Below are positions 1-64,000 of a DNA stretch of 64,000 nucleotides, one piece after another. Both the position numbers and the translations under genes were made by a program. Each line of letters opens with the position of its first letter. Within the stretch, counting starts at the first letter, position 1. Source of the DNA: Isoperla grammatica (taxonomy: Eukaryota > Arthropoda > Insecta > Plecoptera > Perlodidae); contig OX246739.1 of NCBI GenBank assembly GCA_945910005.1, forward strand, positions 3,626,001-3,690,000, in the 5' to 3' direction. The notes below the pieces were generated by a model. It had not been told where the DNA came from and searched no databases. It worked only from the letters and a program-made list of their open reading frames with translations.

Positions 1-660
1 TAGTTATTTTAATGAAATATGTGAACAGGAATAGTGTATCCAGTATTAACACCAAGTGGAGAATGATACTTCAAACTAAATATTTTTATTAATGATACAA
101 ATTAAAAAGCTTAGACGATGTGACTCAATGTTGAGTATAACATTACTCAACCCGGCACCGCCACCAAAAATATTTGAATTGATTTATTTTCGATTCAGCG
201 TTGTAGAACGAAGGACAGCGAGCATTCATTCCCTACTTTTGGGTTTATTTATAAGAGCCCTGTTATTTTTTAAGCTAAAAGCTGTTATTGAGAAAATCAT
301 ACACGTTTCAACCTTAGTGGTTGTATTCGCAACAGAACCATTCGACCCATTAGAGGTCAAAGCAAACTGTTTATTTAATTCCGGCTTGATTAAAGTAGTT
401 CACGTTGAGCGTTCCATTGGTGTGAAAATAAAACTGCTGGAGCGAATTCTTTTGTAAGTGATATCGGATTTGTGTGCGGTACTTAACGGGTGAATGTGCT
501 ATTGAGTTCTGGGCAACGTCAATAACGCGCTAATCGATCCTATGTAAATTACATAATGAACGAGGGAAGAACTTGTTGGAATTTATCCCGGGATCAGGAA
601 TAAATTTAAAGCCCCGTCGAGGATAACAATCGCATTTCATTGTTTAACCTTATAGTAGGA
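1..660. other. Gene-poor left edge, nothing recognised
   Basis: AT-rich sequence. The longest open frame (92-457, + strand, 121 codons) has an ATG and hydrophobic stretches, but no family motif, no clear splice context and no coding-like base composition. I treat it as chance or unrecognised. The last ~40 bases share a patchy resemblance with the reverse complement of 4470-4510, so the inverted repeat described next may extend slightly beyond its well-conserved ends. Confidence 0.5.
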
Positions 661-1009
661 GCGCAAGATGTACTTTTTTGGCTCTCGTAGGCTATTCGTG
701 GAAGAGTATAGCGGTAAACGGGATTATGCAAAGGCATGTATAACAATGATTTTGGACCAGGGTTACATCGGCAGAATTGCTGCAGACGGCGTCAGTGGCG
801 CCGCGACGCCACCTGACGCCGCCACACGACGCCACCGAACGTTTTGGCTTATAACTTTTACACCGTTTGTTCTACAGAAAAAACAAAAATGATTTTTTAT
901 TCAGTTTTTAAATACAAATCGATTGGTACCAAAAACGTTATGATTAGATGAGCGTAGCGAAGCAGAGTGAATCTCACATTTCAACTCGATTGGCGCTTTG
1001 TCTTTGATT

Positions 1010-1619
1010 GTGCACAAAAGTTTGTTCGTCACGCACAGGTCACACGGCTTAACGGATTTGACTGAAATGTTAGATAAACTCTTGTGACTACAAGTATAGA
1101 TGCTGTTAACATAAACAAGAAAATCCGTTGAGATTCTAACCTACAAAAAATTAATTAGTAAAAAATATCGAGTTTTTATTTTTTTGTTCTTCGCGCACAG
1201 GTTAAACTTCTTAACGGATTAGGCTGAAATTTTAAGTCAACACTCTGGACTATTAAAGTAGATGCTGTTAGCATAACCAAGAAAATCCGTCAAGATGCCA
1301 ACCTACAAAAAATGTATTAGTGAAAAATATCGAGTTTTAATTTGCTTTATTAAAATTTATGGACGGATTGAAATATTTTTTTTATATTTATGTCCAAAAT
1401 AAGAATATTGACACGTGATTAAAGTTTGAAAGTAGTGACTTGAACCGCCATTTTGTAAAAAAATATTTTGTTTTTTTTGTATGCAAAAGTTTGTTCGTCG
1501 AGCACAAGTCAAACGGCTTGACGTATTTGGTTGAAATTTTCAGTGAACACTCATGCTCACTGCACAAGATGCTGTAAGCATATCCAGCAAAATTCGTCAA
1601 GATGGCAACCTACAAAAAA
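1010..1619 (+). repeat. Three degenerate ~140-bp sub-repeats inside the left arm
   Basis: Segments at about 1010-1152, 1182-1314 and 1484-1619 share the order: 'gttcgtc..gcaca', an 'acggattt..ctgaaat' core, 'gatgctgt.agcata', and a terminal 'aacctacaaaaaa'. They are mirrored in the right arm between about 3540 and 4140. Reiterated sub-repeats inside terminal arms are typical of fold-back elements, where they help arms expand and convert. The copies are diverged, so this internal amplification is older than the arm duplication. Confidence 0.6.
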
Positions 1620-1800
1620 ATAACTACTTAAACAAATAAAATATTTTATTTATTTTTTAAATTAAAACTTGCCGTAGGATTTAAATAATTTTTTTAAATG
1701 AATTGCAGAATAATAGTGTCAACAAATGACAGGAGTTTTTAAATTGTTTTGTTAACGGACATCTTGTAACCAAATATTTGTTTATTTACTTCAATATATT

Positions 1801-2070
1801 TTGCTATTGTCAACTTTTTTGCTAATATCTGTACTCCCGTTTGGGTCCTGGGTAGAATTTGGCCCAGGTAATATATCTGTCGATTATAAGAGGCGAGAAA
1901 ATAAGGGCCCTCCTTTCTCTGTCCTCCAAGGAGCATTAAAAGAACGCATTCCTGTCCACCACGATAAGTTAACAGTTGCTGACAAGAGCATATGCTTCGG
2001 TAGGGCCACCGTAGCCGGACAGGTCGAAGCCAAACGAAACGAAACTATAACAGGTAAATGCCTTGTTTGA
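1801..2070 (+). other. Open frame of 89 codons inside the left arm, mirrored at 3083-3352 on the minus strand
   Basis: A frame of 89 codons is open in both arms, but the first codon is not ATG and no known domain is recognised. Comparing the two arm copies, I see five amino-acid differences (Y/S, E/A, K/I, G/E, T/I) and no obvious excess of silent changes, so there is no sign of protein-level constraint. The opposite strand is also open over much of the same stretch. I regard it as arm sequence that happens to be open, or an eroded transposon exon, not a functional gene. Confidence 0.3.
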
Positions 2071-2407
2071 TAAATAAAAAAAAATCGGTTAACGCAGAGC
2101 GTTTTCTTAGTCATTAAATATTATGACTGGTTATATCATTACAACCTTACAAAAACGATTTTTTTAAGTAATGAGTGCTATCAGCAGTCACTCTCTTGGG
2201 GAGGTGTCCCCCTAGCTAGTAAAAATATATTCGTTATGTCGTTGTTACTTGAATCCTACACGACGTGGTGACCGGTTCGCCCAACAGTTTAAACTGCGCA
2301 TACCTTAAAAAATTAATAGTAGTTTATTTTTAAATCACATTCTTATACCGTTGTCTACGCATTTTCATTACTCCCCTATTCATACTGCCATAATAGAACT
2401 TGTCAAA

Positions 2408-2580
2408 TGCAACTGCTCTAAATCAAGATGTGCATCGCGGTGCAGCTGCAAATCGCACGGTTTACGGTGTACGGAGCTATGCAACTGCACAACCGAAGAC
2501 GAGGACAACATTTGCTTGAACTCAGTTTCTGAGACATTGCCTGATACTTCATCCGATGAAGATGAAGATGGCTCTTACTA
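2408..2580 (+). pseudogene. Transposon-associated CXC-type cysteine-rich C-terminal fragment
   Basis: The open frame ends at TAG 2578-2580. It encodes eight cysteines with spacing C-x-C-x4-C-x3-C-x-C-x6-C-x3-C-x-C (about 2408 to 2488), followed by an acidic tail ending DEDEDGSY. That spacing matches the CXC (tesmin/TSO1/LIN54-like) zinc-coordinating module, which is also found near the C-termini of some transposon-encoded proteins. There is no credible ATG; the frame opens at TTG 2351 inside the arm. It is therefore a 3'-terminal exon or truncated fragment rather than a whole gene. It lies almost entirely in the unique loop, the only part of the element present once. It could be a captured host fragment or the remaining tail of the element's own protein. 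I favour the latter, because no other CXC-gene features are present. Confidence 0.5.
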
Positions 2581-2659
2581 GATTGTAAGTACTTTAAAAA
2601 TTTTTTATCGTGTATAGCTTTGTAAAATGTAGACATTGTGTGAAATGAAAATGCTGAAC

Positions 2660-2700
2660 TATTGTATCTAGTAAGTGAGTAAGTAAGTAAATAAAAGTAT
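2660..2700. repeat. GTAA-type microsatellite in the loop
   Basis: A short imperfect run of gtaa/gtga tetramers lies between the cysteine-rich fragment and the right arm. Confidence 0.6.
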
Positions 2701-2767
2701 CAGTTATTTGTTTTGTGGACTGTGAATAAAATCAGGGTAGGAATACAGGTCATTTAGATGGTAAGCA

Positions 2768-4469
2768 AGTATGAATAGGGGAGTAATGAAAATGCGTAGA
2801 CAACGGTATAAGGATGTGATTTAAAAATAAACTAGTATTAATTTTTTAAGGTATGCGCAGTTTAAACTGTTGGGCGAACCGGTCACCACGTCGTGTAGGA
2901 TTCAAGTAACAACGACATAACGAATATATTTTTACTAGCTAGGGGGACACCTCCCCAAGAGAGTGACTGCTGATAGCACTCATTACTTGAAAAAATCGTT
3001 TTTGTAAGGTTGTAATGATATAACCAGTCATAATATTTAATGACTAAGAAAACGCTCTGCGTTAACCGATTTTTTTTATTTATCAAACAAGGCATTTACC
3101 TGTTATAATTTCGTTTCGTTTGGCTTCGACCTGTTCGGCTACGGTGGCCCTACCGAAGCATATGCTTATGTCAGCAACTGTTAACTTATCGTGGTGGACA
3201 GGAATGCGTGCTTTTAATGCTCCTTGGAGGACAGAGAAAGGAGGGCCCTTATTTTCTCGCCTCTTAGAATCGACAGATATATTACCTGGGCCAAATTCTA
3301 CCCAGGACCCAAACGGGAGTACGGATATTAGCAAAAAAGTTGACAATAGCAAAATATATTGAAGTAAATAAACAAATATTTGGTTACAAAATGTCCGTTA
3401 ACAAAACAATTTAAAAACTCCTGTCATTTGTTGACACTATTATTCTGCAATTCATTTAAAAAAATTATTTAAATCCAACGGCAAGTTTTAATTTAAAAAA
3501 ATAAATAAAATAGTTTATTTGTTTAAGTAGTTATTTTTTTGTAGGTTGCCATCTTGACGAATTTTGCTGGATATGCTTACAGCATCTTGTGTAGTGAGCG
3601 TGAGTGTTATCTGAAAATTTCAACCAAATACGTCAAGCCGTTTGACTTGTGCTCGACGAACAAACTTTTGCATACAAAAAAACAAAATATTTTTTTACAA
3701 AATGGCGGTTCAAGTCACTACTTTCAAACTTTAATCACGTGTCAATATTCTTATTTTGGACATAAATATAAAAAAATATTTCAATCCGTCCATAAATTTT
3801 AATAAAGCAAATTAAAACTCGATATTTTTCACTAATACATTTTTTGTAGGTTGGCATCTTGACGGATTTTCTTGGTTATGCTAACAGCATCTACTTTAAT
3901 AGTCCAGAGTGTTGACTTAAAATTTCAGCCTAATCCGTTAAGAAGTTTAACCTGTGTGCGAAGAACAAAAAAATTAAAACTCGATATTTTTTACTAATTA
4001 ATTTTTTGTAGGTTGGAATCTTGACGGATTTTCTTGTTTATGTTAACAGCATCTATACTTGTAGTCACAAGAGTTTATCTAAAATTTCAGCCAAATCCGT
4101 TAAGCCGTGTGACCTGTGCGTGACGAACAAACTTTTGTGCACAATCAAAGACAAAGCGCCAATCGAGTTGAAATGTGAGATTCACTCTGCTTCGCTACGC
4201 TCATCTAATCATAACGTTTTTGGTACCAATCGATTTGTATTTAAAAACTGAATAAAAAATCATTTTTGTTTTTTCTGTAGAACAAACGGTGTAAAAGTTA
4301 TAAGCCAAAACGTTCGGTGGCGTCGTGTGGCGGCGTCAGGTGGCGTCGTGGCGCCACTGACGCCGTCTGCAGCAATTCCGCCGATGTAACCCTGGTCCAA
4401 AATCATTGTTATACATGCCTTTGCATAATCCCGTTTACCGCTATACTCTTCCACGAATAGCCTACGAGA
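2768..4469 (-). repeat. Right arm of the 1.7-kb inverted repeat
   Basis: Reverse complement of 683-2386, starting AGTATGAATAG and ending CCTACGAGA. It is 1702 bp long against 1704 bp for the left arm, so indels are few. A transcript crossing both arms would fold into a very long near-perfect hairpin. Confidence 0.9.
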
Positions 4470-4717
4470 TACACTTTGCTGCTCTACTATTAAATGTGCG
4501 ATCGCGTGCTGATGCCGTTTGATCGTTTGGCGGGAACATGACCACTAAAAGAAAAAAAAACAATCTGTATTGTTGTGACAAAAGTACTGAAGCTATAAAC
4601 GTGATGTTGGTTGATTAACGGCGTTTGCTGAATTTTGGAAGTTTTCTTTTAAAGTTTTTGGGTCAAATCTTCCGTTGCCACGTTTACTGAATTTTTATCA
4701 ATTCTTGTGAGTCTATT

Positions 4718-4749
4718 GAGTGAGTGAGTGAGTGAGTGAGCGAGCGAGC
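4718..4749. repeat. GAGT/GAGC microsatellite
   Basis: Consecutive gagt tetramers passing into gagc tetramers. Confidence 0.85.
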
Positions 4750-5637
4750 TTAGTATTAGTTGAGGGTATTCATTTATGGTTGAGAATTGTTTTCAAGCTC
4801 CTAATACCTACGTTGCCGAACGTATGCAGTCCCACATAAACATGTTTATAAGGTTTTTTTTGCGTGATTTTGTTGCTTGTGTTTTACCCACGTTTATTAT
4901 ATTTTTCTTTAAAATGAAGCTTTAAATACATCATTTAAATATTTTTTTGCGGTCGCTCAGACAACAAACGATTTCACACTGGTATTGCACTTATCTGCGC
5001 GTAGGCTATGGTGTACAATAAACAATCGCATTTAGTAACTTGATGAATATCATTATTTTCGAATCATACTTAGGTGATGTAATGACACAAAGCATAGTAG
5101 ATGGGCAGACGTGTTTCAGCACAACTTTCTACTAATCATCTCGAATCGTATCTAGTCAACACTGTCTGATTAACAATCTTTTTCTGTGTCTTTCTCTGTC
5201 GTTATAAATGAAGTGTCAATTGGAATCTAACGAGCTTTCGTCGTTGCTGTTTTTATAAGTAATAACTATAAATCATAATTTACATTTATAGAAACGGTTA
5301 ACATTAAGTTCTGCTTGCCAAGATCATAGATAAGATCAGACACCTATCATAACATCTCATGCTTAACAGATTGGTATTTTAACAACGGTTTGGAATCATG
5401 TGGCAATGATTTACACACTGTTTGTTTTGTGTTTAGAGTTCGTATAAGAAAAACTTTGGTTTTAATGCAGAGGACGTAATTGTACTTTTCTTTACGTTTG
5501 GAAACTCATTATTTATTTATTTTGCTTTCTTTCTTTCTTTCTTTCTAAGTGTTTCCACAGTTGTAAAGTTCTTTAAAGTTATCTTGAGTAGTAATGTACT
5601 TTAAAACAACTTGCTTGGAAAGGAAACAAAGAAATGT

Positions 5638-5669
<32 letters not shown>

Positions 5670-6520
5670 GGGATGTTGAAGGCACGTGAACATAGTTGTA
5701 GTAATGGTGCAATGAGGGTATTACAGTCAGGTTTGTTATCATCTTCTGTGCGTTACACACACACGAGTTATCACAATGAGAGGGACCGGGATGTAATCAA
5801 TACATCTACCAGGAGCGTATGAGTTTGGCGGAGGTGACCCGGGAACAGGCGTGGTCCATCCCGACGACAATGCACGTTTCTCACAGTTGGCAGTACTTAC
5901 ATGATAGTATGGGTAGTTCTTACATCATACGACAATGAGGTGTTCATCACCATATATGGTCATTCCTCATCCCAAGACAACAAGATCTTGAAAAACAATG
6001 GGTCACACAAGATGAAATACAGACTCAACCCTGTGAATCACCCCTGTGAATCACACAAGATGAAACACACAATTAACACCTTCTGATAACGATATGTTCA
6101 ACACATGGGTCACATATCTAAGAGAGTCGCGTCGTTATCAAACGTGCAGCAAGACGAATGTTTGAGCTACACATGATAGCGGACACGAGACCATCGGACC
6201 ATGTATAACTCATGTTGACATCGTAAATCCAAGCTTGTTTGCTATTCCTTGATGCAACTGTAAGGTGTGGTGTGGCTCTCTTGTCAGGGGAGGCTGTCAA
6301 CTGAACGTGACAGCCCCCTCGGAGTGGCCTTGCAGAAGCGACGGGCTCTCTTTCCTTCAAACAATCCACTCTTTCCGAACTGACAACGAGGAGCTACGAG
6401 AATATTCCGTCTATCTACCGTATAAATATTTAAATATTAAGTGAGGGGTTCTTTACTGGGTACCCGAGAGATGAGATCTTTTTTGGAAATGCGACGCGTA
6501 GGTCTACTTGGTGGAAACTT
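4750..6520. other. Non-coding stretch with simple repeats
   Basis: No gene is recognised. It includes a short TTTC run near 5525-5547 and, near 6030-6065, a small local duplication of 'cctgtgaatcac'. Open frames here are short and unsupported. Confidence 0.5.
5639..5672. repeat. T10-G24 homopolymer pair
   Basis: Ten T followed directly by 24 G. It is one of nine G or C runs of 13 or more in the window. Confidence 0.9.
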
Positions 6521-6524
6521 CGCG

Positions 6525-6700
6525 TGACGTCATAATGTAGTGTTATATGACGTCATAATGTAGTTTTATATGCCGTCATAATGTAGTTTTATATCACATT
6601 ATAATGTAGTTTTATTATATGACGTCATAATGTATTTGTATATTACGGTATAATGTAGTTGTATATGACGTAATAATGTAGTTTTATATGACGTCATAAA
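6525..6700 (+). repeat. 23-bp tandem array carrying repeated TGACGTCA palindromes
   Basis: About eight units of a 23-bp motif (atgacgtcataatgtagttt plus tat). Four units keep a perfect TGACGTCA (6525, 6548, 6620, 6689) and one has TGACGTAA; the remaining units are mutated in the palindrome. TGACGTCA is the CRE consensus bound by CREB/ATF bZIP factors. Whether this array binds anything is not shown. It directly precedes the long TG tract. Confidence 0.85.
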
Positions 6701-6782
6701 TGGGGTGGACATTCTGTATCGGTGTGTTTATGATTGTTTTGACTTTACAATCAATTCTAATTCGGAGTAGTCTACATAGATA

Positions 6783-10250
<3,468 letters not shown>

Positions 10251-10256
10251 GTGTAG

Positions 10257-10453
10257 TGACGTCATCAATATTACCTTGAATTGAAGTTAGCCGCTAACTG
10301 ACAACTGACACTCGCTAGTGTTGTGTTTATTCTTACAGTCAGTCAGTGTGAATGTGTTACTCGCAGAGAGAAGTGTCGGTCTCCGAGCGCCGTCCTCTTG
10401 ATGTACAATTACAATTACAAGCGCGCGTATTTGTCTATCGGCTACTGACGTCA
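10257..10453 (+). promoter_or_regulatory. kug: Probable promoter region of the fat-like cadherin gene, two CRE palindromes
   Basis: Two perfect TGACGTCA sites (10257-10264 and 10446-10453) flank a stretch with repeated TCAGT (about 10337-10350) that resembles the arthropod initiator. Just upstream is a local GC-rich, CpG-containing patch (about 10223-10242). No TATA box stands out. The location, a few hundred bases upstream of a strong donor that feeds the coding exon's acceptor, is what suggests a promoter. The transcription start itself is not determined. Confidence 0.4.
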
Positions 10454-10842
10454 CAGCAGTGTTGTGCGATATCTCGTTGTGAATTGAGCGATTCTTTAGT
10501 GTCATTTCAGAAACATTTTTTTTTATTTTTTTATTATTCTTTCGTGTTCGATTAGACCGTGCGTAACGAGTTCGTTTGTACGTCAGTTACCAATGTTTGG
10601 CCTGCAACGTGTGCGCGTCATTTCGATTAATTAATTTAGTGTGTTTTTCTCTTGTGATTTGCGGAACTGCGCTGTTTTCGAATTGTTGTTTTCAAGTAGG
10701 GTGCTAATTTGAAATTAGTATTACAATTGAGTGGTCAGCTATTGACGGCTGCGTGCGAGTGTGCGTGGCAGCTCAGCCCACACCTTGTTAGCGGGCTAGA
10801 ATTAACCACACAAACAGTATACGTCGATATTACCGGTAATTG
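10340..10842 (+). other. kug: Candidate 5'UTR exon 1 (start approximate)
   Basis: The 3' end is set by a strong donor, TTG|GTAAGT at 10842/10843, the best donor shortly upstream of the coding exon's acceptor. The 5' end is only a guess from the initiator-like TCAGT cluster. Several ATGs occur in the segment (for example near 10352 and 10592), so if the exon is real the leader carries upstream ATGs. A cDNA could place exon 1 elsewhere. Confidence 0.4.
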
Positions 10843-11572
10843 GTAAGTTGGCAAATCGCCATTGTTTTACGTTTTAGCGACGTTGCATTTTGTTGGTGTT
10901 TTCTTTTATTTGTTCTCTTTCTATTGTAGCTATCAATGCTACACGTTGTGTGGGGTTGTTTTATTAACTGTTATGATGCGTTCGCTAAAATTAATCAGTC
11001 GCCAATATTTGTTTTTGAAAGGAAAGAAATCGTGGAGATAAGGAAGATATTTCTAATTTATTCGTATTTCATCTATTCAGTATTCTCATTACATTTATTA
11101 TATTCTTTTCGATTCTGTATTAATCGTTCTCTGTGATTCTTTCTCTTAAATCTGTGTTATATCTTAAATGTGTAATTTCCCTCAACATTTTATTAATTAA
11201 AAATGCAGTTTCTATGTATATGTAATGGTTGGGGCTTATTCATTTTTTGGTTACTTAGAACAATACTCCCCAAGTGCAAAATACGAGTAGTGCATAATAT
11301 TAATACAAGTGCATAATAAAAGTACAGAACAGTAATAAAAACAAAAACAAATTTAACATAATTAAAAATAGGAATAGCGAATGTCTAGAGTATATAGGTG
11401 AAAACGGGTGATGATTACACGCCTAGATATGTATGCATAGTATTATAATTGTATATATAAAGTGTTGATTGTTGAAGTTTGTACAGTGTATAGAGTGTGG
11501 TATTCCTCTAAGCTACTCGACACTTGCCCCACCAAGTTGCCCCGGTGTAACATTGCGTTACTCTTGTTTCAG
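10843..11572 (+). other. kug: 5'UTR intron, 730 bp
   Basis: Donor GTAAGT at 10843; acceptor 'ctcttgtttcAG' ending at 11572, immediately before exon sequence GTGTCGCG. The interior is AT-rich with no coding signal. The acceptor is well supported by the sharp change to GC-rich, coding-like sequence a few bases later; the donor partner is inferred. Confidence 0.5.
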
Positions 11573-11590
11573 GTGTCGCGTGGAGTCACC

Positions 11591-11599
11591 ATGAGCTGA
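11591..11599 (+). CDS. Two-codon upstream ORF (ATG AGC TGA)
   Basis: In the leader, ATG AGC TGA sits 18 nt before the cadherin start codon, in a good context (CACC before ATG). The main ATG has a similarly good context (GCACCATGG). A Met-Ser-stop minimal uORF so close to the start would be expected to damp translation by initiation without efficient re-initiation. That effect is inference; the arrangement itself is plain in the sequence. Confidence 0.6.
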   Translation: MS

Positions 11600-11616
11600 A
11601 GCCGGTGTGACGCACC

Positions 11617-14600
11617 ATGGATGACGTCACGTGGCGTCTGCGTCTGTCGCTGCTGGCGTTGCTGCTCGGCCTCGTCAGCGCCACGACGCCCGAAGCGCCC
11701 ACGTCCGAGTCGCCCGACTTCAAGTTCACCCGGCCCGAATACAACGTCTCGATATCGGAGAACTCTGTGGGCAAGACCTTCGTCACGCCCGAGGAGCACA
11801 TGGGCATCAGCATCCTGGACCCAGAGCTGGAGATCCGCTACCGCGTCATCGCCGGGGACAAGGACAAGTTCTTCAAGCCGGAGGAGCGCGTCGTGGGAGA
11901 CTTCTGCTTCCTGCTCCTGCGCACCAGGACCGGGAACATGGACGTGCTCAACCGGGAGAGGAAGGACCGGTACGTCCTGGACGTGCGCGCTACGGGGACG
12001 AAGCGCGAGGGGAAACACAAACAAACAACAGTCGAGACGGACGCGAAGGTCATCGTCACCGTTTTAGACACCAACGACTTGAATCCTCTGTTTTACCCCA
12101 CCGAGTACGAGGAAACGGTCCCCGAAGACACCCCCCTCCACAAGAGCATCCTCAGAGTGTCCGCCGAGGACGCCGATCTCGGCCTCAGCGGGGAGATCTA
12201 CTACAGTTTCCCGGAGCCGACGGAACAGTTTGCGATCCACCCGATGACCGGAGTCGTCTCCCTGACCCGACCTCTGCGATACAACGAGAAGTCTATCCAC
12301 GAGCTGACGGTGATGGCGCAGGACCGCGGCGCACTCTTCAGGTCCGGCAATGTCGGCAAGGCGAGCACCGCCAAGATTAAGATCAACGTGCAACAGGTGA
12401 ACCTGTTCAGCCCCGAGATCTACGTCCACCACCTGCCGGACATCGTGGAGCACTCGAACGCGGACATCTACGCGATCGTGCGGGTTGTGGACAAGGACCA
12501 GGGCAAGCACGGCGAGATAGAGAGCTTGGAGATAACCGACGGTGACCCAGACGGACATTTCAGGATAACGAGCGCGGAGGGTACGGGCGGGCAGCGAGGT
12601 GAATACAATATTGAAGTGCTGAGGCTGCTGGACCGAGAGATGTCCCCTCAGGGCTACAATCTATCCCTGAGGGCGACCGATAAGGGGGTCCCGCCTCGAC
12701 AGGGCTACAAGTCGGTGACGGTTCACCTTGCCGACCTCAACGACAACGCGCCAGTCTTCGACAGAGAGATATACGAGGTGGAGGTACCCGAAACGGCGCC
12801 CGTCAATACACCGATCATCAGGCTGAAAGTGACGGACGCCGACGAAGGTAAAAACGCGCAAGTTGTTCTAGAGATTGTGGGCGGTAACGAAGGGGGTGAG
12901 TTCCACATTAACCCGTACACGGGTATGTTGTACACCAACACGCTGCTGGACGCTGAGACGAAGGCGTTCTACACTCTGACCGTGTCGGCCATAGACCAGG
13001 GCAACACGGGCACGAGGAAACAGTCCTCCGCCAAGGTCAAGATAAACGTCATGGACACCAACGACAACGACCCCATCTTCGACACCCCTGAGATGTCCGT
13101 GTGGATCGACGAGAACGAACCGGCGGGCACGTCCGTGATGAAGGTCAACGCGAGGGACAGAGATTCGGGGGAGAACGCTTACATATCTTACAGCATCGCT
13201 AACCTGAACCCGGTGCCTTTCGAGATCGATCATTTCTCCGGTGTGGTTCGTACGACCTCGATCCTTGATTACGAGTCCATGAAGCGGGAGTACGTGCTGC
13301 GAATCCGCGCGAGCGACTGGGGTCTGCCGTATCGCCGGCAAACCGAAATGCAACTGAAAATCAGAGTGCGCGACGTTAACGATAATCGTCCACAATTTGA
13401 AAAGGTCGACTGCACGGGTCATGTTCCTCGATACGTGTCGATAGGCACGGAGATCATTACGTTATCGGCTATCGACTTCGACGCCGGAAACATAATTAGT
13501 TACCGGTTGGTATCGGGTAACGAGGACGGCTGCTTCGCCCTGGACATCACGTCGGGTACGTTGACTGTGACGTGCGACTTGATGGACGTGAAGGTGACGG
13601 AGAGGGAGGTTAACATCACGGCGACGGACGGGACGCACTTTGCCGACGTGGTGCGCGTCTTGATCCACCTGGTGAACGCCAAGCGGAGCCTCGGCTCGCC
13701 GGGCCGCCTGCTCAACGACGAGACGGGCGCCTTCGACTGTCGGGACACGGGGGTGGCGCGGAGGCTCACGGAGACGCTGGCGGCGGCGGAGAGGAACAAC
13801 ATGCCCGGCAGGGGTCACGAGGAGTTCGCCATGATGCCCAGCAGGTACGGCGACAACGTCCACGCGCCAGAGTTCATCGATTTCCCCCTTGAGATCAAAG
13901 TGAACGAGTCGGTTCCATTGGGGACGTCTTTGGCGAAGATCAGGGCACGAGACAGAGATCTGGGTTACAACGGGAAGCTGATTTTTGGCATTTCTAACGG
14001 TGATGAAGATTCTGTGTTTCGATTGGATCCTGACAAGGGCGATTTGAAAGTTATCGGTTATCTAGATCGGGAACGAGAGAGTGAATACCTGTTGAACATC
14101 AGTGTGTACGATCTTGGACGGCCGCAGAAATCTTCATCTCGTTTCCTGCCAATCACCGTCCTCGACGTCAATGACAACCCGCCAAAATTTGAAAAGGCCG
14201 TTGCCAGTTTCCACGTGACGGAAAACGCGCACAACGGCACCGCCATCTTCCGTGTGAACGCGACCGACGCGGACCTCGGCGAGAACGCTCGGGTCACGTA
14301 CTCCATGGTCACGGACACTGTCGACTTCGCCGTGGACCCGGCGAGCGGCATCCTGAGCGTCGCCGCGAGGCTCGACCGCGAGAAACAGGAGGTCTACGAA
14401 CTTAAGTTACGCGCGACCGACGCCGGAGGTCAAGACCTGGACAAACCGGCGCTCTACTCCGACGCTCTCGTCCGAGTGACGATCGACGACGTCAACGACA
14501 ACGCGCCAACCTTCGCGTTGTCCAGTTACAACGTCAAGATACGCGAGGACGTCCCCGTCGGTAGCGTCGTCGCCGTCGTGAGCGCCACCGACCCGGACAT

Positions 14601-15001
14601 GGGGCTGGGCGGCGAAGTGCGCTACTTCCTGGTCAACGTCGGGGAGGGAGACTCCGTGTTCACCATTGACCGCGTCTCGGGCACGATTAGGACGGCTGAA
14701 AGTCTGGACTTCGAGGAGCGCCAGGTCCACAGTCTGACAGTGAGGGCGCGCGACCGGGGGAGTCCGTCGCTCTCCTCCGAGACGACGGTGCTCGTGGAGG
14801 TCGTGGACGTTAACGAGAACCTCCACGCGCCGGAGTTCTCTGACTTTGTGGTGGCGACGTCGGTAAAGGAGAACCAGCCGGTCGGTACCCTGGTGACGAC
14901 GGTGAAGGCTTCTGATGACGACCCTCCTGGTGACGACTCCAAGGTGTCCTACTCCATCCGAGGCGGTGACGGCATCGGCCTCTTCTCCATCGACAATGAA
15001 G
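11617..15001 (+). CDS. kug: Fat-like atypical cadherin (kugelei / FAT1-3 family), first coding exon, partial
   Basis: Encodes 1128 residues and the first base of the next codon; the protein continues in exons beyond this window. The start is ATG 11617 (GCACCATGG), giving a signal peptide: a hydrophobic LSLLALLLGLVSA core (about residues 11-22), with likely cleavage near residue 22. The ectodomain has nine full cadherin repeats at about 36-158, 163-265, 268-380, 385-488, 492-594, 600-745, 755-858, 864-966 and 970-1074, plus a partial tenth. Calcium-site motifs are intact in most: DTND 151, DLNDN 373, DTNDN 480, DVNDN 586 and 850, DVNDN 958, DVNEN 1064, with LDRE-type motifs between. The 'ENSVGKTFV...MGI' opening, 'GDFCFL', 'FEIDHFSG' and the interrupted sixth repeat are the FAT1/2/3 and fat-like signature rather than Drosophila Fat or Dachsous. 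The single large first exon also matches family gene structure. Seven N-glycosylation sequons are visible (for example N43, N348, N666). Family members act at the cell surface in planar polarity and epithelial migration. Codon use is strongly GC-rich, unlike the AT-rich flanks. Confidence 0.93.
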
Positions 15002-15007
15002 GTAAGG
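15002..15007 (+). other. kug: Splice donor of the first coding exon
   Basis: GAAG|GTAAGG. Homology to FAT-family proteins stops exactly here (…SIDNEG), and the next in-frame codons (Lys-Glu-stop) are not family sequence. The splice leaves phase 1. Confidence 0.9.
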
Positions 15008-15009
15008 AA

Positions 15010-15051
15010 TAGGACATACATTTATATGTAGGGATTATAGTTATAAATAAA
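15010..15051 (+). terminator. In-frame stop and AATAAA just inside the long intron (possible intronic polyadenylation site)
   Basis: If the donor is not used, translation adds Lys-Glu and stops at TAG 15010-15012. A canonical AATAAA is at 15046-15051, about 45 nt after the donor. Premature cleavage here would give a secreted ectodomain without transmembrane or intracellular parts. AATAAA is common in AT-rich DNA, so this is only suggestive. Confidence 0.3.
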
Positions 15052-18000
15052 ATTGTACTTACTAAACTAAAGTTGCAGTCCAACAGCGCGTAGCGGGTTT
15101 CCAACCCTTAAAATTGTAGTTATTTCTGTTTCTTAGAACCATAGTTTCTAATTTTAAAATTGTTTTTCACTAGCAAATTTCAAAAGTTAACCCAATCATT
15201 TAAATAATCATCGTTGAAACTTGACTACATAAATATAAATATAACATGGGGTTCTCTGGTGAGTGAGTCCGAAAGACATAAATAATGTTTTGTGCGGGGT
15301 TAGACGAGACTTCAAAGTGAATTTACAGCCTTAGGCTAGAGATAGATAGAAATCATTTGTTGTTTGTCTTAGGAATGTATTTTTAGTCTGCTTTGCTGAC
15401 AGAGTTATATCTATACGGCGGGACAGGTTCGCATACTTGTAGTTCACATTGCTTCTTATGGTGACTAGAGTATAGAGTATAGCTTTCCAGCGCCCTCGAT
15501 ACCTCCGCTGTGGTCAGAAGAGATGTACTCAAGTGTCAGGTTTATAATTTCATAGCTGATCTGTGAACAGCGTCACTATTCCTGTCGTCAAGTAATGTTA
15601 TCCTCGATACTGAGTGAATCCACGTGTATGAAAAATGTATAACCACTTTTTGTATGTATATATATTCATCTAAGTTTCATCTTGATTTGATTTTTTGTTT
15701 GCTATCGGCGACATGCCAGAAACACATTGATCAGTTGCCCACGACAACAACTGTCGTATCGCAGAGAAACAAAACGCCGTAGCTTTTTAACTTCTTCTCC
15801 GCCGGTAGTTACGGCTTACTTGATGAGGGAGGGTATGCGTGAGAAGAAGTGCGTACTGCGTGCCGTGGTGCGTCTGTACACTGTCACTCGTATTCTACAT
15901 CATTCTTCTTCTTACGCACATTAATCACTCTCCCGTCATCGGAAAGCTGCTTCGTGCGTGAGGCTGGGACGGGCCCTGTTTGTCCCGGCTCTGCGTGCCC
16001 CCGTTTGTGAGTAGGTAGTTCACAAAACAGTTTTATTAATAGCCATCAAAAAAGGAAAATTTATAAATAAATAATTTTAATTAGCTAGATCAACACTTTG
16101 TTTTTTAAAACAAGTACTTTTTAATCTGGGGAATAAAATGTCCACATTTCTTGACCCATGTATCAAACGCTTTTCTACGAAAGCGCTAGACGTTCAAATT
16201 CCTATAACCTACAACGCGAGCTCTGTTTTAGAAGACTGTTGCAGCCATCATGATTGGATGGTCTGCAATTTGATACTTAAAGAAATAACTATTTGGCCCG
16301 AAACTAATTTCGGAACAGAATTTATTTTTAATAGAATTAGTTAACTGTGTTTATTAGGTATTCCATAGAAACTATACCGCTGTATGACGCTGCACCGAAT
16401 TAGTAAAATCAATTCAAATGTTAAACGTAACATTAATATTACAGTTATTTTCACAGATTTGCCGAAAATATGTTTGTCAATCGACTAAAGACATATATTC
16501 TAAGTCTAACATTAAAAAAACATACGTATTTTTAAGTCGACCAAAACAATATGATTTCCCAATCAAATGGCATTCTATGTATACTCAGTAATGCATGTGA
16601 GGATGGTTCAATAAAGTAGCTAGGCTACGCACAGAACAATGTGACAGAAATTTAGTGCTATCATCGTTCACTTTGTCAGTAATTTTAATATACACTGTAG
16701 CTTTATGCGGGAGGCTGCGGGTTCGATACCGACTTTTCATTTTCCTATCACTGTGAGGTCTGAATAGCTGAACATGTTGGATAGTTGATAACGTCACAAA
16801 CAGGAATTCAGTTAACAAATTTCGAAGAATTTTGAAAGCTCGTTTGTGGTGGAAATGTCATATGAAAAGGTTGCGTGGGTGATGGCGGTCCGCGTACGAG
16901 GCAGAAACTCGAACTCGGCACGTAGCCTGATCCCATCGAAATGTACATTCTTCTCTGTACTTGTGTATCTTATTCCGTTATCAATACCTTGTTGGGCTTA
17001 CCGGATGTGGATTCTATCTGTATTGAGAAAGATATCTACATGGGTGTGAGATCCCTTGTTGACAATAACGGTTGTACGTACTGAGTTCGGCTCAATTGAA
17101 GAGGATCGAAAGATACCGGTACACGATCATTAAGACGCAAATCATGATTAATAAATTTATAATTCGCTTGGGTCGATAGTCGCCACTTTGAACTCTGCTC
17201 GCGACTCAGCGGGAACACCGCACCGCACCGGACACTCGAAGAAATTAGACATTGCCGGTGTGGGTTCACTTGCCTCGAGGTCAGCTGTCAATAATAACCA
17301 CGGACACAATCAATCACCGGGTGACACAGGGATGACCCCACATTGCATCATCTATGCACGTTTAGGCCACTATGCACTTAAACATTCATAAATAGTTACA
17401 TCAATAAGAAGTCGGTATTGCATCAAAATTGGCACAAGTTAATGGTCGTAGTTAAAAGAATTAAATAGGTACTCATTTTCTAATGGGACTTGTTTGGGGC
17501 CGTACTCTTTTACATCCATGAACTTCACTTGTTTACTGGCAACTGTCGTTTTACGATTTATTTACCACAACTTATTGCGTAATAGTCTACCAGGATTGTC
17601 TTGTTCTTTAATCTTTAGTAAAGATCGACACAAAAAAAGTGTTTACAAAGTTCGATCAAATTGCGATTGGTAAATGAATTTCAAAATTTATGAATGTTAA
17701 CTTTCTTTCTCATCAAATGAGTCCAAACGAATAAGTAAAACAACATTGTTATATATCTGGTTTATTCTCGTTATTGTTTTTGAAACTTTACTCTTATGTC
17801 TTAATTCATCAAATGTTTACCTTCTCAAAATGCAATTGAGATAAGAATGGAAGTTGCTGCTGTGTTGTTTGTTAATGTTTGATGTTGTTGTCGTACAGTT
17901 CGTATAATTTTCCTTCAAGTCTAAACAAACTTCGACGGGAACTTGATGTTCGTAGTTACATATTCACGACCCTCGCAATACGGGGTAAATAATGATGTTG

Positions 18001-19369
18001 CGTCAAGTCTTGTAGACTTGTACATGTCTATCTAACAGTCTGACGGTGTTAGAGACCTGTGATGTTTATCGGTTGCCGCCCCCGGGCCTGCTAGCGGGGG
18101 TGGGGGTGTTAATGACCAACACTCCACGGCAATAATTCCCGCCGTTTCCAGCTTCCACGCCCCCCGCACCCGCGTACAAATTATACAGTTCAATTTACCA
18201 TCTCGCTTCCTCTCATTACCGCCGAGGCTCTAAGCGCTATCGGCAGAATATCACTGCGACTCAACGAAGAATAGGACTAATTTCACCGGGGAAAATTCTA
18301 CGTGGTCAGATAAATAATGAGCCACGGAAAGGATGACCATTGCCCTAGTCGGAGTTTTAAGTATTTCGGACGACTCCAATAATTGCTGCGGTGAACACTT
18401 GTAGTGAGTAGCGTTGCGTTTTATGGCCGCTGTAAACATATTATGGACTAACACTCCTCGTTTTGTTTCCCTACGACTATTTTCAACGCCAGCCCTACTC
18501 ACGGCAAACTCATCATAATTGGCTACCACAAACTTTCCAATTAGCGTCATTTAACAACAACAACAATACCATAATCGTCGGCGACGTGTACGTTCTGAGT
18601 ATCTCGAATACCTCACCTCAAACTTTCCCTCTAGTACCCCAGCTCTCATTGACGCGGTTTCATGTGCTCAATAGTTACCTCACCCCAGCAGACGCTCAGC
18701 TAAATAGCTCTTCTGGTTGTGTCCCAGGCAGCATATATTCGTTTTGTAAGCCCCTCTTCAGGCATTGCCCCCGCGGCCAAACTCGGAAGCCATTGCGCCA
18801 TTTCACTTTCTATACTTTATCAATCACATTCATTTTAGCAGGACGCTCTTCGTTCTACTCACATTCATCACCACTTCTACCGGGGCTCCCCCTCTATCAA
18901 TACCGTTTCACTGCATTTGATCTACTCTTTACGTCAATTCTCAGTAACGTATACACACACATCCAGCTCTTTTCATGATTCATCAGATTCAAACTGCCAA
19001 AGGGTGGATTCTATTCAGTTAAAACTGACTTACAAGGCCATTTCAATCAATGAAATAACATCCATAACCAGCTAAATTGAATACTTAGTAAAGTGCATCC
19101 TTTTTATAAATTACTTCAATGAGTTATAAATGAATGAGTGCAATATACGTAAAAAGCATTTCGCCATGTTTGTAAAATCAAATCCGAAGCTATTTCCATA
19201 GCCTTCATAGTTCGCCGATGATTGAAAACAATTAGAAAACATCCCTTAGTGTACACTGTACAGGTTGTTGGTATCGTTGTTACTCGGTCAGTAATTGAGT
19301 AAGCATAGTTTGGTGGAGGAACCGACAGGCTGCGATGTGTTTAATGCGTGCCCTCCCTGCAGCGGGGTT
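15052..19369. other. Intronic sequence, no gene recognised
   Basis: Mostly AT-rich unique sequence. At 16722-16732 a B-box-like GGTTCGATACC occurs without a clear A box. A GC-rich, C/G-run patch lies near 18070-18180. The open frame at 18463-18978 (171 codons) is the longest non-cadherin frame in the window, but it has low-complexity composition, no ATG at its nominal start (TTG) and no recognised motif. Confidence 0.45.
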
Positions 19370-19388
19370 GGGGGGGGGGGGGGGGGGG
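19370..19388. repeat. Poly(G) run, 19 bp
   Basis: Uninterrupted G19. Confidence 0.9.
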
Positions 19389-20347
19389 AGAGGGCAGGTA
19401 GATCTTCAATCAAACTGAACGATTTTATGAATAGTTGAAAAGAGAAACCGAAGCTCATTTCCACACGACATAAATAACTTGGCTGTTTGGAACAACCCTC
19501 GCTGGCAAAGGAAGTTAATTATGGATATGAGTATTGTGGTCCTGTACAACGGGTACAAAGGGTCTACACAGTGGCTTCAGAGCTGTCTAGATAAGAGGCC
19601 ATACAGTAGGCTGCATGGCTACCCCGTGCGCACAATACACAGGGAAACAAATTGAACATATATACTGGATTTAGAAATCGCTTAGGCTTTCAATCGAGAT
19701 GTAAAGTACATCGTATACTCGTTGATTACGAAATGGACCTTGTTGAACTTCGTAAGATATTATAACAGCGGAACTCGAAGTAACTCACTATTCGTAATAC
19801 TTCTAGTTTTATTTAAATTTGTTTACTTATGGGGCGAGTTCTCTGAATAAACCTTTCTGCTCGTATTTTTCATGCACGGTATTTAGTTGTAGGCTATACT
19901 ATAGTATTTCTTTCCAAGTCTACATTGATAACGTATGGCATCGCAACACAACATGAAGTGCATGCATGGTAGGGTCCTACTGGTTCTGTTTACATGTAAG
20001 TATCAAGCGTGATGTAAATGTCCCGTTTACTTTAACTGATTTATTTGAAATACCATCAATATGTTTTACGTTCAGAAGGGATGAACATGTTTATATATTG
20101 TTCTAGTCAATATAGATATCGTCTACATAGTGTTTGGGGATACGCCTCGTGTTTTTGCGTGCCTTGCCTGAATAGAGCCGAGGCATGAACAATAAAATAC
20201 GTGTTTTTAGTTGTAAATGTGTTGTGTTTGACCTTCTAATTACAGCCTAGAATAGCAACACTGCACCAACAATAACGTAAAACAATACAGATCATTAAAA
20301 CCTGTTGTTTTACCGCACTTACATGTAATGCTTTGTACTCTATGCTA

Positions 20348-20360
20348 CCCCCCCCCCCCC
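20348..20360. repeat. Poly(C) run, 13 bp
   Basis: C13, only ~110 bp before a G23 run on the same strand. Confidence 0.9.
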
Positions 20361-20471
20361 GTCCACCCCCCTTCCACCAATGAATCGTGTTAACCTTTTC
20401 TCATCACTTAACCTTTGACAAATTTCTCGTAAAATCATATCGGCGTGAGAGGCGTAGGGGCGGGCGTAGGC

Positions 20472-20494
20472 GGGGGGGGGGGGGGGGGGGGGGG
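20472..20494. repeat. Poly(G) run, 23 bp
   Basis: G23. With the C13 at 20348 it forms a potential G/C hairpin pair separated by about 110 bp. Confidence 0.9.
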
Positions 20495-20539
20495 TAATGC
20501 ACTTCGTGTCCTCCAGCGTTGCACCTGGGCAAGTGCACC

Positions 20540-23500
20540 GAGAGAGAGAGAGAACAATAAACGCTTTATTGAAGTGCTGTTGAGTTGCGTTGTATGCGCT
20601 CGTAAATAGCGACCTGCATAACCCTCTTTGTTTCTTTTGCGTTTGCTTTTTTGTTCCTTGTACAATTGTGCGATTGCGATTGCGAGCAGCCTGTGGCTCG
20701 TCCGCTCATGTTGAAAGTCACGTTGGCAATGAATGAATGAGCGCTGTCATTGGCATCCTAGCTTTAGGGTTATCTATAGCAGGCACGACATTGTTACAAC
20801 GACATACAAGTACGTAACTTACCCTCACTCTCCTCAGTGAATGTTCACATTGCGATCACGAGTACGTCCGCTTCAAGCTAGACTTGTCTCCATTTATACG
20901 GGAATTGATACCAATAATGGTAATAATCATTTTCCAAGACTGAGATTACTTCATCCTCGACAATACCCACATATTCTGTCGAGTCAAGTTGTTAGCTAAA
21001 TACAGCTTTGTGGATATATTGTGTTATGCGATAGCAGTTTTAATTATAATCACTATATATTTCCCTATCAAAACAATAAATAATTGATTTTTATAGCCCT
21101 TCACGACACAAGTCCGTTTCTGTCAAAATTGCCAGGTCACACAACCATTGTCATAGTAATTTTGTCCGTCATGTCTGACACGCTCTCTTCAGCGTGCCGC
21201 CTAATGTAAGTGAGTACGTGACCACTAGACAGAAGGAAGCCAGTTGAAAAACACGGCGCCACCGTTTTTCTCTTCCTAGGTATCTAATCCAAGGCCCCAC
21301 TGATCAGCTCTGCGCTTTGCTTCAGTCAGTCATAATATCGCGTGCTGCTGTGGTCGCCCCGATGAAATACGATGAGACAACGGTCCACGATTTGTTGGCT
21401 TGTGTTTCGCGGTCGACTTTGAGCGATGATGAGAGAATCATAACTAAATGATTGTTTTTGTTTTACATTGTGGAGTGTCTGCGAGAGAACGTCTAGCCAG
21501 ACGAGTAGTGTAGGCTGAACAGAATGATTGACTTGTTTTTAGGTTTCTTTCGTGCCTACTTTACTGAATTGAATTCTTACATCGGCGTTATGACGGGAGG
21601 GTGGGTGGATAGGGGATGGCATTCCCAAGACTATGTCTTTACTCTGTTATACATAGTTGGGGTAAATATAAATCCAGACACTGAGCTTCCCGGTTACTAC
21701 TTACTTAGTGTTGACGCGTAAGTTTAAAAATGGTTTTTGGAGTTTTTAGAAGTTTTGTCTCGGCGCAATCCTTGACACACCTACAATATTTTAAATTGAA
21801 AATTTTAAATTAAATCCTTTTTGACAAATTATTGACATTGAAATACATACGTATGTGAAATAGTCAGCTAAAACAAGCAGTTATTGTTCTTTGTACAGAA
21901 ATGATCTCATTTATGCAAATTGAATGCTGCCATGCCATTGGCAAAGATGCGAATTTATTAGCAGCTTAGCTATATACTTCAATAGAGTTAATCTAAGTAG
22001 TTTGTTACATTGCAATTTTAGTTTGTTTAAAACATTCCGTGGTAGAAATATATAATTTTAAGTTCGAATTATTTAAAAAACACAAATTATAAAAATATGC
22101 ATGTTGACCCTTGCAGTCTCTGAATTATTCACGCTAAAAGCTAGACTTACTTTTTGCGGCCTTCAGTTTGCTGTCAGTAAATCAGAGCCAATGTATCTGC
22201 TAGACCTACTCGAGTTCTTCTCCAATATCTTTGGCAATAAAAGAGTTTATATAAACAGGCCGTCATTAATTGAGGAAACGTTACAGTTTAGGGTAATGAG
22301 GTCCCAAACGTTTCGCTTCTCGCTTGATCGTCTTAGCCAGCCTAGTTCATTAAACGGCAATACAATATGTTACCCATCAAACCACGGGTCATAGCCTATT
22401 GACTACTCCACTGCTGTCTACTCGTGATGCAATTTACTACCCTATAGACGCGAAATAAAACCAAATCAATGTCCTATTCGTTTTGTTTCGGTGTTCTAAG
22501 TGCTTCTTGTCCGTTGAAGCCAGCAGCACCATCGTAAAGGTTTTATTGCCGGTCTGTGCACCAACACACCTGGATAGTGAGCGTAGGGTGGAGTGGAAGA
22601 ATCAAGGAAGTAGGAATAGAGATTGATGCGGCCTCTGTTGGTTGGGTTCACTTGGTAATGGGCTCATCTCAGCCCGACGAGCGATCTAGGTTCTTTATCA
22701 ATTGTCTGTCGTCCCATTGTTTGTTGGGCTCGCTAATGGAGCAGGAAGGCTAGTTACGTTGCTTCCATCCACTCGCTCATTGCGTTAGTAGGTTGCTTCC
22801 TTGCTTCCTCCTCTGACGCTACGTACACTCGCAGCCAATCATATACCTGCCATTAGTCCTGGCGTGGCGTATACATTTATAGGAATGATTAGTATATGTT
22901 CCATGTTCTAATATATATTGTTTTTTTTAAACAGTTGAGTAGTTGATTTGTTCCGTTTTTGACTACGTGGTATATATATATGTATAGATTGGTAATCCCG
23001 ATACAAAAACAATAACAATTAACGACGACGACAACTGTAATAATAATTTTATTAATTTTGTCATTCCAGAAATAATTACCTGCCTGGAAAACACGTCCTT
23101 GGAAAAAAGACAATTATGATAATATAATATACATTCTTTCTTCTATTTTATAATTATTTCAAACGATATTATTTAGAATGTATTGCTAAACTAGCAATCG
23201 TTCCAAGTAGTATGTAAATTGAGGTTTTGGCTTATAAACAATACGCCAATGCCAACCTGTATTTGACATCATAGATACAATTTCAATTCACGCCATATTT
23301 ATGGGAGAAACAATTCCCCTCCCCCAATGGATGGTCACCAGTGCACTATGAAAGCAAAATGTCCTCAGATATGTCGTGGTTTACGAACGCTGTTTGTCTT
23401 CACGACGACTTGTTTTCCGCCGATTGTGGCTATGGCTCTATTCCATGTATCTACCGACTTGTAACAAATGATGACCTCCTGCAAGAGCTTGACTGCAGCA

Positions 23501-25734
23501 TACATGATGTTTATTACTTCCGTTCCGAAGCCGTGCCCTATGTATTCTGTGTTATTTTTCGTTTTGTTGGTATTTCTTTTCTTGGCACAAAGATATAAGA
23601 AAGTAGACGATAAATCTCTTGTAAAAGGAACTTGGGGAAAGATATATGACGTAATAAATGAACTAATGATGGTGAAAATCTTTAAATACCGTCAAAGACC
23701 AAAGCACCGTTGTGTTGCAGTTTTATTCCACAGCGCCTTGGGTCATGTTTTTAATTCAGTTTACACCAAATATCTGAATATACCGTATGTGGCGTGATGG
23801 CCAGTGCTTGCACGCAGGCAGCTTACACCATCTTTACCCTTCTTTTCCGCCATCTTGGAACATTGCTTTGTTGTATATGGATGCTTTTGTTACCCTTACG
23901 TATTTTCAATTCTTGTCGTGTTACGCTGTACTCCAATCGTATAGGTACGGTTCGACGGTTAAAACCTGGCATTTACGCTCATAAAATGTAACTTGTGTCC
24001 AAGTATGCCACTCGTTAGTTGTCTTATGATCAAATCAGCTAGACCAGCCTAGAAAGCGGGTGAAGAGACGTTATTCAGACGGGAGGCCTATCTGATCAAC
24101 GCACGTGGAACTGCAAGTAAGGTAGTGACCCGATCTTCTGCTCTCTATTGTATAATCTGATGCTGGTAAAATAACGGTGATTTACCAAAATGACCCAACG
24201 TGAAACAGAATTCCTTGATATGAAGCAACTAGCGCATTTCCTTGCGATTTATATGTATTTCTTTCCTCAAGGAAAACGTTTTATTAAAATCTCCCGCTAT
24301 TCTGTAATAAGGGGGTTCGATATCTTGATCGGGGGGTGCAGGTCTTCATTTCCTGAAAACTGTTTTTATAAACATATTTTTTTCGGTTGCTATTTACGAT
24401 TTGACGCCAAATTGTGCGTTGAGAGTCCTGGAGGGAGGCGTTCGTTACTTGGTACTTATGGGAAATATAAGCGTATAAGGAGGGGTAGAAAAAGTAAATT
24501 GTAAGATTTTTAAAACAAACACTGTTCTCGGAACTTGAAAATATCATATAAAATAGAGCGTTTCCTTCTCTAGGGAGTTACATCATTTTTATTTCCTTTT
24601 GTCAATTTTAAATCACTATATGGCAGTGTTATGGGTTATAAATCACTCTTTGCGCGGAGGGGGATCACACACAGTCTCAGCGAAGTTGTTCGAACGTTTA
24701 AGACTAGCAATTACAAAACTTTGACTTTATTTAATAATTATGAAGTTAGTTTTTTCCCTAACCTGTAGTTAATTATTTAAAATAGTGTATGCAAATTCAC
24801 TCAGTCTGGCTAGGTTTCCAAATTAGCAAGAGCAAAGGGTTCAGTACGAATTTCAGCGCACTTTTAGCTAGCTCTGAGACCACACATAATACGTAAGGAA
24901 GCCTAACAATAACATAAAATTTAATTGAACATTGTATAATATCTGTGACTAAGATAATATTTGGCCATGAGTTGTACGCAAGTTAAGTTTCCAGATATTA
25001 TGTTTGAGTACGAGTACGCCGTAGGTTTTGGCAAGTTTTTAATTCGTTCCTGTCCTTCACTCTTGTCTTTCATGTCTTTATGAAAGTTTTTCAATTTCCT
25101 GAGTAAGAGCTTGAAAAGTTCGGGCAAACAACACAGCCATAACTTCTTAGGTATTTTTGTCAAAGACCAAAATCTCCTGACACGGCTGTTGCCCATAGCG
25201 CATGGTAATCCGCCTGTACGCCTAAACGGACACGCCAGATATTTGCATGAGGTCATGTTATGAGGTCAGCGATGAGACGGGTGAGTGACCATTTAATGAC
25301 GTCACAATCCCTACTAGGTCTAAAGTGGTGAGATGCCCTACTCTGAATATACAGAGATAAGAGAACATGCATTCATGCACTGGTAAAATATGTTATGAAA
25401 ACATACATGCGTGAGGCTGTGGTCAGTATGTGTTATTAATGTTACAATAACACACTGGTGTGGAGTATACGGGGTCGTTTTGTCATTATGTTAGTATTTT
25501 TAAGTATCAGTTCCTCCGCTTCAACTTTATAGCCGTACTCGCTAGCGTATTTCGAAAGACATTCAGAGCCTTCATAATTTCCTCCCCCTTCTGCAATAAA
25601 CCCTAAGTGATACCCACATTCAAATAAGCTCAACAAACATATATTGCTCGTTGACGTTTTATCTTAGCACGTTTATTTAACATTATCCTGTTTTACACGT
25701 ATTAATTTGTCCCCGCCCCCAACCCCCTCCCTCT
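20540..25734. other. Intronic sequence, no gene recognised
   Basis: Open frames at 23341-23598 and 23468-23797 overlap, start at non-ATG or unsupported codons and match no family I know. A strong acceptor-like pyrimidine tract and CTAG occurs at 21263-21279, but continuing the cadherin frame from it hits a stop within three codons. Confidence 0.45.
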
Positions 25735-25752
25735 CCCCCCCCCCCCCCCCCC
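25735..25752. repeat. Poly(C) run, 18 bp
   Basis: C18 preceded by other C-rich sequence. Confidence 0.9.
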
Positions 25753-28700
25753 GACGAGTTTCATTATTCCAGCGTGGTCCCCCAGGGCTCCGTGTTTGTA
25801 TCGTGACGTCATTGTCAGCGCTCCTGGCTCTGAGCTTTCTCATGCAGCAAAGCTCAAGTATTAAACTTTGAGTAAATAGGCACATTAACGTCTAATGTAA
25901 AGTTTCGACGCGAAGTACGCGGCTCATTTTCCACTGGGCTTTCAATGTAATTGTCCAATTCAAATTATTAAGAAGCTGTCTTAAAACTTGAGGGAGAGGG
26001 AATAGGGAATGTTTAGATATACGGACGGCTTCATAGAAGTAATGAGACCGACGAAACTTGAAATATGGTCCTACTCATTTTCGACTTTGTTGAAAGATAT
26101 AATCTACCACAAGACATTATTGCGTGTCGCGAAGAAGAATTACTTGAAACCCTTTGAGTCAACCATTATTTAGTTTTGTCTCCTCTCATTATTTTGTTTA
26201 TATTCCGAAAATACTTCTTCTGACACGCCATGGCTGCTGTGTTTGATTATGAAGAGTTTAACGAGTTGAGAACACAGAACATACGCGTCACCCTTTGATT
26301 TGTCAACCCTGGAAGTGGTTCATTCAGTCACTTGCTTACATGCCAGTCGGTCGCTTGCTTACATGCAAGGCGAATGAAGTATCATGCGTCTCGTTCTCCT
26401 TGGAATTTGAACAAAATCCATTTTCTATCTGGAAATAATCTAAAATGAAATTGAGCAAAGTATCAACTGCCGAACGGTTTCCGTAGATGAAAAAAGCGAC
26501 ATTTCAACTCAACCAATGAACATGCTGGGAATTTCAATTTCAAATTATTACCCACTGCAGTTTTTTTGATCGAAAAAAGGAAATATTAACAAAATAGTGA
26601 TTGGTAATTGCAAAATGCAGGATGACTAAGTCTATTTTAGAAGGGGACATGCCACAGATATCAAGGTGTGAAAATAGAAGCCCTTATGATCTGTACAGCA
26701 CGACGTCATAACTCAAAGGAAACTTAATCGCACAAGGAAACCATACCCCCGTCACCTTGTGCAAACACTTCTTAGTATTTGCGCATCCAGATCACCCATC
26801 TCATTATCACTACGCCAACAGCTCAATCATTTGAACCCGGAATGTTCGACCCTCGTTCGTAGTACCCGAACAATGTCTAACGCCATGCATGCATGCGCCA
26901 CACCCCTCATAATCATTTCGTTGAAGTCATGAAGGTAATCCCGGCAATGGCCGAGGGGTGTGCGTGGGCGTACGGCCGTTACACGCGTGGCACCACCCAT
27001 TCATAAATTAAGCGTTTCGGGTGTGAAGCAGTGAGGATATTGCCAAGGTTCACTGCTCAATCGGGCGCATCCGATACACCAATCAAACCGCACGCTGGGA
27101 TAGACAGGTGACGTATGTGTCCCTGCGGCGTTGCCACACGCATCTAAACTAGATCTTGGCAACGTCAATCAAACAAGTGTCAAGATGTAGTATGCATGGA
27201 TATGGTAAAGAACGTGATCAAACATTAAGTTCGAAACATATCAATAACAATCATAAGTTAGATCCGTTCACCAAATTATTTTGGGAACGATGTATTCGTT
27301 TCTTGCCTGGTACAGTTTAGACAGTTTAAAGCTGTACTGTACAGTACCGATAGCTTTACACACGCATACATACTTGCTGACGAAAGGTTGAAACACATGT
27401 CACGGAAAGTGCTTGTATAGACCTATTCATGAGGTACCGGTAGTTCTATGTTCCTGGTTGCAACCTACTCGCAGTGTTGTGCTTACCTAAGAGATAAACT
27501 TGTGAAGATGTTATCGGAGGAAAAAGAACGCTGCATCTACCTTATCTTCTTTATTACCTCTATAAATTGCAATAATAATGTTACATACGTTTTCCATTTA
27601 AATGTTATTAATGGCTTAATAAAGAAAAACGTACCTTATCTATGTAAAATGGCGTTTTATGTACTGTATTTAAACAATGTAATATCGTACAATATTACAT
27701 GGACGTAACTCTTATAGAAACGGTTCTGGCTAACACGTATTAACGTTTTGATCAGTTTATATAAAAGTTTTTAATTGGTCGTTCACACTGGTCTGGGATT
27801 ATTATGCAAAGCGAGTTAGTTAATATTGTTGCTTTATGTAGGGCGTGATGTGTTTTATATCTTTATTTGGTATAAATTGTTATTACTTTTATTGAGAACT
27901 CTTTGAAGCCGTTTTGCTTCTGATATGATCGTATTAAGTCCTGTTCACCTCCTTCCCTGCGTTCTGTGTAGCTATCTTGACGATAATGCCCCCGCTATAC
28001 AGTGCAGTCTCCCCCATTTGCATTTTTATATGCTTCGTTAACATATTAGCATTCCATTCGTACTCAAAAACGAGAGGAAGTTTATTGCGTTTATTTGAAA
28101 ACTATGCAAATCATATGGGATATCTTTCCCCTCAAGTTGGAAAATGCCCTCCCTACTTTATGTTAATTATTGTAGTAATGTATTTTATTAACCGGAACAA
28201 GTCGTATTTTCCGATCTGGTAAACCGCAGCGCACCGCGTACTGGTGATGGGGGGGCCTTGTTTGGCTGCATGGGGCCCTCGGGATGCGGAGGCCAGGGGT
28301 TGGAAAACCCTCACCCCCCCTTCCCCCCAACACCCTTTTCGAAACCACACACACGTTTTTATAACCTTCACTTCAAAAACCAAGATTAATCTATTAAAAA
28401 AATGTGGTACGAAAATCATTGTACTGCCTAAAACCAAATGCTGTACAATATTGTAACAGAACAGGTACTGAACGGGGTTTTAATTGTGACGCCTATCCCA
28501 GGCAACTGATACAATCACTTTTACGTGTATTCCTGCGAGTGAATATAATCTTGCTTTTTACTATTACTTTTAGTATTACTACATAACCAAGAAATACATA
28601 CGTTACTCCTCACGTGTCTAACAGATATTACTTCAAACATGTCGAAATGTCCACTTGAAAGTTAGCCCGCCTTCATGTGAGCTTTTCCTGTGTGCGAGTG

Positions 28701-31432
28701 CGACATAGATTCTCTCTACCAAATTAAGGTAACAATGTGTGGAGGCTGTTAAAATATTTCACCCATGCTAGCTAGTGTTTTCCCGCCCCTGCTCCAACCG
28801 ACCCATACGTGCTTATAAGTCATCCTTATGCAGAGTTCGTCCATTAAATGATTCTTTAACACGGCATGAAATTGTAAATTATACGGTAGAGGACAAAGAG
28901 GTATTAAATACATATTTTAGACACATTTAAGGTGTGTCCGTTATAGTATCAACATTATTAGGTTCTAGCTGGAACCGAGTTGCTATCCATTAGAAATCGT
29001 GTATGGAAATGATGTCCGTGCTGTGCATCGTATTAGCACCCCTAGGTTGATGGGCAATATATGCATCATGTGTATGCATCAACGTGCCAGCCTGTTAGTG
29101 GCCCCGTTTAGCTTCACAACACACCTTTGACCTTACTCCACCCTCTCATTCACTGGGAGGGAATGAGCGCCTGTGAATGTGGTGGATTCTGTGTCATATT
29201 TTATTATAACATTTTCAATTTGTAAAACCAATTTTTTGATTCAATTTTTATTGCTCGTGTCCTTTTTACTAACAACGGTGGTTAATGCTTTGTTGTTGTA
29301 TTATCATTTACTGTTTTGTTTATTCTGTGGTTTTCCTTTTGTTTCGTTGTAAATTGCATATAAGCTTAGTTTTATTTATTGTCCTCATTTGTAAACCAAA
29401 CGGGATATACATCAAATTAACTAAATAAACATAAACGTGGTGTACAATACACATAATTGTGTGACTGTGTTCGTGTTAATTTATTTTTGAAGATTTTTTG
29501 CTTGATTGTGGGTTAGAACAATGTAATTGTGTTACTTTTCGATGTGACATTACAATATCATTGAATTCAACTTTGCAGAAGTATTCATTCCTTTAGTGGT
29601 TAAGAAGGTTACGTCATCGTCGGTAAATGTACATGTTTACTGTCTATTACACAACTTGCTTGTTTGTCACAACATGCACCGCCTACACAGTGACTACACA
29701 TTACACAATCCTTACCACATTTCTTAAATTGTAATCAAATCATTTTCGAGCTATCTTTATCATGCAAGGAGAAAATTATATAAATAACATTGTTGTGATA
29801 AGGCATACTTGAAATAGTGAGTTATCTCCCAAATCTATAACTTTAACGTAAGTGCGTAACACAGTACTTATGAAGTTCAGTTATAATGATGTAATGACTT
29901 GATGGCCGCTTGGAATAGTTTCAAGACTGGTAAATGTGTCGTGCGTGATTGTATTTATAAACGTGTGTATCGCGTAATCACATAATACCTACACAACCAT
30001 CGTACACAACATACTCGTTTATTATTGATACACTTTGAATTATGTGGAAAGTGAAAACTATTATCAAACTACTTGAATTTTGGAACACATTGGGTTAGTT
30101 AGCAATTTCTCGTATCATCATCTGAAGCGTTACTGTCATTGTTCAAATTGAATTTCAAACATCCCTTTTCATGTCCGCTGAATAAAAATATATCGAGGGT
30201 CTTTTTAGCAGTGAACATGTGTTAGCTGTTTATATTATGTTATCTCTCTTCAGCCCATTATCTGTCTTGTTTTTATAATAGATAAACGTAACACCCATAT
30301 AACGTTGCAACGTCACTAATAATTTATTAGATTCATTTGTTTGCGCTTCCAACTAATTATCATAGTGGCATTTGTGAACAAGTTTGTTTTTCCAATACAT
30401 TCGTTCAATATTGTATTATTGTTTTACCTCAACTCACAGTGAAGTCGGCCAATGAAGACAGAATAATGTCATTACCCCTGTACTGGGCCCCGTGTCGAGG
30501 TTCGTTATAGGTTGTCGACAACCGTCGAACTTTGACTCAAGTAGTCGCAAATGTTCATTTGATGTCTCTTCAAGATGTAGTGTATATACAACGCATTAGG
30601 CTACAAGTCGTCGGTGAGTGGTGTGAGTGAACTGTGTAAGCAAACCCACGGCTTGTAATAGTCACGGGGGTAAACTCCTGACATCAATATTTTGAGTTGA
30701 TGTTTTAGTATTCCCCTCCAATCAACGTTGGAAAAAATCTAAACTTGTGTTTTCTTTGTAATCAGCAAATAATTGTCAAGAATCTTGTTTTACCTATAGA
30801 TTGCGACAACGTATCCGTATGAAATAATATTTTATGTTATGAAAATATCAAAATCTAAAATAAATAGTCCGCATAATTGTTATAATTTTTTCAGCTCATT
30901 ATGGTTTGTAATGTACACTATTTTCATTTCCTCTGTGTTCAAAACAATTTTTACACACGTGCCAACGCCGGCTTCAATATATATATATATATACTGTCCG
31001 ATTGGTTCATTTTTCATTTGAATATAATTCCGTGTCTCGTGTGGCCCCAAGGAAACAAGAATCAAAGAATGTAGTCCGGTCATTGCATGCTGGTTGTTGG
31101 GTGTGTGCCGTAGTGAGAGAGTGGTCAAGATATAGTGAGTGATATCTGTCATCTGATAACTATACCCAGTTCGCAAGCAAAGGTCGCGACTTGTGACTCC
31201 TTCCGTTCAGTGGGTGGAATTCATTTTGCAATTATTGTTATTGTGACATGCAGTGTGGCGAAATCTTTGTACAGTTCGGGCTTGCATTCAGTTCACCTAA
31301 TATAGGTGCTCAATCCATGACTTTTCATTCTACTTTAGGCTATATCCCCGTTTACAGTATGCAATTTGTGATTGAAACCTAATATATTATTTTACCATTT
31401 ACATCATCTACAATATAACTCCAACCTAACAA
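25753..31432. other. Intronic sequence, no gene recognised
   Basis: AT-rich unique sequence. A C/G-rich patch near 28240-28335 produces overlapping short frames on both strands without recognisable content. Confidence 0.45.
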
Positions 31433-31449
31433 CCCCCCCCCCCCCCCCC
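31433..31449. repeat. Poly(C) run, 17 bp
   Basis: C17. Confidence 0.9.
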
Positions 31450-31832
31450 ACACACTACCCATCTAATACGGGAATTATGCTGTGACGTGTATGCCTGTAC
31501 TCATTACGCCTTGATTATGATGTTTCTATGTTACTGGCCCAAATTGTCAATAGATTGTCCTGCCACCCTGGGGGCTCATTTAGGAAACGTTTCGGTGCGT
31601 GTGGCCTTAGCTTTCTGGTTCGTGTTCGATTGGTGCCCATCAAACCACGCACGCACTCGCATGCCTGCTTTATACGCCGCACATCTTCTGACTTCCTGTA
31701 TTTTCCCCGACGTCAAATAACTAATCTGTATGAGAGAAACTTGCCGAATCGAACTCACTACCTCCTCCTCAGCCGAATGGGGTGCAAACTAGTCAGTACA
31801 CAACTGCGTAGGTGTCTAAGCTGCATATACTT

Positions 31833-31981
31833 AGGTTGGAATTCATAGTCGACCCCTACACCTAGGGGCAACCATTGTTGCTATGGATTTGTTTTGTTTA
31901 TGGGAAATAACATGCAAACAATTGTTACCTTGGTAACAATGGGCGCCCCTAGGTGTAGGGGCCGACTATGAATTCCAACCT
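31833..31981. mobile_element. MITE-like short inverted-repeat element, about 149 bp
   Basis: The left arm from 31833 (AGGTTGGAATTCATAGTCG, then CCCCTACACCTAGGGGC) is mirrored by 31945-31981 with a single mismatch over about 37 bp. Pairing resumes more weakly inward (CCATTGTT...). The centre is AT-rich. No target-site duplication is obvious. Size and structure fit a non-autonomous DNA transposon remnant. Confidence 0.7.
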
Positions 31982-32049
31982 TAGTGTTTTCCCCGTCTGA
32001 ACATAATCGCAGTACACAAACCCCAGGAGCAAACAACAGTTTGCCCTGC

Positions 32050-32125
32050 TACCCCGGTAGCTCTACCGGTAAGAGCGCTGTTATACATAGAGCCGATTGG
32101 TCTGGCTCGACTCCTTGCCTAGACA
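32050..32125 (+). repeat. tRNA-derived SINE-like element
   Basis: A D-arm-like hairpin, GCTC (32061-32064) with GAGC (32074-32077) around TACCGGTAA, overlaps an A-box match. A degenerate B box, GGCTCGACTCC, lies at 32104-32114, a normal A-to-B distance. The T stem and acceptor stem do not pair well, so a SINE head or tRNA relic is likelier than a functional tRNA. Confidence 0.5.
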
Positions 32126-33074
32126 CAGTTATATGATAATTGATATCGTTTAAATTGTGTGCTGTGCTATTTTTATAAGCTGTAACTTTGCGTATTTTCT
32201 CTCCTTCACTTTAGCTGTTTTCATGTCTCGTAAAATATTATCACGGCAATCGTACATATCTAGTAATTGTGAAGTCAAGATGTTGTACAAAGTACAGCAC
32301 AAGCAAAACGTTAACGTCAGTAAATTGCTTCTTATATATAAGCCCTGCCATACAAGCATCGAAAACTGCTGATCGCATCCAGCAAAACGCTGCTCTTGCC
32401 TACTACGCAGAAAGTAGCTACGATGCGAAAATAATAATCCTGCGTATATTCACGGGGGCAGCTCTCTCTAGCTAGAGGTGGGTGTGGTGCCGTGAGGCTC
32501 TATTTCCTTCGGCTCTGACATTATCCTAATGAGGTTTGGCGTGTTAACAGGAGGATGATGGTTGCTGACGTTTACCAACCATTTCACACCACATTAATTG
32601 ATGACAAATTGTGTTGAGTCTATGGTACTCATAACGTACGCTAGACTTCGCTTACACAGTTCGAGTTAATTAGGTGGACAAGCAAAAACGTCACGTTTAA
32701 AAATAAACTCCAGTAGAATGGGTGTCCAGAGCCAGAGCAGAGCAGGCGGTGCCTGGGGCAGAAATACTCGTCCATCCGACTCGCATCACTGCTCGCTCCT
32801 CTAAGGTTGGCAACATCAGGTTTAGGTATCGGCACATCGATCCTATTTGTTACATCAGTTTCTTTTTTTTTTTACCAACTCTATAAGCTATATAAAAACT
32901 GCGTTGTTTCAAAAGTCAACATGTACTGCATAAAAGTTACACACGTTAAAAAATAATTGTTTAATTTTCTCGATGTAAAATCTGTTGTACTAGAAGTTAC
33001 TACAATGTATTAAAACAGGGTTATTTCCACCACAGTAAGGTTATAAACTAAACCCTACGACTCTGGCTAGTACG

Positions 33075-33099
33075 AACTGCTCCCGTCGTTCAGGTGAGG
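33075..33099 (+). promoter_or_regulatory. Juxtaposed 3'/5' splice-site sequence (weak recursive-splice candidate)
   Basis: 'ctgctcccgtcgttcAG' runs directly into GTGAGG (boundary 33093/33094). The pyrimidine tract is moderate. Confidence 0.25.
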
Positions 33100-33898
33100 A
33101 AAAGTGCAAGATGGCTATGTCGTGTCCCACCCCTTCAACTTCACCTTCAGTTGTTGGAATAGTAGATTGTCTTTTCGTTGAGCTATGAGTGATACTTGCA
33201 GCTTCGTACAGGCTACTGCAACCAATCAATTTCACGAACATCACAGACAGCACAATCAATTAATATTAAAAGCACTCATCATTCGATCATCTTTAAAAAG
33301 CCGTTTATCCATTAACACAATTCGAAAACGTATTTACAAAATCCACCAATCATATCAATCACTGGCAGCTTTTAGGGATTTATTCCCATACTTTTGTGTA
33401 TTGCACCCTCCCTTCCCCTTCCCTCTCCCCCCCACCACCCATTACACACGCAATCAAAACCACCGCAGACATGTAGATTGTCGGTTTTCGTTGTATAACT
33501 CTACATTTTGGATCCTAGTCCGCGAATTGTGTATAACATTTATGTATACACGCTGGAACTGTAGAAGTGTAGGATGACTAGTTTAAACAAATAGATGTTT
33601 CATATTCATTAACGGTGCGCTAGGTTCATAACATACAAGCATGTGGTGGATTGGTTGTTTGAATTGGGTTACCAGTATAATTTCTATTTGCATCAGAATT
33701 GTCACAGACTAAATGCAAAACATTCCAAATTCTAGTCGTTGTGGCAAAATGTACATATATTTGGTATTTATAATGAAACCACACAGTCGACTGTATAAAA
33801 TTGAATGTTATAACAATTTAAAATAGTCGCAGTGTGTTTGAATGATCGAAATGCACCTTGCCATATCAACAAGATGTCAAGACACCTTTCATTGCGGT

Positions 33899-35512
33899 GC
33901 TACGATGCACGGTTTAGCTGTAAAATGCAATTATAAATTGATCCCAAGGCAGCCACTAGTGTTGTATGGGAGTCAAGTGAGGGTGCCCGTGTGATGCCAG
34001 AATAAGCCCCGTTTCACTCTACGATGCACGGTTTAGCAGTAAAATGCAAATAAAATTGATCCAAAGGTAGCTACTATTGTTATATTGGAGTCTAGTGAGG
34101 GTGTCTGTGTGATGCCAGAATAAGCCCCGTTTCCCACTACGATGCACGGTTTAGCTGTAAAATGTAATTAAAAATTGATCCCAAGGCAGCCACTAGTGTT
34201 GTATGGGAGTCTAGTGAGGGTGCCCTTGTGATGCCCGAATAAGCCCCGTTTCGCTCTACGAGACACGGTTTAGCTGTAAAATGCAATTAAAAATTTATCC
34301 CAAGGCAGGCACTACTGTTGTATGGTAGTCTAGTGAGGGTGCCTGTGTGATGCCAGAATAAGCCCCGTTTCGCTCTACGATGCATGGTTTAGCTGTAAAA
34401 TGCAATTATAAATTGATCCCAAGGCAGCCACTAGTGTTGTATGGGAGTCTAGTGAGGGTGTCTGTGTGATGCCAGTATAAGCCCCGTTTCGCTCTACGAT
34501 GTACGGTTTAGCAGTAAAATGCAAATAGAATTGATCCAAAGGTAGCTACTATTGTTATATTGGAGTCTAGTGTGGGTGTCTGTGTGATGCCAGAATAAGC
34601 CCCGTTTCCCACTACGATGCACGGTTTAGCTGTAAAATGTAATTAAAAATTGATCCCAAGGCAGCCACTAGTGTTGTATGGGAGTCTAGTGAGGGTGCCC
34701 GTGTGATGCCAGAATAAGCCCCGTTTCGCTCTACGAGACACGGTTTAGCTGTAAAATGCAATTAAAAATTTATCCCAAGGCAGGCACTACTGTTGTATGG
34801 TAGTCTAGTGAGGGTGCCTGTGTGATGCCAGAAAAAGCCCCGTTTCGCTCTACGATGCACGGTTTAGCTGAAAAATGCAATTAAAAATGGATCCGAAGGC
34901 AGCCACTAGTGTTGTATGAGAGTCTAGTGAGGGTGTCTGTGTGATGCCAGAATAGGCCCCGTTTCCCTCTACGATGCACGGTTTAGCAGTAAAATGCAAT
35001 TTTAAATTACTCCCAAGGCAGCCACTAGTGTTGTATGGGAGTCTAGTGAGGGTGTCTGTGTGATGCCAGAATAAGCCCCGTTTCCCACTACGATGCACGG
35101 TTTAGCTGTAAAATGCAATTAAAAATGGATCCGAAGGCAGCCACTAGTGTTGTATGGGAGTCTAGTGAGGGTGTCTGTGTGATGCCAGAATAAGCCCCGT
35201 TTCCCTCTACGAGACACGGTTTAGCTGTAAATGCAATTAAAAATTGATCCCAAGGCAGGCACTACTGTTGTATGGTAGTCTAGTGAGAGTGCCTGTGTGA
35301 TGCCAGAATAAGCCCCGTTTCGCTCTACGATGCACGGTTTAGCTGTAAAATGCAATTAAAAATGGATCCGAAGGCAGCCACTTGTGTTGTATGGTAGTCT
35401 AGTGAGGGTGTCTGTGTGATGCCAGAATAAGCCCCGTTTCCCTCTACGAGACACGGTTTAGCTGTCAAATGCAATTAAAAATTGATCCCAAGGCAGGCGC
35501 TTCTAGGGTCTG
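33899..35512 (+). repeat. Satellite-like array, 14 copies of a ~118-bp unit with higher-order structure
   Basis: Units begin near 'tacgatgcacggtttagc' at about 33899, 34017, 34135, 34254, 34373, 34493, 34612, 34732, 34850, 34969, 35089, 35208, 35326 and 35445, the last truncated. Diagnostic variants show copies 1-4 repeated as copies 5-8 (a ~474-bp four-unit block). Copies 11-12 repeat as 13-14. The array ends abruptly in GC-rich sequence at about 35512. Confidence 0.92.
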
Positions 35513-35900
35513 GGGCAAAGGCCCTGGCGCCTGAGGCGCCGAAGGTGTAACAATTTTTTGGGGTTGCATTGAATTTTATGGCCTAAAATACGATTTTAGG
35601 GAGCGATTAACACAGGCCACCCTACCAGTAGCAAAATAATCTCCATTATATTCAATTAATTTTATTGAATATTTACATTAAATATTCAAATAAATTCAAT
35701 TATAATTTCAAAATAATACTTATAGAGTGGGATTAGATTTTTTTTAGCAATATACAGAGAAGTATGTACATCATAGGATTTTTCTGGTAGCAGCCCGGGG
35801 GCCGGACTGCCAAAGGGCCCGGATTTGCCCAGGGGCCCGGGATGCGATCGCATCCCGGCATCCCTAGCCAGTCCGCGCCTGATTGCGGTGTTGTTGTGTA
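35513..35900. repeat. GC-rich repeat-like segment next to the array
   Basis: The segment contains GGCGCC-rich sequence, then AT-rich sequence, then a G/C-rich block (35789-35870) with a perfect 22-bp palindrome at 35837-35858. Composition and the abrupt junction suggest a transposon fragment, but no family is recognised. Confidence 0.4.
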
Positions 35901-38900
35901 CTGAGCATGTTTGAAGCCCGCCTTGATAGTCAAGTACGGCCATCCTTGACCCGTTGAGAACAAGCTGGGCGTCGCCTTCGAACGCCAAGGACAAATTATA
36001 TGAACCGTTTTCCATCTGTAAAGTGCAATGTACACAGGAAATACACTCGGCGACACATATAACAGATACTTATCTCGCGATAATCACAATACTGGATATT
36101 TGTATTAGTAATTACTTGTTGCTGTTGTCTTGTATTAGTACTGCACTAGTGGGCCCTACTTTCATATTAACCTTTATTAATTATGAATAAATTAAATTTG
36201 TTGTGGTATAGGTCTTTGTTATTGTTTTGATTGTAGTTGATAGGATATTAACCTTTGATTCTTTGGTAAGGCTATAGATAGACGATTGATAACATGTATT
36301 TTAGCTGGTAATCTTAAGAAGATTTGTTGTTGATTATTGATAGCGCTTTTTCTTTTAGTTTAATTTCTAAATAATAATAGTGCTAGGTATCTGATAGGTA
36401 AATTACATTCATCAGTGTATTTGGTAAGCCTTTGATCTTCAGCAATGGGCATAGTTACTAATTAGTGCTTCGAGAAGCTTATAGCTGACATTGGCAGTCA
36501 GTTTTAATATAATTTATTTACAGTTTTTGTGGACTCGATAGTTTCAGTGAAATCAAGTGTGCCATTAATTACTTTGACTTTCAAATGCATTGGTATGGTT
36601 ATTTGTGTAGTCTTGTTTCGTCTGCGGAGAGCCATGTTGATCACACTGACCCCTACTCACCCTTTGAAAGACATTGGCACGCGATGGAGACTCGTGGCCG
36701 CAGCTTCCAGTCGTTTGATGTCTGCACGCGAGTGAATGATGCACACAGCATTAGGTTATTGTGCTTTTATATTCACCTCTCTTTGAAGTCATTGATAAAA
36801 TGTATGCAAATGCAGAGTGTTTTTCATTGTGGACAGCATATATTGCCTTTCTTTCCGAGTTCTTTGTCTCAATGGTGAAAAGGTTAGGGAAGCGGTGCGT
36901 GAAATATCGTAATAGCGGCTTCATTGACGGGTCTAATAGCCAAGTCGTTAGCCGTAATGAACTGGAGATTAACCAGTCTGAAAGGTTTAAAAGATCATGC
37001 AAATATTTTTTTCTCTCTAAGAAAATAGACCGCCATTAGCTTTTTCCTGTGCGTGGGGAAGGTTGGTTGTCTTTTAAAATCTTAGTTAAAACTTTGGGCC
37101 TATGACGCTTCTGACTTCTTGCATACACACGGTTGAAAACAACAGAAACCATGTAGGCATATGCCTCTTGATTGTCTTAATATACGCGTTTACTTGATAT
37201 GTCCTCCTATGTGTATTAGCTTTAAGTTCTTATGCATTGTAATTCAATTCTGTTATAATTGTTTTACCAAACCCCCATCATATATAAACAGCACCATGAT
37301 GGGAAATAAATTACTCTTGCGTCTATCTATATAGGTGCGAGTTTTTGTTAGGTGGAGCCTTGTTGGGAAGAATAAACTAATACGTACATGACTCGCTTCA
37401 AAGGGTTACAACATGGTTTTCAACTAGAAACAATATCTGCTCAATGTATTTTTGTTCCTTCTTTGGGTTTCGAACCAAGATATTCCTGCTTTGTGGGCAG
37501 CCAACCATTTCGTCTTCTGTGCAACATTGTTGAAATATCTCGAGAGTTGGGTTATGAGCTTACCTGGCATGGTAACTGTGACAAACCATGAGACCTTCTG
37601 CTTAGCGCTTTGATGTTCACTACCACTGCCACCTTTCCGGTTTCTGACTCGCTGTTGAGTGTTGACTGTGATCTTCTACACTTACCATGTCCAGCCATGT
37701 TGGCGTCTGTAATATGACCCCCAAGAATGCGAACCTTGGGTAAAATCTCGTTATTTAACTGCAAACATCGCACAATATGACGCCAATTAAAATGCTGCAG
37801 TTCTCGATGAATGCCACATTTTATTGCTCTGGTTATCGCCACTAATAACTGCCTTGTGATGGGGTTACGACACTAATATATCTACGTAGCTTCGCTGAAG
37901 AATGCTGTAATGCAATAGGCAGTTGCATTGACACTTCTTTTACCTCGCTATAACTCCTTGGATAGGTACTGTTGTATTTTTATTGTCTGTTTGATGGAAA
38001 AAGCGTTTTTTTACTAGATTCAAGTTGTAATTTGGCCGTACTTAAAATTCTTTTTCTTTATTGAATGTAGGCCCTACTTTTGCTTGGACAAATGAGTAGA
38101 AGTTAGGCTACTATTTGTACTGCCAGAACCATGGCGTAGACAGTGAGGATATAGAGATATATGTGGTCGTGGATGCTTTAAACTGTCTGGAAATATTCAA
38201 AAATTTGTTCTTTTTTGTACTTTAGAAGGTGAGATTTCACTACATTTACTCTAATGCATTCAATTAATTTGGAAACAAGCAAACATATTCGTGTATCTAC
38301 CTTTTAACGCCCCGTAGAGTCAATTTTAGGTTAGGTAGACATTGCTGTAAAAATAAGATTCAAAAGCAATTTCCCCGTAATATGGGATGACAATGCTGAA
38401 CACGTTTAGTGCGTATTGTCTATAGTTGTAGTCCAATTAACATGTTAAGCTAATTGTTGCTCCCTAGCTCTATAGCCCAGTGAGCTCGACAAACCTCACA
38501 AATGAACTAATCGCCTCTTGACATTACTTGATCACAATATTCATGCAAAACTTCCCGTTGTGGTTTCGCTTGTTGAAAATAGAAGCACTTCGATTGTTTA
38601 AGTGTATCTATACCCGCGTTGCTGGTGGAGGTGGGAGTAGAACTCCCCTTCCATCAAGACGATTGCCATTTGAATTCCCCCTTCGGAAAGTTCTAGAATT
38701 TATCTGCATTTTCATTATCTATAAATACATGTTTTTTTTCTTTTTTAATTACTTTTAATGTAGTCGAGGAAACGAATTCACTATAGCCTCAATTTCTTAC
38801 TCTACTCTATCGGTGACTGACAACCAATCTCTCTGTAAAGAACTCTTATAGTTGATTCTGTCCGTAACGCAGGGAAGCTGTTTCATCGCTTGGATCAAGT

Positions 38901-39790
38901 TTATTGGCCACATAAAGTGGGAATGTGTTTTGACGTTCCTCGCACATGGTACTAATTACCTGATAAGTGTGTACATTACAGTTTTATAAGCCCGGGACAT
39001 GTACACACATTACCAAAGCATACACTTACCTTGCACGCAACGGAAAATAATTAACATGTTGTGTACATTTACAATTACTAAGCTTGCATTGCTAGGGTTG
39101 TACAAAGTGGGTACCGCCATGAGTTCAACGTCCTCCTGACCTGTACCAATTATAAACTTTGAAAACAATTAATGAAACCTACACCGTTGGCTCACAGCAC
39201 AGTTTGATGTTAATATTACATTATGCATTCGACATGTTTATCTGTTAGAAGGGACTCAATTCAGTTTACGCATCTCATTACAATAATTGGTAGCTAGATC
39301 CAAAATAAAGAAAAGTATTTGGAAACACAAAGAAATCGGGTAATTGTCTTCAAACCCAAGTAGGGGTCGTAATTGGCTTTGAGGTGGTACCAGACACCCT
39401 CTCGCGGTGCTCTCAATGACTTCCTAAGACATAAACTGTGAGAATTCAGTATTACAAATTTAATGGCAACAGCGCTGCCATCAGCATTCAATGATCTTTA
39501 GATGGCTGTTTCGCCACCAGTTCCACAGTGTATAGCTGCCATTGTTACCATTGTAGGGCTACATGAGACTGAGATTAGAGCCTTACCGCTAGGATCGCCA
39601 CCAAAACATGTTGCCAATGAAAACTGAGAGTTTCCTCTGCTGTAGTCTGCAGTGTTGTTGCACCAAACATCAGCTGATCTGTCGTGACTCGACCGGAACA
39701 GTTACTAATCCAAGGACACATACACATATAACGTGGTGCTTCATTCATATCCAAATCCAAGGCTTCTCGGTATGAGAAAGTGATCTAGAC
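35901..39790. other. Intronic sequence, no gene recognised
   Basis: Open frames are short and unsupported. On the minus strand near 37465-37480, 'TTGGTTCGAAACCC' is a B-box match, suggesting one more tRNA-derived repeat relic. Confidence 0.45.
37460..37520 (-). repeat. Possible tRNA-derived SINE relic
   Basis: B-box GGTTCGAAACC on the minus strand, preceded by a plausible anticodon-arm-like stretch. No clear D arm. Confidence 0.35.
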
Positions 39791-39794
39791 ATTC

Positions 39795-40099
39795 ATGTTG
39801 GACATTCCTGCTTTAGGGTGGCGCCAAGATTAATATTGGACATTCCTGGTTGAGGGTGGCGCTAAGATTCACGTTGGATATTCCTGGTTGAGGGCGGGGC
39901 TAGACATTCATGTTGGACATTCCTGGTTTAAGGTAGCGCTAAGATTCACGTTGGACATTCCTGGTTGAGGGTGGCGCTAAGATTCATGTTGGATATTCCT
40001 GGTTGAGGGTGGCGCTAAGATTCATGTTGGATATTCCTGGTTGAGGGTGGCGCTAAGATTCATGTTGGATATTCCTGGTTGAGGGTGGCGCTAAGATTC
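39795..40099 (+). repeat. Tandem array, 8 copies of a 38-bp unit
   Basis: The unit reads atgttggatattcctggttg followed by agggtggcgctaagattc. Copies 6-8 are identical and earlier copies carry scattered changes, a gradient typical of recent local expansion at one end. Confidence 0.92.
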
Positions 40100-40170
40100 A
40101 CGACAATGCCCCAATCTCTGGGGACGGTGGGGTCGTTAGCAGGCGTCTCTTTGTGCGGGGAGATCGATTG

Positions 40171-40201
40171 CTTCCCCTCGGCAACCTTTACGCAGGTAAG
40201 G
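40171..40201 (+). promoter_or_regulatory. Juxtaposed 3'/5' splice-site sequence (weak recursive-splice candidate)
   Basis: 'ctcggcaacctttacgcAG' is followed at once by GTAAGG (boundary 40195/40196). The donor half is strong, the pyrimidine tract mediocre. It could equally be an isolated donor-like site. Confidence 0.25.
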
Positions 40202-40321
40202 TCAATAGGTGACTGCAGTGTCTCCTTAAAATATGTATATACTTGCTTCCACTTTTCGAGAGTGCTTCTTTTCCGAGAGGGAAAACATACACCGTTTTAT
40301 GGACTTGCCTACATAATATGA

Positions 40322-42580
40322 TGCGTGTACAGCTGGATGAAATGCGTGCGCACCCTAATGGTGTTCATGTTGACGATATGAAGCTCTCTAATTACTCTCG
40401 TTCCGGGTTCAAACAAAACTGAGATTCTGTTTCCGCTTTTTCTCACTGGTGTTTCCAATATTAAAACCATATTAAATTTACGTTTCCCGATGGTTTTTCG
40501 GGAACAGGGGCAAATATTATAATGTTATAGAATGGATACAAACCTTCTTTATTATTAATGCGTTTGTACAGATGTACATTAATTACACAACACAACTTTG
40601 TGTGGAAACTTGATCGTTATTAATTTCTGAAGTAGTCTATACATCGCAATAGTAGAAAGTGTGTTTCATAGTCTAAGCCCTAGTTAAGCTGTGCTGTGTG
40701 TGTTGACGGGTAGTGGAAGGGGGGTGGGGAAGGGGGGGGATGGAGTCTAGTTAACTAGGTAATTGTATCGGATGGACAAGACATACTATAGAACCAGCCA
40801 TATGACACTAGCTTACGAGGTGTGCTAGTCTCTATATAGTATGTTAGCTATTAGCTACCAATGAAACGATTCTTAGGCTTGTTCCTCATAGGTTATAAGT
40901 TTTAACCGTTCAATTATCTGGTAGCTATTAAATAAAATAAACTTGAACCAAGGTTCAATAAAATATTGAGTGTATCATTCATCAACTGACGTTGTCAAGG
41001 AGATACCTTATGTATCATTTACAACTATCATTGTTGTTATCTCAAAGTGCAAGCGTTATAAATACATGTGTGTATTCTTACATACCGATAGCAGTGCTAG
41101 TATAAGCGACATACGAGCCACTACCGCTATGAAGTGGTACTTTATTTCATACGACTACAACTATCAATCAGCTATCTCATAGCTTAGACGTTGAGTGGGC
41201 ATTCAATGAGCATTGGACGTAATGACAGGGCAATAACGTAATCCCATGTAAATAATATATTGCGAGGCCCCACTAAAATGTCAGTGCTCAAGCCTAAAAA
41301 CACTTTCACCAATCAATTATTGATCAACTCTAATGGCACATGAAAAAATCATCCCGATGAATGATGTTAAATAAGAGAGTGAGAAAAGCCGGCCTGTGTC
41401 AGTGGCGCCTCTTTGTGTAGCCTGCGATGACAGGCTGTGTCAGTGGGGCCTTTTTGTGTAGCCTGCGATGACAGCTGACTGTTTCACGCTCCCAATCTGA
41501 AACAAGAGAAAAAACTGTTGGCTATTATAATGATGAAGTCGAATGAAATATTTCTCTCGTTTATCGAGAGAGACTTAACGAATCATCACTCGATCATCAT
41601 TGTTGTGTAAGTTTTTAACTGTGCGTTAAATGAACGTGACACATTAATCGACGCATATTTTGTGTTGACGTGAACATCGATCAGTGGATCCCGTAAACAT
41701 ATTATGATAACAATGTGTATGAAATGACCGGAGCTGATGATAGTGGAAGGTGAAAAAGTAGCCTCGTCGTGGCTTTGTGCCCTCTGCGTTACATCGCTAC
41801 AACAATGTGGCTTCCGAGATATGATGGATAGAAGGTCGTACATCATTCTGAGCTTTCAAATTACACACATCGGAAGATTTTCATTTTTTCAACGGAGGAA
41901 ATGCCGTTCTTTTCGTGTAGCTCATATGACATTTGATAAGTTGGGTGAACTAACAAAAAGAGTCCCGAAGGTCCGCGAAATACATTATATTTGTACTCAA
42001 CAGGTACTTAATCCCAGGGACCAATGACAAGCGCGGGGTGATGAGACGTGAGGTGGACGCACTCCTTACATTTATGTCGCATTGATCCATCTTGTTTGTA
42101 GCTGATGACCAGAGGCTGGTATGATGTTTACCGACGACTGAGACTGGTTGGAACAAAGCTTTATTAACTGTGTTTTGTGCAATTGCTCGAGTTGATTGAG
42201 CGTGGACAAATACAATTTGCTTCAAATAAATCTCTGTTCATTTCATCGCCAAAGGAATTTCGCGGAGCCGAGGTTATTCAATAATATTAGTAAATAATTA
42301 CGTTTTATATTTTGATACAAAGCTAAACTCAATTTAAAGAGAAACTAATTGTGGACCTGAATTACGTGGAACGGGTATGTATTAAACCACAACAGAGGGT
42401 CGAACAGGGACCCCTATCAAAGCAAGCGGCCCGAGGCGGCACATTATTAGTGCATTGAGTACGGTGCATGATAGCGTATAATCAACTGTGATTTATTAAT
42501 ACGCTAGGCCATCGAAAGAGTGATTAATTTAGCATAACTTGTGCCGGCGGCGAGCCTACATGTCCTGCCAGTGCATCAAT
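40322..42580. other. Intronic sequence, no gene recognised
   Basis: Includes a G-rich patch near 40720-40745 and one tandem duplication of about 42 bp at 41392-41474. No coding evidence. Confidence 0.45.
41392..41474 (+). repeat. Tandem duplication of a ~42-bp segment
   Basis: Two copies of 'ctgtgtcagtgg.gcct.tttgtgtagcctgcgatgacag' differ at two or three positions. Confidence 0.85.
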
Positions 42581-42586
42581 AGCTGC

Positions 42587-42607
42587 CACGTGGGCCACGT
42601 GACGTAA
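42587..42607 (+). promoter_or_regulatory. Paired E-boxes with overlapping CRE-like site
   Basis: CACGTG (42587-42592), a 3-bp spacer, CACGTG (42596-42601), overlapping TGACGTAA (42600-42607). CACGTG is the high-affinity site of Myc/Max, USF and CLOCK/CYCLE bHLH factors. Its use here is unproven. Confidence 0.35.
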
Positions 42608-42636
42608 TACGCACAGGCGAGAGTGCCTCGATGGAT

Positions 42637-42656
42637 AAAAAAAAAAAAAAAAAAAA
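42637..42656. repeat. Poly(A) run, 20 bp
   Basis: A20. It could be the tail of a retroposed insertion, but no element is recognisable upstream. Confidence 0.85.
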
Positions 42657-44824
42657 CTGCTTCGTATTAATCGCTTCGCGTGATTGACTATCTCAGCGCA
42701 GTGATTAAAAATCAGGCGTTATTAGTGTTCAGGTTAATTGACCTCAAAAGGAAGGTTTCAACATGTGGGAAGGTAGCGGACAACGTTATGGGCGCTCACG
42801 TAATAATGGCTTCTAATTATCATGCGTGCTGGGTAATTTGTCAAAATTGCGACGATACATTAATTTAGTTTTAATGTGCGTTGTTGTTATTCGATTTCAT
42901 CAAGTTGTGTCCGACGTGTGTAGAAGTTGGTTGAGGGGTTTATGCTGTGCTCGTAGAAAAACATGTCGTAATTAATTACTTATTTGTTGTTCTCGTAGCG
43001 TATTGCTGATGTCGCTCCTTGAAGCTTGTGACGTGTTTTGTCGATTAGCAGTAACACAATCGCTGCGTACAATTTGTAAACCTACAACAAGCATATTTTT
43101 CTGTTGACAAATATGGGCACAGATAAACACTTTATTGTAGTAATGCAAGAGATACATATTTTTAACTTTAGTCATTGATATAACTTTTATTGAAATTTCC
43201 TACACGTCACTTAGAAATTAATACTTTTGACAACAAATTGCGTTATAATATTCAGTTTCCAAACGCACCAATTTAATTTGAAAAGTTAAACGGGTAACTT
43301 CGTGCATTTGTAACTTTTATGAACTTCGGGCAATACTAATAAATAATAAATAGATTTTACTGCGGTTAACTGAAATTCAAAACAAACCGAAGTATTATCT
43401 ATGATTTTATGAGGCGCATATCTTACTCGTAGCTGCAGGTTGAGTATAACAGTTATCAAACGAATGCTAACAAGCAAAACGCATGATTGAGGAACAGTTA
43501 TATTACAATGTGTATTGTTGATCGTATATAATACTGTGTCGCTCTCTCTCTCTGTACGTTAAAATAGCGTTTAGTATACAACCCCTCATCCTCATACACA
43601 CCAACTCTCTCTCGTCTCCTGCCACTGGCATTGTGGGTAGGTGAAACATACATTTGCTAATGTGTTTCGTGTCAGACGTTTATAAGCTCTTGTCGGCTTA
43701 GCGGCGGGAATTTAATATGGCTAAAAACTTTACATATACCGGTACATTACGTAAACATAATTTATAATTTAATTTTCTCGTACAGAACCAAATTAGTAGG
43801 GAATTAAATGAAAAACTCCTTTCTAGATACACAATCGACCAGTTTTGTATCTTTCTCGTGCACCGTTGCTACGTATTGCGCCTGAACATTCAACTAATGG
43901 GATGATATTATGTATGTTTGCTTGATCTCTCTGAGACAGTTTCTGTGACCCGTGAACTCTTTGCTAATGCAGCAGCTTACCTCCGCGCGAAGTGGTCGAC
44001 TATAGATTTACGTCTGAGACCTGAACTGTACTTGGGACTTGTTTTGAGCTTTACTATCGAGCTTTTGAACGATTTTCCAATCGAGGAAACAATTTTGTCG
44101 AACCAATCGACCAGCGTATACGTTCGTAACTGACGTTTTTATGATTTGAAACATTACTTACAATAGATAGGAAGAACGTTATGGATCGGAAGTAAGCAGT
44201 TAGTGTCTTGCAACAACATGGGCTGTGGAGCGAAGGGTCACGAAGAGCTTTGGGGGAGCTTTGATCGTACCCGTCAGATTTAGAACAATGAAGCACCTGT
44301 CATCTCATACGCGCAACTTTTCAAACTTATTCTAACAAAACACCATTTTGGTTCACTTTAGATTGCAAACAGTTTGATAATTTCAGATACTAATCGTATA
44401 TAAACTCTCCATGGAACCGCCGTAAAGGGTTTAGCAGGGCAAATCCACTGAAATAAGCTGTTGTCAACATTTAGTTGTGTTCTAACACAGAACGTGTGGC
44501 CGTTATTGGGTCGTGACCTGCACAGGTTTGTTCGAGTACCCATTGGGAGCGTCTGACACTAAAGCATATTAAAGCCACGCGCAACCTTCAGTAGATGTTT
44601 TATCATATACAATCTGATTGTTTATACAAGTTTCTCGACGTAAATCGTTAAAAATTAATGATTTAGGCGGAACTTTGAATTTTATAAATAAAACCTATAG
44701 TTTATTGCCAGAAATGCGCTGGAAAGGAGCGGAAAATAAAAGTTTTAAGGCGAACTCGGCACAAAAAGCAAATTTTTGTTTAAGAACGCAAAGAAGTTAA
44801 TTCCCTCTTCCCTTGTCCCCCCTG
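42657..44824. other. Intronic sequence, no gene recognised
   Basis: AT-rich; a short CT microsatellite near 43541-43555. No supported coding frame. Confidence 0.45.
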
Positions 44825-44845
44825 CCCCCCCCCCCCCCCCCCCCC
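44825..44845. repeat. Poly(C) run, 21 bp
   Basis: C21. Confidence 0.9.
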
Positions 44846-46594
44846 TCCCGTAAGATCGCGTGCTGGTAAATTGTAAAGATTCTGCTGCGGACGGCTTTTT
44901 ATAACTTTTAATGATCCATATTGAATGAAATATCTGGTTCGGCGAAGCATTTTCAAGTTGACGGTATTGAAAACAAACGTAATTAGAAGGTTATATCAAT
45001 AATTATTCCTTTTATTTACTTCTTGACTGTGAAAGAATTATTCTAAGGTTTTATTACGTCTCTTACTCTTTACCCTATCTTTCCTGCCATCTTGAGGGGA
45101 TTAAAAATGTATAACTCGAGTGTGAGGGGTTAAACTTCGATAAAACGGGCGAGTGCAGTTTCCAGTGCTTGAGTAGAATATTCATTGGCAGCAACGGAGG
45201 TAGTAACGGGTTATTACGTCTGCTTGGCTGAGTATTCACTCACGGACACGACCAACGAGTGATACCCGGCGCCTCCACCATTCTATTGATTTATTTCGTT
45301 GCCATCGTCCGTAGTGCTATCTTTTCATTGAAATACTAGGAGTAATAATACTTAATACACTGTTCAGTATCATGTCTACATGTATGCGTGTTTCCCAAGT
45401 CCTCGATACACCTAATAGCGTGTTTCTCATCCGTGTGTGTGATAAACCATTATTTATCCCCACTATTTCCTCCTTTTTTGCTTATTGTAAATACGAACTA
45501 ACGATAACAAACTGCGTTTTGTTGTCATTACTCTTGTTTCTAACACATTCCGATAAACGCGCTTAATTATACGTAGGAATATAGTTGTACCACAATATAG
45601 CTTGACCAGTGCAGCCGTAACTCAATCGCCAATACGCCAGTAACATATGTTGTGAATGCACGATTATTTTTGACACAAGCTTTTAGACGCTATTGTCACT
45701 GCAAAACCAGTACAGCATCCTTCCTCTTTTATCTCTAGATACGTTTACAACCTTCCTAGCTTTACTATTTTCCCTTTCATTGTCCCCTAATTGAAATTAT
45801 TTACTGTTGCTTCTTTTTTCAAAATAATGAACAAAGGGATCACTGAATTACTTCTGTTATTTGCTATTTAAAGTAAGCCTACAGTACCGGTATCTGTATT
45901 TAACACTCTATATCTACAAAATTCATCGGTAGCGCCACATCTCAAGTATATATGTATGTCGTGCTTTCCATACCCAAAGGTTGTTTGACGTTCAACTCTA
46001 ACGCGGAATATCTCAACTCGAGACACAAATGTATTTACATATTTGACAATAATTAGTTTTGTTTTCTAGCATTATTACGTCTTCTAAAGATTCTCGGTTA
46101 TAAACCGTCTGAGTAAACCCTAGGGTTCTGACACATCTGCATAATATTTATCTTGTTACTCGCGCCGCCGTCAAACACACACATCTCGTGTGGATGGGTA
46201 GAATCTAGTTGACTCCAACAACTCCAGACGCCGACATTAAATTACTTGTGCAGATATTGAAATACTCTTGTGTATATGAAACACGGAACGTAATATCGTG
46301 TGTTACTTAGTTCACAGTTTGCTAGACTGCCGATCTGATACTCCGAGATTAATAACACACGATGTTCGTGTAGTTTCTCAGGTGTTGCTCGAGTCTCGTT
46401 CATTCATCATTGATGCCGATGTCAGTTAGAATCTTAGCTACGAACGCGATTCGATTAACTTTGTATAAACACAGAATCGTGCATATTTCATAACTGTTTA
46501 TTATACATGACGTTGATTTAGTTATATAAAACTCAGTTATAACGGGAACATTAAATGGTTCAATTTGACCTTATAAAGTGGTATAAGTAAATAG

Positions 46595-46665
46595 TGCAAA
46601 GCGGGTAATCAGATAATGAATCCGACACATAGGATGACTGGTTCGAGTTCTGCTTGGAGGAGCTT
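46595..46665 (+). repeat. Possible tRNA-derived SINE head
   Basis: The B box GGTTCGAGTTC is at 46640-46650. It is preceded by a small hairpin (ATCC…GGAT) in the anticodon-arm position and an A-box-like 'agtgcaaagcgggtaatca'. Pairing of the acceptor stem is not evident. Confidence 0.4.
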
Positions 46666-46929
46666 TGAAACTGTGGTGTGCTAGATCATATGCAGACAAC
46701 ACTAAGTTAAGATGTCTTGGCGTGGTAAAGTTGTCGGTCGGGTGACCGTTTCGAGTGCCGCATAGTCGGTAGTGAATGCAGGTATTGATAGTCGACCAAG
46801 TCCATATTACAACTTTGCCGTAATTTAACCGGTCAAGTCGCGAATGCGATCGAATGGTTGATCGAGTTTTGACTACGATCCCGCCCTGGGGCCTGGGAAG
46901 TTTTCACTTTTTATTGGTGTATTATCTAA

Positions 46930-47772
46930 CCCACCTAATAAATATGTGTTTGTGGTTGACAGCTTCAAGTGCAGGTGGAAGGGAAGGGTTCTACTAATTG
47001 CTGCCCACGGCCTCCAGCCCAGTAGCCTAGATAGCTTAGCTAGCAGAACAGCCGGGCGTAGCGCTTATACGCTCGGCTCCCAAAACACTGAACGCACCTG
47101 TGTAGTGAGGCGGCCATACATTGCCAGGACATAAACATGAGCCACGGTCAACGTGTACTGTGCACTGCCAAGTCTAATAGTGTGAACAGTCTCTGTCGGA
47201 GAGTGCTCGCAATTGCTTCTCGTTATTTAGCCAAGTGTGTCTTTGTTTGTAACGTTGGCGGGTACGTGAAATATGTCTAGCCTTTCAGCTTCCTTTTCTT
47301 GCCGCTACATGACGGATTTAGTGGCTTTTCCTTAGTCCCCCATCCGCTTAGAGGCAAACTTAAGATTCTTGTCGCGTTCTGAACAAAAATCTCAATCAAT
47401 ATATTCTCATATTATCTCTAACAGAGACATGGTAATATTATTGTAGGTTAAACAAGTTTAGTGTAATTTAACTTCTATTTCAGAATCTACTTGATTTTCA
47501 GTCGACACATTATATAGTGTTTATAATATGTTGTTGCCGATACGGCTTCTTATGATCATTGGTGCACTCAGGACCTGGGAATCAATTCAGGACCTCTTCC
47601 TTTAGAATCAGCACCGAATTCACATGGCTAACGAGGGGTATCACGGAGTATCGCCCACACATCCGTTGCAAAGTGATTTTGAGTGAGTAATTGGGACTCT
47701 GACCTTTGTGTACATGCGCACGTATGATCCTCCCAAACATCCCAAACTTGATGGAGTCTGACGGCATTGTTG
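46930..47772. other. Intronic sequence, no gene recognised
   Basis: The 46946-47134 frame overlaps a D-arm-like 'tagcttagctagcagaac' and looks like a repeat remnant, not a gene. Confidence 0.4.
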
Positions 47773-47785
47773 CCCCCCCCCCCCC
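47773..47785. repeat. Poly(C) run, 13 bp
   Basis: C13 followed by TCCCCCC. Confidence 0.9.
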
Positions 47786-49073
47786 TCCCCCCTTGTTTTC
47801 ACTCTAATGTTCTATAATTTGTATTTACTCTGTGGAACGGAAACGTCATGCGGGATAAAGGCGGCCCTTCCGAATGTTGCAGCGATTACTTAAAATGCTG
47901 ATCATTGAATTAGAGTGTTAGTTCTGTAAATAATGTGGGGCTATTACCCCGTGTATGTATGTCTACTCTATGTGGAATGAACGCGCGATTTAAAGCATAT
48001 TTATCAACATTGCGGTAGCGACACATATTAAACGAAGGGTTTTGTCATAATCATTCAAAGTTTTTACAACATAACTAAACCAAACTGAATGTTTATGTTT
48101 TACGGTCACTTCTGCCCGGGTTACATTCGCAATATGTTAAATATGCCAAATACCGGAGTTTCTGCCCTTGCATGTTCACTGTGATAGCCAATCATTATAC
48201 TGTACACAAAAATTAACTGTATGAATTCTTTTTAATGTATAATAATAAAAACAAAATCATTTGTTTGTAACACGTATGGTTGAGAAATATCATATTTGCA
48301 AACTTTGTTCAATCATTCCTGGAACCTTTAGTGTCTGTGGGTAGGTGTGCACGGGAGCCTTGTATACAATAACCTCTATAACCCGTAAGCCTAACATATT
48401 ATATTGCATCGAGATGCACTATGCTCATCCTCATTGTCTATATTACCCTTCTTGCATGTAAGAGATACATTACAGCTACGGCAACGCACTGCACTACGCC
48501 GCTCTACGCGTCCACAGTACGGCCAGTTGTGTTGCGACGAGTTATCAATCTTTTACAACGCCCGCCAACTGTTTGACTCGTCCGTCCGAACGTTTTATTA
48601 TTCGCGTTTGTCGTGGCCATGCGGTGTGCTCGGCTTCACCGCATCGTGTGTTGACGCGTTGTCTCTCACTCTTACTGACCGGACTGGGCAATATGGCGCA
48701 GCGCACTCGCTCGCTGGAAATACAAATAAATATCACAGCGTTCGAATTTGTCACTGTTCGCGTTTTGTTATGCTGGACCTATTCGAAAAGTGTCGACCCA
48801 ACTAGAATGCGTGTCCACGTATTAGCAGAGAAGAGCGTTCTGTTCGTGCGATGCACGTATGCTTTTTGTTTGGATATTCGTATATGGTACAAATATAAGT
48901 TTCGTCAAGGCAAGGATTAAAATTAAAACAGTTATAAAAATATCTACCATACTTAACATACACAAATGTAATTTAAATTATAAACATAATATGTACGAAT
49001 ACATGTTTGTTTACTTCGGCTTTAATGTAATTATTTTGAATATATTGTTGTTTTGCCTTCCTATTTCCATTGT
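47786..49073. other. Intronic sequence with a CpG-richer block at about 48470-48720
   Basis: Overlapping frames on both strands at 48404-48920 arise from a patch richer in CpG than its surroundings. No protein family is recognised. An alternative promoter is conceivable but nothing specific supports it. Confidence 0.4.
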
Positions 49074-49095
49074 GGGGGGGGGGGGGGGGGGGGGG
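49074..49095. repeat. Poly(G) run, 22 bp
   Basis: G22. Confidence 0.9.
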
Positions 49096-52000
49096 ATGGA
49101 AAGTTCGTCGGACTAAAATCTCAAGAAACTAGATGGTAGCACATCGGCGCCTATGAGTGACACAGTTGGGACTAATGATTCAGTTGGAAACTTGACTACT
49201 AAGTTATTATGGTTGAATAAGGATCGGACTGTGGATAGCGTAGCAGACATGCCAGGACCTTTAGGTAGATACCATACTGGGAATCCTTTTTTAGAGTTAC
49301 GGAACAGGAGGTGTGTACAATTTTAAAGGTAGTCCTAAATAGTTCTTATATTAAAACCCGTGCTTAACGAAATGTTTTAATCATATCTCAAGTACGCCAC
49401 GAACCATATATTTACTTAAATTTACTTAAAGTCTAACCTATTCCTCGTGAGTTAAAATTTAAAAAAACTTTTTAAATTCTTGTTTATCTTGAAGAAAGTA
49501 TAATAGACGTTTGTCGCAACAAAAATTGGAGCTCAGAGGCTGCCAGAGAGACTGAGTAACGTATTACATATACACTTATACTTACTGCACTTACTCCTGA
49601 GTCAACCCTCCCCTCACAGGCTTGCCATATACTTTACGAGCAGTCGCATCAACTTGTCAACGTGTTTTAAGAAGCTTAACTTGACTCGCAAGAAACTTTA
49701 TTACAGTTTGATTGTGATAAGAACGGAAGTCTCTGCTATGCTGCCATCTGATCTGAGACTCACCAATGCGCGCTCTGTGATTATTTCAGAAATTAATTAC
49801 TTTGCTTCGTGTTTCATTAGAGTTCTAAGGTAGAAGCTGGGGTCGAAGGTGTGTTATTAATTAAAGTGTACTTGAGCGCGGCCGCGGGCCAACTTAATAT
49901 CCACATAATTTCGATGTCGATTCCAGAGTGATAATTTTGCCGGCGAACTTTGCAAACTGCGTCTCATAAGAAGGCGTTACGCGTTACTAACTTAGTTTAT
50001 ACGTTTAAAGTTTGCCAATGTACATCTTTATGTGTACCTTTCGTAAAACCGGCAATAAAACGAGAAGCAATGAACATTTGAGAAGTATACCTGGTTTAAG
50101 TAAACTCCGCGTGTAGATATTTTACCTCTGAAAAGTTTAGTTTGTTGTTCTGTAGAAGGGAACGTTCACCATCGTAAAGAAGGTAGTTTTATGCGCTCGC
50201 CGTGAATATTTGGCTCATTCTAGACCCGATAAAGAAAGATGTTATAAACAGCAGATATATTTTTAAATCTGGCAGAGATTCCTGGTTTCTTTTCTTAGGT
50301 TCATCGTCTTTTGGAGGCGTCACCGACTTCCGGGAGATGTTTTTTTCCGTTTGTTTATCCCGTCAGGTGGTGTAATTATAAATTCGACACACATTTGGAA
50401 AAATAAAGTTGGCTTTGTAAATTGGGAGAAGTACTCTGGAAAACATATCCTTGGCTTGAGGAATGGAACCGCGTCAGACTTAGTCTTGGTTGTCAGACCC
50501 AAGGATATCAGAGTCATTACGGTCAAACCATGCCAGAGCGTCTTCTGGCCCAATTGACTTGGCGGCCATGCCAATAGGCCGTGTGTTGATAACGGGGGGT
50601 GGGGGGTTGCACGGCGTCAGAAAGCCATAGATGGAGTGCAAACAACGTGCTTTATTATACCGGCTCACTCTGACTCTGTATGCACGCAATTACTTTTGGA
50701 AGATTATACGAGCTGGCCCTGCCTTTGGGGTGGAAAAACAAACAGATCGACTAGCTAGTGTGTACAGGAATACAGAGATTTAATGGGGAAAATGTAAATA
50801 CAACTTCAAATTGGAAGTACAAAGACTAACTCAGTTCAAACTCGGAGTTGTGGGTCTAAAACAAACACGTCGATATTAACAATTGCGGATTAAGTTTTCG
50901 AAAGTGTGATATGCAATTATGTTCAGTATAAAGAGTTCAGTACAATGTATTCGTCAAAACACCCAGTACAATAGTTCCTTATCAAAATGCGCTATTACAT
51001 TCATGTCGCGTTACTAGCTAAAGCCATTGTAGGGATCTGCAAATCCAAAAAAATACACATTTAGATTGATCAAAAATGTCTTTAATTTTTTCTAAATGTT
51101 TTGAACGTATTTACTCTTGCACAAGAACTTATTTTAGGGTAGCGAAGTTTGTTCATTTACATTGCGTGCAAAGGAGAGTGGTTTCAACTGTTTCCAAAAG
51201 GTGGTACACTTTAAGGGGTATGAGAGAGGATAGTGAAGGAGCGTGGAGGGGGAGTCTAGATCTAGAATTAAAATTAGAAAAGAAATGTGTAACATAATAA
51301 AGACCGGAAGACGTTGGCAGAATCTGAATTACGGCGAACTATCTAGTGGGCGAGGAAGACACGCTTGTGAAGTGCAAATGGACGCGAAGAAACAGGTTAT
51401 GATGTAGCTGCGAGCGAGCGAGCGAGAGGGAGAACCGAGTGCGTGGGTAGGCGACGCGAGTTGGCTCGCTCACAATAGGCCGTGCGTGAGCGAGATTACA
51501 TTTGAACTCGCTCCAAGAAACTCACCTCAGACGTTTCGATAGTGTCGACTCTCCTTGGAGATATCTGTAGACTTGTCTGCGAGCCAAATCAAAGCCGTCA
51601 TTCATTACTCTACTCGCTGAGATCGCCGACACATCGTCCTTCCTTCAAGTTCAACATTGAAGGTCTCTCGAGTTGAAACCAACAGGCCCGAGTTGCTTCA
51701 CCCACCTTGAGCAAGTGACGAACATTGAAAGAGGTGTCAAGACGCCTCAAACTCAGGAGGTCGGGTCGCTGGTTCGATACCTGTCATCGGACATCCTAAC
51801 TGGAGTTCTCCCCTGATAGTTCCCGCAGTCACAAGGCGAATCCTCGAGTGACTAAAATTTGGTAATTTTTACCTACACGTTGGTCAACTCTGCAGATCAT
51901 AAGCAACGAGTCACACATCTTTAGATCTTCTGTGGATCGACGCTTGTATGTTTTCCACAATGCAGCTTTATTAATCAGGATGTCTTAAGTTCTTTATAAT

Positions 52001-53420
52001 CAATTTAACCCTCCAGCCTTTACTAACAGCTTTCGGACATTTCTTCCCAGCTATCCAGACACCCTACTTATGTAGTTGGTCAGAGGAGCATATCAGGTAA
52101 AGCATCAGGTTCACCCTAGACCCTACAACGGGGATTTCTAAGAAACATTATTAATGATTAACTAAATAACGAATTAAAAAATATGTAGTTCGTATGGACA
52201 TAGAGTTAAGAGTTGTGTGTAGATACAAGGTTAATACTGGTGGGGTACTGTGAGCAACTGAGCAGCCATCAAGGCGAAATATCACACTTGCCATAATTGT
52301 ACGCGCACATTACTGTAGAAGATAGAAGACTGACCGACTGTCCTTGGAGGAAGAAGGTTGACTGGGCGACCTTGCCTGGTGTAGTCGCCAAGAGTTAATT
52401 GAACCAGTTAATCCGAGTAATGTAATACACGTATGTAATAATTGGTAAACAAGATTTTTAATAATTTCTTTGCAATTACTAATTTATGCGGATAATTGTA
52501 ATGGATTATTTCAACACGACTGCAAATTAGTAACCTTTAGTTAACTAAATATCTATAGCTAAGACGTAAAGTTAAAAGTGAAGACTATTGAATAATCTTG
52601 CTCGGAAGGGGTTACAGAGTAGTTTACCTAATGCAGATAAATAACTTACCCGGGTTGTCTAGCGTCCATGCTCGCAGAAAACATACAAATGCGCGAGTAA
52701 AACACAAAAAGTAAGAAGGTCGAACATAGTTCTCCAATACTTTTCACTGGCAGTGTTCTGTGTGAAGTCCCATCTCGTGTTGAATGACTGGCAACAACGT
52801 GGATGTATCCTACGTGGCTAATAAACAATGTGTACGTCTTTTTGCCTAGTTGTCAAATAACAAAGAACTGGTTACGTTTTACAAAAATTAATAATTTACT
52901 TTAGATGCTTTTAACCATCTTTGTTTTATTTTTAGTTGTGACTTCTGTGAGAGTACCGATATTCAAATGGCAGCATGCATAGAATTTATGTTTCTAAAAC
53001 ATGACTTGACTTTAATAACTCTATACATAACATGAACAATCCGAGTCTAGTGCTTGCCCTACTCAGTGCTGGCATACACATTTGTTTTCTAAAACAATTT
53101 CCATGTTTGCTGATAAGATACCCGTAAGTTTTTAGTTAATCGTGACTACAATTTTATTCGTCGTCAGTCATCACACATAGAACAGCTTCATTCGTTTTCG
53201 TTTGCCACGTTACATACATAAAAGTTAACATCCGACATAAGTAAAAAAAAGCTAAAATTAAAGAGAAAATTAAGAAAGCTACAATAATGCAATAATAATT
53301 TCAACAAAATACTTTGGGGATTAGGTTTAGTTTGCTGGTGATGTTGCAATTTTTTGTGATGTGTGTGGTACTTAATCAACAATAATAATTGATAGTTCCC
53401 CTTCCACGAAGGTAATTAAT
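49096..53420. other. Intronic sequence, no gene recognised
   Basis: It includes a strong acceptor-like site at 50285-50298 followed by 68 nt open in the cadherin phase and a weak donor. The length is not a multiple of three and the sequence is not cadherin-like. A short GCGA microsatellite lies near 51411-51426. Confidence 0.45.
51738..51800 (+). repeat. Possible tRNA-derived SINE relic
   Basis: The B box GGTTCGATACC at 51771-51781 sits in 'ggtcgggtcgctggttcgat', the usual T-arm context of arthropod tRNA-derived SINEs. No complete cloverleaf. Confidence 0.4.
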
Positions 53421-53422
53421 TG

Positions 53423-53448
53423 GTGTTTTTTTCTTGTTTCAGGTGAGT
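53423..53448 (+). promoter_or_regulatory. kug: Candidate recursive splice site (3' and 5' splice sites fused)
   Basis: The pyrimidine tract 'gtttttttcttgtttcAG' ends at 53442 and is followed without a gap by GTGAGTTG, a good donor. A branch-point-like TTAAT lies about 25 nt upstream. Joining the donor exon (…GAAG at 15001) to this acceptor regenerates a functional-looking donor GAAG|GTGAGT, the defining property of a ratchet point. It lies 38 kb into the giant intron, on the sense strand of the gene. Confidence 0.5.
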
Positions 53449-53493
53449 TGTGCAGCTGTGTGGCTGTCTTGCGCAGAGCGACCCTGGGTTCGG
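53443..53493 (+). other. kug: Candidate 51-nt RS exon / cassette microexon of the fat-like gene
   Basis: Bounded by the acceptor above and by a second donor, TTCGG|GTGAGC at 53493/53494. It is 51 nt (17 codons), entered and left in phase 1, and has no stop in the cadherin frame (reading GELCSCVAVLRRATLGS after the exon 2 base). Known RS exons work this way: a downstream donor helps define the exon, then the regenerated upstream donor removes it. Inclusion would insert 17 residues into the tenth cadherin repeat, so skipping is the more likely final outcome. No similarity to the expected family sequence is seen, so it is not an ordinary constitutive exon. Confidence 0.4.
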
Positions 53494-53967
53494 GTGAGCT
53501 TCTTACTATAGATTAGATTACCTTCCTGTCTTGAGGGGGTTCCCACACCTCGGCCCCACTCGTAGTTGTCCTATACACAACCCAAATGTACTTAACTATT
53601 AGCTGACCTACTTATATCTCCACCTAACCAAGATAATTTCCGTTACATGTAACATTTCACTTCATCTTACTTAGCTTTTACTTTATTTACTTACATCTTA
53701 GATCGTACCTTTGATTTACCTACAAAAGAAATCTTTCCCGGTAGGTGTTCGTAACCACACATATCTAAACGTTACACTGCCGTATTTTGTCTACACAACT
53801 TCCTACTTCACCACAAGACGTCTTGGTAAAAAGACGGGACCTTACGTTAGACATTCTCCTGTGCTCTCTATCTTCCCGGCTCGTTTATTTGTCCTCCACT
53901 CCGCGGAGCCGGAAGCGGAAGCGAAGAAAAGACGCCGCTACGCGTCGCGGCCCGGAGCGGTTTGTCT

Positions 53968-54117
53968 CGGCCATCTTGCACCATATGTGCGTCGTGTTCG
54001 AGGCTGATACTAGCGCTCCCGCGGTCAGTCTGGGCATCTACTCGGCCATCTTGCACCATATGTGCGTCGTGTTCGAGGCTGATACTAGCGCTCCCGCGGT
54101 CAGCCTGGGCATCTAAA
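53968..54117 (+). repeat. Two tandem copies of a 75-bp unit
   Basis: Copies 53968-54042 and 54043-54117 are nearly identical, each starting CGGCCATCTTG. A third CGGCCATCTTG follows at 54118, then AAAATGGCGG at 54141. These resemble the YY1/Pleiohomeotic core (GCCAT) in both orientations. Confidence 0.9.
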
Positions 54118-54344
54118 CGGCCATCTTGAACAATGTTTTCAAAATGGCGGTCTGGCACGGCTAGCATGGGTTTCGACGCCCTATAAATTCACTGGCGGGG
54201 GCTCGTCGAACTCCCATCCAAACCTCCGCTTGAGGGACCTTGTCAATGGTTATGTCTTCGTTCTGACTTTTCACAATGATTGTTCAAAGTTTAAAGTTTA
54301 AAGTGTAATTCTATCATAATTCAGTCGTCTATAACATCACCGTC

Positions 54345-55884
54345 ATGAGACCAACTCGTTGTGAGCTACCCCGGTTCCTGTACGACCCCGTGCATCTATG
54401 TTAGGCGATGTCGCTACCTAGCGGAACGTTCCTTGCAGCCGTGGTTCCACCTTGATGCCTCGCAGCTTCCCTTGTTCTCCGTGGACAACATCTCCTTCAT
54501 GAGACCAACTCGTTGTGAGTTACCCCGGTTCCTGTACGACCCCGTGCATCTATGTTAGGCGATGTCGCTACCTAGCGGAACGTTCCTTGCAGCCGTGGTT
54601 CCACCTTGATGCCTCGCAGCTTCCCTTGTTCTCCGTGGACAACATCTCCTTCATGAGACCAACTCGTTGTGAGTTACCCCGGTTCCTGTACGACCCCGTG
54701 CATCTATGTTAGGCGATGTCGCTACCTAGCGGAACGTTCCTTGCAGCCGTGGTTCCACCTTGATGCCTCTCAGCCTCCCTTGTTCTCTGTGGAAAACATC
54801 TCCTTCATGAGACCAACTCGTTGTGAGTTACCCCGGTTCCTGTACGACCCCGTGCATCTATGTTAGGCGATGTCGCTACCTAGCGGAACGTTCCTTGCAG
54901 CCGTGGTTCCACCTTGATGCCTCTCAGCTTCCCTTGTTCTCTGTGGACAACATCTCCTTCATGAGACCAACTCGTTGTGAGCTACCCCGGTTCCTGTACG
55001 ACCCCGTGCATCTATGTTAGGCGATGTCGTTACCTAGCGGAACGTTCCTTGCAGCCGTGGTTCCACCTTGATGCCTCGCAGCTTCCCTTGTTCTCTGTGG
55101 ACAACATCTCCTTCATGAGACCAACTCGTTGTGAGCTACCCCGGTTCCTGTACGACCCCGTGCATCTATGTTAGGCGATGTCGCTACCTAGCGGAACGTT
55201 CCTTGCAGCCGTGGTTCCACCTTGATGCCTCTCAGCTTCCCTTGTTCTCTGTGGGTAACATCACCTTCATGAGACCAACTCGTTGTGAGCTACCCCGGTT
55301 CCTGTACGACCCCGTGCATCTATGTTAGGCGATGTCGCTACCTAGCGGAACGTTCCTTGCAGCCGTGGTTCCACCTTGATGCCTCGCAGCTTCCCTTGTT
55401 CTCTGTGGACAACATCTCCTTCATGAGACCAACTCGTTGTGAGCTACCCCGGTTCCTGTACGACCCCGTGCATCTATGTTAGGCGATGTCGCTACCTAGC
55501 GGAACGTTCCTTGCAGCCGTGGTTCCACCTTGATGCCTCTCAGCTTCCCTTGTTCTCTGTGGGTAACATCACCTTCATGAGACCAACTCGTTGTGAGCTA
55601 CCCCGGTTCCTGTACGACCCCGTGCATCTATGTTAGGCGATGTCGTTACCTAGCAGAACGTTCCTTGCAGCCGTGGTTCCACCTTGATGCCTCGCAGCTT
55701 CCCTTGTTCTCTGTGGGTAACATCACCTTCATGAGACCAACTCGTTGTGAGTTACCCCGGTTCCTGTGCGACCCCGTGCATCTATGTTAGGCGATGTCGT
55801 TACCTAGCGGAACGTTCCTTGCAGCCGTGGTTCCACCTTGATGCCTCGCAGCTTCCCTTGTTCTCTGTGGAAAACACGGCCATT
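54345..55884 (+). repeat. Tandem array, about 10 copies of a 154-bp unit
   Basis: Units start at ATGAGACCAACTCGTTGTGA every 154 bp. They are very homogeneous, with a few shared variants (GGGTAACATCACC against GGACAACATCTCC). Each unit yields a 65-codon frame that begins at GTG and ends in the next unit. Because 154 is not a multiple of three, the frames cannot join. Identical small proteins repeated ten times are therefore an artefact of the repeat. Confidence 0.95.
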
Positions 55885-56128
55885 CTGTGGTCCATCTTGA
55901 AACAATTCCAACACCCACCATCGACCTAATGGATATCCGGCCGAGCGGCATCGCCACGGGGGGTAGTGGATATTGAGACGCCGGACAAAAGTGTCTGAGA
56001 CGAACTTCTGTGTAATCAACACTTCTTGGTTCATAATGGTTCATACGTCATTATCGAATACAAGTTTATCATCGTATTTTAATAATTAAATTGTTTTGAA
56101 GTTTCTACAATTTTTCACAGAGTAGTTT

Positions 56129-56515
56129 CAGTTATCTCATGTCATAATCAGTCCTATCGTCTGTAATATGGCGGTTATCTCGTGTCATAATCAGTCATAT
56201 TGCCTGTAATATAGTGGTTATCTCGTGTCATAATCAGTCATATTGTCTGTAATATAGTGGTTATCTCATGTCATAATCACTCATATTGTCTGTAATATAG
56301 CGGTTATCTCGTGTCATAATCAGTCATATTGCCTGTAATATAGCGGTTATCTCGTGTCATAATCAGTCATATTGCCTGTAATATAGTGGTTATCTCGTGT
56401 CATAATCAGTCATATTGTCTGTAATATAGTGGTTATCTCATGTCATAATCACTCATATTGTCTGTAATATAGCGGTTATCTCGTGTCATAATCAGTCAAT
56501 CTGCCTGTAATATAG
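56129..56515 (+). repeat. Tandem array, 9 copies of a 43-bp unit
   Basis: The unit reads cggttatctcgtgtcataat followed by cagtcatattgcctgtaatatag. Variants (catg/cgtg, cact/cagt, gtct/gcct) show copies 2-5 repeated as copies 6-9, a 172-bp block duplication. It lies ~250 bp after the 154-bp array. Confidence 0.95.
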
Positions 56516-59500
56516 CACTGATATTGTTTAACATGTATTGAGCGTTCTATTTGACCACACCACTAATACTGGTTGTAATCAAATGGGTGGAATAACCAGA
56601 CTCAAACAGTTTGATTAGCTGTGTTCTAATACTCACCCCCTCCTGTATGTTGCATATGTATTATTACACCCGTTAGACCCATTAAGCAAAGCAGTGCAAG
56701 AGCTTCATTTGAAATATGACAACATTGCATCATGCATATGCGGTGTTATTGTTCGATTTGCTGTACGTTGTGCATAGTCAGAAACAAATCTCATAACTAT
56801 CACTATAGTAAACCGGCATTATGTTAGATTTTTGTGAATATGAATTGTTGTAAATCTTTATTATATATTTTAACTCCCCTGGTACAAATTAAAATTGCAG
56901 ACAGACGTTTCTGTTCTGCATGCTTACGTACTTTTGCGCACTCATTAAACAAATTAATTCCATTTGGATTATGAATTAGATCTGTGATCCTTTGATACCG
57001 TTTTGACTAATTAGCTATTTATACCGTGATTTTACTTTTAAGATAACAATAATTGCGATTTTAATCCTGGAAACGAATGTTTTGCTCTTGTTTCCAATAT
57101 CGCAAATGCACATGGAAGTAATGCGATGCGCTGCAGATTGCAAAGACAAGTTGCTAACATCGGGACACATAGTCCTTACAAGTGACTTGCAGAAGCAGAT
57201 AGCAAGAACTGTGCCTGGCTCAACCGTTTACAGGAATTGAAACTGAAAACTACTACACTCAACTGAGCTCCGCGTTCAAAATTGTTGTTTAAATATTGAA
57301 TGAGAATTAAATATTGTTGTAATTGTGCCTCTCACACTACAGCTGGCAATACTGAATTGTTTGACCGCTTCGTCCGCGCGTACATTTCTGTGGCGTATTA
57401 TTTTGTTTTTTATTTTTCAATCCGAAATGCTTTTGAAAGCGTATTTTTTGTGCAAAACCGTACAAAATAGTATTTTGTAGGAATTTTACACTACGACCGA
57501 CTCGCACCTAACTATTTTTGCATTTATTTTTTGCAGCGAACTCTGTTTAAATCAACACGTTGCCGTGAAATAAATTACACATCACGCCAGAAATCAAGTG
57601 ATTTGAATAACGTAGAAGGCAGTGAAGGACAATACTTGCTTGTAAAGAGTATTCCAGCGAGGTAGGCGTCAACCCTAGTGGTCATACCAAGGAAGGAAAC
57701 ACATCACGATGCAGATGTTGAACACGGGATAAGCCTGACGTTATTGTAATTCATCATCGAGTGAAGGACGTCACAATGTAATGTTTAGTGTTTACCTACC
57801 ATTATTCGCCTCACGGACACATTAACACTGTGTAATTGTATATATATACATATGCCTTTCCTTCTGTACACCGTGATTGTTATCCGCACAGTTCGTATTG
57901 TTCTGATATGTCGTTATACGTCACATCAGATCTTCTTGATACACTTGATAAAGATATAAATGGCAATATGACACCGGAAATGGTTAAATGAACAGTTGAT
58001 GTTAACAATGTTGCGACGTTGCTCCTGGATATAGCACGATGTAGATACATTTCATTCCTCTAATAAGCAATACCGGTATGTAATATGTATTGAATTTTCT
58101 ACCCACAGTAGCTATTTTTCAAAAATTATACCGTACAAACGAAAATAATCTGTCTACAAAACATCATTCACTTAATTTTTAAATGATGTCGTGTACCAGA
58201 CATTACAACTGCCACCCTTCACGGTAGACCTACTTCATAGTCCCCTCAATCGTGAAGCATAATCAAGTTAAAGTTATGAATATTACATTTTGAGAAGGTT
58301 GGTTAGAATTAAAGGGGTAGGGGGTGTGTTTAGTGTTTAGAGCTATCTTGTTGCTGTGCAAAGATGTAGTGGAATAGAGCAGAGGGGGTTAGAAACAAGG
58401 ACACAACATTTACCGGGTCAAAGTTGAGCTGGCTGTGACTTTAGGCACCGTTGACAAACGTCCACGTTATGTTCTTGAGTTATAGTTGAGCCCATAACGA
58501 TGTTTTTGTAGTTTTTAATTAATACTAATTGTCGCGCTAGGCAAACAGCGACAGAGTGCAAAGTTTCGGGATGTAGCGCCATAACTTTCTCAATTACCAT
58601 AATCACCATTAAGTAATTAATATTTTAGCGACAACGGTCCTAGTGTAACACAACACAACGCCACAGTGGACTCGTTAATTCTGAGTCACCCGATGATGAA
58701 TCGTCGGTATTAACGCGCGTTGGAGCAACCGCATCTGTTGTGTAATAGTATTACGCTTGTTTTTGCCCGGTAGGCAAACGGTATCGTTATCCAATTTAAC
58801 TAATACTTCATCGTATGTATACTGTGTGTAGAGTAGACTAGACTAGAGTAGAAACACAAAGCCTAGGTTTATACGTGATTCAGTGTAAGTGACAACCCTG
58901 GGATTGAGAGATTTCACGTTGTTGTTCTGTCTTCTGTGATCCTCGTCATAACACGGGGATTTGGGAAGCTGGGAGGACCAGCATACATTAGCTGATGTGG
59001 AATGGAACATTATATTTTAATTTGCTGACAAATACCAAATAACATGAACACAACCATTGGAAATTAGTCCTAACACCCCAATGAGTGTTTGATTACCACG
59101 AGTTAAGCCCCAACCACATTAACGGCATCGTGATTGTAATCGTAATCCGAATACATGGTTCTTTTGGCGCTGTTCACAACTAAATCGTAATGTCGTAATG
59201 GTTGTGATGGGAAAATGTACGTTTGCTATCCCGATTCAGATAACGATGCGATTAATTAAATGGTACGTTTTAATATATTATTTACACGTTTCGAATTTAA
59301 AATTATTTTTATACAGAAGAGTTAACTTTTACATTTTCAAATCGATGTTTAGTCGCTTTATCACCATCTGTTTGTCTAACTGTGAAAATAATTACAACAC
59401 ATATCTAGGACGGGCGATGTTTTTATATTTATCTGTGCAATGTTCTAAAGCGCGTTTGTGTGTGTTTCCAATCAATTGTGTGACAGTTTATATCAACAAC

Positions 59501-60040
59501 AGGTTTCATTTGTAATTATCGGGCCGGACTTGCGATGCAGGGAATTATTATTATGAACGTTGTAACATCCACATTGACGTGATTGTAACACGATTTGTTT
59601 GGTCGGCCGTAGCGAGTCGATGTGGCAACGTTGTCTGCCGTGATACGGTCACACCACGTGCTGAGGGTTCGGTGGAGGAACCAGACGAGGGTCCGTTGTC
59701 GGAAGCTAAACGAACTTTTCAGACAAAACAATTGGTTTATTTATTGTTTGGAGTGAAACCGATGTGTAGCTGCTTTTCCCTGTTTTATATACGCTACGTC
59801 GAATGTATACCGCTTACAAAGCACTTCCAATAATTATCTATACCACAAACGAGTAAACACAATTACACTATTAGATACCAATTATATCCTCGTTTACAGC
59901 CCGTGTATCGCTCTGAATGTGATTTCAAATTAATAGCATTTTACACAAGGGTAAGCAACGCCCGTCTCGGTTCTATACATAATTATTTTGTTGGCCAAAC
60001 GAAAAGGGAGTTTAATTGGTATAATTAGAGCATTACGTAC
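56516..60040. other. Intronic sequence, no gene recognised
   Basis: AT-rich. A strong acceptor-like pyrimidine tract and CAG at about 57510-57536 hits a stop after four codons in the cadherin phase. Other frames are unsupported. Confidence 0.45.
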
Positions 60041-60330
60041 AATGCATTGATATCCATCAGTCAAAAAACAATTACTTATGAAAATGCCATTACAAAGACA
60101 TTAATTGTGTATGTTAAACCGATTTGTTTGGTTTCATTGTCGGTAATTAGCGTAGTGTCATGGTGGATCACACAAATCTCCGAGGGTTTCATTACGCTGC
60201 GTATAATGGCGGGGCAGATTACCCCTCATGGCTTGGAGCGAGCGGCGGAATGCGCGAGGAATTTCCAAGGCTAATCTCGGTCGCATTTGCCAAAAACGCC
60301 GGCACTGATTGATTAACTCATGGCTTTATT
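60041..60330 (+). promoter_or_regulatory. Candidate intronic regulatory block rich in homeodomain-type motifs
   Basis: TAATTG/TAATTA-type cores, TGATTGATTAA and a less AT-rich, non-repetitive centre (60180-60300) stand out from the surroundings. No specific enhancer is recognised. Confidence 0.2.
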
Positions 60331-60460
60331 AGTTTATTTTCTAGTATTCTAATGCTGCGTTACGCTATTTGACATATAATCATAATATTTAATCATGAAT
60401 CTTAAAACTATTTTGTGGCCGTGGAGGAACAGTTGAACGCAATTGAAGTACAAACAAACC

Positions 60461-60566
60461 ACCTCATTTCGAGAGTAGGTGTTTTTTAATTTTTTTATAA
60501 AGTTTGTTTGTTTACCTCATTTCGAGATAAGGTGTTTTTTTTATTTTTTATATAATATATAAAGTT
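60461..60566 (+). repeat. Tandem duplication of a ~53-bp segment
   Basis: 'acctcatttcgaga' with the following T-rich sequence occurs at about 60461 and again at 60514. Confidence 0.75.
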
Positions 60567-62788
60567 GATTTGTCTGGCATTTCATAATCAATTAATCAAA
60601 TCATTGGCTCCTTGAATTGTGTAACGAAAGCTACAACTCTCATCAGATGATCAGAACGAAATAAAAACTCATAGAGTTATGAAAGTCTCACGAGTTTGGC
60701 GCGATGGTTCACATAATTGATTTTGTTGCGAAAACTTATCGAGTTATTATAGGTAGGTATATATTTTTCATTCATTTCCGGTAAATATTTTCTCTTCTAG
60801 TTTTACCGTTGATTGATGTAAAAGCCGCTAGTTATTGGCCAAGACGATGGATTGTTTCTGACCTCAGTCCGCTCCCTTCTGCTTCTCTATCTACCATCAT
60901 GGTTCACGTTCTTTGCTTTCTCTCGTCCCGTCTATCGCCACGTTTGCTGAGAAATTGGTGTTTACGTTCTCCATTAATCTTTGCCGCCATAGCATTAATT
61001 TTATTACTAGGAATTAAAACTAAAACTCATTAAAAGTTCGGTACGGGTTGGGATGTTCTACCCTCGATGGGAATTACAAAGCGTTCATCAGGTGAATGAA
61101 CGTGCTGCTGTATCGTCGGAGAGATTCTTACCCATGGTCCAAGAAGGTTATTTGGCTATATAGTTATTAGATCATGATTCTTACCCATTACGCTACATTT
61201 AGAGCCGTCTCAGCGCGAACATTCAAGCAAGTTTTAGAAAAATCGCTTTTAGTCAATATGGTCCTTAATGGATCCGAGGCTATTCCCCTTTTTGGCATAG
61301 CAGGAATTATTGTAACTTGGCTTGGAATCACTTCCTCGCGAAAGCCCACGACATTCCTGCAGGGCTGCAACCCCGACGTTCCTTCAGACTATCTGCGCGA
61401 GTGAGTCCGAATGTGTAATATCTTTTAAGAACGACGTGTATTACCTAGTGGGGTGGGTGTCCCGATTGATCCAGTTTATTTGACAGCTGTTCGCAACGTG
61501 AATAGTTGGTCGTACCTGTGGTCGTATGGTCCAGCCTGTACGCTGAGCACCCAAGTTTAATTAGGATTAAAATTGTGTTTGGAATTAACGCAAACAAATT
61601 ATTACTGTGTGTACAGCTTTACTATGATTACGGCTTTACATTTAGGGATAGTTTTGCCTCGCATTGAGTATTTATTTACATAGAAGTATAATATTCATAT
61701 TCCGGTTTTAGTCGGATGATCATCATCACAGCCAGGCTAGTTTGACATAACTCTTCAACACTTCTATCATGGCTACGCAGAACTTCTGTGTTTTCTGTCG
61801 ACTGATCTGATTGTTTTCATTGCTTGTAAGTCTTGCCTTTTACAAACAAACTCTGAAAATGTGGAGCGATGTAATCGACTGCATGGACTCGTGATTTGCT
61901 TCTCACGGTTCGAGTGAAGATATCGAATGTTATTTATAAGATCCTCTTTCCAAGTGTTTACAAACTTTTAAGAGACGATTACCGCTGACCTAGTTATAAA
62001 CTATCGTTAATGTGTGGTTGCATTGAATTCTCTACACAACTGTTAACGGATCTGTCATTCTTGGAATATAAAGTTTCAATCCATCATATATTCCTGCACT
62101 AAAATGGTGAACTTCGATATGTATCTAGAATTGGCCATTCGTCAATTATTACTTACCCGACAGTGTGCAAACGTTTCTCTAGACACACATTATGTGCCAA
62201 CTTTTTCAATAAACTAGTTTTGTGCCGTGTAAGCCACTCTATGGGTATTTATTACGATGGCTTCGTTAGTTCTCCCTCATGCAGCGACCGTTATCGTTAA
62301 CGCTGGCTTGATGACGTCACTGTAATGACGGCAGAACGAGGAGTTGTTACGGTTTCTCACAGGCGTGCACACCTGCATGGGGTCTGCACGCTGGCTGACT
62401 ATTTGTCCCGCCCCCTGCACATTGCAACATCATAAAGCACGTTGTAAGGGTTCTTCTTCTTTATAATTGGCGTGAGCAACAGACGTGCTTGTTTTATTGA
62501 CGACTTTCATGGTCAGAGTTTAGGATATAATCGAGATATCTCAATGGACCGTGCGACCATTTCTCACGTAAGGATTTGTTAGAAAAGTTTTACTTTTAAC
62601 TAGAGTAAAGTAATCAGCGCATTGATTTTAAGGGTAACAGTTAATTTAAACTTTATTTATACACACAACATTATAACACTGTATCATAAACTGATTGGAT
62701 TGGGCGCAGAAGAAGAATTGCATAGAGTGTAATATTTCAAAATTGTATCATCAAAACTGTCTAGACATGAACCTCAGACACCGTCAAA
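60567..62788. other. Intronic sequence, no gene recognised
   Basis: A good acceptor-like CTCTTCTAG at 60792-60800 opens a phase-1 frame of about 77 codons to 61033, but it lacks cadherin calcium motifs and exon-like composition. The frame at 61174-61404 resembles repeat-derived sequence. Near 61909 'acggttcgagtg' is a partial B box. Confidence 0.4.
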
Positions 62789-62888
62789 TGGCAAAGCAGC
62801 GTGTGACAGTGACTGTCAAAGCAGCGTGTGACAGTGACTGTCAAAGCAGCGTGTGACAGTGACTGTCAAAGCAGCGTGTGACAGTGAC
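62789..62888 (+). repeat. Tandem array, 4 copies of a 25-bp unit
   Basis: The unit reads tgtcaaagcagcgtgtgaca followed by gtgac. Copies are essentially identical. Confidence 0.95.
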
Positions 62889-64000
62889 ACAACAACAACA
62901 TGCCCGGCGAGAAGTCTGCCGCGTCGTTATCACCAGGTGTTGTCGGTACTGCGCCAGGGGGTTCGAGGCTGCGTTTTGTTCGATGCCAAGTGTGGCCTTC
63001 ACCGCCGAGAAAACAGGACTTGATAAATTGCTTACTAGTTGGAGTTAAAAAAGCAAATATTATTTGCATAAACAAGATCATACGATGGACGAAAAAGAAA
63101 CGTGATAAATTATGTAGTCATATTTAGAATATTAAATGGCAGCTAAAGGTTTGCGTCACTAGACGTCCGGGAATTATTTATTGTAGCGGTCTTTGAGAAC
63201 GTAAGACAATAATTACAAAACATTTAATATTCATTTTGCGCCTGTGTTGGGCTTCGCTACTTGACGATGTCACGAATACCTGATGATACCGATGATTAGG
63301 ATGGATTCTGAGATAATATCTCCAAGCTTCTGTGTTGTTGTGGCGAGACTACTATTATATGATGATCTTGCTGCTAACGATCGCGTCCTGGGAGTATTTA
63401 ATACATCCGAATACTCTTGTTTCTCTGAAACCGTGAGTGAAATAACAGTTTTCTCGCTTCACCACAGCAGGAGTGACGTCAGAACATGACGTAACATCGG
63501 ATTGTATGGTGTATGCATGATAATTGTTTATAATATTATAAATAATGTGAAGAATTATTAGTTTTTATCAAATCTTTAATAATTACTACAATACTACTGA
63601 TAATAATATAAGAAATATCTAGGATAGTTATAAGTGCTTATACAACACACAGGTCTGTGTTCTTATTGTTCAATGTGTTGTGCTATGACTTCAAAAGGTA
63701 TTGTTTAGTGTGGTGCACTACCTGAAGTTTCTAGAAAAATGTAGTTATTAACAGCCAATGTCTAGGAATCGTGTCAGATAGACTTTGTTTCGATCCACCT
63801 TGTATCGAATGCAATAAGTACCTCATAACACGAGCACTACCTTTAAAAATACTTAAAACAAGCTGCGTGTATTACCTCAAGCAGCTATGACTGTGCTTGT
63901 TAGAAAAAAATGCGTTCCTTTCTCCTAGTTAAACGACCCCCCGGTAGGATCGCCTCATTCAACAAAAATTGTGCAACAGCGTTAGAAATGTCGTTGGTCG
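62889..64000. other. Intronic sequence to the window end, no gene recognised
   Basis: A GC-richer patch at 62900-63020 is open on both strands (+ frame ATG 62900 to 63127). No family, splice pairing or cadherin similarity is seen. The rest is AT-rich. Confidence 0.45.

What the first reader, a model, noticed from the sequence alone, without database searches (positions are those of the whole stretch)
53423..53499. Candidate recursive-splicing site with an in-phase 51-nt RS exon, 38 kb into a giant cadherin intron
Seen: a long pyrimidine tract and CAG (ends 53442) is fused to GTGAGT, and a second donor (GTGAGC) lies 51 nt later. The 51 nt are open in the cadherin phase. Known: insects remove very long introns in steps at such zero-length ratchet sites, and RS exons with a downstream donor are described in flies and vertebrates. 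Inference: the >=49-kb intron of this fat-like gene is removed stepwise here, with possible rare inclusion of 17 residues in the tenth cadherin repeat. I do not know of this site being reported for this gene.
Basis: partly seen in the sequence, partly recalled or inferred. Interest (0 to 1): 0.75.

Follow-up and report, generated by a model that had tools for sequence, protein, structure and literature searches.

The report
Ratchet-point chain in giant cadherin intron
The suspected splicing stepping-stone looks real, and it is the first of four evenly spaced ones in a single 190,000-base intron of an insect fat-like cadherin gene, so the cell probably cuts this intron out in five steps, as fruit flies do with their longest introns.

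Summary
The motif is where described: CAG ends at 53442, GTGAGT follows, and a second donor at 53494 bounds 51 nt open in the gene's phase. It is the best AG|GT site on either strand of the window (10.8 bits, next 6.1); 0 of 600 simulated 49-kb introns reached it. In the held genome the next coding exon found starts at window coordinate 205223, so the intron is 190,221 nt. Its sense strand carries four standout sites, 53442, 80416, 120806 and 163519; antisense has none above 5.4. Segments are 27-43 kb, evenly spaced (P about 0.001). Each site has a weaker donor 48-57 nt downstream and a branch-like YTAAY at -19 to -26, features outside the score. Genome-wide, a pattern fitted to the four gives 244 matches against 29 reversed-pattern controls. 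Among the first 100 listed, neighbours within 120 kb are 21 same-strand, 0 opposite. Best reading: a Drosophila-type ratchet-point chain with cryptic RS-exons. Inclusion of 17 residues is possible but not indicated. RNA use and conservation between species could not be tested. New member of a known kind.

The parts
11617..15001 (+). Large coding exon of the fat-like (kugelei/Fat2-type) cadherin gene, from the first in-frame ATG to the donor; ends in phase 1
   Evidence: Open frame 11611-15012; Pfam Cadherin, 9 stretches; 81% identity to Cryptotermes and Periplaneta fat-like proteins; start codon assumed
15002..15007 (+). Donor of the giant intron (AAG|GTAAGG); the intron runs to 205222 in window coordinates (C7:3831222), 141 kb beyond the window
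   Evidence: Sequence; next exon acceptor TTGTTGCAG|GAAACATCCGG ends at 205222, encoding GNIRTLATLDVESKRSYWLTV
53416..53420 (+). Branch-like TTAAT, putative branch A at 53419
   Evidence: 4 of 4 ratchet sites have one YTAAY there, background 81 of 526 AGGT sites of the intron
53423..53442 (+). Polypyrimidine tract and 3' splice site (CAG) of the first ratchet point
   Evidence: acceptor part scores 6.0 bits
53443..53448 (+). Ratchet-point donor GTGAGT, regenerated after the first splicing step
   Evidence: donor score with AG context 8.7
53443..53493 (+). Putative cryptic RS-exon, 51 nt, open in phase 1 (GELCSCVAVLRRATLGS)
   Evidence: the other three ratchet points have RS-exons of 53, 57 and 48 nt
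53494..53499 (+). RS-exon donor CGG|GTGAGC, weaker than the ratchet donor (5.3 against 8.7)
   Evidence: the only donor scoring above 3 within 10-250 nt of the site

Best explanation
Position 53442|53443 is the first of four intronic ratchet points in a 190-kb intron of an insect fat-like cadherin gene. Proposed mechanism: (1) the RS-exon 53443-53493 is recognised between its acceptor and its own donor; (2) the upstream coding exon is spliced to 53443, which puts GTGAGT right behind the exon's AAG; (3) this regenerated donor outcompetes the RS-exon donor and is spliced to the next ratchet point at 80416, then 120806, then 163519, then the next coding exon at 205223, leaving zero nucleotides behind. 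Shown: motifs, positions, strand bias, spacing, RS-exon donors, branch motifs, genome-wide enrichment. Inferred: that the sites are used, their order, and exon definition.
For: Four sense sites score 12.1, 11.2, 10.8 and 8.2; the antisense maximum is 5.4. Simulated 190-kb introns give 0.075-0.1 sites >=8.2 each (40 simulations per order, orders 2 and 4). A rule without matrices (YAG|GTRAG, >=11 of 15 Y upstream) gives 5 sense, 0 antisense in the intron. Each of the four has one donor scoring >3 within 10-250 nt, at 48-57 nt; of the other 525 sense AGGT sites in the intron 10 have a donor >=4.0 at 45-60 nt (Fisher 3e-7). YTAAY at -19 to -26 in 4 of 4, background 81 of 526. Spacing CV 0.15, P about 0.001. 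Pattern fitted to the four: 244 matches against 29 reversed controls in 874 Mb. Neighbour pairs <=120 kb apart among the 100 listed of 244: 21 same-strand, 0 opposite. In 20 other sites sampled evenly, 9 have a donor >=4.0 at 30-80 nt against 24 of 525 background sites (Fisher 4e-7). The flanks are not one repeat. Prior: 63-70% of fly introns over 40 kb have recursive sites (PMC6110457).
Against: No RNA evidence of any step. No DNA of related species, so conservation is untested. Matrices were typed from general knowledge. The genome pattern was fitted to the four sites. 11 of 20 sampled genome sites lack an RS-exon donor >=4.0 at 30-80 nt, and at the narrower 45-60 nt only 4 of 20 have one. 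At a cut-off of 4.4 the fourth fat-like site (4.37) drops out and 3 of 4 remain (Fisher 3e-5). The fourth site (8.2) is not far above an antisense chance hit of 7.9 in the 71 kb downstream; the matrix-free rule at >=11 also finds one antisense site there and none on the sense strand. In the intron that rule also finds 33093, which I do not count. GTGAGT is less canonical than the published consensus gtaagt (PMC2773006). Segments of 27-43 kb are longer than the 9-15 kb typical of flies (PMC6110457).
Confidence: 0.9

Rival explanations
1. Expressed RS-exon (Ubx m1/m2 type): the 51-nt exon is sometimes kept, adding GELCSCVAVLRRATLGS between IDNE and GNIRTL in the tenth cadherin repeat.
For: 51 nt, in frame and open; three of the four RS-exons in this intron are multiples of three and all four are open in phase 1, against 36-42% open at random for these lengths. 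Ubx m1 and m2 are also 51 nt (PMC8605326).
Against: RP donor stronger than RS-exon donor at all four sites, which in general goes with skipping (PMC8605326, with exceptions there such as Ubx-m1 and msi). The second RS-exon (53 nt) would break the frame. In the genome sample 3 of 9 lengths are multiples of three, as by chance. None of the seven orthologous proteins that continue past this junction shows an insert in the residues printed.
Confidence: 0.12
2. Ordinary cassette or cryptic exons whose first bases happen to read GTRAGN; the ratchet donor is not used.
For: Good acceptors, branch motifs and downstream donors would be seen for ordinary exons too.
Against: All four start with a consensus donor; a chance GTRAG at four of four short exons in one intron is unlikely, and the even spacing and genome-wide CAG|GTRAG excess are not predicted.
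Confidence: 0.05
3. Chance matches in a long AT-rich intron, possibly copied by a repeat.
For: One antisense site scores 7.9 in the 71 kb downstream, so isolated sites near 8 do occur by chance.
Against: 0 of 600 simulated 49-kb introns reach 53442. Strand bias, spacing and RS-exon donors all point the other way. 53300-53700 matches once in the genome search, which skips very common words, and the flanks are unrelated beyond the motif.
Confidence: 0.03

Closest known systems
Drosophila intronic ratchet points (Ubx, kuz, osp, fz, Ten-m; zero-nucleotide recursive splicing)
   Same: Pyrimidine tract, CAG|GTRAG, very long intron, several sites per intron, sense strand only, cryptic RS-exon of about 50 nt with a weaker donor.
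   Different: Another insect lineage; segments of 27-43 kb against 9-15 kb in flies (PMC6110457); use not shown by RNA.
Ubx m1 and m2 microexons (expressed 51-nt RS-exons)
   Same: 51 nt, open, in a very long intron, ratchet donor at the 5' end.
   Different: The Ubx exons are deeply conserved and known in mRNA (PMC8605326); nothing shows that here.
RP-site enrichment in large introns of mosquito, bee and beetle (PMC2773006, 2009)
   Same: Sense-strand excess in introns over 50 kb: 0.48-1.03 per 100 kb in those insects and 2.2 in fly; here 4 in 190 kb, 2.1 per 100 kb (different scoring).
   Different: That study is statistical; here one complete chain is laid out, with its RS-exons, in one gene.

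Membership tests
Drosophila-type intronic ratchet point | Juxtaposed 3' and 5' splice sites, (Y)nNCAG|GTRAGT | tested here: met
Drosophila-type intronic ratchet point | Lies inside a very long intron (>40 kb), more than chance and only on the sense strand | tested here: met
   190,221-nt intron; four sense sites >=8.2, antisense maximum 5.4
Drosophila-type intronic ratchet point | Cryptic RS-exon of about 50 nt with a weaker downstream donor | tested here: met
   51, 53, 57, 48 nt; ratchet donor stronger in 4 of 4
Drosophila-type intronic ratchet point | Sites break the intron into similar segments | tested here: met
   CV 0.15, P about 0.001; segments longer than in flies
Drosophila-type intronic ratchet point | Conservation of the SA|SD motif in related species | not testable with these tools
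   The held genome has no relatives
Drosophila-type intronic ratchet point | Saw-tooth nascent RNA, exon-to-ratchet junction and lariat reads | not testable with these tools
Expressed RS-exon (Ubx type) | RS-exon present in mature mRNA and conserved in sequence | not testable with these tools
   No RNA or relatives; indirect signs lean against it

The most novel reading that the evidence does not exclude
In this large-genome insect, probably a polyneopteran, giant introns are removed through genome-wide chains of ratchet points set at roughly 25-45 kb in this gene, a ruler several times longer than in flies. The roughly 35-kb intron just downstream in the same gene has no such site, as if introns below one ruler length need none. 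Ratchet spacing would then scale with genome or intron size rather than being fixed by the spliceosome.
Probability: 0.35. Interest if true: 0.65.

Novelty: new member of a known kind. Interest (0 to 1): 0.5.

Why it matters
Recursive splicing of long introns is worked out mainly in Drosophila. A complete, regularly spaced four-site chain in one gene of a distant insect with a much longer intron, plus a genome-wide same-strand clustering of such sites, makes the spacing rule directly testable with ordinary nascent RNA-seq, and would help to link exons across introns where gene models tend to break off.

Tried and rejected
Chance: rejected by simulation, by the antisense control and by the genome-wide reversed-pattern control. 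Repeat or tRNA-derived origin of the GC-rich 53443-53560 stretch: no second copy in the genome search, no Rfam match at the gathering score and no tRNA in the window. A next exon hidden in the window or in the following 120 kb: tblastn with six orthologous tails found none. Other candidates considered: 94831 (weak donor GTGAAT, donor at 67 nt), 40195 and 38228 (no downstream donor), and 33093 and 64530: not counted as ratchet points. A positive control in the teneurin gene and a mitochondrial species check were asked for repeatedly and never answered. A count of mine was wrong and is mended: I took the fourth site as passing a donor cut-off of 4.4, but its donor scores 4.37; one search repeats the count at 3.0, 4.0, 4.3 and 4.4, and the report uses 4.0. 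The conclusions and odds do not change.

Full report
The site. Searches confirm the letters and coordinates: GTGTTTTTTTCTTGTTTCAG ends at 53442, GTGAGT follows at once, and GTGAGC begins at 53494. It is the only CAG|GTRAGT on either strand of the 64 kb. With splice matrices typed from general knowledge it scores 10.8 bits as a joint acceptor and donor; the next of 186 sense AGGT sites scores 6.1 and the best of 189 antisense sites 5.2. None of 600 simulated 49-kb introns (Markov orders 1-4, 150 each) reached 10.8.

The gene. The open frame 11611-15012 holds cadherin repeats and is 81% identical to fat-like proteins of the termite Cryptotermes secundus and the cockroach Periplaneta americana, 80% to Timema and 78% to the katydid Anabrus. 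That is the insect fat-like/kugelei gene, in what is probably a polyneopteran; the species was not identified. The exon ends AAG|GTAAGG at 15001 in phase 1. Of the 120 proteins listed, seven continue past this junction into the next cadherin sequence in the residues printed (P0098, P0103, P0111, P0112, P0114, P0115, P0116), with G(N/S/M/V)(I/V)RT at the junction. Five were aligned at another repeat and say nothing (P0040, P0104, P0110, P0113, P0120). The others stop or run into unrelated residues about here (read by eye). That search takes only proteins of 0.55-1.75 times the query's length, so truncated models are over-represented and full-length ones left out.

The intron. The window's own genome is held: 874 Mb, the window being C7:3626001-3690000. 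A search with P0116 placed later exons on C7. tblastn on fetched sequence places the next coding exon, GNIRTLATLDVESKRSYWLTV, behind an acceptor that ends at window coordinate 205222. It joins in phase 1 to read IDNE-G-NIRTL, as in the orthologs. The intron is 15002-205222, 190,221 nt. No coding exon was found in between with these queries.

A chain. Scanning 211 kb from the window start, the sense strand has four standout sites among 599 AGGT: 120806 (12.1), 80416 (11.2), 53442 (10.8) and 163519 (8.2); the next are 6.7 and 6.1. The antisense strand (586 AGGT) has none above 5.4. A rule without matrices (YAG|GTRAG with at least 11 of 15 pyrimidines upstream) gives 5 sense and 0 antisense sites in the intron: the four and 33093; at >=9 it gives 7 and 2, at >=10 6 and 1, at >=12 3 and 0. 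Simulated 190-kb introns yield 0.075-0.1 sites >=8.2 each (40 simulations per order, orders 2 and 4). The segments are 38.4, 27.0, 40.4, 42.7 and 41.7 kb. Their coefficient of variation, 0.15, is reached by about 0.1% of 200,000 random placements.

Features outside the score. Each of the four has one donor scoring above 3 within 10-250 nt, making RS-exons of 51, 53, 57 and 48 nt; the ratchet donor is stronger each time (8.70/5.30, 8.04/4.68, 7.78/6.33, 7.78/4.37). The first of these donors was part of the finding given to me; the other three were not known beforehand. At a cut-off of 4.0, 4 of 4 ratchet sites and 10 of the 525 other sense AGGT sites have a donor at 45-60 nt (Fisher 3e-7); at 4.4, 3 of 4 and 8 of 525 (3e-5). 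All four have one YTAAY with its A 19-26 nt upstream, against 81 of 526 background sites (Fisher 6e-4), and no other AG for at least 29 nt; 148 of 526 background sites have none for 20 nt. Published fly RS-exons are about 50 nt, and ratchet donors are generally the stronger (PMC8605326; introduction read and passages found).

Genome-wide controls. A strict pyrimidine pattern before CAG|GTRAGT gives 27 matches against 4 for the pattern read backwards in 874 Mb. It does not include the four fat-like sites. A pattern fitted afterwards to the four (YYYYKKTTNCAGGTRAG) gives 244 against 29. At that density 0.027 sites are expected on one strand of 190 kb; four are seen (the pattern is post hoc). Of the 244 places only the first 100 were listed. 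Among them neighbours no more than 120 kb apart are 21 same-strand and 0 opposite, or 18 and 0 without fat-like; within 200 kb 22 and 2; within 400 kb 25 and 4. Twenty of the 96 other listed places, every fifth, were fetched: 9 of 20 have a donor >=4.0 at 30-80 nt, against 24 of 525 background sites of the fat-like intron (Fisher 4e-7); 11 of 20 do not, and at 45-60 nt it is 4 of 20 against 10 of 525 (1e-3). In all nine the ratchet donor is stronger. The nine lengths are 33-72 nt and 3 of 9 are multiples of three, so no general frame constraint shows. Alignments among the flanks of these 20 and the four fat-like sites are 15-43 nt long and lie over the splice motif and its tract; the four fat-like flanks match nowhere else in the 281 kb at E 1e-3.

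Internal negative control. The following 71 kb of the gene, with several shorter introns (the longest about 35 kb between exons found by tblastn), has no sense site above 5.4, and the 5.4 is a real exon start; one antisense site scores 7.9 through a run of C. So an isolated score near 8 can be chance. The fourth site (8.2) leans on its RS-exon donor, branch motif and spacing.

Mechanism. The best reading is stepwise removal. The exon at 15001 is spliced to 53443 with the RS-exon 53443-53493 defining the site; the regenerated GTGAGT is spliced on to 80417, then 120807, then 163520, then 205223, leaving no extra nucleotides. The sites and their statistics are shown; use and order are inferred. 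In flies 63-70% of introns over 40 kb have recursive sites, removed mostly 5' to 3' in pieces of about 9-15 kb (PMC6110457; section 5 part 2 read; passages). Sense-strand enrichment of such sites has been computed for mosquito, bee and beetle (PMC2773006; section 6 read; passages).

The 17-residue isoform. It would insert GELCSCVAVLRRATLGS between IDNE and GNIRTL. It is open, but so are 41% of random 51-mers of this intron. Three of four RS-exons here are multiples of three, one is not, and donor strengths favour skipping. I put it at about 0.12.

Prior reports. The rows listed by searches for recursive splicing with ratchet, kugelei, cadherin, locust, Anopheles, insect and intron size name nothing on this gene by title or abstract start: 10 of 10 papers listed; 30 of 301; 15 of 15,248, too loose to inform; 20 of 27; 1 of 1; 3 of 3; 4 of 4; 2 of 2. 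'kug' and 'fat2' have no occurrence in the main text of PMC6110457 and 'kug' none in PMC8605326. Supplementary tables and subscription papers such as Duff et al. 2015 (recalled, not seen) were not searched, so a fly kug site may be listed there.

Noticed in passing
C7:3887028-3905553 (window coordinates 261028-279553, outside the window; L026-L027): An 18.5-kb array of about 205 copies of a 90-bp unit (98% alike) made of the end of an intron, its 3' splice site and the start of the coding exon VRAQDHGVPLNKSH with a stop, running into the true exon of the same gene: some 200 near-identical decoy acceptors ahead of the real one (203 exact copies of a 20-nt acceptor string).
   Followed up: partly
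Window coordinates 208536-209721 (C7:3834536-3835721): Nine copies of the acceptor and 5' part of the following coding exon (QVFVSVENENDNIP) in a tandem array ending at the real exon; a second such exon-start array in the same gene.
   Followed up: partly
window 54333-55876, 33900-35496, 56131-56516, 39791-40100: Tandem arrays with units of 154, 119, 43 and 38 bp inside the giant intron.
   Followed up: no
window 683-2386 and 2768-4469: A 1.7-kb inverted repeat, 98% identical, upstream of the coding exon.
   Followed up: no
window coordinate 94831 (C7:3720831): A weaker AG|GT site with a good acceptor but a poor donor (GTGAAT) and a TTG|GTAAGT donor 67 nt on; possibly a cryptic exon or a decaying ratchet point.
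   Followed up: partly
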